Shown here: positions 1 to 64,000 of the stretch, piece after piece
Layout: each line of letters starts with the position of its first letter
How positions within the stretch are numbered: the first letter of the stretch is position 1
DNA from: Acytostelium subglobosum LB1
Lineage: Eukaryota; Evosea; Eumycetozoa; Acytosteliales; Acytosteliaceae
Assembly: GCF_000787575.1 (NCBI RefSeq)
Contig: NW_012236515.1
Coordinates: forward strand, 479,892-543,891
Reading direction: 5' to 3'
Length of the DNA: 64,000 nucleotides
Notes under the pieces: model-generated
The model's database searches: none
Seen by the model: the letters and a program-made list of their open reading frames with translations, nothing else
Told to the model about the DNA's origin: nothing
Translations under genes and position numbers: made by a program

Positions 1-1665
1 GGTCCTTGAGCAGAGTGTCCTTGTTCTTCTCGATCATACCTGGGCCTTCGTAGATGACGTCTCCGGCATAATGCTTAACACAGAAGGCATTGCCTCTGCA
101 GTCAAAGTGAGGGTTGGACGAGCAGACAGAGATACGCTGCAGCAGCGACTTGTCGGCACCGTCAGTCTGTGAGTGGACGGCACGGCACACATCATCCAAG
201 ATGGAGAAGATACCAGGTGGGTTCTTGCCCTCGATCAGCTCACATACGATCTTGTTATCAAAGTACTGGATGGGCTCCCACTTGATACCCTCGCGCACGT
301 ACTCCTCCTGCTCCATCTTGAGCGTGAACTCAATAAAGATCTGTTGCAACTTCTCATTCACATAGTTGATACAGAACTGCTCGAATCCATTACGATCGAA
401 TACCTCGAATCCTGTTTGATTGATTGATTGAATGAGTTAGTTGGGAATGATCCCATGATCAATCACGTTATTGAGAAAGACATACCATAAATATCTAGGA
501 CACCAATCATTAGACCGGTTGTGGTTGTGGCCATGGCTTGGTTGACACGGATAACGAGCCAGTTGAAGAGACGGTCGTAGATGGCCTTGGCAAGGGCGTC
601 ACGACCAGAGATGGCCTGAGCCTTGTTGAGAGGCACGTTGTATTGGGTACCACGCTGATTGCCGTGCTTGGTCTCCAGTTGACGGAACTCGAGAGCGGTC
701 TTGAGGAAGTTGGCTGGCACGTCCAGGAGCTGAGCAGCAAAGTCCAACACGGACTTATCTGAAACGACACACTTGTCACCCGGTTGCTCCGTGAAGTCGA
801 TGTTGCCGACCCAGAGGATACCGGATATCAGCTTGAATATGTTGTACTGCTCCTGCGCCGTGATACCAATGACGTTCATGGCGTTACGTGTGGCGGCAAA
901 CTCCTCGACATCGTCGACGCCGTCAATGTCCAGCGTGTTACCCTTGGTCAAGTAGGCAAAGTTCTCGGGGCCGTAGATGCCAAACTCGTCCTGCTCCTTC
1001 TTGGTGGCGCCGCGGCAGAACTGGTAGAAGATGTGGAAGTTACGCTCGCCGTTCAGCTGGAAGACGACACGCGACTTCTCCAGCAGGTAGTTGGTGATCT
1101 TGCCTCCCTCGGGCTCGTTCTTGCCGTTGAACTGGATCTCAAAGTACTTGCCGAAACGCGATGAGTTGTTGTTACGCAGCGTTTTGGCGTTACCAAACGC
1201 CTCGAGCAGCGGGTTGGTCTCGAGGATGATGGACTTGACGTGTTCGACCTTCTTGTTGCTGGAGCTGCCGTGCTCGCCACTGACGGCGGCGATGTACTGC
1301 ATGATCTTCTTGGCGGCCTCGGTCTTGCCGGCGCCCGACTCACCCGAAATGATGACACACTGGTTCTCCTTCTCGTTGATCATCGAACGGTAGGTCTGCT
1401 CGGCAATGCCAAAGACGTGGGGCGGCAGCTCGATACGCGACTTGCCCTCGTACTCGTGCAGGATCTCGTCCGTGTAGATTGGTATGGGCTTGAAGGGGTT
1501 GACCGAGATGAGCACGTCGCCAATGCTCGTGTAGATGATATCCTTCTCGAAACGCTTCTTCAAGTTCTCGAGGATCTGGTCATTGGTGACCTTGGACAAC
1601 AAAGTCATGTCGTCCAGACCCTCGTTCTTCATGGCGTTATTCCATTCTGCTTTCTTGTTTGCCAT
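1..1665 (-). CDS. class I myosin heavy chain (motor domain, 5' part; runs off the window)
   Basis: Actin-based motor of the amoeboid class I type, acting at the cortex and on membranes in phagocytosis and motility. Exons are 486..1665 and <1..411, joined by a GTATG...CAG intron that splits the switch II Gly codon and restores DIYGFEVFD. Visible motor parts are the P-loop GESGAGKT (residues about 108-115), switch I around NNNSSRFGK (165-173) and switch II DIYGFE. Thr340 lies exactly 16 residues before the conserved DALAK, which is the TEDS-rule site phosphorylated by PAK/STE20 kinases in amoeboid myosins I. The N-terminus has no SH3-like domain before the motor, as in class I. The IQ motif and tail lie beyond the window edge, so long- and short-tailed isoforms cannot be told apart. 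Start chosen at MANKKAEW, just downstream of an AT-rich leader. Confidence 0.95.
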
Positions 1666-2520
1666 TATAGGTTTAACAAGCGGTGATTGATTAAGTTGAT
1701 GTTGTTGTTTTTGATGTTATTGTTGGTGAAGTTGATGAAGTTGTTGATGTTGCTCTGTAGTCCTCCTGTGTTTATATGATATTACTATTGTACACAACCA
1801 AGTAAGATATTTGGTCTTGGTCTTTTAAAGATATATTAAATTTTTAATATATAAATAATATATTACACAATCAATCAAACAAACAAAGACACTTTGAATG
1901 AATGATTGAAATGAATGAAATGAATGAATGAATGATCAGACGGATGGGATGGATATGGGATTATGTTGTACTGATGTTGACAACACGAATGAATGAATGA
2001 AAGGAGTGAATGAATGGGAATGAATGTAGACACACACACTCTCATACACACACAACAGATGAGAGATATCTTGCCTTCAAGGCAAACAACCAAGCCCGAT
2101 CCTGCCTCTCTCTGTGAAGTGCTTTCCACCTCACACCAACAACCCATTAAAATTTTTATTGCCTCTCTTCAGTAACACACACAACCAACCAACCAAAAGG
2201 ATGGCTGCTTCAAGATGTGGATGGTCTTACATTTTCATTGAACAGCACTACCACCCACTCATCATACTCACTCAATTAATCAATCAATCAATCAATCACA
2301 CCTTCAATATTCCATATTATGGTATGACTTCTTGTTTACACCATTGCTGTGAATGAATATACGCAAAGTGCATACTTGAGGAACTGTTCCAAAGAGAAGA
2401 GATGACATTGTGATGATCATTATGGGTGTGATGATTGAGACCAGAGTCAACCAATCATTCGTTTTAAAACAAAACAGAGTGATAAAGATAAGATATAAAT
2501 GAATGATGATGACGATGACT
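1666..2520. other. divergent intergenic region between myosin I and a FNIP gene
   Basis: No gene is supported here. The stretch holds AT-rich promoter-like sequence next to the myosin start (about 1800-1865), a dense run of TGAA/AATG tetranucleotide repeats (about 1895-2030) and CAATCAAT repeats (about 2275-2300). Short open frames here are low-complexity translations of these repeats. Confidence 0.6.
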
Positions 2521-4158
2521 ATGGACACATTGCCATTGATAGTACTTCAATATATAGTAGATCATTTGATTGATAATCAAATGGACATATGTTGTTATAT
2601 ATTGACTTGTAAACGATTGTATACACTCAGACTCTCAATCATTCGTCCTCAAAACACATGTACCTGCAGTCTCAACTTTGCCAACAACACAAACAATCTC
2701 AACATATTCCATTGTTGTAATCCCAAAGGTATATTTATGTTCATGTTCATGTGTACCCTTGCCCTCGCCCTAACCCTCACTCAATCAGACATTCCACCAG
2801 ACCTTAGACTGGCACCAAACCCCGAGAAATATCCATGGAACACAAGAGTTAGCGATCAAACAGCTGCCATCTTCCATAAATCATTCAAAAGTTCGTTCTC
2901 CAACGTATCATTCCCATCGTATATCAAGTTGATTCACATGAATGATGAATATAATGTACCGATCGAACCACGTGATATACCAAAGTCAATCACTCACATT
3001 GATATTGGTGATGGATACACTCACCCCTTGAAGCCCGACTCCATCCCCAACAGTGTCACATCATTATGGCTTGGAACCAATTACAATCATCAACTTGTCC
3101 CGGGGATCATCCCACCCTCAATGACAACACTCTACCTGGGCGGCAACTACCAAGAACAGATTATACCCGGGGCACTACCATCATAGCTCACCGAGCTTCA
3201 CACGGGTGGATATGACCTTGAGTTCATGCCTGGCGCACTACCATCAACATCATTGACCAAACTATACTTTACCAATTTCAATCAACCAATCACACCTGGT
3301 ACGCTACCATCTTCGATAATCAAGATAAACACTGGAAACATGTTTAATCAATGGTTGGAACCAGGTTCTCTCCCCTCACGTCTGGAGACGCTTATCTTTG
3401 GCGACAACTTTGACTCGCCACTCGATCATGACATCCTCCCATCATCCTTAACAAAGCTTTCATTTGGACATTATTTTGATCAATGGTTGGAGCCAGGCCA
3501 CCTCCCACAATCACTTCGAATACTCAAGCTGGGAGTATTTTTCAATAAGAAGCTCCAAGTTGGATCACTTCCTCCATCACTCCAATCATTGAGGTTGAGT
3601 AATGTCTATAACCAGGAGCTGGAGCCCATGGTGCTGCCACATTCAATCACACACTTGTTCATTGGTTATATTTACCAACAGAGTTTGAACAATGTTGATA
3701 TCATGCCATCATCTCTAACTTCCATATTGTATCAGAATAATTTATTTGATCTTGTTGGACCTGATTCCTTCAAACATTGTCGAATCAACAACATCCAGCA
3801 ACAACGGAATGATCCCAAAAGCAAGCTGATCATTCCAAACAATATTAATATATTTCGTGGACATCTAAGAACATTCAAAATTAATTTATATCAATATCAC
3901 TTTGGTGAAATCGATCAATCAACATCAACATCTACATCTACATCAACATCAACATCAACTTCCAATATCTTTCAACAATTCAAGGAGGCGGAAATATTCC
4001 AGTTGATTTTGGAATCAATAAGAGTAACAATCATAATAAGAAAGATTGATAACGATAACCTACTTTTATTTTTTAATCAATCCAGAATGATATTCGTTAC
4101 ATGGGATATATTACAAAGAAAGAACTATGAATCATTATTTAATATTAATAATAAATAA
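2521..4158 (+). CDS. FNIP-repeat protein with F-box-like N-terminus, interrupted by one in-frame TAG
   Basis: Member of the large dictyostelid FNIP-repeat family; cellular role not established. Exons are 2521..2728 and 2789..4158, with a 60-nt GTATAT...CAG intron at the same place as in the paralogue at 9016. The N-terminus (MDTLPLIVLQYIVDHLI) resembles an F-box helix, followed by a Cys-rich linker and about a dozen FNIP repeats of 20-22 residues with the pattern SLTxLxxGxxFNxPIxPGxLP. The start was chosen by alignment with the two paralogues; an upstream in-frame ATG at 2503 would add six Met/Thr residues. A TAG codon at 3184-3186 replaces the Ser of an otherwise perfect LPSSLT repeat, and the frame continues intact for more than 320 codons. 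This is a recent pseudogene, a read-through stop or a sequence error. Confidence 0.8.
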
Positions 4159-4291
4159 AATAAACATTTTAATTCATGAATTTTCCAAAGTTTGGAAAAT
4201 GGACAATTTTGCCAGTCATGACAAAGAATGACATTTTGATTCACTTTACATTACATTCATACAAATACATACTTAGAATATATATTACCTA

Positions 4292-7193
4292 ATGGAGAAC
4301 ATTGTAAACATTGATAAGGAATCGATGATAGATGAATTCTTGACTCAACTCAACCTGGATCCTGAACAAGCTCAAATAGAAAGTGATCAGAAGCTAAACT
4401 ATCTTCTTTCATTGCCCAATAAGTCAACTTCAAAACTGTTCCTCAATCATAAACAAGAAGTGTTCAAGTATGTCGATGTTATTGAAGTGATATTACTCAA
4501 TCAATCACTAACCTAATCAATCAATCAAACAATCAAATCAGGTTCATCTGCACTATATTGAAACAAGGATGCATAGATGATGAGATATTGGACAACTTGA
4601 CAAAGATGCTTCTCATCGTGTTGATTGATGATCAACAGAATTCTGAAGCAAATAGTCAAGCATTAATCGATTTGTTGTTGGAGAAACAAGGACATGTACT
4701 CAATATCCTGTTCAGAGAGGTTCATTCATTCATCAAACCAATCGACTCTTTACTTCAATTCTTCCATCATCTTAACGCAGACAACATGAACATTGTTATA
4801 TCTCTCTTTGGAACATCATTTCAACAAGTAAGTATTTTCATTCAATCATTCAATCATTCAATCATTCAATCATTCAATCATTCAATCATTCATTCATTCA
4901 TTCATACTTACTCAAACTCATTCATTCATTAGTATTACAAGAGATATGAAGAGTACATACTTAATGAGTTGAGGTCTACCAAGTTCCTCGGACTATCACT
5001 ACTCAATGGTATCATCAAATGCTTTGGAACGAGTGTAAGTGAGCATTCCCTGGAGCAGGTATTCAAACCAATCCTAGATTGTATAAAGGTGATCCATTTC
5101 AAAGCGGACGATGTTACCATTGACACATCACTTGAAGTTGCATGGGGTTTGATCGGAATCGTTGATCTACTCATCAACAGCAAAAACACCATGGAGGATC
5201 TCAAGATAGGTCACCCCGTCGATCTATACATGTCCACTGCATTCATGGTCATGTTGATGTCACCCAAGTCACCATTTGGGAACCATCAAGAAGAGCATAA
5301 GTTCATTGTGCGACATCAAGCATCACTGGCCTTTTTCCTCACTTCGCATTTTAATCGAATATACACCATCTTTCCACAACCATTTCTCAAAGCACTGGCC
5401 CGCCACTCAATGTTGAGCTATAGTAGTATGATCTTAGCATCATTAATTATCATCATCAATCAGATCTTCCTCTCGGTGACTTCCTAAACTCATGTCAACC
5501 AAGCCCTGCTGACTCGTGGATCACTTACATTGACTATAAGATGTCATTGTGCAGTTTTATTCAAATACCCGTTCAACTCTACAATGAGATTGTAAAGGAT
5601 TGTCCTCATGCGGCAGCACGTTTCCACTTGCTCAGGTATCGACACAACAGCAAATTGTTCGCACCTGAAATGAGAACTAAACATTTGTCCAAGAGCATGC
5701 TACTTGATGACACCACCCGACAAGACCCAAGATATTATAGTTATCCTCATCTTTACAAACAATTCAAGATCAACTCATTGGCAAAGAAGTATCGATATTC
5801 ATTGAAGTCTCAAATGGACAAGGACAGTCCAGCACAAGAAGGACACACATCAATCAACTTCACCAACATTCCAGCATTGTTGATAAAGCAAATATTTGGA
5901 TATCTCGTGGAGGTTCAGGCCAATCCGTTGATGTCCATTTGGTTGGTTGAGTTGTCAACAGTGTCCAATCAATTCCATCGAGCAGTATCCAATGCCCTGT
6001 CTAACACAATCAATTCAACAATAACTATCAAGTCCAGGATTGATCATTTGGGCTCCAAGTACTGCTTGTTCCGCACACCGCCACTACATCTCAATGCTGT
6101 TGACCTTATGCACATACCTTCAGAGCATATTCACATGTGTCTCAATCGTTTGGAATCAGTACATATTGAATTCATCGTTGGCAACTCAATCAATTTTGTC
6201 AAGTTTAATGCGCCCAATCTCAGATTCATCAAGTTCAAGGAGTCCAGGATCTTGAATCCAAAATATTCAATGATTAATCAAATGGCCAACAGTGATGGAC
6301 AACAACAAATAATGATCATTGTTGATGAGAAATTGGACTTTAGTATTTATTATTCTGATGATGAATTAGATGATTTTGATGAAGGTCAAGAATATGTTCG
6401 ACGATTCTCATCATACTATCAACAATCATTCAATATTATGTTCCAACATTACAACTTCATAAGTTACAAACACTTAATATCCATTGACATTGAGTCCACC
6501 TCACCTTTTGGTCCTCAATCAGCGGATGAACTTCCCTCTCAAGATCTCTCATCAACAGCAGGCAGCCACTGTATCAACTTCAAATGGGACTTTGACATTG
6601 TACAACAAACAAACTTTATCCAAATGCGGCCTATCTACGATGATGAAGACTTTGATATTTTGTATGATTTGACATCAAACAATCTACAACATCTTAATTC
6701 AATCAACTTTCCATCAGGACAATCAATCCAGCAATTGTCAAAGGCCAATAATTTGCAAGATTTGACACTCAATCTTGATAATCAATGGTTAAGAAATCTT
6801 CCACATTATATCAACTTATTGCATGGATACTACGACAGTGCTGTCCACCACTTGACCTCGCTCACTTGGATACTTCAAGATGTATCATATCTCAAACACG
6901 CAGTCCATTTGTTGCCAAAGGTATCGAACAAAATCAAAACAATCCAGTTTTGTATCAATCTCTATCAAACAATGTTGGTCAATGATGGTGCGGCCACCAT
7001 GGCAAATGATGTCGACGACAATCTGGCATCATTGTTGGATCACCTAAATCAACATCCAACAATATTTACCAATCTCATCAGTTTATCAATAACTGTTAAC
7101 TTAATCATAGGTTCTATTCCACCTCAAACATTCCTCTATCGATCATTCCTTCGATGTTGTCCTCGATGTCCTTTCCAACTTATCGAACAATAA
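4292..7193 (+). CDS. large ARM-like plus F-box-like protein (dictyostelid family, paralogue at 41.9-45.1 kb)
   Basis: Unrecognised function. Four exons, 4292..4467, 4542..4827, 4933..5425 and 5464..7193, give 894 residues. The N-terminal half is all-helical and resembles HEAT/armadillo-type repeats (for example around VVELTS-like Leu-rich helices, residues 1-400). The middle holds an F-box-like segment (NIPALLIKQIFGYLVE) followed by a region rich in beta-strand and leucine that may be a degenerate leucine-rich fold. The gene at 41.9-45.1 kb is a clear paralogue: both have the F-box-like segment, then a shared motif (LNAVDLMHIP here, MNAFDLIHVP there), and both place an intron at the same point after KxxV/LxxK/E. 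The third intron is only 38 nt. A polyadenylation-like AATAAA overlaps the stop codon. It sits 133 bp after one FNIP gene and 201 bp before the next. Confidence 0.8.
4828..4932 (+). repeat. tetranucleotide repeat tract filling an intron
   Basis: The second intron of the ARM/F-box gene is almost entirely imperfect TCAATCAT/ATTC repeats between the GTAAGT donor and the ATTAG acceptor. Similar tracts occur in many introns of this window. Confidence 0.8.
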
Positions 7194-7394
7194 AGAGATT
7201 ATTACTTGTCACCACCGGAGTATCCATACCATAGCACTCTAACTCTTCTGGATATTTGATTAAAAAATCCAGAATATCTGGAAAATTACAAACAAAACAA
7301 CAATCTTGAATATGAGCACATAATCAAATGTCGACAAATCAATCAATGATTAGTCAAAGAGATAAATAACAACAAACAAATATTTTGATAAAGC

Positions 7395-8948
7395 ATGGAC
7401 TCATTACCAGTGATCATACTTCAGAATATAGTGGATGAGTTGATCAACAAACATATAGATGCTTGTTGTTTAGTATTAACTTGTCAGAGGTTATACAAAC
7501 TTCGACTTGCAATCATACGTCCATTAGAGAAGTGTAGATGTAATCCACACAATGTGAACAACATCAACAATCTAAACATATTTCATCGTTGTAAACCATC
7601 ACTGGCACAGAGCGGTCAGTTCAATCCCAACCCCAACCCAACACGCCAACCATGGGACACGAGAACAATCAGTCAATCATGTGCCGAGTTCCAACGATGG
7701 TTTGATCGACCACTCTCGAGTCTGACACTGCCATCACACATCGACAAGATCGTGCTCAATGACGCGTTCAACCTACCAATCGAGCCTGGTGACATCCCCA
7801 ACTCAATCACACAGGTCTCACTTGGCACAGACTTCAACCACCTCTTGAAGCCCGGCTCAATCCCGCCCAGCGTCACAACACTGAGACTTGGAGATGACTA
7901 TGATCATCAACTTGAGCCCGGTACCATTCCGCGCTCACTTACCGAGCTCTACATTGGCGAGAATTATGAACAGCAGATCATACCTGGGGCACTCCCATCA
8001 TCACTAACCATTCTTCACACTGGTGGCTATGATCGTGAGTTCATCACTGGCGCGCTACCACCATCACTCACGTCGTTGACGTTGGGCCTAAAGTTCAATA
8101 AGCCAATCACGCCGAGAGTGTTACCAAGCTCGCTGACAGAGCTCAGCTTTGGGGAGAACTTTGATCAGCTACTCGAGCCCGGGGCTATCCCATCAAGCTT
8201 GACCAGACTAAATTTTGGCGATAGCTTCAACTTGCCGATACAACCTTGCTTGCTGCCCTCGTCACTGACCGACCTAACCTTTGGTCATTACTTCAATCGA
8301 CCATTGTTGCCCAACACTCTACCCCCATCGCTTCGATCACTTGACCTCGGTGTCAACTTTAATCAAAGTCTGGAGGTTGGTGCGTTGCCACCATCACTGG
8401 AATGGCTCAAGTTAAGCTTAGTATTCAATCAACCATTGCAGCCACATGTCCTGCCTCAATCCATCACATACATCTACTTTGGTCGCTACTTCCAACAACC
8501 TATAATGTCTGCGGACATCATGCCAACATCACTATCATCCATTTCCTTTGGAAATGAATTCCTCAATCTTATTGGACACGACACCTTCCGACATTGTCGT
8601 GTTCGTGATCTACTTCAGCGCGATGGCATCAAAACACCACTAGTGCTACCACGCAACTCAATCTTCCATGGACATGCTGCCAACCTTACAATTAGGACAT
8701 TTCATCAATTAAGACTATCATATGAAATGTGGTCACAATATATGATGGACATGGACATCGCATCAATGATACTCTATCAGAATGAGAGTTACCTTGGAAG
8801 TGTTCGAAGGTTGGACAATCAATACCTCTTGGTACAAAGTAGCGCATCAAGATTATACATCATCACATGGAACATCCTACTTCATTATTTCTCAACCTTA
8901 TTCCAACATATACATATTGCTACACTTAGTTCAATGCCAAAGAATTAA
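7395..8948 (+). CDS. FNIP-repeat protein with F-box-like N-terminus (intact, single exon)
   Basis: Intact 517-residue paralogue of the interrupted FNIP gene upstream, and the reference for reading it. The N-terminal 60 residues (MDSLPVIILQNIVDEL, then a Cys-rich linker LVLTCQRLYKLRL) look like an F-box adaptor end. The middle, about residues 100-400, is a ladder of FNIP repeats with FNxPI and PGxLPxSLTxL cores. The last ~120 residues are a family-specific tail ending in a predicted beta-rich segment (YIITWNILL). This member lacks the small intron that its two tandem neighbours have after the Cys-rich linker, which suggests intron loss or an older intronless form. Other FNIP/F-box proteins are thought to work as ubiquitin-ligase adaptors, but this has not been shown for the family here. 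Confidence 0.9.
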   Translation: MDSLPVIILQNIVDELINKHIDACCLVLTCQRLYKLRLAIIRPLEKCRCNPHNVNNINNLNIFHRCKPSLAQSGQFNPNPNPTRQPWDTRTISQSCAEFQRWFDRPLSSLTLPSHIDKIVLNDAFNLPIEPGDIPNSITQVSLGTDFNHLLKPGSIPPSVTTLRLGDDYDHQLEPGTIPRSLTELYIGENYEQQIIPGALPSSLTILHTGGYDREFITGALPPSLTSLTLGLKFNKPITPRVLPSSLTELSFGENFDQLLEPGAIPSSLTRLNFGDSFNLPIQPCLLPSSLTDLTFGHYFNRPLLPNTLPPSLRSLDLGVNFNQSLEVGALPPSLEWLKLSLVFNQPLQPHVLPQSITYIYFGRYFQQPIMSADIMPTSLSSISFGNEFLNLIGHDTFRHCRVRDLLQRDGIKTPLVLPRNSIFHGHAANLTIRTFHQLRLSYEMWSQYMMDMDIASMILYQNESYLGSVRRLDNQYLLVQSSASRLYIITWNILLHYFSTLFQHIHIATLSSMPKN

Positions 8949-8950
8949 TA

Positions 8951-8956
8951 ATAAAA
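8951..8956 (+). terminator. AATAAA polyadenylation signal after FNIP gene
   Basis: Canonical hexamer immediately after the stop of the intronless FNIP gene, within the 67-nt gap before the next FNIP gene, so the 3' end must form very close to the stop codon. Confidence 0.5.
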
Positions 8957-9015
8957 CTAAGGGGCCCCCTTCATTTTATTTCAATCATTCAAACAGATAA
9001 CATAGAGATAACATT

Positions 9016-10615
9016 ATGGACACATTACCAGTGATTGTACTTCAATATATTGTTGATTACTTGATGGAGAATGATAAGATGGATACATGTTGTTTCATCA
9101 TGTCTTCAAAACGATTGTATAACCTTAGAGTCACATTAGTACGACCATCACCTGACACTTGTAGATGTAATCACGACCGTGATATATTCAATCTAAACAA
9201 TCTAAGCATATTCCATACATGTACTACATATGGTATGTTCAACCAATCATTCAATCAATCAATCATTGAACCATTCAATCACTTACTAATATCTTATTTG
9301 ATGAGCAGACATGACAATCTTACCAAACCCTGATGATCATCCTTGGGACACAAGAGTTCACAGTCAATCAAAGGCTACTATGCATAGAGGATTTAACAAA
9401 CCATTGTCAACGGTGTCATTCCCATCCAATATCAGGACATTCATATTCAACGATACTTATAACGTCGCAATCGAACCAGGCGATCTCCCCGACTCCATCA
9501 CCAACATCACCTTTGGCAATGAGTTCAATCAACCTTTAAAGCCAGGATCATTGCCTCGTCATCTAGAATCATTGATCTTTGGTGCCCAATACAGTTGCCA
9601 ACTTGAAGGTTGCTTGCCGTCATCATTGAAGACTCTGTACCTTGGCCAAGATTACAAGAAACAAGTCATGCCGGGTACACTGCCAGCATCGCTCACAACC
9701 TACCTCAACGAAGGCTTCAAACGTGAGATCATACCAGGTTCCCTGCCATCATCTCTGACTCATCTTTGGTTGGCAAACTATAACAAAACGATCGCCCCAG
9801 GCTCGTTCCCCGACTCTTTGACCCATTTGCAATTGGGATATGAATTCAATCAGACTATTGAAGCTGGAGCACTTCCACCTCGCTTGGCAACATTAGAGTT
9901 TGGTCGCATGTTCAACACATCTCTCGCCCCGGGTGTACTCCCGCGGTCCCTCACAAAGATAGAGTATGGCCATAACTTTGATTGCATGTTGAGTCCAAAC
10001 ATGCTGCCAGCAAACCTACAATCTTTGGACCTTGGCTACTATTTCAATCAACCAATGGAGGTTGGTACACTGCCCTCCACCCTCAAATCTCTTCGCCTCA
10101 GTAATATGTTCGATCAGATACTGAAGCCAAAGGTGTTGCCTCAATCAATCACTCATATGGACTTTGGATATTGTTACTCCCAGCCATTGATGTCTGCTGA
10201 CATACTGCCTCGATCACTCACATCGATCACATATAATAACAAGCTGTTGACATTGATCGGCCCAGACACATTCAAGCAGTGTCGTGTCCAACGATTGACA
10301 TTACTACGAATCGAGTTTCAGAACCGAACGATCATACTTCCACGCAATGATCAGTTCAAAGGACACGTCCGCACACTGGTATTGGACAACTATCAACATT
10401 ACATCGATCGAGACGCCAAACTAATGCAACAGTTCAAGGATGCCAACATATCTCGATTGATAATCAAGTGTGGAGGCAGTACTTTGACAGGAATTTTACA
10501 CAAGCTGGACAACATACACTTGTTGGTGATGGACCAGAAGTCAAGAGTGAGCATTATAACCTGGGACAAACTCATTCAACTACGTCACAGTACTTTTATA
10601 AACAGTAATTGGTAA
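9016..10615 (+). CDS. FNIP-repeat protein with F-box-like N-terminus (two exons)
   Basis: Third tandem FNIP gene, 507 residues. Exons are 9016..9232 and 9309..10615, with a 76-nt intron rich in CAATCAAT. Splicing joins CTTY to DMTILPNPDDHPWDTR, matching the PWDTR/PWNTR block in both neighbours. Start MDTLPVIVLQYIVDYL fits the family. About 12 FNIP repeats span residues 110-370, followed by the family tail ending IITWDKLIQLRHSTF. The last ~110 nt of the gene are part of a near-identical direct repeat found again at 13572, so a second copy of its C-terminal ~36 codons exists 3 kb downstream without the rest of the gene. Confidence 0.9.
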
Positions 10616-10836
10616 CATTATACGTCCAGCTTACGTAGACGCAATGTTGCAATACGTCCAGTACGTTTGTACTTGAAGAAGTAGATCAATCCTCCCACTA
10701 TCGCTGCCATCACTACAAATGGTATCACTACGGCAAGAATGATCATCAATCTCTTGTCCTTCTTTTCCACGCCTTGAGCTGAGCATGTAGCTTCATTGGC
10801 ACTCTTGTCATACGACTCAATCAGGACACTCTATAT
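10506..10836. repeat. direct repeat, left copy: FNIP gene tail plus EGF/TIG gene terminal exon
   Basis: About 331 bp matching 13572..13920 at roughly 98% by eye, apart from one indel of about 20 nt. It covers the 3' end of the FNIP gene (+) and a copy of the last exon of the EGF/TIG gene (-). On the minus strand the exon copy keeps an acceptor (ATATAG) and an open frame through the transmembrane segment, ending in RLRKLDV and a stop, where the right copy ends RLRKLATTGKFTL. The FNIP part is the one attached to an intact gene here. Confidence 0.9.
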
Positions 10837-11181
10837 TAGTAGTGGGTAATTGAACTTCAATTTAGCCTTAATGTCTCAATTTGGTGGTCACTACCTTTTT
10901 AAGTAGTGATATCCATATTAGATTATTAGTATAAGAATGGAATGACTCAATCACTCTCTCTGACTTAATCTACCATCATTCATCAGCTCCAATCCAAACA
11001 CAGTTCATTGATACTTTAATATTTCTTTCCAATACTAAAATAATCATCAGACAACATCTTATTATTTTTGTAATAATAATCTAGACAGTTTATATTTATT
11101 ATTACCCAGTCTACGACAGAATAGTCTGAATGACATTTTGAAGGACCCGTCTGTCGTAAAGAACGTATGTGTATCTACAAG

Positions 11182-11505
11182 ATGTCTAGTAATACAATTA
11201 TTAATGAGGATGACCAAGAAGACTCTATCCATATCGACATCGCCTTTGCAGGTCATGATCTCCCAGAGAGTGTCTTGAACCAACAAGCAAGGATCATGGT
11301 ATTGAACGTATTTGCCAACTATGAGTTCTCTACCTTGGAGAACCTTCACCATCATGGGGACGACCTAGCTCCCATTGTCCCTCCAAAATATGGACAAGAT
11401 ACTCTTGTAGGACTAGGGGAGAGGTACCACTACCACTTCTCATCCTCGGAGGGAAAGGACATTGTGGTCAGATTCCTCAGACACCATCATAAGTTGCCAT
11501 TATAA
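11182..11505 (+). CDS. hypothetical small protein (107 aa)
   Basis: Open frame with start MSSNTIINEDDQED inside the block flanked by the direct repeats. Acidic N-terminus, then a compact region ending RFLRHHHKLPL. No known domain recognised. A 97-residue antisense frame overlaps it, and neighbouring sequence is decayed, so it may be a fragment. An in-frame ATG at 11167 would add five residues, but the intervening sequence contains a GTATGT that looks like a splice donor. Confidence 0.3.
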   Translation: MSSNTIINEDDQEDSIHIDIAFAGHDLPESVLNQQARIMVLNVFANYEFSTLENLHHHGDDLAPIVPPKYGQDTLVGLGERYHYHFSSSEGKDIVVRFLRHHHKLPL

Positions 11506-11969
11506 TTTTTAATGTCAATATGTTAATATTTCTTACACATCACCAGAATTTCATGGAGGGAACCCTCTCCACCTACATGACGTGCTGTTCCATTACAAGT
11601 CGAGGCACAGGCTGGGACGCAGTCCGTTTTGCTTGATCACATTCTCTTTCATTGGCGCGCCAATCTCACCATTTCATGCAACCAACCAACCTTGCTAGTA
11701 GGGTATCCATAATAAATGTCCATTGACACAATTCTCATTTATTATCAACACCAACCTACAAATAACCAAACTACTTATATCTCTCTTTCATCTCTCTGGC
11801 CTTCCCCTCCTCACTCACATCACTGTATCAATGCACCTCTTTGAATGGCACTCCAAGATTTACTTTATACAGGTATGTACACCATTGATGATGGATGGAA
11901 TGATTATTGATTGATTGATTGATTGACTAATGGATGTATGTTACATTAGATGGTGAATGGTCAACAATA

Positions 11970-12950
11970 GATTATGGAGGGCAGTGACAAGTTCTCTTTT
12001 TGTACAATCAGAGTTTATATAGAGTGTCAATCGTGGCCAATCCAGACTTTGATGAGAGTACATTTAAGCGTAAAGCAACTTATTCTGCACCAACAACTAC
12101 AAAGAAGTCCAAGCTGGATCAAGAATCTGACCTTCCAGTTTATCAACATGGACAGAAAAGTTATCGCAAGGTATGTTTGATTGATTGATTGTTTGATTGA
12201 TTGATTGGAGTGATCCACTCACTTACCCGATATCTCCAACATCTGAAGAATGCCGAACACTTTAAGGAGTTCTCACATCCATGGTTAAAGCTGTCTGCCA
12301 CAGCTGGCAAGAGTGATGCTGCTCCTGTGCTAAACTTATGGTCACCAAAGACAGCCTATCATAAGAAGAAGCCTAGTTAGACAAAGAATGCTGGAAGGTC
12401 ATTGATACTGCCACTCATATCAACATTGGTACTTCAGTTCAATCCAGAGAAGGCGATCGACATTGCATTCAAGGAGCTCGGCACCTATCTTTCATTCCAA
12501 GCAGGCGAGGACGACATCAGATTGGTTCTGTTTGTGGACAAGGTGACACTGGTCAATGACAAGGTGAACAAAGAGATAGAGGACGATTCGAGATTGAAGG
12601 TCTACGTCCAGGACACCGTCAACTCGCTGGACTACCTGAACGACATTGGTAGTGGTGCGCCATGTAGGTTCATGGCAGTGGAGTCATCGTGGCGACTCAA
12701 GAGGACTGAGAATAACAAGATGCTCTATCAAGCGGCCGGTTTATCATTCGAGAAGGAGACAAAGACTAGACATCCAGACATTATTTGACAGGTGGCATAT
12801 GTCTATCCAGTGCCAATCGTCGATGGTGGAAATGCCGAATTGAAGAAGGATCACGGTGTGGAAGTGGTGTTGCTCGTTGTTGGACCAACATGAACGAGTT
12901 GAAGGCCAATCAATTGGAGGACTACGAAGACTCTATACCATGACATGGAA
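11970..12950 (+). pseudogene. decayed tandem macrodomain gene
   Basis: Pieces in shifting frames read as one former gene. A linker (ANPDFDESTFKRKATY... with TTKKSKLDQESDLPVY) ends at a GTATGTTTG donor near 12173. After an acceptor near 12246 comes HFKEFSHPWLKLSA, then an in-frame TAG near 12378. Next is SLILPLISTLVLQFNPEKA followed by LVLFVDK, which matches the C-terminal half of a macrodomain (family pattern ISTGVFGFP...EKAA, then a hydrophobic strand); here the ligand-loop glycines are replaced by LVLQ. A second macrodomain follows: ESSWRLKRTENNKMLYQAAG, then AYVYPVPIVDGG and VVLLVVGPN-MNELKANQ. A one-base loss falls between GPN and MN. Macrodomains bind or hydrolyse ADP-ribose derivatives. 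The stop, frameshift and damaged loop argue that this copy is dead. HIT or kinase partner domains were not seen. Confidence 0.55.
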
Positions 12951-13117
12951 GTAACAATTGTCACTGTTATTAGCTTGATAAATCAATTTATTAACCTTAA
13001 ACTTCAAATACACCATTAGGATCAATCTCTTCCACCAACTGTTCATCACTATACGCCAAAGATGTGTTTGAGGGTGTGATCGCGAATGATCAACTGGACG
13101 AGTAGAAGCCCAAGGAG

Positions 13118-13260
13118 AGCATTTCATTTACTATGAACTTGGACCCTGGGTCGCTAGTATTATAGTTGCCAAGGGCGACAAGTCGATTGAGTACTCTGAC
13201 TCGTTTGGCAATTCCCCGAGCTCAGACTTTATGGAGAGGATGTTTGAGAGCATCTTGTTA
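13118..13260 (+). pseudogene. short coding-like relic of unknown origin
   Basis: An open stretch reading EHFIYYELGPWVASI, then VAKGDKSIEYSDSFGNSP and DFMERMFE has clear protein character but no start, and stops lie just upstream in the same frame. The hydrophobic strand followed by IEYxDSFG loosely recalls C48/Ulp1-type peptidase cores, but the catalytic His is not evident and the assignment is weak. It could also be a 3' piece of the decayed macrodomain gene. Confidence 0.3.
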
Positions 13261-13571
13261 GTTTTTGTAGTATAAATAGATGTCGTTAATGTTGGTGCTG
13301 GAGTTTAATAAGGTGAGGTCTCATTGTCTGTCTTTACCTTAGGTATCACACTGGGTATTGGTTGCTTGAGCAAAGATGCCTTTTTTTGTTCAAGACCAAT
13401 TGTTGTCGGATGCTGCTTTTGCCATGACCTCCATGACGTCGATCACCTTCTGCTTCTCTCATTCTTCTTTGTCCATCTCTCGTTCCAATCGATGTTTACT
13501 AATTGATTGATAGCCCCACAATGGAGAGAAAGCAACAGTCCACTTTATGTGGAGACACCATATTTACTTGA

Positions 13572-13920
13572 TGGACAACATACACTTGTTGGTGATGGAC
13601 CAGATGTCAAGAGTGAGCATTATAACCTGGGACAAATTCATTCAACTACGTCACAGTACTTTTATAAACAGTAATTGGTAACATTATAATGTAAATTTAC
13701 CAGTTGTTGCCAGCTTACGTAGACGCAATGTTGCAATACGTCCAGTACGTTTGTACTTGAAGAAGTAGATCAATCCTCCCACTATCGCTGCCATCACTAC
13801 AAATGGTATCACTACGGCAAGAATGATCATCAATCTCTTGTCCTTCTTTTCCACGCCTTGAGCTGAGCATGTTGCTTCATGGGTACTCTTGTCATACGAC
13901 TCAATCAGGACACTCTACAT
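13572..13920. repeat. direct repeat, right copy: FNIP tail fragment plus functional EGF/TIG terminal exon
   Basis: Second copy of the 10506..10836 repeat. Here the EGF/TIG exon is joined to its full gene, while the FNIP portion is an orphan of about 36 codons (LDNIHLLVMDQMSRVS and on to a stop). Two base differences from the left copy were seen in the first ~117 nt. The orphan FNIP tail still reads open. Confidence 0.9.
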
Positions 13921-16900
13921 GTGTTTGAGTGTGAGCGAATGATTGAGTTGAATGTTTCCGGGATAGGTCAACTTACAAAGTCTGGATCAATGTCGATGGT
14001 GGAGAAGTATGGAATAACTGTTCCAACTTGAAGTGTTGTGACGTTGGTCCACAACATTCTATTTGATACAATGGTTGGCCGAGAGTCGACAAGTACTGTG
14101 TTGGGGAACCTGGCGTACATCTGAACTCCTGCCAATGGCATGAGAACATAGCGTAGGTCGAGCTCGGATGATCCAGCGAGGGTTGGGTCACGCGAGCCAT
14201 ATTGGCAGCCAGGTTGACCAATACTCTCCATCTGCCATGTGAGCACCAGTGAGTTCAGCTTGGACCTGAATGGATAGTTGGCCATGTGAACGGTGAACTT
14301 AATTGTGTTGGCCGGTAGATTGAACGTCTCGTTGATCCAGATGAAGCTCTCTGGTTCTGTGTTCTTCCTGATGGTCACATTGATCCATCCAATGTTGTTG
14401 TTTGTGCTGTTGTCCAATGATGTGTACTCGTAGGTGTTGTCGGGCAATGCCTTCATGTGCAACAGGTTGCTGAGGGAAGTGTTGCGCACCAGTACTTCAT
14501 CGCTTCCCATCTCTTGCAACATTAGGAATTGGATGTTGAAACTTGACGATTGGTAAACCTTGTCCGAGGTGTTGAGCAGTTGATCAAAGTTGCTAAAGGT
14601 AGCCACAGGTTCGTTGGGCTCGCCCAGGGTCACATTCAACACACTCGTGTTTGAAGGCACAACAAAGTCGCAACCGGGACCATTCCAGCCTGGCTCGCAC
14701 TGACAGATCATTGAGGATGAACACGCGCCATTTCCAGAGCATCTCGTAGTCTCCTGATCACTCGCACACTTAACCAACTTGTTGACCGAGCAGTCGCTAC
14801 CAGTCCAATCACTGCTACACAGACAGATGTTGTTGGTCTGGCACACACCATGATCAGGGCTAGTGCAATCGTTTGGACAGTAGTATAGCGGGATGCTCTG
14901 TTGGTGGACACCTCCATATATCTGAACATAGAGTTTGTAGTCCGGGGTGAATGATGGAGCATCGTCTGTGAGGCTTACTCGTCCTGAAGTGGCCGTAAGC
15001 GAAGTGAATGTGAAAGGATAATCGAAGCGTTGTGATGTGGCAGAGACTGTTGATCCTCCATTGGTGATACCAAACACCTCTATATCCGATACCTTGATGG
15101 AGCTGATGTCCACGCCAGTGAGAATGAAGCTACGATCAGTTGGCTTCATCAAAGGGATTGGGTCGATCACTGGGAAGGTATTGTAGTTGAACTTGTTGGG
15201 TGTGCCCAGGTTGGTCAGTTGGGGTCCAGTCATCCCCGCGACCTCGCCACACACACTGGTCAGACCGTAGACAGAGAAGGTGTTGTCCTGCAGGAATCGA
15301 GCAAACATTCTCGGCACATCCATTATGCATGTCATGTGTGTGGAGTTGATAAAGTTCATTGTACAGTTGTAACCGTCCAAGTATATGGTCTCTTTGAGGT
15401 AGACGACTGGCAGCGAGATGTTGGATAGGGGAGTGTTGGAAGTCACACCCATTGTGAAGACCACTCTGGCGCTGTAACGCGGGTCCAGTATCTTTGGAGT
15501 GAAGCTGAATGATGTGATCTGAGGCCCACCCATAGTGATGAACTTTGAAGGGTCGCCAAGTTGAACTTTGCTGCCAGATGGGAACCTCTCAGAGTCCAAC
15601 GCAGTCCATTGTTGACAATTGTTATACACATCGCATGCCTTGTTGACAAAGTACTTTACACTGGCACTCTTGCAGATGTTCATCTGTGATGATACATTGA
15701 TTGTGAATGTGGTCGATCGTGATCCTATGGCTGGCACTGTTCGGAGGACTTGTGGAATGGGCTGCAATGTATCAAACACAGTCAACTCCACTAATGAGAG
15801 GTCTGAGGAGTCTGCCAGGACAACATTCACTATCGCAATGTTTGTGTTTGTATCAACTGTGGAAGTGACATCAATCAATGATGGAGGTCGGGAGTCCAGG
15901 GGGTTGAGTAGTGTAACCGAGGCAGGATTGTCAAAGTCACCATCATACTGTCTTAGAAGATAATGCAGATCATCATGAGTGTAGCCATTGAGTGTCAGTC
16001 GACAATCTGTTGCCTTGCTATCGTTTGGAATATTGATTGATTGATTACTTCTGTATAACATCATGTTTGACAGAGATTGAGTTTGATCAAGCTGTAATGT
16101 ATGTTGGAATGACCTGGATGAGTTGGAGCATTCAAAGTTGACGATTGGTGGCTGGAGGAGTGGTGTAGGTGTGACCTGGAGCAAGAGTAGACTGACTGTG
16201 ATGTCGGTGTTGTTGATGTAGTCCACAGCGAGATGAAGTGGAACTGCAAGGGAAGGGTCCAGTGGACATGGTACGCTGGGTATGGCCGTGGGTAAAGTGG
16301 TGGCTGGATCATAGAAGTAGCCGCCAGATTGGTACTCTGATGGATTGAGTTGTTTGTCAACACATATCAACGTGACAGGATATCCACAAAACACTTTGTT
16401 GATTACCACTGAGTACGTGAATGAGGCCAACTTGATATCCTCGGCCAACATGTCTTGTGCGTAGAACGTCTTCTTGTAAGGGCCAACTGTGAGATCACAT
16501 CGATGTACTCCAGACACATCAAATAGTGTGAGTTGGACTGTGAGCGTGGAGTTGGATGACACGTCCATGGTGAAGGCGTTGAGTGCGGGTCCAGAGGTGT
16601 CAATGATCGCTGCCAACTGTCCTTGCAAGTCATTTAGGTAGTCATTGGTCTGGCCCAGCTTAATGGTTGACTTGTAGCCTCCTGGTGGATATGGAGGCAA
16701 CATTGTCTCATACTCGATAGTGCCCTGATCAATCCTTCCACTGACCAGCCCAAAGGGGAATGGCAGCCTGGTCGAGAACAAGTTGTTAAGATAGAACTTG
16801 TCAACTCCATGCTCCAACAAAGGATCGGTGAGTCCATCGCGATAAGCTTGTAGCCCAACGTATGATGCATGGACGGTGAGTGTGCTCGGGGTCAAGGGAA

Positions 16901-18514
16901 CGGAGGATGAGACAATGGTGGTGGTCACAGGTCGTTGGTAGTTCGGTGTGGCTGAGCCAGGTAGCAGGTTCATTGTGTAGACGGTCTCGAAGGCATAGCC
17001 GGATCGATCGTAGAAGAAGAATCTGATGTCGCCGCCAATGGCTGAGATGACATTCATTGGCACGGTGACCACCACCTGCCAAGTTGTTTCGTTGGTACAC
17101 AATCTTGCAGCGTTGGTATTGTTGTAGATCCATGTGGAGCCTACTGACACTCTGACGAATGTCAACAAAAGACAATTGGTCACTGGCAAGGTATACTCCA
17201 AGTTCACGGACATTGATCCCAAAGCAGGCAGCTCGACCATTACAGCCGAGGCATAAACACCGACACCTTGGGCTGATGTGCCACTTGGACGATTGGCTTC
17301 AGCTAGATTGGAGTGATTGAGTTAGTGAATGGAATTATTATGGAGCATGGACATTGATCAAAATGATACATACTTGGAACTATACTACGAAGTGAGACAT
17401 ACTTGTTGTTGGCAGAGTCATCATATTTGAGTGTGGCAGTTGCATTGCCATTGTAGCGGAGCACCTTGAACATAGTATAGTAGACTGTGGAGTTGAGATA
17501 AAGTAATGGCTTATCATGTCGATCATTCGGATTGGGTGTGAATGATATCGATGTGTCTGAGTTCACACTCCATCCATTGGGCCATGGTGATTGTTGATTG
17601 GGTCTAACACTCTTGATCACTGTTAGAAACACTGGGGCATCGATGCCCAGTGACTGGCTGCTGAGATACAGTGCATCGGACATCAGTGGAGTAACACTTG
17701 GTATGGACCATTCGGCAACGACACATGAGAACATGGGGATACGCGAGGTCTCGGGGTTCGAAGGGTTGCTGTACAAGTCGTTCAAGGTGAGTGGAATGGA
17801 CTTGGCATCGGGCGACACATCGACATCAATGGCCAGGCGGCCGTAAAAGACACCAGTGGCGTATGTACCCGAGACGTGCTGCATTGTGTTGACCCACCGG
17901 CCCAGGCTGGCCGTGTGCGCGCCGAGTCGGTTGTCTGTAGCCTCCACAAACGCGCTAACATAGCACTGGCTTGTGCTGCTGCCTGTCGAGCCAAGGTACA
18001 CACCGGTCGCGTTGCTGATCAGCCCGCCCTCGAACTGGGCCTTGATGAACTTGGGCTTGAGACGGTCGTGGTAGGTGAAGTTGAACTTGGGACTGCCGGT
18101 GGTGAGACTGAGGCCGGCGACCGAGTCATCGGGCGTGCCATCACCATACTTGATCGTGAGTGTACTGGGTGTGTAGGTGAAAGGTTCGCCCTCGGATGTG
18201 AGCGCGCCATTGTCCGAGGTGATGGGCACGGTGAGGTAGTTGGATGCCAACAAGTTGGTCGTGCAGTTGTTGGTAGGGGTACCTCTGTTGCACACCAAGG
18301 TCAAGTCGTAGGAGTCTGCTGCGGCAAAGGTATATACATACTCGCTCACAGTTGACAATGGAGCCACAGCCCATGCGTCAATATAACGTGGCGAGTATGT
18401 TAGATTGAGTGTTTGTCCTGGGTTGGACACGAGACAAACAAAGGTAGTTGGTTCATCGGCGGCCAACACTGTGCCACCAAACAACAGAAGTAGTAGTAGT
18501 AGCGTAGATATCAT
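13684..18514 (-). CDS. large EGF-like/TIG-type single-pass membrane protein (ComC/Tgr-like), 1565 aa
   Basis: Probable surface adhesion or signalling protein. Exons are 17374..18514, 13977..17302 and 13684..13914, with introns of 71 and 62 nt (GTATGT and GTAAGT donors). The signal peptide is MISTLLLLLLLFGGTVLA. A long extracellular region of beta-sandwich-like repeats follows, with many N-glycosylation sequons. Near residues 1170-1250 are two EGF-like modules (CPNDCTSPDHGVC..CLCSSDWTGSDC and CSGNGACSSSMICQCEPGW). The last exon encodes the transmembrane helix (around LMIILAVVIPFVVMAAIVGG) and a short basic tail ending KLATTGKFTL. The architecture matches dictyostelid ComC and relatives, with Ig/TIG-like folds as in Tgr proteins; orthology is not claimed. 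The paralogue at 20986-26059 shares all three exon junctions. A copy of its last exon lies 3 kb downstream. Confidence 0.88.
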
Positions 18515-19085
18515 CTAAGGTTGTAGTGATACAATGGTATGATTGATTGTTGGAATGATTGATTGATTGAATGAAACTTGCGATCAACTAAGTCACTGGG
18601 CTAGGCTGTCATTGAATATGATACCCATTGTTGATCGAGTTGATGACATCGGGTATATTTCCCCTAGAGTAAGAGTAACAAGCGCGTTGGGAACGAGTAA
18701 GTATGTGATTGATTGATTGATTGTGCGAGTGGAGGGTACAAGTACGAAGTCAAAGGGACGCGTCGGTTGAGCTAGAGTGTCGCCCAATAATAGGCATCCA
18801 GGGTCTGAGATATTTCATCTAATTCGAATGAGTACATGTGTCACAATAACTGTCATTATTCACTGAACAACATCTGATCAGATGATGAGGTTGGCACTCA
18901 TCTATTTTTTTTTTGGAATTGTCCCAGATAAACAATGAACTTCAAATAGTAATTCATGAATTTTTTTTAAAGATATTTTTATTTAGGTTATATCATCCAA
19001 TTAACATGTAAATCATTTCTACTCTATCATACTAGTATTGTTATTAATAGTGATCAAATAATTATAAATATATAAATATATTAAT
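18515..19085. other. divergent promoter region between EGF/TIG gene and BTB gene
   Basis: No gene seen. It contains GATTGATTGATT repeats near the EGF/TIG start, a T-tract at 18905-18912, another at 18961-18968 and a TATA-rich stretch (AATTATAAATATATAAATA) ending 7 nt before the BTB start codon. Confidence 0.5.
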
Positions 19086-20903
19086 ATGGAGGATATTGGA
19101 TTGTTGATGCCTACACCTTTGGTTGATGGGGCCGCTGCAGCGGCCAATAATGTATTCTCCGATGTCACATTACATTCCAATGATGGTCAAATATATGCAG
19201 CACACAGATGTATCCTAGCCATTCGAGTTCCTCACCTTGGCAACATGTTACAATTCAATCCAGATACACGTGAATATCAAATTGAACTCCCTCAACAACT
19301 ATTGGATCCCATTTTTGAATGGTATGTATCTTTATCAATCAATCAATCAATAAGTTTCTTTGATCAGGAATAGTCCCCTACCCAAACCACCACTTCTCAC
19401 TCTTCAATCAACAAATAAATCAATCAATCAATCAACAGGATATACAGGGACAATGTGCAAACGCTTCAATTTGATAATGATCCTACATTGTTATTCTCGT
19501 TGAATCTGTTGGCCGCGTCAACTATGTATGGAATTCAGGGGTTGGCTAATCTGTGCCAGCTGTTCATCCTTGACCATCTCAATGCACTACCCCTTGAACA
19601 CTTGCTCATCTTCCAGACAGTGTTCAGAAACCTGAGGGGAGAGCATCCCAATTTATATCAAGCAATAGCTGAACAACTTGACAACTTGATCCCACCACAA
19701 CCACAACTAGTTGCTCAACCTCTTCCCGAACCTGGTCAAATGTTTACGTACGAACCTGATGACAATGCGCCCATATGGAGAACCAATCTCCTATCATCCA
19801 CAAATGGAGCTAATACGAGACCGGGTTTGCACACATGGATTTGGAGTACTCTCCTCCGTGATGCGGCTAATTATCATCCTGCGATTAATCAGTGGGTACC
19901 ACCTGCAGGTCCACAAACAGCAACCAATGAGGAGTTACCACACCTTGCTGAGCCTGAGCCGAACCTTGCTGAACGACCGAGACCCGAGGTGTGGCTGTGT
20001 AATGGAAATTGCAACTCCATCAACTACGACAACTTCTATCAACAACAATGGATGGTTGGTGTCATCATGTCCTACCCAGTCAGTGACCAACATCTCATGC
20101 TCTCTGAAGACAACACGGAAATATCTCAAACATTCTCCAATGTTAAGAAACGTCTGTTGAGAGATGTAGACGAGATGACCAAACAGGGAATATTCCTGAG
20201 CGATATATTCCCGTACACCGGAGTTCCAAATGAACTAGGTGCACCACATCCTGGTAACGTGGAGCATGGCCAGGGGAAAGAGCTTCAAGCCCAGAGACTA
20301 TTGATGGCATCGCCAAAGGTCATGGTAGTATGTGGAGCGTCCGCAAGACACGCAGTGGATCAGGTCATAAGGGCTCATAATGATTGGACCTTCCTCGACA
20401 TGACCGAAACAATCGGATTTCCTTCATGTTTTGTTATTATCAATGGTCGCGCTACACTGATAATTGCTCAACCCAATCCAATAACGGATATTTCCTACGC
20501 CAACATTCGTACCAAATGTGGATATATCTTTGGAACAAGGGCTGCTCTAGTCCGTTCAATTCTCAATCGATCTCCATTTGTTGACCTACCAGTCCACCCG
20601 CCAGCCCTCATCCCCACACGAATCATCACAATCAACCCCAAATGCCCAGCCCCGATCCTCTACGCTAATGACAACTATGATGAGTTTGAATGGGAGGGTC
20701 CTCCAAGATTCCTTCAGTACCAAAATCGGAGTAGTGACACAGTTCACTTCATTACCAGAAGGGATCCATTGACAACCGCATGTGGCCACACCAAAATCCA
20801 AGACCTGGAACCAGCCCAAGAGGTGTATGAGAGGAACCACCCAAAGATGTGCGCCATATGCCCAACAACTTCCTCTCCATATTGGATACGTGGCCACAAC
20901 TGA
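19086..20903 (+). CDS. BTB/POZ-domain protein with a novel C-terminal region, 566 aa
   Basis: Exons are 19086..19321 and 19439..20903. The 117-nt intron ends in CAATCAATCAATCAACAG and splits the Trp codon of FEWIYRDNVQ. Residues about 24-140 form a BTB/POZ domain: FSDVTLHSNDGQIYAAHRCILA, then the acidic-hydrophobic strand EYQIELPQ, then IFEWIYRDN and LLAASTMYGIQGL helices. BTB domains dimerise and often bring substrates to Cullin-3 ligases. Residues about 190-566 match no family known to me. They contain LSDIFPYTGVPNELG, KVMVVCGASARHAV and CGYIFGTRAALV, which read like an alpha/beta nucleotide- or nucleic-acid-binding fold, and a Cys/His cluster near the end (TACGHTK, CAICPTT). It lies divergently beside one EGF/TIG gene and tail-to-tail with the other (82 nt gap). 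Confidence 0.82.
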
Positions 20904-20985
20904 TAAATCAAGCAATCAATCATTAATGTCCTGGTCCACAGTCATCAGGCATAGTTTATTAAACAATACATATTATACTTTAGAA

Positions 20986-23900
20986 CTAATACTTTCCAAG
21001 ACTTGTCATTTTCTTGAGATGGAACACTGCCAGACGTCCTGATGAGCGGTACTTGAAGTAATAGATGGCACCTGCTACAATGGCACATACAACTATAACA
21101 ACCGGCACGACAATGGCAACAATGAGAACCCACCTCCTATCCGATGTACTACTTGCGGCGCACACAGGTTCCTTGCGACCCTCATTAAGATTTACAAGTA
21201 CACTCTATAATGTGATTGTGTTAATACTTGGAAGTGATTGAATGATGTGATGTAAGGCAACTTACAAAGTCTGGATCAATATCAAGTTGTGTGAAGTAGG
21301 GTATCTCTACACCTATCTCAACTGTGGTAGTGTTGGATGAGATCTTCTTGTTGGATACTAGGGCTGGACGACCATCGACCATGACTGTGTTGGGGAATCG
21401 TCCAAACAGACTGAGTTGGTGAAGTGGAAGGACGACGTATCTGATGTCACTCTCAGTTCCAGAGAGGAATGGCAGGTCGCTGTTGTACTTGCATCCAGCC
21501 TCGCCACTGGCCTCCATCAACCATGTCAGCTGGAGACTGTTGAGCTTGGACTTGAATGGGTATCCTTTGAACGACACACCATACTTGACGGTGTTGGGTG
21601 CCAGTGTGACAGTCTCGTTGATCCATTGGAATGAGTCGGCGGACAAGTAACGCTTGAGTGTGACCTTGATGGTGCCAACTGCTCCTGATTGCTTGGGTGC
21701 TGTGTATTCATACACATTGTCCTCCTTCCTCTCGATGTCCATCTGATCAAAGAAGTGTTCGATTACCACATCGTTGTTGATGTTGATCTCGCGCAGTGAC
21801 AGGAACTGGACCTTGAAGCTGGATGACTTGTATACCTTGACTGTTGTCGTTGTGCCATTGTCGTTGCTTTCGCTGTTGACCAACTCATCAAAGTTGTCAA
21901 AGGTCACTGTTGGCTGGTTGGTATCGCCCATGTGCACGCCCAGTGGGCTTGGCTTGTCAGCCGTGGGCAGTGGGGCTGCGACCTCGCAACCCGGTCCATT
22001 CCAGCCTGGGCCACACTGGCACAACATGGACACTGAGCAGGAACCTTTGTTCGAGCACAGGTTGTCCGGACTGTTGCTTGGACACTTGACCAACTTGCTG
22101 ATGGAGCAGTCGATGCCAGTCCATTCGGTGCCACACACACATGTGCCATTCTTCAGACACAGGCCATTCTTTGCGGATGTGCAGTCATTCGGACAGAAGT
22201 AGACTGGGACATTCTGTTGTTGCTGTGCCTGGCCCTTGATCTCCACAAAGACTGGGTAGTCAACGGTGAGCATCTGAGTAAGGTTGATCAATGCCAATGT
22301 AGCGTTGAGTGGATTGTACTTGAATGGATATGGTACCTGAGTGCCATTGATGAGCATTGGTGCTTCGATGTTGTGGCGGCGACCTGAGCTGGCGCGGGAG
22401 TTGGAGCCGGGGATGGGGACGCCAGGTGGCACAACGTAGTAGACAGAGATGTTCAACTCGGTGAGCGTGTCCAGGTTGGAGCCAGTCAAGATGAAACTGT
22501 TGTCAGAGTACTTGACGATGGGCACGGGGTTGATCGAGACATTCTTGGCAGGCGATGGTGTGCCTGTTGGTGTGGCGGTCGTAGTGGTGGGACTTGGCGA
22601 CAGTGTAATAACCGGCGTGCCATCATCATAGATGATCCTGTCAGGGAAGCTGCGAGCGGCGAGCATTGGGGCAGTCCATCCGCGCACATCACCACATACG
22701 CTGGCCAAGCCATTCACAGAGATGGTGCTGGCATTGAGGAAACGGCCAAAGTTGGGTGGTATCATGATGTTGCAAGTCATAGATGTATCGTTGACAAAGT
22801 CCATTGTGCATTGGAGTCCATCCAAGTACAGTGTCTCGTAGACAGACACCACTGGACGAGCAATCTTTGACAGGGGGATGACTCCATCGCTGGCCACGTT
22901 CATCGTGAACACCACATCGGCGCCGACGCGTGGATCGACCACACGTGGCGCAAAGTCAAACGAGGTGATTGAGGGTCCACTGCCCGTGGGAGTGTATGTT
23001 GTCGAGCTCTGTACCTTCCTCTCCTCTTGTAGCTCCGAGTCAATGATGGACCACTCTTGGCAATTGTTAAACACATCACATGCCTTGCTAACAAAGAAGC
23101 GACGGTTGTATGCGCCGCACAGGGTGTTTTGCTCAGTCACGTCGATCTGGAAGACGACGTCGTGTGAGTCGGCCAGGGGTGACAGGGACTCGACCCATGA
23201 CACGGGCTGCATCGTGTCAAAGTGAGTGATCTCGACGTAGGCCAGGTCAGAGACGTCTGTCACTGTGGCCGTGACTGTGGTCACCATGCCCGATGTTGTG
23301 GCGGTCACTGACTCGACGACAGGCGGCTTTGAGTCGCCCATGTTGGCAACGTGGATCACTGCCGGATTAGGGTAGTTGCCATTATTGCGACCGAGCAGGA
23401 AGTTGAGCTCTTCGTGTGGGTAGTCGAACGATCCCTCACTGATGTCCATGTACAACGACAGCCTGCAAGTCGTGGACTTGAGGGTAAGTATGTCCTTGTG
23501 TTGCGTGCGGAAGAGCTTGAATTCAAGCTCGGTAGTGTCCTTAACCATGTCCAAAGTGCCCGATAGGTCGGGGTCATCGCAATCCAGATTGAGCTTGGGA
23601 TCAAAGGGCACCGCGCTAGGCTTGAGCTGGGTGAACCAGAGCGAGATGTAGAATGTGTTGAGTGGCGCATTGTTGTTGTTGTCGTCGTAGTCGTAGTTGA
23701 GATGGAGATGCACGGGCACGGGTGTGGACTCATCGAATGGGAACTGGCATCGAACAAAGGGTACTTGGACTGGTGCCTTGGTGGCCGCATTGTAGTAGAC
23801 GTCACCCGATGAGTATGATGATGGGTTGAGCAACTTGTCGACACAATGCAATGTGGCGGCGTAGCCACAGAATGGCTGGTTCATGATGAAGATGTGTGAG

Positions 23901-26059
23901 AACGTAGCATTCTTGAGGTCATTGCCCAACATGTCCTGGGCATAGAAGGTCTTGGTGTATGGTCCAACGGCCAGTTCACAACAATGTATTCCAGTCGCAT
24001 CAAACATGGTGAAGGTGATCGTGGTGTTGCGAACTTGTTGCATGTCAATGATGAAGGAGTTGAGTGCGGGGCCAGACCTGTCGATACCGGCACTGGGGCT
24101 GCCGCTCAGCTGCGAGTACATCTTGTTCTGGTTTGCGGGTGAGTCGCCCACCTTGACAGTCGTCGTGAACAACACATCGGTGAGGGGTGGGATCAATGTC
24201 TGGTATTGTACGGTGCCTGTCACGAACGTGCCATCGACCAGGCCAAAGGGGTATCTCAGTTTCACGCCACCAGTTGCCGGCAACAACGTTTGATCGAATG
24301 TATGAGTGATGTCTGGGTAGGTCAGAGCTTCGAATGTCTGCCTGAGGTTGGTGTACTTGGTGTTGACAGTGATCACTTGTGGGCTGGGCTTGGTGTTGAC
24401 ACCCGAGGCGTAGTTGCTCAGGGCCACACTTAGTCCATCACGGTAGCCCAATGGGAGGTCATTGTTGATTGCAATGGCCGTGTCCACTGTGTATGTCTGA
24501 ACACGACCCTGGAGATTGAATAGCTCCAGTGTGACGTTGCACAGCAGGCTGGAGCCCACCTCACGCAAGAGTACCTTGGGAACAGTGACAATGAACTTCA
24601 ACTCATTGTCGCTGACACAGTGTGAGAGTGGATCGTCCTCGATATGGATGATAGTCTTGTCGATCCTCACCACATAGGACATCAACAATGAGCATTTGTA
24701 CATTGGTTGAGTGACTGACACCTTGAACTCTGACACGAATGGTGGCAAGGGTGGCATACCAGTTGTAGGGTACTCCAATTGCATGGCCTGGGTCTCGGCA
24801 TCGATTGCTGGTGTGCTCAGGACAGCTGTTACATTGTGATTGTTTGTTAGTATATATGAGAGCGGGGATGGTGGGCTGGGGCTGGGGCTGGGGCTGGAAT
24901 AGTCCCCCCAGACGATCAAACACTTACTTCCTGTACCATAATTAATGTCGGCAATACGATTGTAGCTTCCATAGGCAAAGGTAACTTGTTGATTTTGATT
25001 GGTGGATATAACCTTGAAAATGGAGTAGGTGACGTTCTCATTGAGGTAGATGATTGGCGCATCAGGGATGAGTGGCGTGGTCAGATACTCCTGGTTATAT
25101 GGCTCAAGCATGTATCCCTCGGACGATGGAGAGCGAGGGCCGCCCTCAGTCTTGTTGGTGCACACCAATGAGAAGACGACCGACTCGGGGATACCTGCGT
25201 TGAACGGGTACTTTGTGTACAGCGAGCTCACATCGGGAACATAGGGGGCCGCGGCCTCACAGATGATCTTGTCACTGGTGGGCTTGGCCGGCGACTCGTT
25301 CTTGTAGGCATCGCTCACTGTGATCATTGTGGCGTTGGCCACCTCGACGCCAAGTGTTCCAAAGAACACGCCATTGGTGTAGTTGCCAGCCACCAGTTGT
25401 AGAGGCTTCGTGTTGAAGTAGCCAGACATTAGCCACGCGCTGCCAAGTCCATACACATTGTCTGTGGCTTCCATGAAGGTTTGGACATTACATAGACCGC
25501 GGTCTTCACCTCCTGGCGACCTTAGCGAGAGGAATCGGCGACCCTCTGGGGTGGCCTCATACTCGCCGCCAAACTGAGTCTTTTGGAGCACGGCCGCTTG
25601 CTTGTCGACAAACGTGAAGTTGAGTCGCGGGTTGCCCGTGGTGAGGGCGGTCAGATCGTCGGCTGGCGTGGCCGATCGGTACTTGATATTGAGTTGCGCG
25701 GGTGTGATGGTGAAGGACGCGCCCTCGGCAGGGGGCGTCGGGCCGGCGTCTGGGGTGAGTGGTGCGGGCAACTCTGTCGGTGCGCTCGACGAGCAGTTGA
25801 GCGAAGCGTCACATATCAACTTGATGGTGAAGCCTGAGTAGTAGTATGTGTACTCTGAGACGTCGGCAATGGGCGCGGTGGCATAGACCACGTCGAGGAA
25901 CTGCGTGGCGGCAGTCAAGTAGAGTGTCCTCGTAGGATTTGAGTTGGCCACATGTACGTATGTTGGCTCGTTAGTTCCGACTGTTGTGGAGACAATGGCA
26001 GTGGTCATGATTATGACCATCACCACGAGGTGACGGTAAGTGGTAGTTGTAGCCATCAT
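20986..26059 (-). CDS. large EGF-like/TIG-type single-pass membrane protein (ComC/Tgr-like), 1636 aa
   Basis: Paralogue of the 13684-18514 gene. Exons are 24928..26059, 21266..24825 and 20986..21204. The first intron (102 nt) is a multiple of three and happens to read open as a Ser-Pro run, so it can be missed; the GTAAGT donor, CAG acceptor and the paralogue's junction support splicing. The signal peptide lies within the first ~28 residues (VVMVIIMTTAIVSTTVGT). Two EGF-like modules (CPNDCTSAKNGLC..CVCGTEWTGIDC and CSNKGSCSVSMLCQCGPGW) precede a conserved juxtamembrane block ending DIDPDFVS. The terminal exon carries the transmembrane helix (ILIVA/IVVPVVIVVC) and a tail ending KKMTSLGKY. Likely at the cell surface. 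It is transcribed in the same direction as its paralogue with the BTB gene between, so it is probably an ancient tandem duplicate. Confidence 0.88.
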
Positions 26060-26939
26060 GTGTCCTCCTCCTTCTTTCTTTCTTATATATTATGTTATAT
26101 ATTCGATGAATAGTTAGTTAGGTGTCAACTGATGACTGACTGATTGGCTGAATGTCTGACTGATTGACACTCATGATATATCGGTAGGTGGTGTACATGC
26201 TCGCGTGGATGTGTGAAGGGCCACGTCCGCGCCTCTTGGCAAACGTCAACACTCACGAACACATGAATATCCTACATGATCTGTTCTAGGAGAATGACAA
26301 AAACGATCATGATCGATGTCAAGCAAGGCCTGACAAATGGGGCCTTTGGGGTCAAGCGGTGTGTGCCACCTGACTGATCACCAGTTTTTTGAACCAAATC
26401 AGGAATCCCATGTGCAAAAAAGTTGTCGATCGTACAACAATCCAAGAATGGGCTGAACTCCTTTGAGTTAAGCATGGACGCCTAGAGACACGCTTTACTT
26501 CAAGTTAATGTCAGCCTGAATGACATGCTTGGCAATTCGTCCTGTAACTCCAATCCAATGATGATCACCACCACCACCAGATTGGGAAATGACGCTGATC
26601 CTGGAAAATGACTGGATGGGATAATGATGTGCTGTGGACTTGGAGGAATGTTCCAGGATCTCATGAATACGACTGTTCTTGACTGGTATTTGGTTATTTC
26701 TCTAGAGAGTGGATACTTTATTAATAATAATAATAATAATAATATAATAATACAAGCTTAAGGTTGCAGGATGTATACATCAATGTACATTCTGTCCAAA
26801 TTGTTTGTTGTTGATTAAATACGGGGATGTGGATGGATGGAGGATGTTTGGTGGAGATCTATGTATATGTATATGTTGAGTTGCAGAGTGCGCCTGTTGA
26901 CAGATGCTATTAATAATACTGCCATTTGTTGTCCGCCGT
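26060..26939. other. intergenic region upstream of the EGF/TIG gene
   Basis: Promoter side of the EGF/TIG gene and 3' flank of the ankyrin gene. It holds AATAAT triplet repeats (26730-26755). One open frame on the minus strand (26495-26701) is listed separately. Nothing else is supported. Confidence 0.5.
26495..26701 (-). other. orphan open frame, possible terminal exon or relic
   Basis: A 68-codon minus-strand frame with protein-like composition, including IPVKNSRIHEILEHSS and WIGVTGRIAKHVIQADINLK before a TAA. It has no ATG near its beginning and starts just after a TCTCTAG that could be a splice acceptor. No matching upstream exon was found before the ankyrin gene, so it may be the remnant of a lost gene. 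Confidence 0.25.
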
Positions 26940-27079
26940 CTAATCGTCATCACTGTCATCAGCAACCATGTCTGCGTGGAACTGTGAGTGTGATGTGACT
27001 GACTTCTTTGCTGTGCCAGGGTCCTGCTCATCATCATCATCGTCGTCGGCAAAGTCCTCTGGGTTGAACTTGAGTGCTG

Positions 27080-27142
<63 letters not shown>

Positions 27143-27784
27143 GTATGTGTCAGTGAGTGGACGACTTAGCCTTGGCTCGACGCAATACATACCAAGCTGT
27201 GCCTGCTGGATGAGTGATCTCATCTCGGCAGACTTGGCAAGACCAAGAGCGTTCTGCTTGGAGTTGTTGCAGATGGACACGTCGCCACCCTTCTCAATGA
27301 GGAGCTCGGCGATGTTGGTGTTGTTGTACCAGACGGCCTTGTGCAATGGTGTCTCACCGGCACGATTCTGGATGTTTGCGCTGGCGCCCAAGTCCAGCAG
27401 ACGCTTGCAACACTCCAAATGCTTAAATGTTGCGCTGTAATGTAATGGAGTGTTTCCCAATGCATCCGTTATATTTGCGTTGAATGTCTTATTCTTCAAT
27501 CTCTGTTGATAGAACTCCTCCAACATTGTAATGTGATTCCTAATATTGTTTGTTTGAATATGTTAGGGACTCCCTTTGATCATCACATGTCGTCCGTCAC
27601 TCATTCATTTATTCATTCATTCAATCAATCATATTCAATCAAATCATGAATGACATCCTGATTGATTGATTGATTGAGTGATGGATGTATGTTTCATTCA
27701 AACAATGATTGATTGATGGATGACATACTTCTTTGCCGAGGCAAATATGATTCCATCTTCGAATATTTCTTCTTCCTCAGTCAT
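26940..27784 (-). CDS. small ankyrin-repeat protein, 179 aa
   Basis: Three exons, 27729..27784, 27193..27539 and 26940..27076. The first exon encodes MTEEEEIFEDGIIFASAKK and was found by joining a GTATGT donor to an ATTAG acceptor; it supplies the start codon that the second exon lacks as a natural N-terminus. Three ankyrin repeats follow (DALGNTPLHYSATFKH, NRAGETPLHKAVWYNN, SKQNALGLAK), with the typical TPLH turns. The C-terminus is very acidic (FADDDDDEQDPG ... DDSDDD), which suggests a chaperone or histone/ribosome-binding role of the kind known for small acidic ankyrin proteins, but no orthologue is assigned. The second intron contains a perfect TTGA repeat. Confidence 0.85.
27077..27192 (-). 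repeat. TTGA/TCAA microsatellite inside an intron
   Basis: About 15 consecutive ATTG units (plus strand, 27081-27141) fill the acceptor half of the second ankyrin-gene intron. In the sense of the gene it reads TCAATCAA and ends three bases before the acceptor. Confidence 0.9.
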
Positions 27785-28691
27785 ATCTCTCTATCTTTAT
27801 CTCTTTGGTATATATATATATATATATATAATATTAATTAGTAAGTATAAAGTGTTAATAAACCCTCAATCAATAATGTATAACACCCTTCACTTCATCC
27901 ATCACTTCATTTTACTTCATCTAACACAACAAACAAGTCATTCATTCACATAAACTTTATTGCGTTGTTTAGATTAGTGAGTTTTGGTTTTTTTCATCCA
28001 ACACAACAACGATGGGTGAAAGATTGGTCCTTTTGCAAAAACGGGACTTCCAAAATGATCAAACCTGATAGTGGTCTTTTCTGTGGGACCTATGATCATC
28101 ACTAGACCTTTTCAAAAAAATCTAATAATAAGTATTTAATTTGAATTATATTCAAGATAAAAGTGAAGAAGAAGGGGTGTGTGGTTCTCTATCTTCTTCA
28201 ACTATGTGATAAAGTTGCTATGTTGTGTTGATACTGAAGAACCGAGTAACCTTAGCTACCCCAACAAAATCATCTCTAGACGATCGACACTCATTATCAT
28301 TCATTCACACATACATAAATAAATATTACCTCCTGTTATATATATATTACTATATATCTTCATTCAAGACGAACACCCTCCAAAACAAACATTCTGTCGT
28401 CTCTCCCTCATCACTTCATTCACATCAACCCTCGTTCATCACTATCCATCATCATTCAATCAATCAATCAACCACAGGTATGTGTAAATGAACAGTCACA
28501 CACATACACTGGCCTTGGGTAGCGGTGGGGTTGTCGATCAATCAATCAAAGACGACACCACACTCACTCACCCACCACCACCCAAGGCCTCACTTCTGAA
28601 ACAAACAATGTAGTTCTGACACTCTATTCATTCTTTACATTTGTATAGTACACATAAAATAGAGACAATCTAGAAGTAATAATACACAAAT
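27785..28691. other. divergent region between ankyrin gene and HMG-CoA reductase, with probable leader intron
   Basis: No protein gene supported. TA-dinucleotide runs lie at about 27809-27832 and TATATA stretches at 28337-28358. A CCACAG/GTATGTG junction at 28478 and TTGTATAG at 28640-28648 could bound an intron in the reductase 5' leader. The inverted repeat at 28511-28589 lies between them. Confidence 0.4.
28511..28589 (+). other. long inverted repeat (hairpin) in the HMG-CoA reductase leader
   Basis: GGCCTTGGGT at 28511-28520 pairs perfectly with ACCCAAGGCC at 28580-28589. Pairing continues inward with mismatches and a bulge through GTGGGG/CCCACC and ends at TTGTCG/CGACAC around a CAATCAATCAAA loop. 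It could be an intronic RNA structure or a cis-regulatory hairpin of the sterol-pathway gene. Confidence 0.5.
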
Positions 28692-30386
28692 ATGTTGTCA
28701 ACATCAATCCGTCAAATGTATAGAGTGTTGGGTACCTCCTCAGCCAACTCAATCGGTATCCAGGCACGCCTGTTCTCAACTGGCGCCAACAATGATGTAA
28801 GTCCAGATGAGTGGCTACGACCACAGCCACGGTTACACACTCTATTGCCAACCCATACTAATTCAAACATATACAATGAACTTACTTAGAACTATAAGCC
28901 ACCATCATGTGTCAAGGAGGAGACACCAGTGGCAAAGAACGGAAAGAGCAATGGTACTGTAGAGACAAAGACTGACGAGGAGATTATATCGATGGTCGAT
29001 AAGGGAGAGATCCAGCCACATAACTTGGAGACACGTCTGCCAGGCAACTACACACGTGCCGTACACATCCGTCGCAGACTGCTAGCCCGTGACTTGAACA
29101 AGGAGCACAAGCGCGCATTGCACGCACAGGCTGTGGTGGCTGCCGCCGAGAAGGCTGCCGCCTCCGGCGAGGACCCCTCCAATATCCCCGCCGTGCCCGC
29201 ACCAAACTCATCCGAGGTGGACTTTGACCGCGCCCTCAACAACCTGCCACTGGACCACTACGACTACACCAAGGTGCTGGGCGCCTGCTGCGAGAACATC
29301 ATTGGCTACATCCCCATCCCCGTCGGTGTCGCTGGTCCCCTGCTCCTGGACGGTAAGCTCGTCTCTATCCCTATGGCCACCACTGAGGGCTGTCTCGTGG
29401 CCAGCACACACCGTGGCTGCAAGGCCATCACCAAGTCGGGCGGTGCCCGCTCGGTCATTCTCCAGAACGGCATGACCCGTGCACCAGTCTGCCGCTTCCC
29501 ATCGGTGACACGTGCCGCCGAGCTCAAGACCTGGATCGAGACCCAGGAGAACTTCTATCAGATCGCCACCGCCTTCAACTCCACATCGCGTTTCGCCCGT
29601 TTGAAGAGCATCAAGATCGTCATGGCCGGCCGTCTGGTGTACCTGCGCTTCAAGTCCAGCACCGGAGACGCCATGGGCATGAACATGGTCAGCAAGGGTG
29701 TGGAGAAGGCTCTCGAGGTGATCCAGGAGTACTTCCCAGAGATGGAGGTCCTGTCACTTTCGGGCAACCTCTGCACTGACAAGAAGCCATCGGCCACCAA
29801 CTGGTTGGACGGTCGTGGCAAGTCCGTCGTTTGCGAGGCCACCATCAGTGGTGACATTGTTCGCGACGTCCTCAAGACCACCGTGCAGTCCCTGTGCAGC
29901 CTCAACATTGACAAGAACCTCATCGGTTCGGCCATGGCCGGCTCCATTGGAGGCTTCAACGCACACGCCTCCAACATTGTCACAGCATTGTTCATCGCCA
30001 CCGGTCAGGACCCAGCCCAGAACGTCGAGTCCTCCAACTGTATCACTCTGATGGAGCCCTTCAACGATGGCAAGGACCTCTACATCTCTGTGACCATGCC
30101 CTCGATCGAGGTTGGCACTGTCGGCGGTGGCACGCACCTTCCCGCCCAGTCTGCCTGTCTGGACCTGCTCAAGATCCGTGGCGCCAACGTCGAGCGTCCC
30201 GGCGCCAACTCTGAGCAGCTCGCCCGAGTAGTTGCCGGCGCTGTTATGGCTGGTGAACTTTCCCTGATGTCTGCGCTCGCCGCCGGACATTTAGTTCGAA
30301 GTCACCTCCAGCACAACAGAAAGGCTGAACCAAAGCCCCAAGCCGACACTATTTCAATGAGCCACAACCTTCCACACTCTGACTAA
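28692..30386 (+). CDS. HMG-CoA reductase, soluble-type, with presequence-like N-terminus (533 aa)
   Basis: Makes mevalonate from HMG-CoA with NADPH, the committing step of sterol and isoprenoid synthesis. Exons are 28692..28796 and 28890..30386 (GTAAGT...TTAG intron). The catalytic domain, about residues 135-510, shows [38 protein letters not shown], the catalytic-Lys motif [37 protein letters not shown] and the catalytic His in [13 protein letters not shown], so it is a class I enzyme with all key residues. No transmembrane helices precede it. Instead exon 1 encodes an Arg/Ser-rich, acid-free segment (R7, R11, R26, then LFST) that looks like a mitochondrial targeting peptide. Codon use is markedly GC-rich compared with its neighbours, consistent with high expression. 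Confidence 0.93.
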
Positions 30387-30730
30387 GGCGTCTAGAGCCC
30401 CTTGTCCAACCCTCATTCATTCATTCAGTCCGGACTCATTAGCATGACAACAACAAACAATCCCCTATCCCCTATCCCCTATACCCTTCCTATCCCCTTG
30501 CCTCCAACCCTTACCCTACTACTACTCTTGCCTCCATCCAACCCTTATCCATTACCCATTACCCATTACCCTAGCTAGCTGTCTGCCAACGGTGTACCTC
30601 TCTCTCATTTATAACCATACCCAATAAACTAGTGATTAGGAGGAGACTGTTCCAAACAGTTTATCAACCAAACCAAGCCACGTCGCCTCATCCAGTCTTG
30701 TTATGTTATGTACATGAGTTGCCACAAAAG
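30387..30730. other. 3' flank between convergent genes, pyrimidine-rich
   Basis: HMG-CoA reductase 3' untranslated region with C-rich near-repeats (CCCCTATCCCCTATCCCCTA at about 30463-30482 and TTACCCATTACCCATTACCC later). An AATAAA follows at 30623. No gene seen. Confidence 0.5.
30623..30628 (+). terminator. AATAAA polyadenylation signal of HMG-CoA reductase
   Basis: Canonical hexamer about 240 nt after the stop codon and just before the convergent PH-domain gene ends. Confidence 0.5.
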
Positions 30731-32683
30731 TCAACCACTTGTGTATTGCTCTCTTCTCGAGTCGAGACCAATGTCGTCTATACATCTTTGATCACTTCGC
30801 CTCGGTTGTTGATAAGGTGAGACATTGAGATTGACTTGAACGGTGGAGTCATAGTGTTCTGCTTCCTGCTCTTCCTCCAACTCCTCGCCATTGACACTGT
30901 ACTCATCATCACTGCTGCCCGATGAGCTACTACATGTGCTGTAGCTCTCGGACAAGTATGTTGGGCCAATGTCAATGTCGTTGAATACATGTGTCATCGA
31001 GTCCTTGCTCTCAATGACGCGGTCAGGTGATGAGGTTGAGGAAGAGGAGTCAATGTGTTGTACATGTCCTGATGTCGCACCTGGCAGCTCCCTGCGAATG
31101 TCTGGAAGATGAACTGCGACACGATCCACATCGTTCAACAGTTGTTGGTAGTCATCTGCGCCAAGTGTCTCCTTATTGCTCGTGATCCATCGATAAATGG
31201 TATCACATGATTCATTGATGTTGTCCACATGATCGATAAGTTGGGCAACATTTGGTGCGTTTCCAGTGGCAGCAGTCGCGACAGCTGGTGTCTGTTGAGG
31301 AAGGAATTGTACATTATTTAAAGAGTTGACACGTTGTAGTACTTGTTGTTGTGTATAAACAGTCTCTGATTTCCGACTCTGACTTTGATTGAGGGAAGAT
31401 GAGGATGATGTAGATGATGATGTTGTTGATTGTGTCTCTATTGCGCTATTGTACATTTGTATCAGTTGTCGTACTGATGCTCGGATGTTCTTGTTGTAGG
31501 CCACTGGCTGCATCACCATCTTGGTGGGCAGTCTACTCAGCGAGTCATCTGTCGTTGAGCTACTGAAATGCAGATCCTGCAACTTAATATTCGGCTTTGT
31601 CAACATATTATGCAGTGCCTTAAAGTTGATTGGATTATACTTCTTGGTCATTACATATGGAAGTAGTTGGAGTGACTTCTTCCTGTCCTCCTTGAATGCT
31701 CCAAAGATCCTGTTTTGTCTGGATTATGATGATGATGACAGTCAGTTGAGCGTGTCGCCAAGGTGTAGCCCCCTTGAGAAGATAGACTACTTACACTCCG
31801 AGTGAGACTAGCTTGGAGTAGATTGTGTCACATTGTGCCTCGGTGTCTGTTCTGAAATGGAAGGTGCGTACTCCATTCCTAAGGAAGAGATGGCTTGGTT
31901 CCAATTGTTTGACGGTGAGTCCCTTCAATGGTATTACATTCACTGGTAGTGTTGAGTCCTTCTTCTTGAAGCAACTAATATGTAATTGTTCAATTTCGAA
32001 CCATCTATGTGACCATTTGACCTTTCCCTTCTTCTGGACTGCCCCTTGGTATAGCTTGACCTCGAGGAACTGAGTGTCCATGGACAGTATAGTTAGTATC
32101 ATTGATTGAATGTTTGAATGATTGATTGAGGGTGGGCACATACCGGACATGCTACCAACAATGGATTACGTTTGATATCAATAATGATCCTATTCAATTC
32201 AACTCTTTCAACATTGTTTGAACTATATATAGTGTATCTAGATTGATTGGAATGGTTAGATACATTGACCAGAGAGTTGGACAACTCTATAACATACGTT
32301 TTGGGCTCTGAAGTGTTAATTGTAATGAGAGTTGGATCGAATGGACAGAGGAGTGGCTCAAGTAACTGATTGAAAAGGATGGCTTTGAGTTGTTTGCCAC
32401 GTCTACTAACAATCATCTTATGATTGAGATAGTCAAATTGGAGAATGAATGCTCTCATTCTCTTCTTGGTGAGCACGTATACACAGAATCTAATGATTCC
32501 AGTTCTCTCCACAGACAATTCATTATCTTTGTTTGTTGTTGCTGTTGTTGACGCCGTAGCATTGACTGAGGCTGTTGCTGTGGCTGTTGTTGCAGCAGTC
32601 ATTGCCATCGTAGTAGTATGTAACATGGTTGCCTGTACATCATTGGCATGACTCTGATGATGAATAGTCGTCATTGTAGCCAT
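30731..32683 (-). CDS. PH-domain protein with Ser-rich acidic tail (600 aa)
   Basis: Exons are 32144..32683, 31795..32069 and 30731..31718, with introns of 74 and 76 nt. After an Ala/Thr-rich N-terminus, exon 1 encodes a region (RFCVYVLTKKRMRAFILQFD, then TYVIELSNSL) that looks like a first, divergent PH-like fold. Exon 2 is a clear PH domain: FLEVKLYQGAVQKKGKVKW, HRWFEIEQLHISCFKKK, and a C-terminal helix with TEAQCDTIYSKLV. The rest is low-complexity Ser/Gln with two helical stretches and an acidic block (SVNGEELEEEQEAEHYDS). PH domains bind phosphoinositides or small GTPases, so a membrane-signalling adaptor is likely. No catalytic domain is present. It is convergent with HMG-CoA reductase. 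Confidence 0.82.
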
Positions 32684-33511
32684 GTTTGATTGAATTGAAT
32701 ATCTTTGTTATAAGTAATATCTTTTAATAATGAATTGGATGACAAGTGTTGTTGTTGTTGTTGCAATGATGCTAAGATCTGCCCGTTCAATTTCACCGAG
32801 ATGGGCTGATGTGGTTGGTGGGTGGGTGACGGCAACGAATGAATACAACAGTGTTGTGTGTGTGTGTTTGTTCAAAGAATATGTGTTTACGTGTCTTAAG
32901 TCATTAATTATCTTATTTATATGTACAATACTGTATATTTAAGGTAATGAAACAATATGTTTAATAAATGATCTTAGTTGGGATATTTATTGATTTCAAA
33001 TCAAAATGGTACCGTACCCGATGAGTGTTGGAAGTTTTAGGGGTTCGGTATTTAGTCTGCAATTAAGTCGAGTCGGTCTCCGAATTGTGACTCAATAAAT
33101 GGGTCTCTTGAACATCGTCCGAGTTGGATTTGAATTGGGAAAAGGAATAATTATCTTATTATTTACAAATAAGGTAATTTTTAATATATTTGTTTGGACC
33201 GAAACAACGGGGTTTTTGAACGTGTGTGTTCTGTGAACTTGACAGCCCCGCAACCTTTTATGGACATATATGATTATAACACACATTCTCTCTCTTCACT
33301 CTCTCTTAGTTCAATAACACACAGCTATCTATTAGATGTTGTTGTTGCTTGTTTTTAACCAGAGTGTTGTTGGGTGAATGGTGGATGGAGGGAAAGAAGA
33401 TGATGAAGTGGGTGCATTGATTGAGTTCATTCAATTTACTTACTACTACTTGATAAGAGAGAGATAAAGATATAAATAGAGTGATTATTAATAATAACTT
33501 GAATTGAGATC
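32684..33511. other. divergent intergenic region between PH-domain gene and Mpv17-family gene
   Basis: AT-rich with a TTGTTGTTG run (32749-32763) and short homopolymers. No gene supported; scattered open frames have no family signature. Confidence 0.5.
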
Positions 33512-34292
33512 ATGTCAAACTCAAAGCCTCAGACTATAGTAGATGCTGCCACATCGTGGTACATGAGAAAGTTGAAGAATAATCCTGTTCCGACAAAGGT
33601 ATGAATGAATGAATGAATGAATGTTTGAATCAATCACTGAATGATGAGGGCTGGCATGATGCTGATTATCGATATGGTTACTACTACTACAGGCTTTGAC
33701 ATCGGCTTCAATCGCTTTCTTCTCAAACTTGATTGCTCAACGTGTTGTGGAGAGAAGAAGAGTGGACTGGTCCAGAGTGATCAAGTTTGCTATCTGGGGA
33801 CTAGTCTCTTCACCAATCAGTCATTATTGGTATATAGTACTTGATCGACTCTTTAGGAATATCAAAGACAAGTATCAAGTCTATGGCAAGGTATGTTTAA
33901 GCGCGTATCCCGAGAGGGAGTTAGGACATGTTAACCCTTACATTTGTCATCAAACCAAACAGATCATTGTAGATCAACTGATCTATGCACCATTCATCAA
34001 CATACTGTTCTATGTCGTGACATCATTGTTGGACAGGAAACCAAACGCGATCATTTTGAAGTTGTACTTTAGCCTCTTGCCAACACTCAAGGAGAACTGG
34101 AAGATATGGCCAATCGCTCAGATTATCAATGTATGTTTAGTGTAGCATGTAGCATCATGATTAGGTGATCCTAACACAATCAATCAATAGTTTACATACA
34201 CTCCTCCACATTTGAGAGCAATGTTCACATTCTTTATTGAGTTCATTTGGTTCATCATGCTCTCTGTTGTGTCCAAGAAGAAGGTTGAGTAG
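33512..34292 (+). CDS. Mpv17/PMP22-family membrane protein (184 aa)
   Basis: Small multi-pass protein of the inner mitochondrial or peroxisomal membrane, a family linked to metabolite channels and mtDNA maintenance (Mpv17, PXMP2, yeast Sym1). Four exons, 33512..33598, 33693..33890, 33963..34130 and 34191..34292, all joined at phase 0. Family marks are WYMRKLKNNPVPTKALTS at the N-terminus (Mpv17 proteins begin W..YL...P..T), RRVDWSRVIKFAIWGLVSSP, HYWYIVLDRLF, VDQLIYAPF and the C-terminal ENWKIWPIAQIINFTYTP. The ORF fragments alone hide this because the first and last exons are short. Length is normal for the family. The terminal KKKVE could be a lysine-rich end signal. Confidence 0.9.
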
Positions 34293-34468
34293 ACACTCAC
34301 ATCAGGATCATCATCATCTACATCAATCAATCAATCAATTAACCAACCAGACGGACGGCCAAGGTTGGCTCAGACCATACACTCGCGCAATCAATCAACC
34401 AATCAATCAAACATAGTTCATCTATATTTTCTGTATTAAAGTATCCTTCTCTATTCTTTCTTGTCGAT

Positions 34469-35841
34469 TCAACCTAACCTTTCTTCTTCCTTTGTTGTTC
34501 GGATGACGAATGGTATCATCTTTGTAGTCCTGGTACAAAGACGATGTTCCCAATGCTTCTTTGTCTCATCGATCAGAATCTTCTCCAACGACACCAAGTG
34601 ATTGGAGCTTATTCCTTCTGATTTGACGGTGGACACTGGTAGTTGTTGATCAATATACTCGGTCAACTGTTGCTGTCCAATGCTGGATACGACGATAAAG
34701 GTATGGTTGGCAGGCAGCGACACTCTACTAAAGTCATTTGGTCGAGTTGAGGGCGCAGAGAGCGCGCCGTCGAATATTGCATCGAGCTGGCCCATGTCTG
34801 CAGCATTTCCAGCTTCGATAATGAACATTGCTCGCTTGCATTTCTTGTTGACATCGGTCACCATCCTGTTTATCGCCTGCAGGTCGCTCTTGTCCAAAGG
34901 CGCTGGGCGCACCAGACATTCGTTGCTGTCCACCTTGAACAGGTCGTGATAGAACTGATTGAGGAGTTGGTCAATGTCATTCTTGCTGTTGGCCGGTGCC
35001 GACAGATGAATGGACAGTGGCTTAGAGGCGGCACGTCTACGTAGTGGCGCATAATGACTTTGGAATTGTTGGATCAGCTGTTCAGTGCCGATACCAATGT
35101 TGAGCGGTGCATTATCATCGCGGAACAAAGTAGTTTGATATCGATTATGTTTGTCCACCAGTGCTTGATTGAATGTTGTGATTTGGATTGTAGGCGGCAA
35201 TGACCAAACTTGTTTGATCAATCTGGATTGATGGATGGATGGGTCAGTCAGGACTGCCAATCAATCTCAATGGACCTCACAAACACTTACGTCTCTTGTG
35301 TACTTGATGGTGTTGTTAGAACCATGCCAACTATAAAAGCTACAAATACTGATAATATTAAGACAATGGCATACGTTCCGCACTTGTTATTTGATGTCTG
35401 TTGTTGTAGTTGTAGTAGTTGTTGATGGGGGACATCGACATCATCTTCATAATAAACATCATCATGGTCTTCAACAAGATTATCGATATCATTGACAGCA
35501 TCATCAACAACATGACCATCTACATTATTCTGTTTATCATTGATATTATTATCATCATTATCATAATCTAGATCTGTATCAAGTTGCTGTGAATCACTGC
35601 CCAATGACACTGTGGTAACATTATCTTCATCATCTTCTTCATTCTCTCCATCATCATCATCACCATCGTTGACTCGTTGATTATCATTGACCTTATTATT
35701 ATTATAATGACCATTGTTGTTGATGTCACCATTGACTACCATTGATTGCAATGGTTGTTGAGTAGTTGATGCAATGGCGTTTGTTTGTACATCATTATCT
35801 GTATCAAATGATAAGCCATTTATATTCGTTCGCTTTGACAT
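34469..35841 (-). CDS. single-pass membrane protein with a possible LAP1/torsin-cofactor-like luminal domain (434 aa)
   Basis: Exons are 35291..35841 and 34469..35222 (68-nt intron, GTAAGT donor). The N-terminal ~150 residues are extremely acidic and Asn/Asp-rich (for example DDDDGENEEDDED), followed by one hydrophobic helix (YAIVLILSVFVAFIVGMVL, about 157-176). No signal peptide is seen, so type II topology with the C-terminus in the lumen is expected. The C-terminal domain reads like a degenerate P-loop/AAA+ fold: PLSIHLSAPANSKNDID (strand plus Walker-A position without GKT), RAMFIIEAGNAADMGQLDAIFDG (Walker-B-like strand), then HTFIVVSSIG. LAP1/LULL1 torsin activators have this layout: acidic or basic N-terminus, one helix and a nucleotide-free AAA+-like luminal domain. 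This is inference from architecture; identity is not proven. Confidence 0.6.
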
Positions 35842-36335
35842 GTTATACTGTTGATCTATTGATCATCTGATCAGATAATTGAATGATTATAACATTGGTG
35901 AAGTTCAAACAAAACATCCCACCACAGTAACCTTTGCACTACTTTTTGGTCAAGTCCCAACAACATTTAAAATATAAATATAATTAAAGGAGGTTTCATT
36001 GGTGGACCATACAAGACACATTAAAACAAGAATTACTTTATATAAATATTATTATATTTATAACAAACAAATGTATACTTGTTGGGTTGTCCAGTAATGT
36101 TCAAACTATCTTTGGAAAAGGAGACATCAACAACGTGGGGTGATTTTATCTAAAATTCACTGAATCAAAGGAGAAACCCGAATTTCTGTCACAATTCAAA
36201 CAATATCCTTGTCGGCAACATTAAGTGATCATTTGAATGGTTATCTTTAAACATTATATTGTAATACAAATAATATCAACAACTATATTATATTTATATC
36301 TACCTTGTATCATATATATATTTAAATAATAAGAA
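35842..36335. other. divergent promoter region between membrane protein and E2 gene
   Basis: No gene seen. Very AT-rich, with TATATATATTTAAATAATAAG directly before the E2 start codon and further TATAAATA-like elements at about 36040-36060. Confidence 0.5.
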
Positions 36336-36885
36336 ATGGCTACATTAAATACATTTAGTAATAATAATAAAGCAGTTTATAGAATAATGAGTGACCTGAA
36401 ACAAATAAGTGATCAATCACCGGATGGAGTATCAGCAGCTCCAAGTGATAAGAGAAATTTATTGAATTGGACTGCAACAATAGTAGGACCTGATGAAACA
36501 CCTTTCGAAGGAGGTATCTTCAACCTCTCAATATCATTCACAGAGCATTATCCAGAGCAACCTCCAAAGATAAAATTCACCACCGATATATTTCATCCAA
36601 ATGGTAAATATACAATATTAATATTAAGTTGGAGTTGAATATTCATCAATCATTACTGACCCTTTCATAGTTTATCCAGATGGATCAATATGTTTGGATA
36701 TATTGACCACAAGATGGTCACCTGTACATACTTTATACTCAATTTTGACATCTATTCAATCATTGTTGACTGATGAGAACCCAGATTCACCGGCCAATCC
36801 TGAGGCTGCCAACCTCTACATCAGTGATCGCAAAGCTTACCGAAGAAGAGTTAGACTTTATGTGGAGAGAAGCTCAAACTTCTAG
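36336..36885 (+). CDS. ubiquitin-conjugating enzyme E2, Rad6/UBE2A type (160 aa)
   Basis: Transfers activated ubiquitin to substrates with an E3; Rad6-type enzymes act in post-replication DNA repair and histone H2B ubiquitination. Exons are 36336..36603 and 36671..36885. Splicing joins FHPN to [12 protein letters not shown], restoring the HPN motif and placing the catalytic Cys at residue 97. The core shows [19 protein letters not shown], the [10 protein letters not shown] strand, [19 protein letters not shown] and the DPNPDSPAN-type loop ([12 protein letters not shown]). The N-terminus is about nine residues longer than in Rad6, and the C-terminus lacks a Rad6-style acidic tail, as in animal UBE2A/B. 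Other UBC families (UBE2D and others) are less likely because of the [13 protein letters not shown] block. Confidence 0.92.
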
Positions 36886-37124
36886 GAAATGATGATAATG
36901 ATTTGTGAGGTGGCACCTCTCTTATACATATTGTAATATTTTATTAAAAGAATGGAAACAATTTGTTGTTCCATCGCATTCAAATGTTTGGTCAGTCAAT
37001 CAAATACACTTGAGTTTTCACTTCATTTTTGATCACAACACAACTATTATACTGTTCATCAACCAACCAAATCATTAACAATAATCAGTGATACAAATAC
37101 TACTATTATTAATATATCATCAAC

Positions 37125-39509
37125 ATGTTAACTTTGATCCAGTCAAATATTATTGTGTCTGTGTTGACGAACAGAGTGCTACTTAGGATAATCTCAGCAA
37201 AGATTAGAAAGATACATATTGATCAACAAGGTAGATATTTATTCAATACAATCAATAGTTTGGTAATCAAGAACACTTGGGTGATGTACCTATACAAATA
37301 TCAACATTGGACCGATTGTAGTATCATCTTGAAGAACAAGCATTATGGATTGTTACGCGATCGTATCAAGTGTGGTCTGCACATTGATGCTCCAGACAAT
37401 TTAACTATAGTGTTAGTGGTAGGCAGTGATATTGACAACTACACATTCGACTTGCTCTACACTCGATTTCAGAGATGCTTCCACGCCATCGGCAATCTGC
37501 TAAACGATTCAATCCAGTCTGGAAACCTCCACATTACCCGAACACTACTTCTCAATCATTCACAATCTCAGCCCAATGAATATGGAAAAAGATTGTGGCA
37601 GTCGGCCATTGACAGCAAGAGTATTAATATGATCAAGTTACTACTGGAGTTTGGATACATCGACATGGAAAGGGTCGATCATACTGAGTTTACAAAGAAA
37701 ATCATATCTACCCACTCCAGCACTTTGATCAGATATATGTTAGGTGATCAATCATTCTCCAACGATCTACCTTTGATGATCAGATCACTGGCACCCAAGC
37801 ACTTACAGGATATTCTCTTGACAGGGGACCTCGAGCTCTTTGATATTTTGTTGCCAAACACAAGCATGATAGTTGTCCAAGTACCAAAGGTTGACATAAT
37901 CACAAATGTTCAAGTCCTTAAGAATGCAACGTCATTGGAGCAACATGTAGAGCACTTTGAGCGCATGATTCAATACAGGTTGATTGATAGAGAAATGATC
38001 ACTGATCAGATGGTCAACTCATCACTCACCAAGTCAAGAAGTTGTGTCCATGGAATACCTGGCTTATTGTGTGACCCAATGGACATCAGTGAAGGGTACC
38101 TACTGACCATCGTCAAACTCCTACTTATTGTCAAGACCCCTGAAATAAGCCCAGGAGTGGTCGACTTGATCAAAAAGATCCTAAGCGAATATGTTCACAC
38201 TGGTGATGGCACACTCATTCCATTCCTTTCAGACTATTGCAAATCATTGCCGGATGCAAAGTTGATTTACTTGCTCCAAACTATCATCGATCATGGCACT
38301 TTGACACAGGCTACACTTCTGATCAAATATATGGTCACGATTGATTCACATAACTTTCTAAATCTTGGCATTCAACCATATAAAGATGGACAACTCTTCC
38401 AGAAGTTCATGAGTGCGCACAAAACAGAACTCAAGCTCCATGTACTTATGCTACTCTACGAGCACAATGCAGCCCCATTTGGATTGGGTGAGAGACTCAT
38501 TCCTTTCGATGGATCGATGGAAATGCTCCAGTTGATCGCTCCAAAGCTGAAAAATATGGGCCTGACCCATCTCATATTCAAAGACATTCATCATTTTGAG
38601 TATGTGTACAACTTGGATCGATCACTTATCAAATTAAGTGAACATCTTCATCTTGCCATTGGGCTGGGACGACTTGAAATGGTGAAGTTCCTCTCAAAGC
38701 ACAAACGTCTATCCAAAGACCACACTTGGTATATCGGTAATCGGCCACATCATGGCATACTCAAGGTTATCATGGATAAAATCCCAGATTATACATCATA
38801 TTGGAAGGAAATAGGAAGTATTGGAGACATTGGGATGGCTGAGTTTGCAATCAAATATATCAACAGTATAAACATGAAACGAGCATCCAAGGAGACTATA
38901 CCATTGGATAACAGAGTTACATTAATGTTGATCATGGCTATATATAATAATCAAATTGATTTTATCATTCATATACTCAATAATCATGGATCATTGGTGT
39001 TGTATGATCAGTTATATCTAGACACCGTCCTAAAGGGCAACTTGGATCTAATTGATGTAATCTTTGGTATGTTCCCAATTAAGATCAGCTTGGACAAGGT
39101 TGATGTATCCTATGTATCCACTCCTGGTATCATCAATCGTAATCAAATCCTCCAAATGATCAGCGATATCCTCCTACAGCAGATGTATGGGGAGCCAATC
39201 CTGGACTGCCTTCTCAGGCATGCTGGTGATGAAGCAAGTGCAAGAATCAAATCACTTGTGATACCTTTGTACGCTACTGACTTGGTCAATAAGCAGAACC
39301 ATGTGATGCTCCAGCATCTCTTGGATATTGGAGCAACACTCCAACAGAACATATCATCCAAATACAAGTCCATCCCTGCCATTCAATCAATATTGGATCA
39401 ATATAGGAGGAAGAGAGACAGGGAAGACAATGATCATGTTGGCTTTGGTAATGGTGGCGATGATGACGAGAGTGAGCAACAACAATCAAAGATGAACAAA
39501 ATAGACTAA
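37125..39509 (+). CDS. large dictyostelid protein with divergent ankyrin-like repeats (794 aa)
   Basis: Single exon. I do not recognise a named orthologue. The N-terminus (FRI/LLRIISAKIRKIHI ... YLYKYQHWTDCSIILKNKH) resembles the start of many dictyostelid ankyrin/F-box proteins. From about residue 130 come irregular helical hairpins resembling ankyrin units (LHITRTLLLNHSQSQP, MIKLLLEFGYIDME, LELFDILLPN, LEMVKFLSKHKRLS, IDFIIHILNNHGSL, HVMLQHLLDIGATLQQ), lacking the TPLH core, so this is a degenerate ankyrin array. The C-terminus is charged and ends EQQQSKMNKID. Start chosen at the first Met; no intron evident. Closely spaced genes lie on either side (239 nt after E2; convergent with the FNIP gene). 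Confidence 0.78.
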   Translation: MLTLIQSNIIVSVLTNRVLLRIISAKIRKIHIDQQGRYLFNTINSLVIKNTWVMYLYKYQHWTDCSIILKNKHYGLLRDRIKCGLHIDAPDNLTIVLVVGSDIDNYTFDLLYTRFQRCFHAIGNLLNDSIQSGNLHITRTLLLNHSQSQPNEYGKRLWQSAIDSKSINMIKLLLEFGYIDMERVDHTEFTKKIISTHSSTLIRYMLGDQSFSNDLPLMIRSLAPKHLQDILLTGDLELFDILLPNTSMIVVQVPKVDIITNVQVLKNATSLEQHVEHFERMIQYRLIDREMITDQMVNSSLTKSRSCVHGIPGLLCDPMDISEGYLLTIVKLLLIVKTPEISPGVVDLIKKILSEYVHTGDGTLIPFLSDYCKSLPDAKLIYLLQTIIDHGTLTQATLLIKYMVTIDSHNFLNLGIQPYKDGQLFQKFMSAHKTELKLHVLMLLYEHNAAPFGLGERLIPFDGSMEMLQLIAPKLKNMGLTHLIFKDIHHFEYVYNLDRSLIKLSEHLHLAIGLGRLEMVKFLSKHKRLSKDHTWYIGNRPHHGILKVIMDKIPDYTSYWKEIGSIGDIGMAEFAIKYINSINMKRASKETIPLDNRVTLMLIMAIYNNQIDFIIHILNNHGSLVLYDQLYLDTVLKGNLDLIDVIFGMFPIKISLDKVDVSYVSTPGIINRNQILQMISDILLQQMYGEPILDCLLRHAGDEASARIKSLVIPLYATDLVNKQNHVMLQHLLDIGATLQQNISSKYKSIPAIQSILDQYRRKRDREDNDHVGFGNGGDDDESEQQQSKMNKID

Positions 39510-39686
39510 TAAATCAATAATCAAGGCAATCATATAATTGTTTGTAAATGACTATCACATATAATAGAGTCATGTTTGTTGTGATCATGCCCCTAATTAA
39601 ATTAATATACATTTGAAGTGGATTGGAGGAATGATTAGTGGTCTTGATCAATCTGATGATCACACCTAGTTGTTCCTGACATTTCT

Positions 39687-41786
39687 TTATTTCTTTCTTC
39701 TTTTGTTCTTTGACAAAGGTGACTTCTTGGTAGCAGCAACTACAGGTGGTTCAGGGATACTCTCAAGGGATGCATCTCCAAACAACTCTGCGATCTTGGC
39801 AAGAGCTTTAGCCAATTTGGCATTTGATTCAGCCAACTGGGTCTTGAGCGAATCATTCTCGTTGGTCAGCCGGTGTACCATCTCCTCCATGTTGACCATC
39901 TTCTCTCCATATACATCCATTTTGAAGAATTGAATGTTGTGTCGATCAGACACAACGATGGAGCACCATTGATCAAGCTTGCGTAGTTGTGTCGTCCAAA
40001 TCACATCCCCCTTGGTGATGTTGATATCGTATGCATCTGCATTTGGCACGGCTCTGACCACTGCCTTGAGGAACTGTGCTCGTTGTTTGAATGCCGCGCC
40101 AGTGGCATGGATTGTCAATGTCTTGATTGGTACTGTCACTGGACGAATCGTCGACACCTTGGCGGTCAGCGTCACTGATGCCAACGTGAGATGATCCACA
40201 GGGCACTTGACATGTTGGAGTTGAAGAATTGATGGTATCGAGAGATTGGTGAGCTTCCTTGGGAACACGATATCATCCTTTGGCGTGCCACCCAGTATCA
40301 AAGTGGTAAGTGATGGTGGTAGCACGCCATCTGTGAAGCCAAAAGTATATTGATTGCCAAGCTTCATGTAAGTGAGTGAGTCGGGCAGTTGACCAGGTAA
40401 GAAATCAAATTCAAACATGTCTCCCATCTCCAACCAGGTAAGAGATGACGGTAGTGCTCCAGTCTCGATGTCACGATTGAATAAACCCCGAATAAGGAGT
40501 GTGTGGATCGATGACGGTAGGCACCCCTTGAAGATTTGACTATCGAAGGTATAGCTCATGGTAAGTTTGGTTATTGATTCGGGCAGGTAGCCAGGTTCGA
40601 TCGCTCCGGTAAAGCCATAGGCGAACATTAGGTCTGTGACTGAGTCTGGAATCAATCCAACGCCAAGGTATCCATTGTAGTTCAGTCGAGTGAGCGATGA
40701 ATCGGGCATGAATGGCACGGGCTCCTCTTCATTCGAAAGAAAGTAATCATTTATAAGTGACAACTTTGTTAATGAGCTGGGGAACACTACTGAGGGGAAT
40801 AGGTCATTGCATTCCAGGCGCATCTTTGTGATCGATGTTGGATAGGGAGCAGACTTGACAACTTGAGTGAACTTGGAGAACTTTAAGCTGGTGAGGGTTG
40901 TGGGAAGGACACCAGGTGCAAATGGATGTTCGTAGTAATTATCGCCAACAAAGGATAGTGAGGTGAGGGAGGGAGGCAGGGAGCCCACAATGAATGGTTG
41001 ATTGTAATCATTGCCCAGCACCAAGGTCTTGAGTCCTGCTGGAAGAGTTCCCGGAAGGAACTCATAATCGTACACCGACTCGGGGTCGAATGTCAGCGAG
41101 GTGAGGGTGGACGGGAGCATGCCCTCGAGCACGCCTTCAAAGTTTGGACCAATCTTGAGCTCCATAAGCGACGGAGGAAGTGAGCGTGGATGAAGGTCGT
41201 GGTCAAACTCACTACCAAGATTGAGAGAGGTGAGTGTTTGTGGTAGGAAACCGGGCATCAGTTCACATTCGAACTCGTCACCAAGATTGAGAGTGGTGAG
41301 CCCAGGCGGGAGACAATCTTTGTTGAGTACTGGCGCCTGTGTGTGGGGCAGTATCAACGTCTTGAGTGATTTGGGAAGGTTGGTCAGGATGATGTCTCTT
41401 GGGTAAAATGGATCGAATATTAACGTTGTTAGAGTTGGTGGCAGTGTGTCAGAGTTGATCAACTTGTTGTACTTTGGTCCAAGAGTGAGTGATGTGACTG
41501 ATGCGGGGAACTTGACTTGTTTAGAATCGTTGTATACTAATACACCATTGTTGATCATTGACTCCAATGTTGATGATGTAGACAATGATTCTGCCACCGA
41601 TGTTATTTTAGAATTGAGTTCTTTTGCTATTTGAGGTAGTTTAGACAATCTTAAATTATATCTAATGTGTATCTCTATTAAATATCTCTTTGAACTTAAT
41701 CCCAAACAAACAAGATCAATGTAACATCCTTCATCTTTCAACATATTACATATTGATCTAAATAGCAATATAGGTAATGTATCCAT
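39687..41786 (-). CDS. FNIP-repeat protein with C-terminal coiled coil (699 aa)
   Basis: Longest FNIP gene here, single exon. The F-box-like N-terminus (MDTLPILLFRSICNML) is followed by FNIP-type repeats from about residue 90 to 500, several with FN replaced by FE, YE or YN, so the array is more divergent than in the 2.5-10.6 kb group. The C-terminus is different too: a stretch of beta-rich sequence, then a coiled coil (VNMEEMVHRLTNENDSLKTQL, then AESNAKLAKALAKIAEL) and a Lys-rich end (SPLSKNKRRKK) that could be a nuclear signal. It lies 138 bp downstream of the ARM/F-box paralogue, in the same order as at 4.3-8.9 kb. Confidence 0.9.
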   Translation of the reverse strand: MDTLPILLFRSICNMLKDEGCYIDLVCLGLSSKRYLIEIHIRYNLRLSKLPQIAKELNSKITSVAESLSTSSTLESMINNGVLVYNDSKQVKFPASVTSLTLGPKYNKLINSDTLPPTLTTLIFDPFYPRDIILTNLPKSLKTLILPHTQAPVLNKDCLPPGLTTLNLGDEFECELMPGFLPQTLTSLNLGSEFDHDLHPRSLPPSLMELKIGPNFEGVLEGMLPSTLTSLTFDPESVYDYEFLPGTLPAGLKTLVLGNDYNQPFIVGSLPPSLTSLSFVGDNYYEHPFAPGVLPTTLTSLKFSKFTQVVKSAPYPTSITKMRLECNDLFPSVVFPSSLTKLSLINDYFLSNEEEPVPFMPDSSLTRLNYNGYLGVGLIPDSVTDLMFAYGFTGAIEPGYLPESITKLTMSYTFDSQIFKGCLPSSIHTLLIRGLFNRDIETGALPSSLTWLEMGDMFEFDFLPGQLPDSLTYMKLGNQYTFGFTDGVLPPSLTTLILGGTPKDDIVFPRKLTNLSIPSILQLQHVKCPVDHLTLASVTLTAKVSTIRPVTVPIKTLTIHATGAAFKQRAQFLKAVVRAVPNADAYDINITKGDVIWTTQLRKLDQWCSIVVSDRHNIQFFKMDVYGEKMVNMEEMVHRLTNENDSLKTQLAESNAKLAKALAKIAELFGDASLESIPEPPVVAATKKSPLSKNKRRKK

Positions 41787-41924
41787 TTTATCTCTACATC
41801 TTATTATTTGTTAGCAAAATTGAAAATGAAGTTGAAGTTGAGCAATGCTTGAATTTGGGTTAACTCGTGGGTCGCGAACATGGAGTCTCCAACCATGCAA
41901 TGACATTACATGTATGAGGTAATA

Positions 41925-44900
41925 TCAACATATTGGAGTTTGGATGGAGATGTTGATGTTGTGTTCAATGTCCTTGATTGATATTGATAGTGTGGATAAT
42001 GTTGGATATTGTTTGATATGTTGTACAAGTTGATTTAGACGTTGTTCCAGTGATGATGGATCATGACTTACCAGCGACTCTATCAATCTTTCAATATTGT
42101 TGAAATTGATTTCCATTGATATGATTGGTGTTGTACTCTTTGTAGGTAGCAATGACTCCAAGTTCCTAAGGTCCTGGATATTGAACACCAATGACAATGA
42201 CTTGCTAATATTGTTGGAGTACATTTGTTCGATATAATTGGTCAGGTGACCAGCATCATCAAGATTGTCAAAGTGTTTCCAACCTGGTACTTCGAACTTA
42301 TTATGATGTATGTACAATGTTGATACATTGTTGTACTTGGGCATTGTTTTGTACTTTGATAAATATGATCGATGTACATGTAATGTGACCTGGTCTTGGA
42401 TAGTATTTTGAAGATTTAAATCCCATACTCCAGGTCTGGCCTGCATCCTAATAATGCATCCATTCAATGTTGGATCTGGATCCGAGGAGGATGAGTCGGT
42501 GACCTTCAAAGTGGTGAGGGGATGGAGGATGGGCTTGAACAAGGACTCGATGTGAATCGATTGAATGATGTTTGGACGCCTATTGATGAAGTGATGCATC
42601 ATATCGGTTCCTTTTTGGATGTTGACAAATGGTCTGCGATCACTTAATTGTTTCTCCACACGATCAATCGCTAGGTATGCCTTGGTATCGGTAACTTGGA
42701 TGAAAGTGAGTCGTTCGAGATTGGGAGCATTATTCACGCGCACACTCGTGTCATTCATGGTCATTGAGATGTAGTGAATGTTCAATCTCACTAGTCTGGC
42801 AAGACATTGTGGCAACATGGATAATGGTACATGTATGAGATCGAATGCATTCATGTGACGTGGCGTATCCTGTAAGAGACATAATGGTGATCCAACATGT
42901 TTGAGTGTTGAGTGTATCTTGATTGTTGGGGTCACCTGGTTGGTCAGTGTCCAAGCGCATGCACTATGGAACATCTTGCTCACATGGGACAATGACGACA
43001 CGATCCATGTTTGATGCCTTCCCATGCTCGTCACAGGGTTGTCCACATCCTCGAAAGTCGCCATGCATAATAGTTGGATTATATGTTTGAGTACCACGAC
43101 TGGAAGTATGGGGAGAGGACTGGCGGCAGACGTATGGTGAGGGATGATGACCATGGACTTGATGATTGATTGTTGTTTGAATGACCTGAACTCATCGAGT
43201 TGTTCTTTGATCTGTATCTGATCGTCATAAAGGGGAAGTGATCCAAGGAGAATATGCTTGAACTTCTTGAAGTTGACGCCACCAAATGTTTGCCAAAGGT
43301 ACGCATACTTGAGGAGGTGGAACACTGGTCGCGCGAGTCCAACACCATGGAGTTGTTGTCTCAACAATACGAGTGATTGCGAGGTGTAATGTTGGTTGAC
43401 ATGAGAGCAGATACGCTTCTTGCTCCGATGCATCTTGATGTTGATGTACTCGATCCATGCCTGGCTGGGATTGTTACACGCTTGGATGAATGACGCAGTG
43501 TGTTCTGATGGCTTGCACTCCCTCGTCGCATACCTATCAACTGGCCAACAGATAACCTTGAGCAGACGAATGACCATTGATCTCTGCTGGTCGCTCAACA
43601 TTGACTGTCGCTGGCATCTTGTGAGCAGGTCGATGTTCCTCCATCTCTCACTGTCCACAGGCGTGACCTTTGTCGACAAGTAAGTCTTGAGCTCGACAGG
43701 GTAGGTGTCGATCACTTCTTGATTGAGTGATACTGATGCGTACTCGTCTGCGTTGACGAGCAATTGTGCAAAGGCATGATATATGAATCCTTGATTGCTC
43801 GTTGCAACGTACAATCTAATCAAGCCCTTGGCAATGATGTTGTTGTCCAATGATGATTGTTCATTGTGTCGGATGGCGCCCACTTTGAAGTCCTTGACAG
43901 CAGTGATGAGTGGCCAGGGAAGCTTGTAAGGTGGCTCATTCATTGACTTTGTGAGGCATTCAAGTATGCTATCCATCATCACCAGGCCATATCTAACTTG
44001 TATCTCTTTGATTATGTGCTCATCATATTGATGGTAGACCTTGGCGAATGCCTCGCTGCCCAAATGCCTGATCATTGCACTGGCCACATGCAATCGATGA
44101 ATGGACTTGAAGTACTTATTAAAGTATTGTTCAAATGGATGTAGTTGTGACATGAAGATGTAGATTATCTCACATCTACCCTTGTGATCATCATTGTCCA
44201 GATGAGTGTCCACCAGTTGTCTACGATTGTCCATGAAGATACCAAGCTCATCATATCTAAACAAGTGTAGATGGTCATGTCTGACGTCAACACAATGTTT
44301 AAGTATGTACCTGATAAGGTTGAGTGATGTGATGGGTTAGCGATCAATCACATGATCAATCACAACATGATCGAGCGAATACATACTCCAACACCAGTGT
44401 CTTATGTTTGGTGTAGAGAGTGCATTGGGACTTGGACTGGATCGAGGCAAGGTAGTTCATCTTGGCTTGGACGATGTTCTTGAAGAACCATGGTGGAGGG
44501 GATGGTTCCAGGAACCATTTATTGAGTACACGCTCAACTCGATCATTGCCCAATGCTGATGTGATGCGTTGGTACATCGTGGTGATATGACGATGATTGT
44601 TATATTGGTTATCCTTTACATTGTTGAGTGTTGCAATGATGAGTGATGAGTAGTGAGTGGCGAGTTGATCACGTTGATCATTGTTATTGGTGATGGTCAC
44701 GATTGATTTGATGAGGTTGTTGAGGAAGGTCTGATCAAATAGGAACCAGAATGTATCACGATCATACTCAATGGATGCAATCTGAAGTAGTGAGATGGTC
44801 AGGTCGACTGGAGTGATTGTCATGCCATTCAATGTTGTCAGCTGATTGACATTGATGATGCCATGCTTGGTGCTGTGTGGGCCTGTTGTAACAAAGTCAA

Positions 44901-45080
44901 TCGATGTTAATATATCAATGATCCTTGTACCGAGTGAGGGTTGTTGTATAAAAGACTGTGAAGGAATGGTTGTAAGTATGATTGATTGATTAATTGACTG
45001 GCACATTAAGTTACATTTGATATCCTGGGCAGTCCATTGATGATGTCTAGAGTAGTGAATGATTGGTCAAGTAGTTCCAT
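41925..45080 (-). CDS. large ARM-like plus F-box-like protein (paralogue of 4.3-7.2 kb gene), 1006 aa
   Basis: Exons are 45015..45080, 44387..44955 and 41925..44310. The first exon (MELLDQSFTTLDIINGLP) was found by pairing a GTAACT donor with a CACAG acceptor; without it the gene has only a low-complexity pseudo-start. The N-terminal ~500 residues are helical and repeat-like. An F-box-like helix pair follows (LPILPVVVLKHIIQLL), then a conserved family block HMNAFDLIHVPLSMLPQCLA, and a beta/Leu-rich C-terminal half. The intron after KTLVLE falls at the same position as in the other family member, supporting common origin. Function unknown; the F-box would suggest a role in SCF-type ubiquitin ligases. 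Confidence 0.8.
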
Positions 45081-45229
45081 GTTGCTATACATATACTACA
45101 TGATGAGGTTAGACAGATTGATCAAATGATTCCAATCATGCCAGGCGCGAGTTTTTGATCACTTCACGATCAGATATTTATTGATCGAGATCCTGTCATT
45201 CTAGTCCTTCCAATCAATCATCCAATCAA

Positions 45230-46918
45230 TCATGATGGTGCCATTGGGAAACAAGACTGAGTGTCGAATTGCATTGAGAAGCTCTCCAGTGTCTTTAGGT
45301 TGACCATGACAACGGTGCCAGTGGTATGGAAGTCTGGAACAAGGATCAGTCGGATCTGCTCACCTTTCTCACCCTGCACCAACCTGGTCTCAAAGCGATC
45401 GTTGTTGCCAATAAAGTATACGTGTGGACATTGCTCAATGATGAACGGATCATGCTCCATCGCAGCACAAGCCAATGTGTCTGGAGCTGTTGGTGCCAGA
45501 TGTCTCCACACAAGCATCTTCTCCATCAGCTCAAGCTTGTCAGGCATATCAATATATCTCGATGCATTATCAAGGTTCTGGCCAGATGTTCCAAGGAATC
45601 TGTTGTGTGATTGATCGATTGAGTGAGTGAGCGAGTGATGGGTCCTTGCCTCAGATCCATTCATTCATGCACTTACATTCTTCCTCCAATCTCAGACTCA
45701 TAAGGATTGGACACTGGATTAAAGTTGGTATTCTGGTAGCTGAATGGGAATTGGCAGAAGTTGAGTGGTAGCTGTGGTAGTGAAAGGTTGGTAGGGTCTG
45801 TGGCTCCAGGTAGGACTATATGACGTGTGTTGCGTTGCTGTCAGTAAGGTGATCACCTCCCAGAGGAACATGACTGATTCAATTCAATTCTTACCATCTA
45901 CAGGGATTGACTGACACAGGTCACTGAGTATGGCATCAAACTCTTTGATTGGCAAAGCCAGCTTCTGTTGTCTTGATTGTATCTCCTGTTTGGTGCGATA
46001 CTTCATGAAGCTCTCTTGGCTATCCGGTTGCTTGTATATTGAGTTGCCAGCAATGATCAATCTGGATATCCTAGATGCAAACTTCTGGTCCTATTGTTGT
46101 TGATAGTGTGAGAGGTGTCAGTAAAGCGAGTCCTCGATCCATCCTGTTGATGACCCGGGTACATACACTGAGTGATCCAAGGTTGCCGCTGAGGTAGTCC
46201 ATCAATAAATTTACACTGAGCACAGAGTTGGGATGTCCAATGTTCAGACCTGATGCAATACACACGTAGACATCCTCTTCCAGGCTCTCTGTGAGTTGAG
46301 AAGGAGGTAGTTTGGTTAGGTACTGCGCTGTACCGCCACTTCAGACGTCTACGCCGGGGCGAAGGTACATACCAATGCGCTTGATATAGGGCTGGGGAGC
46401 CAATCCTGCGGGGACAATGTCGAGCACTTCAAACTCTGCACTGGGCAGTCCTCTACCTCTTATAGCCACGTTCAGTCCAGTCAGATAGCTATCGACCAAT
46501 GTCTTGTCACCAATGAGCTTCACACGACCTGTCTCATCCTCCAAGATCAATACATCACCCTCACCCAAGAACGATGAGCGTTGTGGAGGCAGTGGTAGGA
46601 TGGCACGCTAATGTTGTGCGTGTATGTGTATGTGTTAGCGAGCTAGTCGAGTCGAAGCGAGGCGAGGCGTGGCGAAGGTAATATTCATACGTCTTGAGCA
46701 TATTGTTTCAGAATGTTTGGCTTGAGTGGCATCTCTTTGTAGAGTGTACCGATGAGGATGCACTCCTCGCCGGGCTTAAGATGCAGGATCTTGTTGATAC
46801 TCATTGATGGCCATCTTCTCTCCACCGTTGAGAACAACACAGGTAACAGCTTCTCCAAACGATCTGTGTAGATATAGTTGAACTGTCTTGTTGATGCAGT
46901 ATTCGTGGTGTTTCTATT

Positions 46919-46969
<51 letters not shown>

Positions 46970-47311
46970 GCTATTGTTGTTGTTTGTTGTAGTAGTAGTA
47001 CTTGTTGTTGTTGTTGTTGTTGTTGCTGTCTTGTTGGCTGCATACTGATTGAATCTTGACTTTGAATAAGTGTAGGATGCCTCTGCACGGTTTAGAGGCT
47101 GGTATTGATCCATTGAGACATCATCATTCGATAGCAATGACTCAATTGACTTGAGTGTTGTTGCATCGTTCATCAAGTAATTCTGTTGTTTAGACAAGGC
47201 CACTCCATTAGCAGACATTGTTGAACGTGTGGTCACATCTACATTGCTGTGAACAGCACTATCAAACAAGTCTTTGATCTGTACACTACTATCTGACATA
47301 TTAACATCCAT
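45230..47311 (-). CDS. DNA polymerase delta small (B) subunit, POLD2 homologue (560 aa)
   Basis: Structural subunit that holds polymerase delta together for lagging-strand synthesis and repair. Six exons, 46691..47311, 46373..46607, 46167..46288, 45895..46090, 45677..45815 and 45230..45599, all consistent in phase. The OB-fold (LKPGEECILIGTLYKEM, EGDVLILEDETGRVKLIG) is followed by an inactive calcineurin-like phosphoesterase domain: VYVCIASGLNIG, RLIIAGNSIYKQ, DLCQSIPVDVILPGATDP, FLGTSGQNLDN and the terminal CPHVYFIGNNDRFETRL. In family members the metal ligands are lost, as here (GNS in place of GNH). The N-terminus carries Thr and Asn homopolymers, about 18 consecutive Asn, absent from animal and yeast POLD2 and typical of dictyostelids. 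Confidence 0.93.
46915..46985 (-). repeat. AAC trinucleotide tract encoding poly-Asn in POLD2
   Basis: Nearly pure TTG units on the plus strand, read as AAC on the coding strand; a shorter similar tract (about 47006-47025) encodes Thr-rich sequence. Likely length-variable between strains. Confidence 0.9.
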
Positions 47312-47528
47312 TATATATTTATATGTCTATACTCTATCTCTATCTCACTGTCTTTGAATCATTGAATGAATGAATGAATGAACAAAGTATCACTTTATTC
47401 AAATTTGAGCGCGCAAATTGAATGTTTCGACTTGTGCGTGAACATACCCTCACAGAGATACCCTCGCAGAGATACCCTCGCAGCGAGTAGGTTTATTAAT
47501 GATGGTGGATGATGGTGAACTAACTTGG

Positions 47529-50500
47529 TCAGGCTGTTGAGTGTGAGTTGGACGCAGAGGAGGTCGATGTGAATGATTCGTCGGCATGGGGCAGGACAAA
47601 CTCGAGGGTCTCGATCAGTCGTTCGGACAACTCCATGATCTCTTTGAGTTGGGAGAGATGTTGGTACTTGGACACTTTGGCAGTGATGTACCGCAGTATG
47701 TCCAGCTCTCGCTCAATCTTGAGTGGTGGCTCCTCAGACGAACGACACCAAACATACAGCAACAACTTCAACACCTCCTTTACCAGTTGTACACTGTCAT
47801 TGGTATTGTTGGTATTGTTGTTGGAGTTGGAGTTTGAGTTTGTGGTTGAGTTTGTGATTGAGTTTGTTCCAACATTAGATCCAATATCCTTTCCAAAATC
47901 CTTGATTAATATCTTGAACTCTGCATTGTATAATAGAACGGCTGCTTGTAACAATAGTGCACGTATCAAAACGTGACAGTTGTTGTGATTGGCCACAGCC
48001 TTGCTCAGTATCCTAACTGCCAGGAACCATAGTCGACGGATCTACGAGTATGAATGAATGAATGAGTAAGTGAGCGATGACCAATCAATCAATAAATTGA
48101 ATACATACATTATTCCTGTCACCATGCTTATGAGATATCAACAGGATGATTATCCTGTCCAAGAGATTGCGTTCATGTTCATGCTCGACACTGTCTTTGA
48201 AGTGTAGTTGGGCAAGTTCAAAGAGTGTTTGATCAGTGATGGTGGCCTCGATGGCGCACAGGTATGCCTCTTTCAATGCAAAGTTGGACATTGAGAATAT
48301 GCTCGTTATGATCGATTGTTGGTAAAGTGGCGCGAAGCTTGTGTTGGACTTGTTCTCGATGGTGTTGATAGTGGCGGTGAATGCAAACACTCTAAACACC
48401 TTGGTGAGAATGGACAAGTGTGTCTGGAAGCGTGTAAGATTGTTCAGCAAGTAGGACAGTATCTCACAACTGTTTGATTGATTGTAAAGGTCGCCAGAGG
48501 TGCTGGTACTGGTACTGTTGTTGGTGATTGTATTGTTGTTGTTGGTGTTGGCGTTGTTGTTATTGTTGGAGTTGACGTTGGTGACTGGTTGCGCGACTGT
48601 TGGAGCCAAGGAGAAGATGCGACTGCTCTTGACATGGGTGACTGGGTAAATTGTGATTGATTGACCATCACCATTGGTCTTGAGTGAGAGCGGCGACTTG
48701 TTGGCGTTGGCATTGTTCGCCATATTGTTGTTATTGTTATTGTTGTTGTTGTGATTGTGTTGGCCAATGTTGTTGTTGCTGCCCATTGTGAACTGATCTC
48801 TACACTCGCGGCATGTTGTCAACAAAGTGAGTATGACATCAAGTGCCTTGTCAATGAAGAAGAAATGCTGTTTGATGTGTTCGTCAGTCAGTGCTTTGTG
48901 GAATCATGTGCCACTCTGAGGAGTGATGTCCAACTTACATTATCTGAGACCTTGAGGAATGGAAGAAGTTTGAATAGTAGCAGACTGCAAGGTTGTTGTG
49001 ATGTCTGGATGAAGAACAGTGATTGTGCCAACTCGTCTCCAGCCTGATCGAGTATCAACGATGATGATGTGGACTGACATGAATCAATCTCCATTAGATC
49101 ATCACTCTTTGGTGATGGCAATGACATCTTTGAACCATGTCCATGTGCCCTTTGAGGTGAGTCCAAGTCTATTATCTCTGGCTGTTGTTGTTGCTGATCG
49201 TTGTTGTTATTGTTATTGTTATTGTTGTTATTATTGTTATTGTTGTTGTTGGCATTGTGAGTTGTTGTCCTCTGTGAGTGTTGTGATCGCTTGGATACAT
49301 TGCGCTGTGACATTGATGATGAGTTGGTTGAGAGGTTCAGAGGGGGAGGCAACTTGAAGGGCAATGATGATGAAGCTGACGATGATGACAGACTGTTTGA
49401 GTGAGAGAGCGGCATCAAAATGGGTTGCATCATCTTCTGGCCAACATTTGGTGGAACCAAGAAGAGCAAGCTGGGCTGCCCATCCAGACTGGAGAGCAGC
49501 TTGGCCAATGTCCTCGCGTTCTGAGTTGCAGTTGGTGATTTCTCAAATGTGAACACACCAGCACTTAAACTTGATGATGAGTGTGCAGATGCTGCTGCTG
49601 TGGAGTCCGCCTCATTGTTGTTGTGGCCATTCGATGTTGCAGAATCCAGCTTGACCTTCTTCTTGACTTCAGTTGAAGTAAGATCAACAGAGTCTCGCTG
49701 TCGCTTGTCTGTTGTTGTTGTTGTTGTTGACGTCGACTTGTCGGCAGCAGCCGTGGCAGCCTTCAACTGCTGGGTGACCTTCTCAATGGCCCTTTCGCGC
49801 TCGTATATGATGTTGTTCTGATCGCCCACTTGATTGGTGAGATTGATCAGCTTGTCCTGAAGACTCAGCAGCTTGTCCTGCAAGTCCTTCATCTCAAGCT
49901 CCTTCTGCTTCAACATATCATTCATCCTCTCCTCGCTGACCATTCTGGTATCGCTTTTGCCACCATTTGTTAGCGCCAGTACAACATCGTCGGTCTTGCC
50001 TCCGCCGTCGCCGACAACACCAAAGTCCGACATCATCAAGTCATCTTGGTCCATGCTAAAGTCCATGATTTCTTCGGGTATTGCGTCTGGAGGTGGCAAC
50101 AGAGTGATGGGTTGCTGGAAGGTCTGTTGTGGCTGCTGTTGCGCGTGGTGTGACGTGGCTCGCTGAAGCGGTACAATCGTTGGCGGGGGCATATGTAGTG
50201 CCGTGTTGCCTTGGTGTATCAGTTGTGGTTTGAGTGAAGGCAATGATCTCGCCTGTGGCTGGAGCGATATATTCTTCTGATGTTGTTGTTGTTGCTGATT
50301 CTGATGCTGCTGTTGTTGTTGTTGTTGTTGCTGTTGCTGTGGCGGCTTGGTGGTATGTACAGGGATTTGGATGCTACTACTTGTGTTGTTAAAGCTGTTG
50401 TTGAAGCTGTTGTTGAAGTTGTTGTTCAATGACTTGAACTGATTCTGATACGTAGAAATGCCCATTGTTGTTGCGGGTGCGTGTGATGTTGACGATGAAG

Positions 50501-51022
50501 TTGTTGAGGAAAAAGTTTGAGGCGCAGGCGGTGCACTAGTAGTCGTCGTCGTTATGTTTGGTGTAGTTTTGAATGAAGGTGTCAATAGGAATGCGGCGGG
50601 ATCTGCCTGTGATTGATTATTCTGTTGTTGATGTTGCTGTGGCTGCTGTTGATGAAGTTGATGTTGTGGTTGTTGATATTGTGGCTGAGGGGGAGGATGA
50701 AGTTGAGGCTGTGGCTTCAGTGGAGCGGTAATAGATGGTTTGAGTGTTGGTGGTCCACTCTTGAGAGCCAACGTGCCAGTTTGTGTCTTTGCCAATGATG
50801 GTGGGCCTAAAGCAGGTCGAAGATTTCCCAACTTGTTCGCAACAATAGAATTTGAGACGACATTGCTGGTGCTGCTGTGTTGTTGTTGATGTTGTTGAGG
50901 TTGAGGTTGTGGCTGCAGAGGTTGTTGCTGCAGTTGGGGTGGTTGAGGTTTCAGCGGTACTGGTCCTGTCTGTCTCTAAATGTTGTATGGTATGGTATGT
51001 ATTGATCGAGTTAATCATCTAG

Positions 51023-51056
<34 letters not shown>

Positions 51057-51226
51057 CATTGAACATCTTACAGGTAAGTGAAGTGGTTGCTGCTGCTGGT
51101 TTATATTGTTCCCTAGTATATTCTTTGTGAAGCTATGAACATTGGTCAATCAATATGATCACTCAATCAATCAATCAAACATCCCATTCATTCATTCCAT
51201 TACACATACTTTGATTGTTTGCTCAT
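47529..51226 (-). CDS. large Gln/Asn-rich protein, candidate ATRIP/Ddc2-like checkpoint factor (1128 aa)
   Basis: Five exons, 51210..51226, 51072..51132, 48939..50975, 48109..48867 and 47529..48041. The first is 17 nt (MSKQS). Gln/Asn runs fill residues 30-310. At about residue 325 an acidic-aromatic motif appears (EEIMDFSMDQDDLMMSDF), followed at about 370-430 by a coiled coil (MNDMLKQKELEMKDLQDKL ... NIIYERERAIEKVTQQL). After another low-complexity stretch, the last ~450 residues are helical and repeat-like (SLFFIQTSQQPCSLLLFKLL; LYNQSNSCEILSYLLNNL; KEVLKLLLYVWCRSSEEPP). ATRIP has this order: an acidic RPA-binding motif, a coiled coil binding ATR, and helical repeats. Sequence identity is too low to settle by eye; a generic scaffold is possible. 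It sits 217 bp upstream of POLD2. Confidence 0.75.
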
Positions 51227-51473
51227 AAGTTATAACTCTTGACATATGGGTAAATATATATAGATATGTGTGTCGAGTCGTGTCGTGTCGTTTTGTATAT
51301 ATGTATCTGTATCTGTATCTTATTGGATAGTTTAATTAAAGATAGTTGTTCAACTTTCATTGTCACATGGCACCTCATCAAGCATTCATTCTTGTTTGGC
51401 GCGTGCCCGAACATCAAAACACAAAGTTTTATTGGAAGTTGTTGAAATTCAATCTGTGTTTTTGTGCGAACTT

Positions 51474-52298
51474 TTAGGCTGGCGATGTTCCAGACAACAA
51501 CAGAGTCGACTCTGCTTGAATACTTGTACTTCCAACTGAACATTGATAAGGTGTCAATGGTATGTTAATATATTGTTGAGATTGTGATTGTGATTGTGAT
51601 TGTGTTGGTTGTTGTGATTGTTGGACTTGTTGAGTTTGTTGATTATATACAGGTATATCCTCGGTTGGATATGATTGTTGTTGAATTGATAATGGAGTTG
51701 ATTGCAGTTGTTGTTGTTGTTGCAGTTGTTGTTGTTGTGAAATAAATATTGGTTGAGTATAAATAGTAACATTCCTTGGTGGATAATAAATAATTAATCT
51801 ATTGTGTTGTCTAAAGCTTGACTCTACATTGAATACAATTCCACGACCTGAGAAATGTTGATTGACCAACGCCAGGTAATGTTCCATTTGCTTGCGAGAC
51901 TAATTTATAATGAATGAATGAATGAACCATGGTGTGAGATTGAGTTTGAGTTTGAATTTGACTTTGAATTTGAGATAATTGTGAACTTACATTATTTCTT
52001 TTAAATAATATTATAACAATGAATAGTAGACCCATTAATACCATTATACTTATGAATATTGTATGAAGGAATGAATCATGATAAAACTTTTGAATGGCTA
52101 TTGTTGTTCCAATCATTGCACTGAATATTATGAAATAGATAAAACATATAAATAGTTTGATATAACTTGGTCTTTTGGTTATTGAATTAATACTATCGAC
52201 CACTGAAAGATATTCAAAAGGTGTCAAATATCCTGCCAAAGGTCCAGGTAAATATGTATCAAAAGTTCCATTCCACCTTGATGAAAGTGATACTGAAT

Positions 52299-52302
<4 letters not shown>
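51474..52302 (-). CDS. membrane protein, possible Erf4/Golgin-A7-family member (245 aa)
   Basis: Exons are 51991..52302 and 51474..51899 (91-nt intron). The N-terminus RWNGTFDTYLPGPLAGYLTPFEYLSVVDSIN resembles the family pattern F..xP.eL.g.I...eF...i..IN. Two hydrophobic helices follow (LFICFIYFIIFSAMIGTTIA, IFISIMVLMGLLFIVIILF). Exon 2 continues RKQMEHYLALVNQHFSGRGIVF, then strand RLIIYYPP, matching the helix-plus-strand end of Erf4/GOLGA7, which are accessory subunits of DHHC palmitoyltransferases. The last ~90 residues are Gln/Ser-rich. The start is set at MNSVSL because upstream codons are an ATT (Ile) repeat that is probably leader. The family call is by pattern only. Confidence 0.65.
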
Positions 52303-52339
<37 letters not shown>

Positions 52340-53498
52340 TTATATCTCTGATGATTGTTATTATTAAACACATTTATAAAGTATATTTCCAGAACTTATA
52401 AGTTCAATGCACTTTGAATGGGGGTGAGTGTGTTTGACTGATCACTCTTCAAAAGCGAGGTTTTCGATCTAAAAGGTTACATTGTGTTTATGCAATAGTG
52501 CACACACTCTTGGAGGTATGAGGTGAGTGATCAGAATACCACCTCACAAGTGATGTGGTAGACAGACTGGTAAACGCCAAAAGGGTTGTCCGTCAGATGA
52601 CGGATCAGGTTTGCCCTGTTGAGTCTCAAAGACCCAAGTGGAGTCTTTGGATATAAATAATATTTCGTGGTTGGTTGTTTCAATGGAGATGCCTTCGATC
52701 GGGTGAATGTATTGGTGTTCTGAGGTCCAATCGAACTCACTTTTGTTGCAAAGTATATTAGCACATTACAACTGAGAAGTGAAGTGAAGTGAGCCTCACC
52801 TTCAATTATCAGTGACTGTTAATCACTAGAGTGTCATCCACACTGTGCTTGCCTGGGTGAATGAGTGAGTGAGTGATATGGGGCACCTCGCACATTAAGA
52901 TAGTACATCGTTTCGAATCCTATTTTCTAATGTATGTATAAATATAAGTTGTTGAATGATCAATCAATCAATCAATCAAATGAAGGTCTTGTGACATTGT
53001 GTATTGAGTGTGAATGTGGAACTCGGACTTCAATCAACCGGTCAATTCAACCAACAACACTAGTGATTGTGTCTTCATCCCAACAAAACTAGTGGCTAAA
53101 TATTTTATTCAAATAAAGTATCATTTATTCTGATGGATTGTGTGAATGAATGAAAAAAAAATATCCATCACAACAACATCAAAAAAATGAATAAATTATG
53201 TTCAAGTGAGTGTGTGAGGATGGATGGCTGGACCTGATGGGTTTCCTTTCTGTTTGTTTGGCTGGCTGGCTGAGTTTAGTCTTTGAAGTAAAGTGTGTGA
53301 CTGAAGTGGGCCAGTCTGACTGGGGGCATCCTGCCATCCAGCAATCATCAGAGCTTCACTTTCACTTCACTAAAACTCCATCTACCTGTATACACTACCT
53401 CTTCATCCTTCCTCTTTCATATATTATATTATTGTTATATATAACAAACTTGTATTCTATCTAACTTCTATTTATAAATAAACACTAATATATAAACA
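52303..53498. other. divergent intergenic region upstream of ARPC4
   Basis: Nearly 1.2 kb. An ATT triplet repeat (52302-52332), CAATCAAT repeats (52960-52980) and a poly-A run (53154-53160) are present. A minus-strand frame at 52531-52764 (ending NPFGVYQSVYHITCEVVF) looks partly protein-like but matches nothing and lacks splice partners. No tRNA supported. Confidence 0.5.
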
Positions 53499-54344
53499 AT
53501 GGTATGTGATTGATCAATCAATCAATCATGATATCTTCAAGAACAACAGGATCACACAGCATAGGAACTAACTAACATTCAATGATGACAATATACACAG
53601 ACTACCGCTCAACTGCCATATCTGAACTGCATCAGAACGACTTTGACTGCAGCCATCTGTCTAGAGAACTTTGGTTCGCAGATCGTCGAGAGACATAACA
53701 AGCCAGAGGTCGAGGTTAAGTATGTGTCTTATAAGCATCATCAACATCAACATGAACAGACAGGCGAGGACAACCATCGACATCGATCAATCATATCAAA
53801 CATCGACATCAATGAATGACAACTATCAATCAATTGACAAAGGACAAAGGATAATGATGCTAACATATAATTGCACACCAATCACTCAATCAACATAATC
53901 AATCAATCAATCAAATGATGCGAATGTACATTCTTTTAAACTTATAAACAAAACAGGAACAGCAAGGAGTTGCTCTGCAACCCAATCGTCATTGCACGTA
54001 ACAAGCAGGAGAAGGTTATGATCGAGACTTCGATCAACTCTGTGCGTATCAGCGTCAGCATCAAGAAGTCGGATGAGGTCGAGGTCATCCTGGCAAAGAA
54101 GTTTGTCCGTTTCCTCGTGCAGAGAGCCGAGAACTTCATCATCCTCAGAAGGAAGCCAGTCGAGGGCTACGACATCAGTTTCCTCGTGACCAACTTCCAC
54201 ACCGAGGCTATGTTCAAGCACAAGCTCGTTGACTTTATCATTCAGTTCATGGAGGACATCGACAGAGAGGTCTCAGACCTCAAGATCACCCTCAACTCGC
54301 GTGCGAGAATCGTCGCCTCGGAGTACTTGAAGGAGTACGCCTAA
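53499..54344 (+). CDS. arpC4: Arp2/3 complex subunit 4 (p20-ARC), 169 aa
   Basis: Core structural subunit of the Arp2/3 actin-nucleating complex, pairing with ARPC2. Exons are 53499..53501, 53601..53719 and 53957..54344; the first coding exon is the ATG alone, followed by GTATGT. Hallmarks are [89 protein letters not shown], and [14 protein letters not shown]. The joined protein is full-length and colinear with human ARPC4. Coding sequence is GC-rich like other highly expressed genes here. A polyadenylation hexamer lies at 54540. Confidence 0.97.
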
Positions 54345-54539
54345 ACGCCCTTGCCTTGCCTTGTAATCCTCGTGTGACATCGTCGCCGCCGTCTGTGCCA
54401 CCACCCAACCCCCTGCCCCAACACCGCCGCCCGCCCTCGGTCGGCATCCATCCAACCCAGTACCAGTAAGAAACAAGAAGAATAGTAGGAGGACGGCAAC
54501 GACAGAGGTGTCTGTTGTTGTAACCGTCAATGTCAGTTG

Positions 54540-54545
54540 AATAAA
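54540..54545 (+). terminator. AATAAA polyadenylation signal of ARPC4
   Basis: Hexamer about 195 nt after the stop, in the gap between ARPC4 and the convergent DENR gene. Confidence 0.5.
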
Positions 54546-54640
54546 AGGATGCACAGAAGAAAGTGTCTGTCGCTGCTCAAAGACTTGTGTTGTCGTTGGT
54601 TGTTGGTTGTGTTGCAAAGGGGGCGTCATTACCGCGAACC

Positions 54641-55366
54641 TTATCTTGCCTTTACTTTCTTCTTGTCCTCGAGGAAGTAGATGTCGCCCTCGGACACCAC
54701 CTTCCACTTGTCCAGGATAAAGTCGACGGCGTCCTCTTGGAAGTCGCCCTGGATGTCAATCTCCTCGGTGCCCGAGGCGGTCTTAATGACGGAGCAGCCG
54801 CAGCTGAACTTCTTGGCCATCAGTTTAGTGGCGTCGGACAGCTTGATGCCAAAGGCGTCGAGGCCGCAGATCGTAGTGACGTGCTTTCTCTTTGTTCTCT
54901 GTGAGAGCTCGATTGTGATCGTTGGCCTTACCTCCTTCTTCTTCTTTGCTGGCGCAGCAGCGGCAGCTGCTGGCGCAGTGGCGTCCGTCGTCGAAGCTGC
55001 AGTTGTATGTGATTCGTCCTTTGAGTCATCCACTATCTTTAATTGTTGTAGTTTATCGCTTGTTGAATCTGTTGATGTAGTAGTCGTCGAAGTCGTTGAT
55101 GTATTATCTGTTGATGACGTCTGTGTATTATCTGAAGATGATGATGATGATCCTGCTGCTACATCTGATACTTGTGGACCATTAACTGCCAAACATTCAG
55201 CAGGTGTAGGACCAAACTCGCAATACTCTGTTGGCAGTCCACAGACTTTTAAAGTTGTCGATTGATTCAATTGATTGATCGATGAGTTAGTTCAGTATTC
55301 TTCGTCAGTTAATCACTCTCCAAGATAAGGCATACCCTTGCAATATGCAACTGTTACTATTGTCAT
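54641..55366 (-). CDS. density-regulated protein homologue (DENR), SUI1 domain, 211 aa
   Basis: Works with MCT-1 in translation reinitiation and 40S subunit recycling. Exons are 55336..55366 and 54641..55245; the 31-nt first exon supplies MTIVTVAYCK, joined to VCGLPTEYCEFG, restoring the N-terminal Cys cluster seen in DENR. A Ser/Thr-rich linker (many consecutive Thr/Ser) follows, then the SUI1 domain (about residues 120-200): ITIELSQRTKRKHVTTICGL, the AKKFSCGCSVIK loop, and EIDIQGDFQEDAVDFIL, ending with a Lys-rich tail. The linker is longer than in animals. An upstream in-frame ATG of exon 2 (55270) would skip the Cys cluster, so the spliced start is preferred. Confidence 0.93.
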
Positions 55367-55619
55367 CTTTGTATATATTATATTTATATGTTTATATATG
55401 TGTATGAGTTGACGAATGAATGAATGAGGTTCAAAGTGTGTCAACTCTTCTCACACATCCATCCGCGACTTCGTGAATTTCCAATCACGTGTTCATCATC
55501 CTGAAGTTGAAGTCAAACTCATGTCCATCATATCCATCTATGTCCATCGATCCATCAATCAATGACATCAATCGTATCGTAACCAACAATAGGTATATGT
55601 TAAATTAATTAATTTATAT

Positions 55620-57985
55620 TTAGAATTTACCCATTTCAATGTCATCGTCATCATCAGAGTCATACTTGAACTTGAGTTTGTCCCAATAGTTCAGTCCTTT
55701 GGACTCTAGACGAGCATCGGATGAACGAGTGTCCGACGTCAGTATGGCATTGTTGGCCTCGTTCGTCTTGACTGATTTGAACGTTGTTCCATTCTTGGAG
55801 GTGTAGTCCCTCGACAGACCCATCATGACGGTGCTCTTTTGTTGTGGCGCCTTGTAGACGGGACGTTGTGGTTGTGGACGTGTGTCTGTGGCACCATCGG
55901 TGGCCGTGCTCTTCTTCTTGGAGCCCTTGCCAGTGATAAAGTCCTTCAGTACGCCCATACGCGTCTTGGGTGGTGGCACACCCTCCACCTGAGCATCTCT
56001 GACCTGCTTCAATATCTTGACGCCCTTCTCGGCGGCCGCCTCACTAGTGTCGGTGACGACGCGCAGACTCTTGATGCAGCACATGCTGGCGACTCTTGTA
56101 TGAATGGAGAACAGTGATATGATACAGACAACGCCAACAATGATTGGGAAGTACAAGTTGAAGTTCTTCAATGCGAATGCGTCCGTGTCACCCATTGCCG
56201 CAGAGAATGAGCTGTCATTCATTCCACATATCTGGATGAAGTTGAATGACAATGGTGCTGCCAAACGACCAAGGTAGCTATTGATTGAGTGAATGGATGA
56301 GTTAGTAATCTGATCCATGAATGTCCAATTCCAGGTTGGTTGGTTGGTTGGTCCATGACATACTTTGAGCTGAACATGATACTGAGCGAGTTTGTCTGTT
56401 GTTGTGGTACCAGTCGGTAGTAGTTGAATATACGTATCTTGAATAGTGTAGTGTATGCACAGATTGCCATGTAGAGCAATGGTATGAAACAGAAGATTTG
56501 AAGTCCAAATCCACTTAGAGCTGGAGAGAGAGGGAGGCGTGATTGGATGTTGAATGTTAGCCACTCGCTCAATCACTCAATCAATCAATCAACTTACATG
56601 CACTGGTACTGTAAATTACCAAAGCGAATGGAGACACGCTCTTGACACGTGAACCGAATGATAGGGAGACCTCAGCCCATACGACCAAGAGGGACATGAT
56701 GGCACAGAATGCGCCGACCACCTTGTAGAAGTTGGGATAGATGTAGAGGTGCCAATAGTACTCCCATTTGGCCTTACTTGGGCTGGTGCTGCCATTCTTG
56801 AAGCTCCATTTGATCCTCTTCTCCCTGTTCTCCTTGGGTGATTCCAATGTTGCAATGATGTCCTCTGCAGCGAATGCCTTGCCCAGCAGTCTGGTGTACA
56901 TGGCGTCTGATCTCTCAGCCATATGTGTATAGTCCATTAGATTGGCGTGCATCTCCACCACCTTTGAGTAGGTGAGATCAGGCACCTGTATATCATCAGT
57001 GTCGATTGTGTCAAACTCCAAAGGACACTAGAGTGTGTGAGGTTGATGTGTGAGTATGATTGGAATCTTTCCAATAGAGTAGGAGATCATAATACCTTTG
57101 ATATGATGATGTCCAAGTATCTTCTGAATGGATCAAACTCGCCAGCCTTGTCAGAGGTGGCCTTGATCAGTCTGAGGTGCTCCTCAAGTAGTCTTTGTGC
57201 CTCGTCCAGCTCGGACTTGAGGACGACCGCCTGGATCCTATAATGTCGAAGTGTGCGGTAGTGATTGGACTTGCGCAGCAAGTTCCTGGGCACGTCGACC
57301 AGGCCAAAGCCCATTGTGATGACCACGAGCACCAGACCATAGACATTGATCAGTGTGAACAGCGCCTCGACCAGTGCCGTCAGCGGTTTGTCGCGGAAGA
57401 AGATTAGAATGACGATGCCGATGACCAGACCAAAGATGCCCATGAACGAGTAGAGAATGATGTTCTCCTTGATCGATCGCATTATACGCTCGCGGAAACG
57501 GAAGTCGCCCGTACCCGAGTAGGTCTGCAGCACGGGGAAGATCACCCATGACAGGATGAATGTGCCCCAATACAGCACACTCCATTGTACCACCATGACA
57601 GAGTCTGGCAAATAACTTATTGGCTCTGGACACATCTGAGATGTGTTGCATTCAGGCAATACCACTGTGGCATTCTTACATGCTGTACTATTATTAATCT
57701 TATCTATACAATCATTGTGGCGTGACTATTTGATATGGATGGGGATACGGGGTCAGTGAGTGATCGAATTGATCGATTGGATTGACTACATACTGCTAAA
57801 ATATCGATTGGCACTAGGAATACAATGTTGAAACAAAGGTACCATCCTAGCCATGCGGTGAACAGGGCGTAGAATGGAGTCTTCTTGAATGATATGTATT
57901 GTTTCATTGAGATGGTGACTGCAAGTCCAACGCCCAGTAGCTCAATGATGAGCACAATCCAATTGCTGACGCTCATTGACACCAT
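55620..57985 (-). CDS. LMBR1-domain multi-pass membrane protein (LMBRD2-like), 688 aa
   Basis: Exons are 57794..57985, 57096..57725, 56598..57027, 56364..56520 and 55620..56277. About nine transmembrane helices: two in exon 1 (LIIELLGVGLAV, WLGWYLCFNIVFLVPIDIL), several in exon 2 (VLYWGTFILSWVIFP, IILYSFMGIFGLVIGIVIL, TLINVYGLVLVVITMGFGLVDVP), a helical cytosolic loop (residues ~210-330) and three in exons 3-5. The motif GLVDVPRNLL and the loop helix (VLKSELDEAQRLLEEHLRL) are typical of LMBRD2. Plausible role: a membrane regulator of G-protein-coupled receptor or developmental signalling, as proposed for LMBRD2. The C-terminal tail is long, charged and ends DSDDDDDIEMGKF. Confidence 0.9.
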
Positions 57986-58251
57986 GATAGGCTGTCTCTC
58001 TTTCTCTCTCTATCTTTTTCAAATGGTATTACAACTATGTCTGTGACACTATCAGCTGATACAGATACTGTTATGCCTAGTAGTAGTAGTAATATAATAT
58101 GAATGATTGTATATGTATATATATATATGATGAATCACCTTAATGATGTTGTTGTGAAGAGAGTGAGTGAGGGTTGGTGAATGAATGATAAGAGGGTGGA
58201 GTGAACGAGGGGGAAATCCCACCCATCTGCAACTCTACTGAGCTGGTGCTT

Positions 58252-58601
58252 TCAAAGTCGACTGCTTGTGACCAGGGATTCACACCTCTCAAGTGTTGCC
58301 GTAATTTCAAAAATTTGAAAAAGGTTGTAACCGACAACTTTGGGGGCTTGGTCATCGAGATCTTGATCATCTGGTAATCAATCCAATCAATCAAACCAAT
58401 CAATATTATTTTTTTGTTTAATAATAATACCCTTACCAGTAATTAAAAAAGGATCTTTGTCGACAAAGAAATGAGTCTTTATTTCATTCTCTTGGTCCTC
58501 TCTCTGTACAGGAGTTCGCCAAAGTGAAGGTGAGTGAGTGGAAAAGGGAGTGTTGAGGTTGAGTGATCATCCAACTATCCATCTGGATTTGGATTGAACA
58601 T
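58252..58601 (-). pseudogene. possible broken small gene between LMBRD2-like and kinase genes
   Basis: Two open blocks, 58437..about 58577 and 58252..58370, are joined by a good 66-nt GTAAGG...CCAG intron and read HFGELLYREDQENEIKTHFF, VDKDPFLITDDQDLDDQAP, then YNLFQIFEITATLERCESL to a TGA. Upstream in the same frame, an ATG at 58599-58601 reads MFNPNPDG, but a TAG follows at once. Alternative splicing across it, using the acceptor at CTGTACAG, also creates a stop. Either the gene is dead, the true start exon was not found, or a sequence error is present. A second frame over 58140-58330 is also open (RGVNPWSQAVDFES), so the C-terminus is uncertain. No family recognised. Confidence 0.3.
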
Positions 58602-58642
58602 AGCGATAATTCAATAATATTATGGTTATTGTGTTGTTGTGA

Positions 58643-61600
58643 TTATGATTGATTGTTGTTGTTGATGTTGTTGATTACTGGGGGTGCTCCTGTCACCGGA
58701 GTTGCTACCATTGCTGCTGCTGTTGTTGCTGCTGCTGTTACTACTGTTGTCAAATTGTTGTTGTTGTTGTTGTTCACTGCCGCTGCTACTACTGTAGCGG
58801 CAGGTGGTGGATAAGCTGCTTGTGGCTGCTTGGTGGGCTGAAGCTGCTTTTGTGGCTCGGTTCCATCGATTGGTGGACCCACATGTGGGATGGGAAGTCC
58901 GTGCTCAATGGCGTACTTCTTCTCTTTGTGGAACTTGGCGACCATGGCCTCCATCAATGGCAGGACCTCGGGGAAGGAAGGTCGCTTGGAGGGATCGGTC
59001 TCCCAGCACATGTTGATAAGCGTCGCATAGTCGGACGGACACCACGGTGGGATGGCCAGTCTCTCGCCACGATCGATCGACCTGACTACCTGTAGGGTGA
59101 GCTTGCCAGCGTAGGGTATCTGGCGCGTCATTAACTCCCAGAGCACAATGGCGAATGAGTAGACGTCTGCCTTCTCAGTGTAGCCCTCCTCGGCCAGCAC
59201 CTCTGGTGCAACCCAGCCAGTTGTTCCGCACATAGTCTTGGCGAATGTGTGCGACTTGACAGTGGCCAGGCCAAAGTCGGCCACCTTGAGCTGCCAACGC
59301 TCGTCAACCAAAAGGTTGTCAGTCTTGAGGTCTCTGTGGATGATGACGGGGTGTCGCGAGTGAAGGTAGGTGACGCCTCTTGCGCAGTCCAGACCGAGCT
59401 GCAGGCGCAGGCCCCAGTCGAGCTCGACCGTCTCATCAGTCAAAAGGCTGGCCAAACTGCCACGCGACATGAACTCTGTGACGATGCACGGCGAGCGGGG
59501 CTCGGTGCATGCACCCATGAACAGTAGAATGTTTGGGTGGCGCAACTTGCACAGCAAGTCCACTTCCTTTCGGAGGTCGTTCAGCAACTTCTGGCTCAAG
59601 TTATCGTTGAAGAGCATCTTGATTGCCACCTCTGTTCCCCGCCAGCTGCCTCGGAACACCTGGCCGTAGCCGCCGCGGCCAATGCATGTGCCGCAGTTGA
59701 TCTCTGACAGCGCAATCTCCCATTCAAAGTGCTTCTCAGGTGGCGGCGTCGCGGACGGCGACTCCTTCTTTGTGGGCTGTGGAAACTGGTTGAGTGGCAG
59801 AGGTGCCAGCTGCTGGGTTGGCAGTGGCTGCGCGGGCAGTGGCTGTGTGATCTGGATGGGTGGCACGTGATGTGGTGGCGTGGGCGATAGCAGCGAGATG
59901 TTGTTGATGGCGTTGACCACCAGCTGGCTGCTGAGCACAGGCGACACGTTGGATGGCGGCGTGTTGGTGGGCGGTGGAGTGTCGCGCAGACCATTGTAGT
60001 TTTGTGGTAGATTTACAGGGAATTGGGTGTGCAGCTGCTGAAGGACGGCAGCCTCCTCCTCGAGCTTGGTGGCCTTGGCATTGGCCACGACCAGCTCTTC
60101 CTCTAGTTGCTTGACCTTGTTCTGGATTTCGTTGATGTTCTCCTTCTTGCGCTTCTTTGTGTCATTCTTCTCGATGGCGCTCTGCGCCAGCTCCTGTGCC
60201 ACGGCGATCGTCTGAGCCACGTTGATTGACGTGGGCAGCTGAATGCCCTTGTTCGTCTTGTCTACGTTGACCTTCTTGGGGACGGGCTTGTAGGCGCGCA
60301 GGAACGTGAAGATCTCGGCAGGAGACTTCTTCAGGATGTTCTTGGCAAGTGGCAGTCGGTTGCCCTCGAGCCACAGCACCTGTAGGTGCGTGGCGTCCAG
60401 CATGTTGGAAGGCAGCGTCGAGAGCTGGTTGTAGCGCAGACGAAGATCCACTAGACTGACCATCTTGTTGATGCTAGCCTGCGATGGGATCTCGGTGATC
60501 TGGTTGAAGCTCAGGTCGAGCAGCTTGAGACTGGTCAGATGCTTGATGTCCTTGGGCACCGTCTTGAAGTTGTTGTTGTTGAGGTAGAGCGTCGTGAGAC
60601 GGTTGAGCGTGTAGAACTCCTTGGGCAGCACGGTGAGCTGGTTGTGGTTGAGGCGCAGACGACGAAGATGCACGAGCGTGCCGATCGACTTGGACACCTT
60701 CTTGAGCTGGTTGGCCGACAGGTCGAGGTCGCGCAGCTCGGTGAGCGACCACACCTCGGTGGGGATCACCTTGAGCCAGCAGTTGCTGAGCGCCAGCTTG
60801 GGCGCCTTGTTGGTGGCGCACGTTCGGATACGTAGTGGTACATCGTCGTCCTCTTCGTCGTCGTCGTCGTCGTCGATGGTGGTGATTGGTGGTGTTGAGC
60901 CCGTGTGGTCGTTGGCCAGGTGCGCCGAGTCGTCGGTGGGCGTCTTGAGGTTCTCGTCCGACTTGCGAGATTCGTGCTCGTCGTCGGTGCTGTGGTGCTC
61001 CTCTGGCTCGGTGATGAGCAGACGGTTGCGCAGAGGATTGTTGCTGCGCACTGGACTGTTGCCCCGAGAGAAGGGGTCGTCCATCATCATGCCAGAGTCG
61101 TCGTCGTCGGTGTTGTTGTTGGTGTGATTGTCATATTCGTCATCGGTGTTGTTGGTACTGTTAAGTGGGATGTGATTGTCATGATCGTGATCATTCTCAT
61201 GATCATTGGCATCATCATGGTTGGTCGTGATGGTGTCAATGATCATATCATCATTGTCGTTGTGATCGTGATCGTGGTCATGATCATGTTCATTACCATC
61301 TTCGTGATGGTCGTTGATGCTCGACATCCTCCTCCTGCTGCTGCTGCTCCTTCGCAGCAACAAATTCTCTCCCTCCTCTCCGTCGCCATACTTGAAGATT
61401 GCTTCGTCGGCAGACTCGTGGAGCATCTTGTCACGCTCGAGTCTCTCCCTCCTGATCTCCTCGAGGTCCTCCTCGCGCTCGCCTCGGCAAATCAATTGAT
61501 CACTTGTTGTTGTGGTGCTCGTCGATGACCTTGGTGACGAGCCCGAGCTAAAGCTGTTTCGTCTGAATAAGTTCGATAGTGGTACTGGTGTATTGATGTC

Positions 61601-61992
61601 ACCTGTTGGTCATAACAACAATGATTGATTGATTGGGACGAGTATTAGAAACCATGCGCGAGTGACTCAATCAGGTGATCGATGAGGTACTGACCCAAAG
61701 ACGGCCTCTTTAGGTGATGATAGGTGCTCTCCTCCGTGCCATAGTTTGATAGCTTTCTCTTCTTGTCCGTCACCTTAGGCTCCACGCCAAGAACGCTATC
61801 CCCGCCACCAGGGGCAGTGTGCTCTTGATCGTCCTGTTGATTGTCCATTGTGCTCTGGTCTGTGCTCCCATTTACCACGATGGATGTAATGGTCACACTA
61901 TTATTATTATTATTGTTACTACTGTTGTTGTTGTTGCTGCTATTGCCGCTGCTATTGATGTTGTTGGTCTTTGATGATGAGGGATCTTCCAT
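58643..61992 (-). CDS. leucine-rich-repeat protein kinase of the TKL group (1099 aa)
   Basis: Exons are 61653..61992 and 58643..61602 (50-nt intron, weak GTTTCT donor). Residues 1-380 are low-complexity and charged, with His/Asp repeats. About seven LRRs (LRDLDLSANQLKKVSKSIG, LRRLRLNHNQLTVLPKEF, LTTLYLNNNNFKTVPKDI and so on, ~380-540), then a coiled coil (EEELVVANAKATKLEEEAAVL). Kinase domain ~740-1005: GRGGYGQVF, AIK lysine, HRDLKTDN, DFGLATVKS, APEVL, CWETDPSKRPSF; all catalytic residues are present. The LRR style resembles intracellular Ras-group (PIRL/SHOC2-like) LRRs, and no signal peptide or transmembrane segment is seen, so it is cytosolic. TKL kinases are expanded in dictyostelids. 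The C-terminus is Ala/Thr/Asn-rich. The second exon alone would start at a non-ATG codon, so exon 1 is needed. Confidence 0.92.
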
Positions 61993-63640
61993 ATATCTGT
62001 AACTACCTTGCCTGGTAGCCCGTCCTGTCGACGCTCGTCTGCTACTTGCTTGTCTTGCAACTGCTTACTGCTAGTTGCACTCAATCACTATTTGTTCAAC
62101 TGTTGTTCTATAATGATATATATAATGGTTCAATAATTTAAATCACTTGTTATTCTTGATTGTTTGATTGATTGATTGATAGAATGATTGATGGTCATAG
62201 ATATGTATTAGTATCCATTGATTGACTTTGATTGATTGAATGAATGAATGGTTGATTGATGGCCTGGTGAATTGTGCATTGCATCGTGAATGCCCTGACA
62301 CATCCCATCCCATCCTGTCACATGTCCTTCATTCCTTTCATCCTTTCCGCTACTACTACAACTGGAATAACAACAACAACAACAATTACTGTTGTTGCTA
62401 CTGCGTGTGCTAAAGATTCATACCTTCAAGTGATGTGATGCTATGCGTTGCAATGCGATGTGATGTCGTTGTGTACGATCGATGATGCCTGCCGTGCCGG
62501 GCCGTGTGTGTCCGTGCTCCGTTCGTTTGATTGATTGCAATTGTTTCAACAAGTATATATCTTGTTTATGTGTATATGTATGTGTATGTGTTGAGTGAAG
62601 TGAAGTGAAGTGAGGTGAATGAATAATATGATATGATGTGTAAAAGTATAAATAATAATAATAATAATAATATGTTATGTTGTTGTAAGTGGTGGCAGTT
62701 GAGTGAGGTGAGTGAATGTGAATGTAATGTGACAGACTTGACTGAAAGTGTTACATTTGAGTGTGTGTGTCGGTATGAGGTGAGAGACGAATTTTAGGAA
62801 TTAATGTTTGTTCGACGATTGGTGTAGGGTGAAAAGTAAGTAACAGTGAGTGAGTTAGTGTGAATGAATGTGGCTGACTTGACTGACTGATTGATTGATG
62901 GGTAAAAGTGGACGAAAGGATGAATGAAGGTTCTAATATGATCTATCTATCAGTACATTACTGATTGTTTGACCTTATCATTAGGTACCTTGATTGACAA
63001 ACAAGTAGACTTGATTGATGATACAATCCGTAAAGTCAATTCAATCAATCAAACAATCCGTACTTTAACCAAAATCTAATTTTGTTATGCACAAAAAGGC
63101 AAAGAAGTTTCAAAGATACTATCTGTTTTGGACTTCATTGTTTGGCCCCAACACCTATTGATACTTTGGGAAGAGTCTTGTGTTTGTTTGTCACTAGATA
63201 AGTGATCAATCTTGGGTAATCTAACTGGTACATCTATATTCAAAAGACTTATAAGTCTAAAAATTGGGAACTATTATCAAGGAACTCCCTCAAATGATAT
63301 TATGATTACAATCAATTAAGTCAATCAATCCTTCAATCAAACCAAATATATTAATATTAATTAAAATTTAAATGAAGCAATCAAAACACATTAAAAAAAA
63401 AAATCCAAGGACCTCAATTTATTCTTTCATTCCATCACTCATTCTCACTCCACTCATTACCATCATTCATTTCATTCAACCTAAACACAATAACAACAAC
63501 AACAATAACCCTTACATTATAAAACAAACAATCAATCAAACAAACAAACAATCATTCACTCAGTAGTAGCAGCAGCATAGACAGTCACTGTCGAAGCTTA
63601 GCGTCCAACAACAAACAAACAAACAAACAAACAAGGAAGG
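61993..63640. other. long divergent intergenic region between LRR-kinase and CCCH genes
   Basis: About 1.6 kb with GATTGATT and AATGAATG repeats, GTGAAGTGAAGTGA repeats (about 62596-62617), an AAT repeat (62651-62668) and AACAAACAAACA near the CCCH start. One likely promoter lies on each side. No RNA or protein gene supported; a 64-codon plus-strand frame at 63372 is low complexity. Confidence 0.55.
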
Positions 63641-64000
63641 ATGAGCAATCATTACCACAATCATCATCACCAGCACCAACAACAGCAACAACAGACACAG
63701 GACAGACGCAACTCTGTAGTATGCAAGTTCTTCAAGAGTGGCAAATGTCTATCTGGCAAGAACTGCAAGTACTCGCACGATATGTCGAGCAGTGATGCAT
63801 CATCATCATCGTCATCATCATACGAAGGAGGCAACAACAGCAACAGCGGCAGCAACTCAACAGTGGATCACCATCATAACAACAATACACAACAAGCTGG
63901 CAATGGTGGAGGAGGAGGAGGTGCACCATTGTGTAAATACTACCTTAATGGCTTCTGCAAGAGTGGCTCCAAGTGTCCATACCTACACGACTCAAAGAAG
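63641..64000 (+). CDS. tandem CCCH zinc-finger protein (5' part; runs off the window)
   Basis: Start MSNHYHNHHHQHQQQQ, then a first zinc finger C-x7-C-x5-C-x3-H (CKFFKSGKCLSGKNCKYSH) and, after a Ser/Asn/Gly-rich linker, a second with identical spacing (CKYYLNGFCKSGSKCPYLH). The window ends just after it, so the full protein and any RING or other domain are unseen. C-x7-C-x5-C-x3-H fingers bind RNA or occur in Makorin-type ubiquitin ligases; Makorins have a similar finger pair near the N-terminus. The leader is an ACAAACAAAC repeat, and the GGAAGG directly before the ATG is unremarkable for this organism. Confidence 0.85.
   Translation, partial: MSNHYHNHHHQHQQQQQQTQDRRNSVVCKFFKSGKCLSGKNCKYSHDMSSSDASSSSSSSYEGGNNSNSGSNSTVDHHHNNNTQQAGNGGGGGGAPLCKYYLNGFCKSGSKCPYLHDSKK

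Follow-up and report, generated by a model that had tools for sequence, protein, structure and literature searches.

A FNIP/EGF gene junction present twice around a putative Polinton-type relic with a nested apl fragment in Acytostelium subglobosum

Vaughn and Bennetzen in 2014 and Schiml in 2016 are said to have described tandem duplications arising from the repair of adjacent nicks. In rice, tandem duplications have been put down to this route; they account for 70% of events when short and for 5% by 200 bases, the longest measuring 4.9 kb (PMC7971508). In C. elegans helq-1 mutants, they span about 100 bases to 10 kb, and patchworks attributed to polymerase-theta end-joining carry filler DNA at the repair joints (PMC8654963). 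The locus described here shares with the rice events a direct local duplication for which break repair, not a transposase, is the tentative cause, and with the polymerase-theta and helq-1 products the presence of filler DNA and a duplication within the size range. It differs from the former by its length of about 330 bases, by the 2.7 kb of other DNA lying between the copies, and by an ancestral state that only an outgroup would orient. It differs from the latter in that its pieces seem to be of different ages, the patchwork being probably not the product of one event. The consulted parts of both reports describe no foreign DNA between the copies (PMC7971508, PMC8654963).

Two other described systems bear on the DNA between the copies. 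A polymerase-tree legend covering Polintons, Polinton-like viruses, virophages, and their relatives lists Acytostelium subglobosum and other dictyostelids (PMC4642659). The parent family of the block appears to be of this Polinton/Maverick kind, with a C48 protease, a retroviral-type integrase, and a type-B polymerase match, but in the window copy, a fragment, most genes have been deleted and no ends can be seen. In Dictyostelium, apl (DDB_G0293866) is reported to act in the DNA-damage response and to combine FHA, PBZ, and macrodomain modules (PMC5087659). Its A. subglobosum counterpart likewise combines an FHA-type domain, a PBZ-like motif, and a C-terminal macrodomain, whereas the window holds a broken internal fragment alone. 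The A. subglobosum genome is reported to comprise 30.9 Mb at 55% A+T, with large FNIP and TIG/EGF families, the FNIP-type genes numbering 381 (PMC4334915). Among the literature titles listed, none is about the present locus, which does not in itself show an absence of reports.

The window, the whole stretch of 64,000 nucleotides analysed here, has a GC content of 44%. Its comparison with itself (E<=1e-10) returns three repeat pairs, the strongest of which joins 10506-10833 (left copy) to 13572-13917 (right copy) in direct orientation. The other two, at 74% and 79% identity, connect FNIP gene regions and have one end each within FNIP reading frames. BLASTN aligns the two copies in a single match with 323 of 346 columns identical. 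The base-by-base alignment called for by the original prediction yields six substitutions over 328 aligned bases, of which one falls in the gap region and five lie elsewhere, together with a net gap of 18 bases; the divergence is thus 1.5-1.8% (5-6/328). A search of the whole genome (30.7 Mb in 56 contigs) returns these two places and no third copy. The near-identical junction repeat of ~0.33 kb predicted at both ends of the block is therefore real, although the right-hand ends originally given, 10836 and 13920, lie 3 bases too far. In both copies, the FNIP stop codon (10613-10615 in the left copy) and that of the EGF gene on the opposite strand are separated by 2 bases, within 10613-10620 and 13679-13686. 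The repeat is hence nearly all coding for one gene or the other, with the last 3 bases of an EGF intron in addition, and a 3' untranslated region of either gene would overlap the coding sequence of its neighbour.

The FNIP-repeat gene (9016..10615, plus strand) has a start codon at 9016 and a first intron read by eye, and matches Pfam FNIP in eight stretches (E 1.2e-77 for 9305-10615). It runs continuously through the left copy, which holds its last codons and stop; the FNIP tail of the right copy differs by two amino acids and is unused. The gene of an EGF-domain surface protein (13684..18514, minus strand) is defined by its reading frames, its intron, and matches to Pfam DUF7034 and EGF_Teneurin above cut-off and to ComC_SSD slightly below. 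It reads through the right copy without a break; its stop lies at 13684-13686, its last exon extends to 13914, and its last intron occupies 13915-13976. This intron is 62 bases long vs 61 in the neighbouring paralogue, and its position also matches. The C-terminus encoded by the right copy, LRKLATTGKFTL, resembles by eye the KKMTSLGKY of that paralogue (tail at 20986-21204); the EGF tail of the left copy does not have it, being altered by the 18-base difference. Reading frames and EGF intron thus bear out the original view that the intact FNIP gene uses the left copy and the intact EGF gene the right one. From this division of use, it is likely that the two genes ancestrally met directly, tail to tail, at one junction, as had been proposed; this is the simplest origin. 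The duplicate EGF last exon in the left copy (10618-10833), apparently unused, retains an open frame and a plausible acceptor, so that its use as an alternative last exon is conceivable.

The DNA between the copies begins with a stretch (10834..11182) matching nothing in the assembly other than itself. It is followed by a small gene or gene relic (11183..11660, plus strand; frame after 11505 compared by eye) of a family found at four other places. Its closest relative, at 40-42% identity, lies at C46:938.7k, directly beside a Polinton copy (locus L026). The small gene at L026:620-1138 (C46:938.6k) thus adjoins a Polinton copy, as its window relative adjoins Polinton relics. Around each of the other three family members, a locus of 10 kb shows no element gene. 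Judged by position, this gene may be cargo of one Polinton element lineage. As a normal neighbour of FNIP genes it is a weak candidate: one of the four other members (on contig C55) follows a FNIP gene, a result resting on a query with the FNIP main exon, in a genome with many FNIP genes, so the link between the two families is weak.

Much of the rest of the block is best read as a shrunken, nearly collinear relic of a Polinton-type element. Searching the whole genome with the block gives, among the best candidates scored, 51 matches including itself, of which 27 are short and fall on a simple repeat at about positions 1330-1380 of the block; the informative ones form two sets, one on the apl fragment described below and one on the element. 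Eight element loci of 10 kb were compared with the block (E<=1e-3), with 300 dinucleotide shuffles for each piece. Piece A (11708..11854, minus strand), the relic of the 3' end of a C48 protease gene, is recovered at 8/8 loci. Piece B (12939..13047, minus strand) continues A after a loss of 24 bases and is recovered at five of them. Piece C (13048..13242, plus strand) is recovered at seven and is inverted with respect to A, B, and seven other matching copies. None of the 300 shuffles scores as well as any of these three pieces. Beyond them, decayed sequence upstream of the protease core (13243..13502, minus strand) is collinear with other element copies: the part at 13439-13502 matches 3/8 loci (0/300 shuffles), and that at 13243-13442 is weak, with three loci and one shuffle that ties. 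A last piece of 53 bases (13518..13570, plus strand; compared as part of 13503-13571) belongs to a capsid-candidate gene, PLYVETPYLLDG against VPYVEPRYLLAG in the element; it scores 44.6 bits with 0/300 shuffles as good, but matches just one of the eight loci. It ends where the right repeat begins. In element coordinates, C alone departs from the collinear order, by an inversion in place. On the right, the block breaks off within an element gene rather than at the end of an element. Rfam returns no match at gathering scores over 9000-15000.

The family itself has copies on at least seven contigs, with varying gene content (loci L023-L030; C21, C39, C25, C46, C47, C45, and C53), and two of the copies are about 1.5 kb or less away from the end of a contig. 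Its assignment as Polinton-type follows from three proteins. The protease, adenain/Ulp1-type, matches Peptidase_C48 with 41.6 bits (cut-off 20.7) in L023, and it is to this same gene that pieces A, B, and C of the window correspond. A retroviral-type integrase at L046:1561-2346 scores 31.8 bits for rve, slightly below the cut-off of 32.6, and matches the PFV integrase in the PDB (E 1.4e-7). Relatives of it at 78-88% occur at three more places (C25, C46, and C55), and all four lie within a few kb of an element copy. The type-B polymerase profile DNA_pol_B_2 reaches 26.5 bits in L028 (cut-off 25.8). Genome-wide, this polymerase gives five matches, three of them above cut-off, two of which are in analysed copies at C47:502k and C25:118.8k; of three ORFs scanned singly, the two in L023 and L027 give none. 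A packaging ATPase ORF is a putative assignment, from weak matches below cut-off and from its position and size. The capsid candidate owes its name to position and size, with no supporting match in Pfam, PHROGs, or PDB, and PHROGs gives none for five element ORFs. Beside one Polinton copy on C21, a chromodomain integrase of retrotransposon type (L046:3088-4377) is also seen, distinct from the retroviral-type integrase there.

These relatives change the picture of an insert free of any mobile element: that part of the original prediction is not supported, the block being largely a relic of a family that elsewhere carries a retroviral-type integrase. No integrase is present in the window relic. 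The predicted lack of terminal inverted repeats holds as far as the first and last 80 bases of the block go (251/500 shuffles as good), and is expected of a truncated copy. With no inverted match beyond chance at its ends and a right end inside an element gene, the block is not a transposon with terminal inverted repeats.

Nested in the relic is a fragment of the host gene apl (11855..12942, plus strand). This 1.09 kb piece covers the PBZ and macrodomain part of the gene, contains introns, and is interrupted by in-frame stops and indels, in line with the broken macrodomain gene first noticed here. The stretch 11855-12944 matches two contig ends, C45:1-431 (90%) and C16:1-930 (93%), which overlap each other by 259 identical bases inside the apl gene (loci L005 and L004) and together make up an apparently intact gene. 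This parent scores 25.1 bits for FHA_2 (cut-off 23.1) and 19.4 bits for the PBZ-like motif, below the cut-off of 22.7, and its C-terminal part matches PDB 5lw6 (DDB_G0293866; E 5.4e-34). C16 and the reversed C45 are probably neighbours on a single chromosome, and the assembler may have stopped at the parent because of the fragment in the window. At C41:238216-238340, 125 bases match the apl part of the block with 72% identity; this is perhaps a second, distant macrodomain gene.

The apl fragment sits inside the element protease gene, where it replaces 24 element bases between A and B (in L024 and L025 coordinates), a small target deletion without target-site duplication; on the right, it shares a few ambiguous bases with piece B. 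Since introns are kept, the donor is known, and 24 element bases are replaced, no retro step is called for, and the retained intron sequence rules out retro-insertion for this part. A capture at the DNA level from a distant host locus, of break-repair type, is supported. The idea of ectopic DNA capture therefore stands for the apl piece, but this capture was into the relic and not into the junction, and it appears older than the junction duplication. The genome-wide search for the source of the 2.7 kb block, proposed at the outset, finds among the best candidates scored a donor at 90-93% for the apl part and none for the whole.

The apl fragment differs from its parent at 58 of 1074 aligned bases (5.4%), significantly more than the repeats differ from each other (Fisher p 0.001-0.003). 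With exons alone (32/827), the comparison is borderline (p 0.026-0.053). Each of the two comparisons pairs one constrained with one unconstrained copy, which makes them comparable as clocks. The higher divergence of the apl fragment indicates that the composite relic is probably older than the duplication of the junction, provided that the repeats have not been reset by gene conversion. The test of an insert and a duplication of the same age, made in one event, comes out against it, and a one-event patchwork is disfavoured on the same ground.

The explanation we favour, held tentatively and somewhat short of an even chance, is that break repair sealed a pre-existing composite between two copies of the junction. 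The FNIP and EGF genes would originally have stood tail to tail at a single junction. Apart from this, a Polinton-type element would have decayed, losing internal stretches by deletion and undergoing one small inversion, and 1.09 kb of apl would have patched a break in its protease gene. A later break at the FNIP/EGF junction would then have been repaired in such a way that ~330-346 bases of the junction were made twice, either by filling in of staggered ends or by a polymerase stepping back onto its template. The 2.7 kb composite piece, cut inside the capsid-candidate gene, would have been sealed between the two copies. The repeats, the Polinton pieces, the nested apl fragment with its loss of 24 element bases, and the higher divergence of that fragment are observed; we infer the order of these events, the single repair event at the junction, and the pathway.

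Several observations fit this scheme. The insert is flanked by direct copies of the target. Only one copy is read through by each gene, and the last EGF intron is near the length of that of its paralogue. That the block stops inside an element gene on the right and has no inverted ends fits the capture of a broken piece and not the transposition of an intact element. The higher divergence of the apl fragment, the lack of a long high-identity second copy of the rest of either gene, and the reported tandem duplications from break repair also speak for it. Against it, 330 bases is long for nick-type repair, the reports cited above describe no foreign DNA between the copies in the parts consulted, the divergence test on exons alone is borderline, the genome search finds no donor for the whole composite, which a repair copy would be expected to leave, and the model does not explain why the right edge of the repeat lies 3 bases inside an intron. 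An RNA step, which this edge at an intron boundary had suggested, was dropped, since no upstream exon follows the edge. The final step originally proposed, a repair-mediated insertion that duplicated the junction, is a possible one.

Duplication followed by deletion is an unlikely but serious competitor. A larger segmental duplication would have put a second FNIP-tail/EGF copy beside the old relic and been trimmed later, the deletion ends setting the length of the repeat. This accounts for a relic that looks older than the repeats and for a right edge inside an element gene, and it does not need a staggered break of 330 bases. It requires at least two unseen steps, however, and a remnant of the extra FNIP/EGF copy, outside the repeat, is found neither in the window nor in the genome. 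In these searches, which skipped simple repeats, no long high-identity second copy of the remaining EGF or FNIP sequence is returned; the rest of both genes matches neighbouring family members at 66-70%, and otherwise in stretches of ~35-70 bases at 79-94%.

Gene conversion is an improbable, though not far-fetched, alternative: insertion and duplication would be as old as the relic, and the repeat copies would have been kept alike by conversion over 2.7 kb. Direct repeats 3 kb apart are good substrates for gene conversion. Moreover, the five substitutions outside the gap region all avoid the central 218 bases (chance 0.025, tested post hoc), but the 18-base difference lies inside this substitution-free stretch, which leaves the spacing test ambiguous. 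The right edge of the relic within a gene remains to be explained under this scenario as well.

The favoured break repair can also be put in a stricter form, which is distinctly unlikely: one event would have sealed the whole composite 2.7 kb fragment, with no surviving donor in the assembly, into the junction, duplicating 330-346 bases and leaving both genes whole. The fragment would then possibly be DNA from another strain. A misjoin at the repeat of two haplotypes or of unrelated contigs is very improbable: the assembly does break at the apl parent, where C45:1 and C16:1 share their 259 identical bases unjoined, but the repeat copies differ at 5-6 sites and by the 18-base gap, the window contains no N, and both genes read on across the repeat. 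Ordinary Polinton integration with the repeats as target-site duplication is barely credible, even for a largely Polinton-derived block from a family with an integrase, as Polinton target duplications are a few bases and not 330, and the block ends inside the capsid-candidate gene with no inverted repeat at its ends.

The locus is a well-preserved example of known processes, a fairly ordinary rearrangement scar and not a new system. Its interest lies in layers whose order can be roughly told: the virus-like element is old, a captured part of a DNA-repair gene lies within it, and the duplication of the junction is younger. Recombination between the two repeats would delete the block while leaving both genes in place, so the locus predicts a testable polymorphism. 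On the left, several FNIP genes lie close together at 2520-10615. Parts of them are 66-79% identical in DNA, which points to an earlier expansion of these genes in place.
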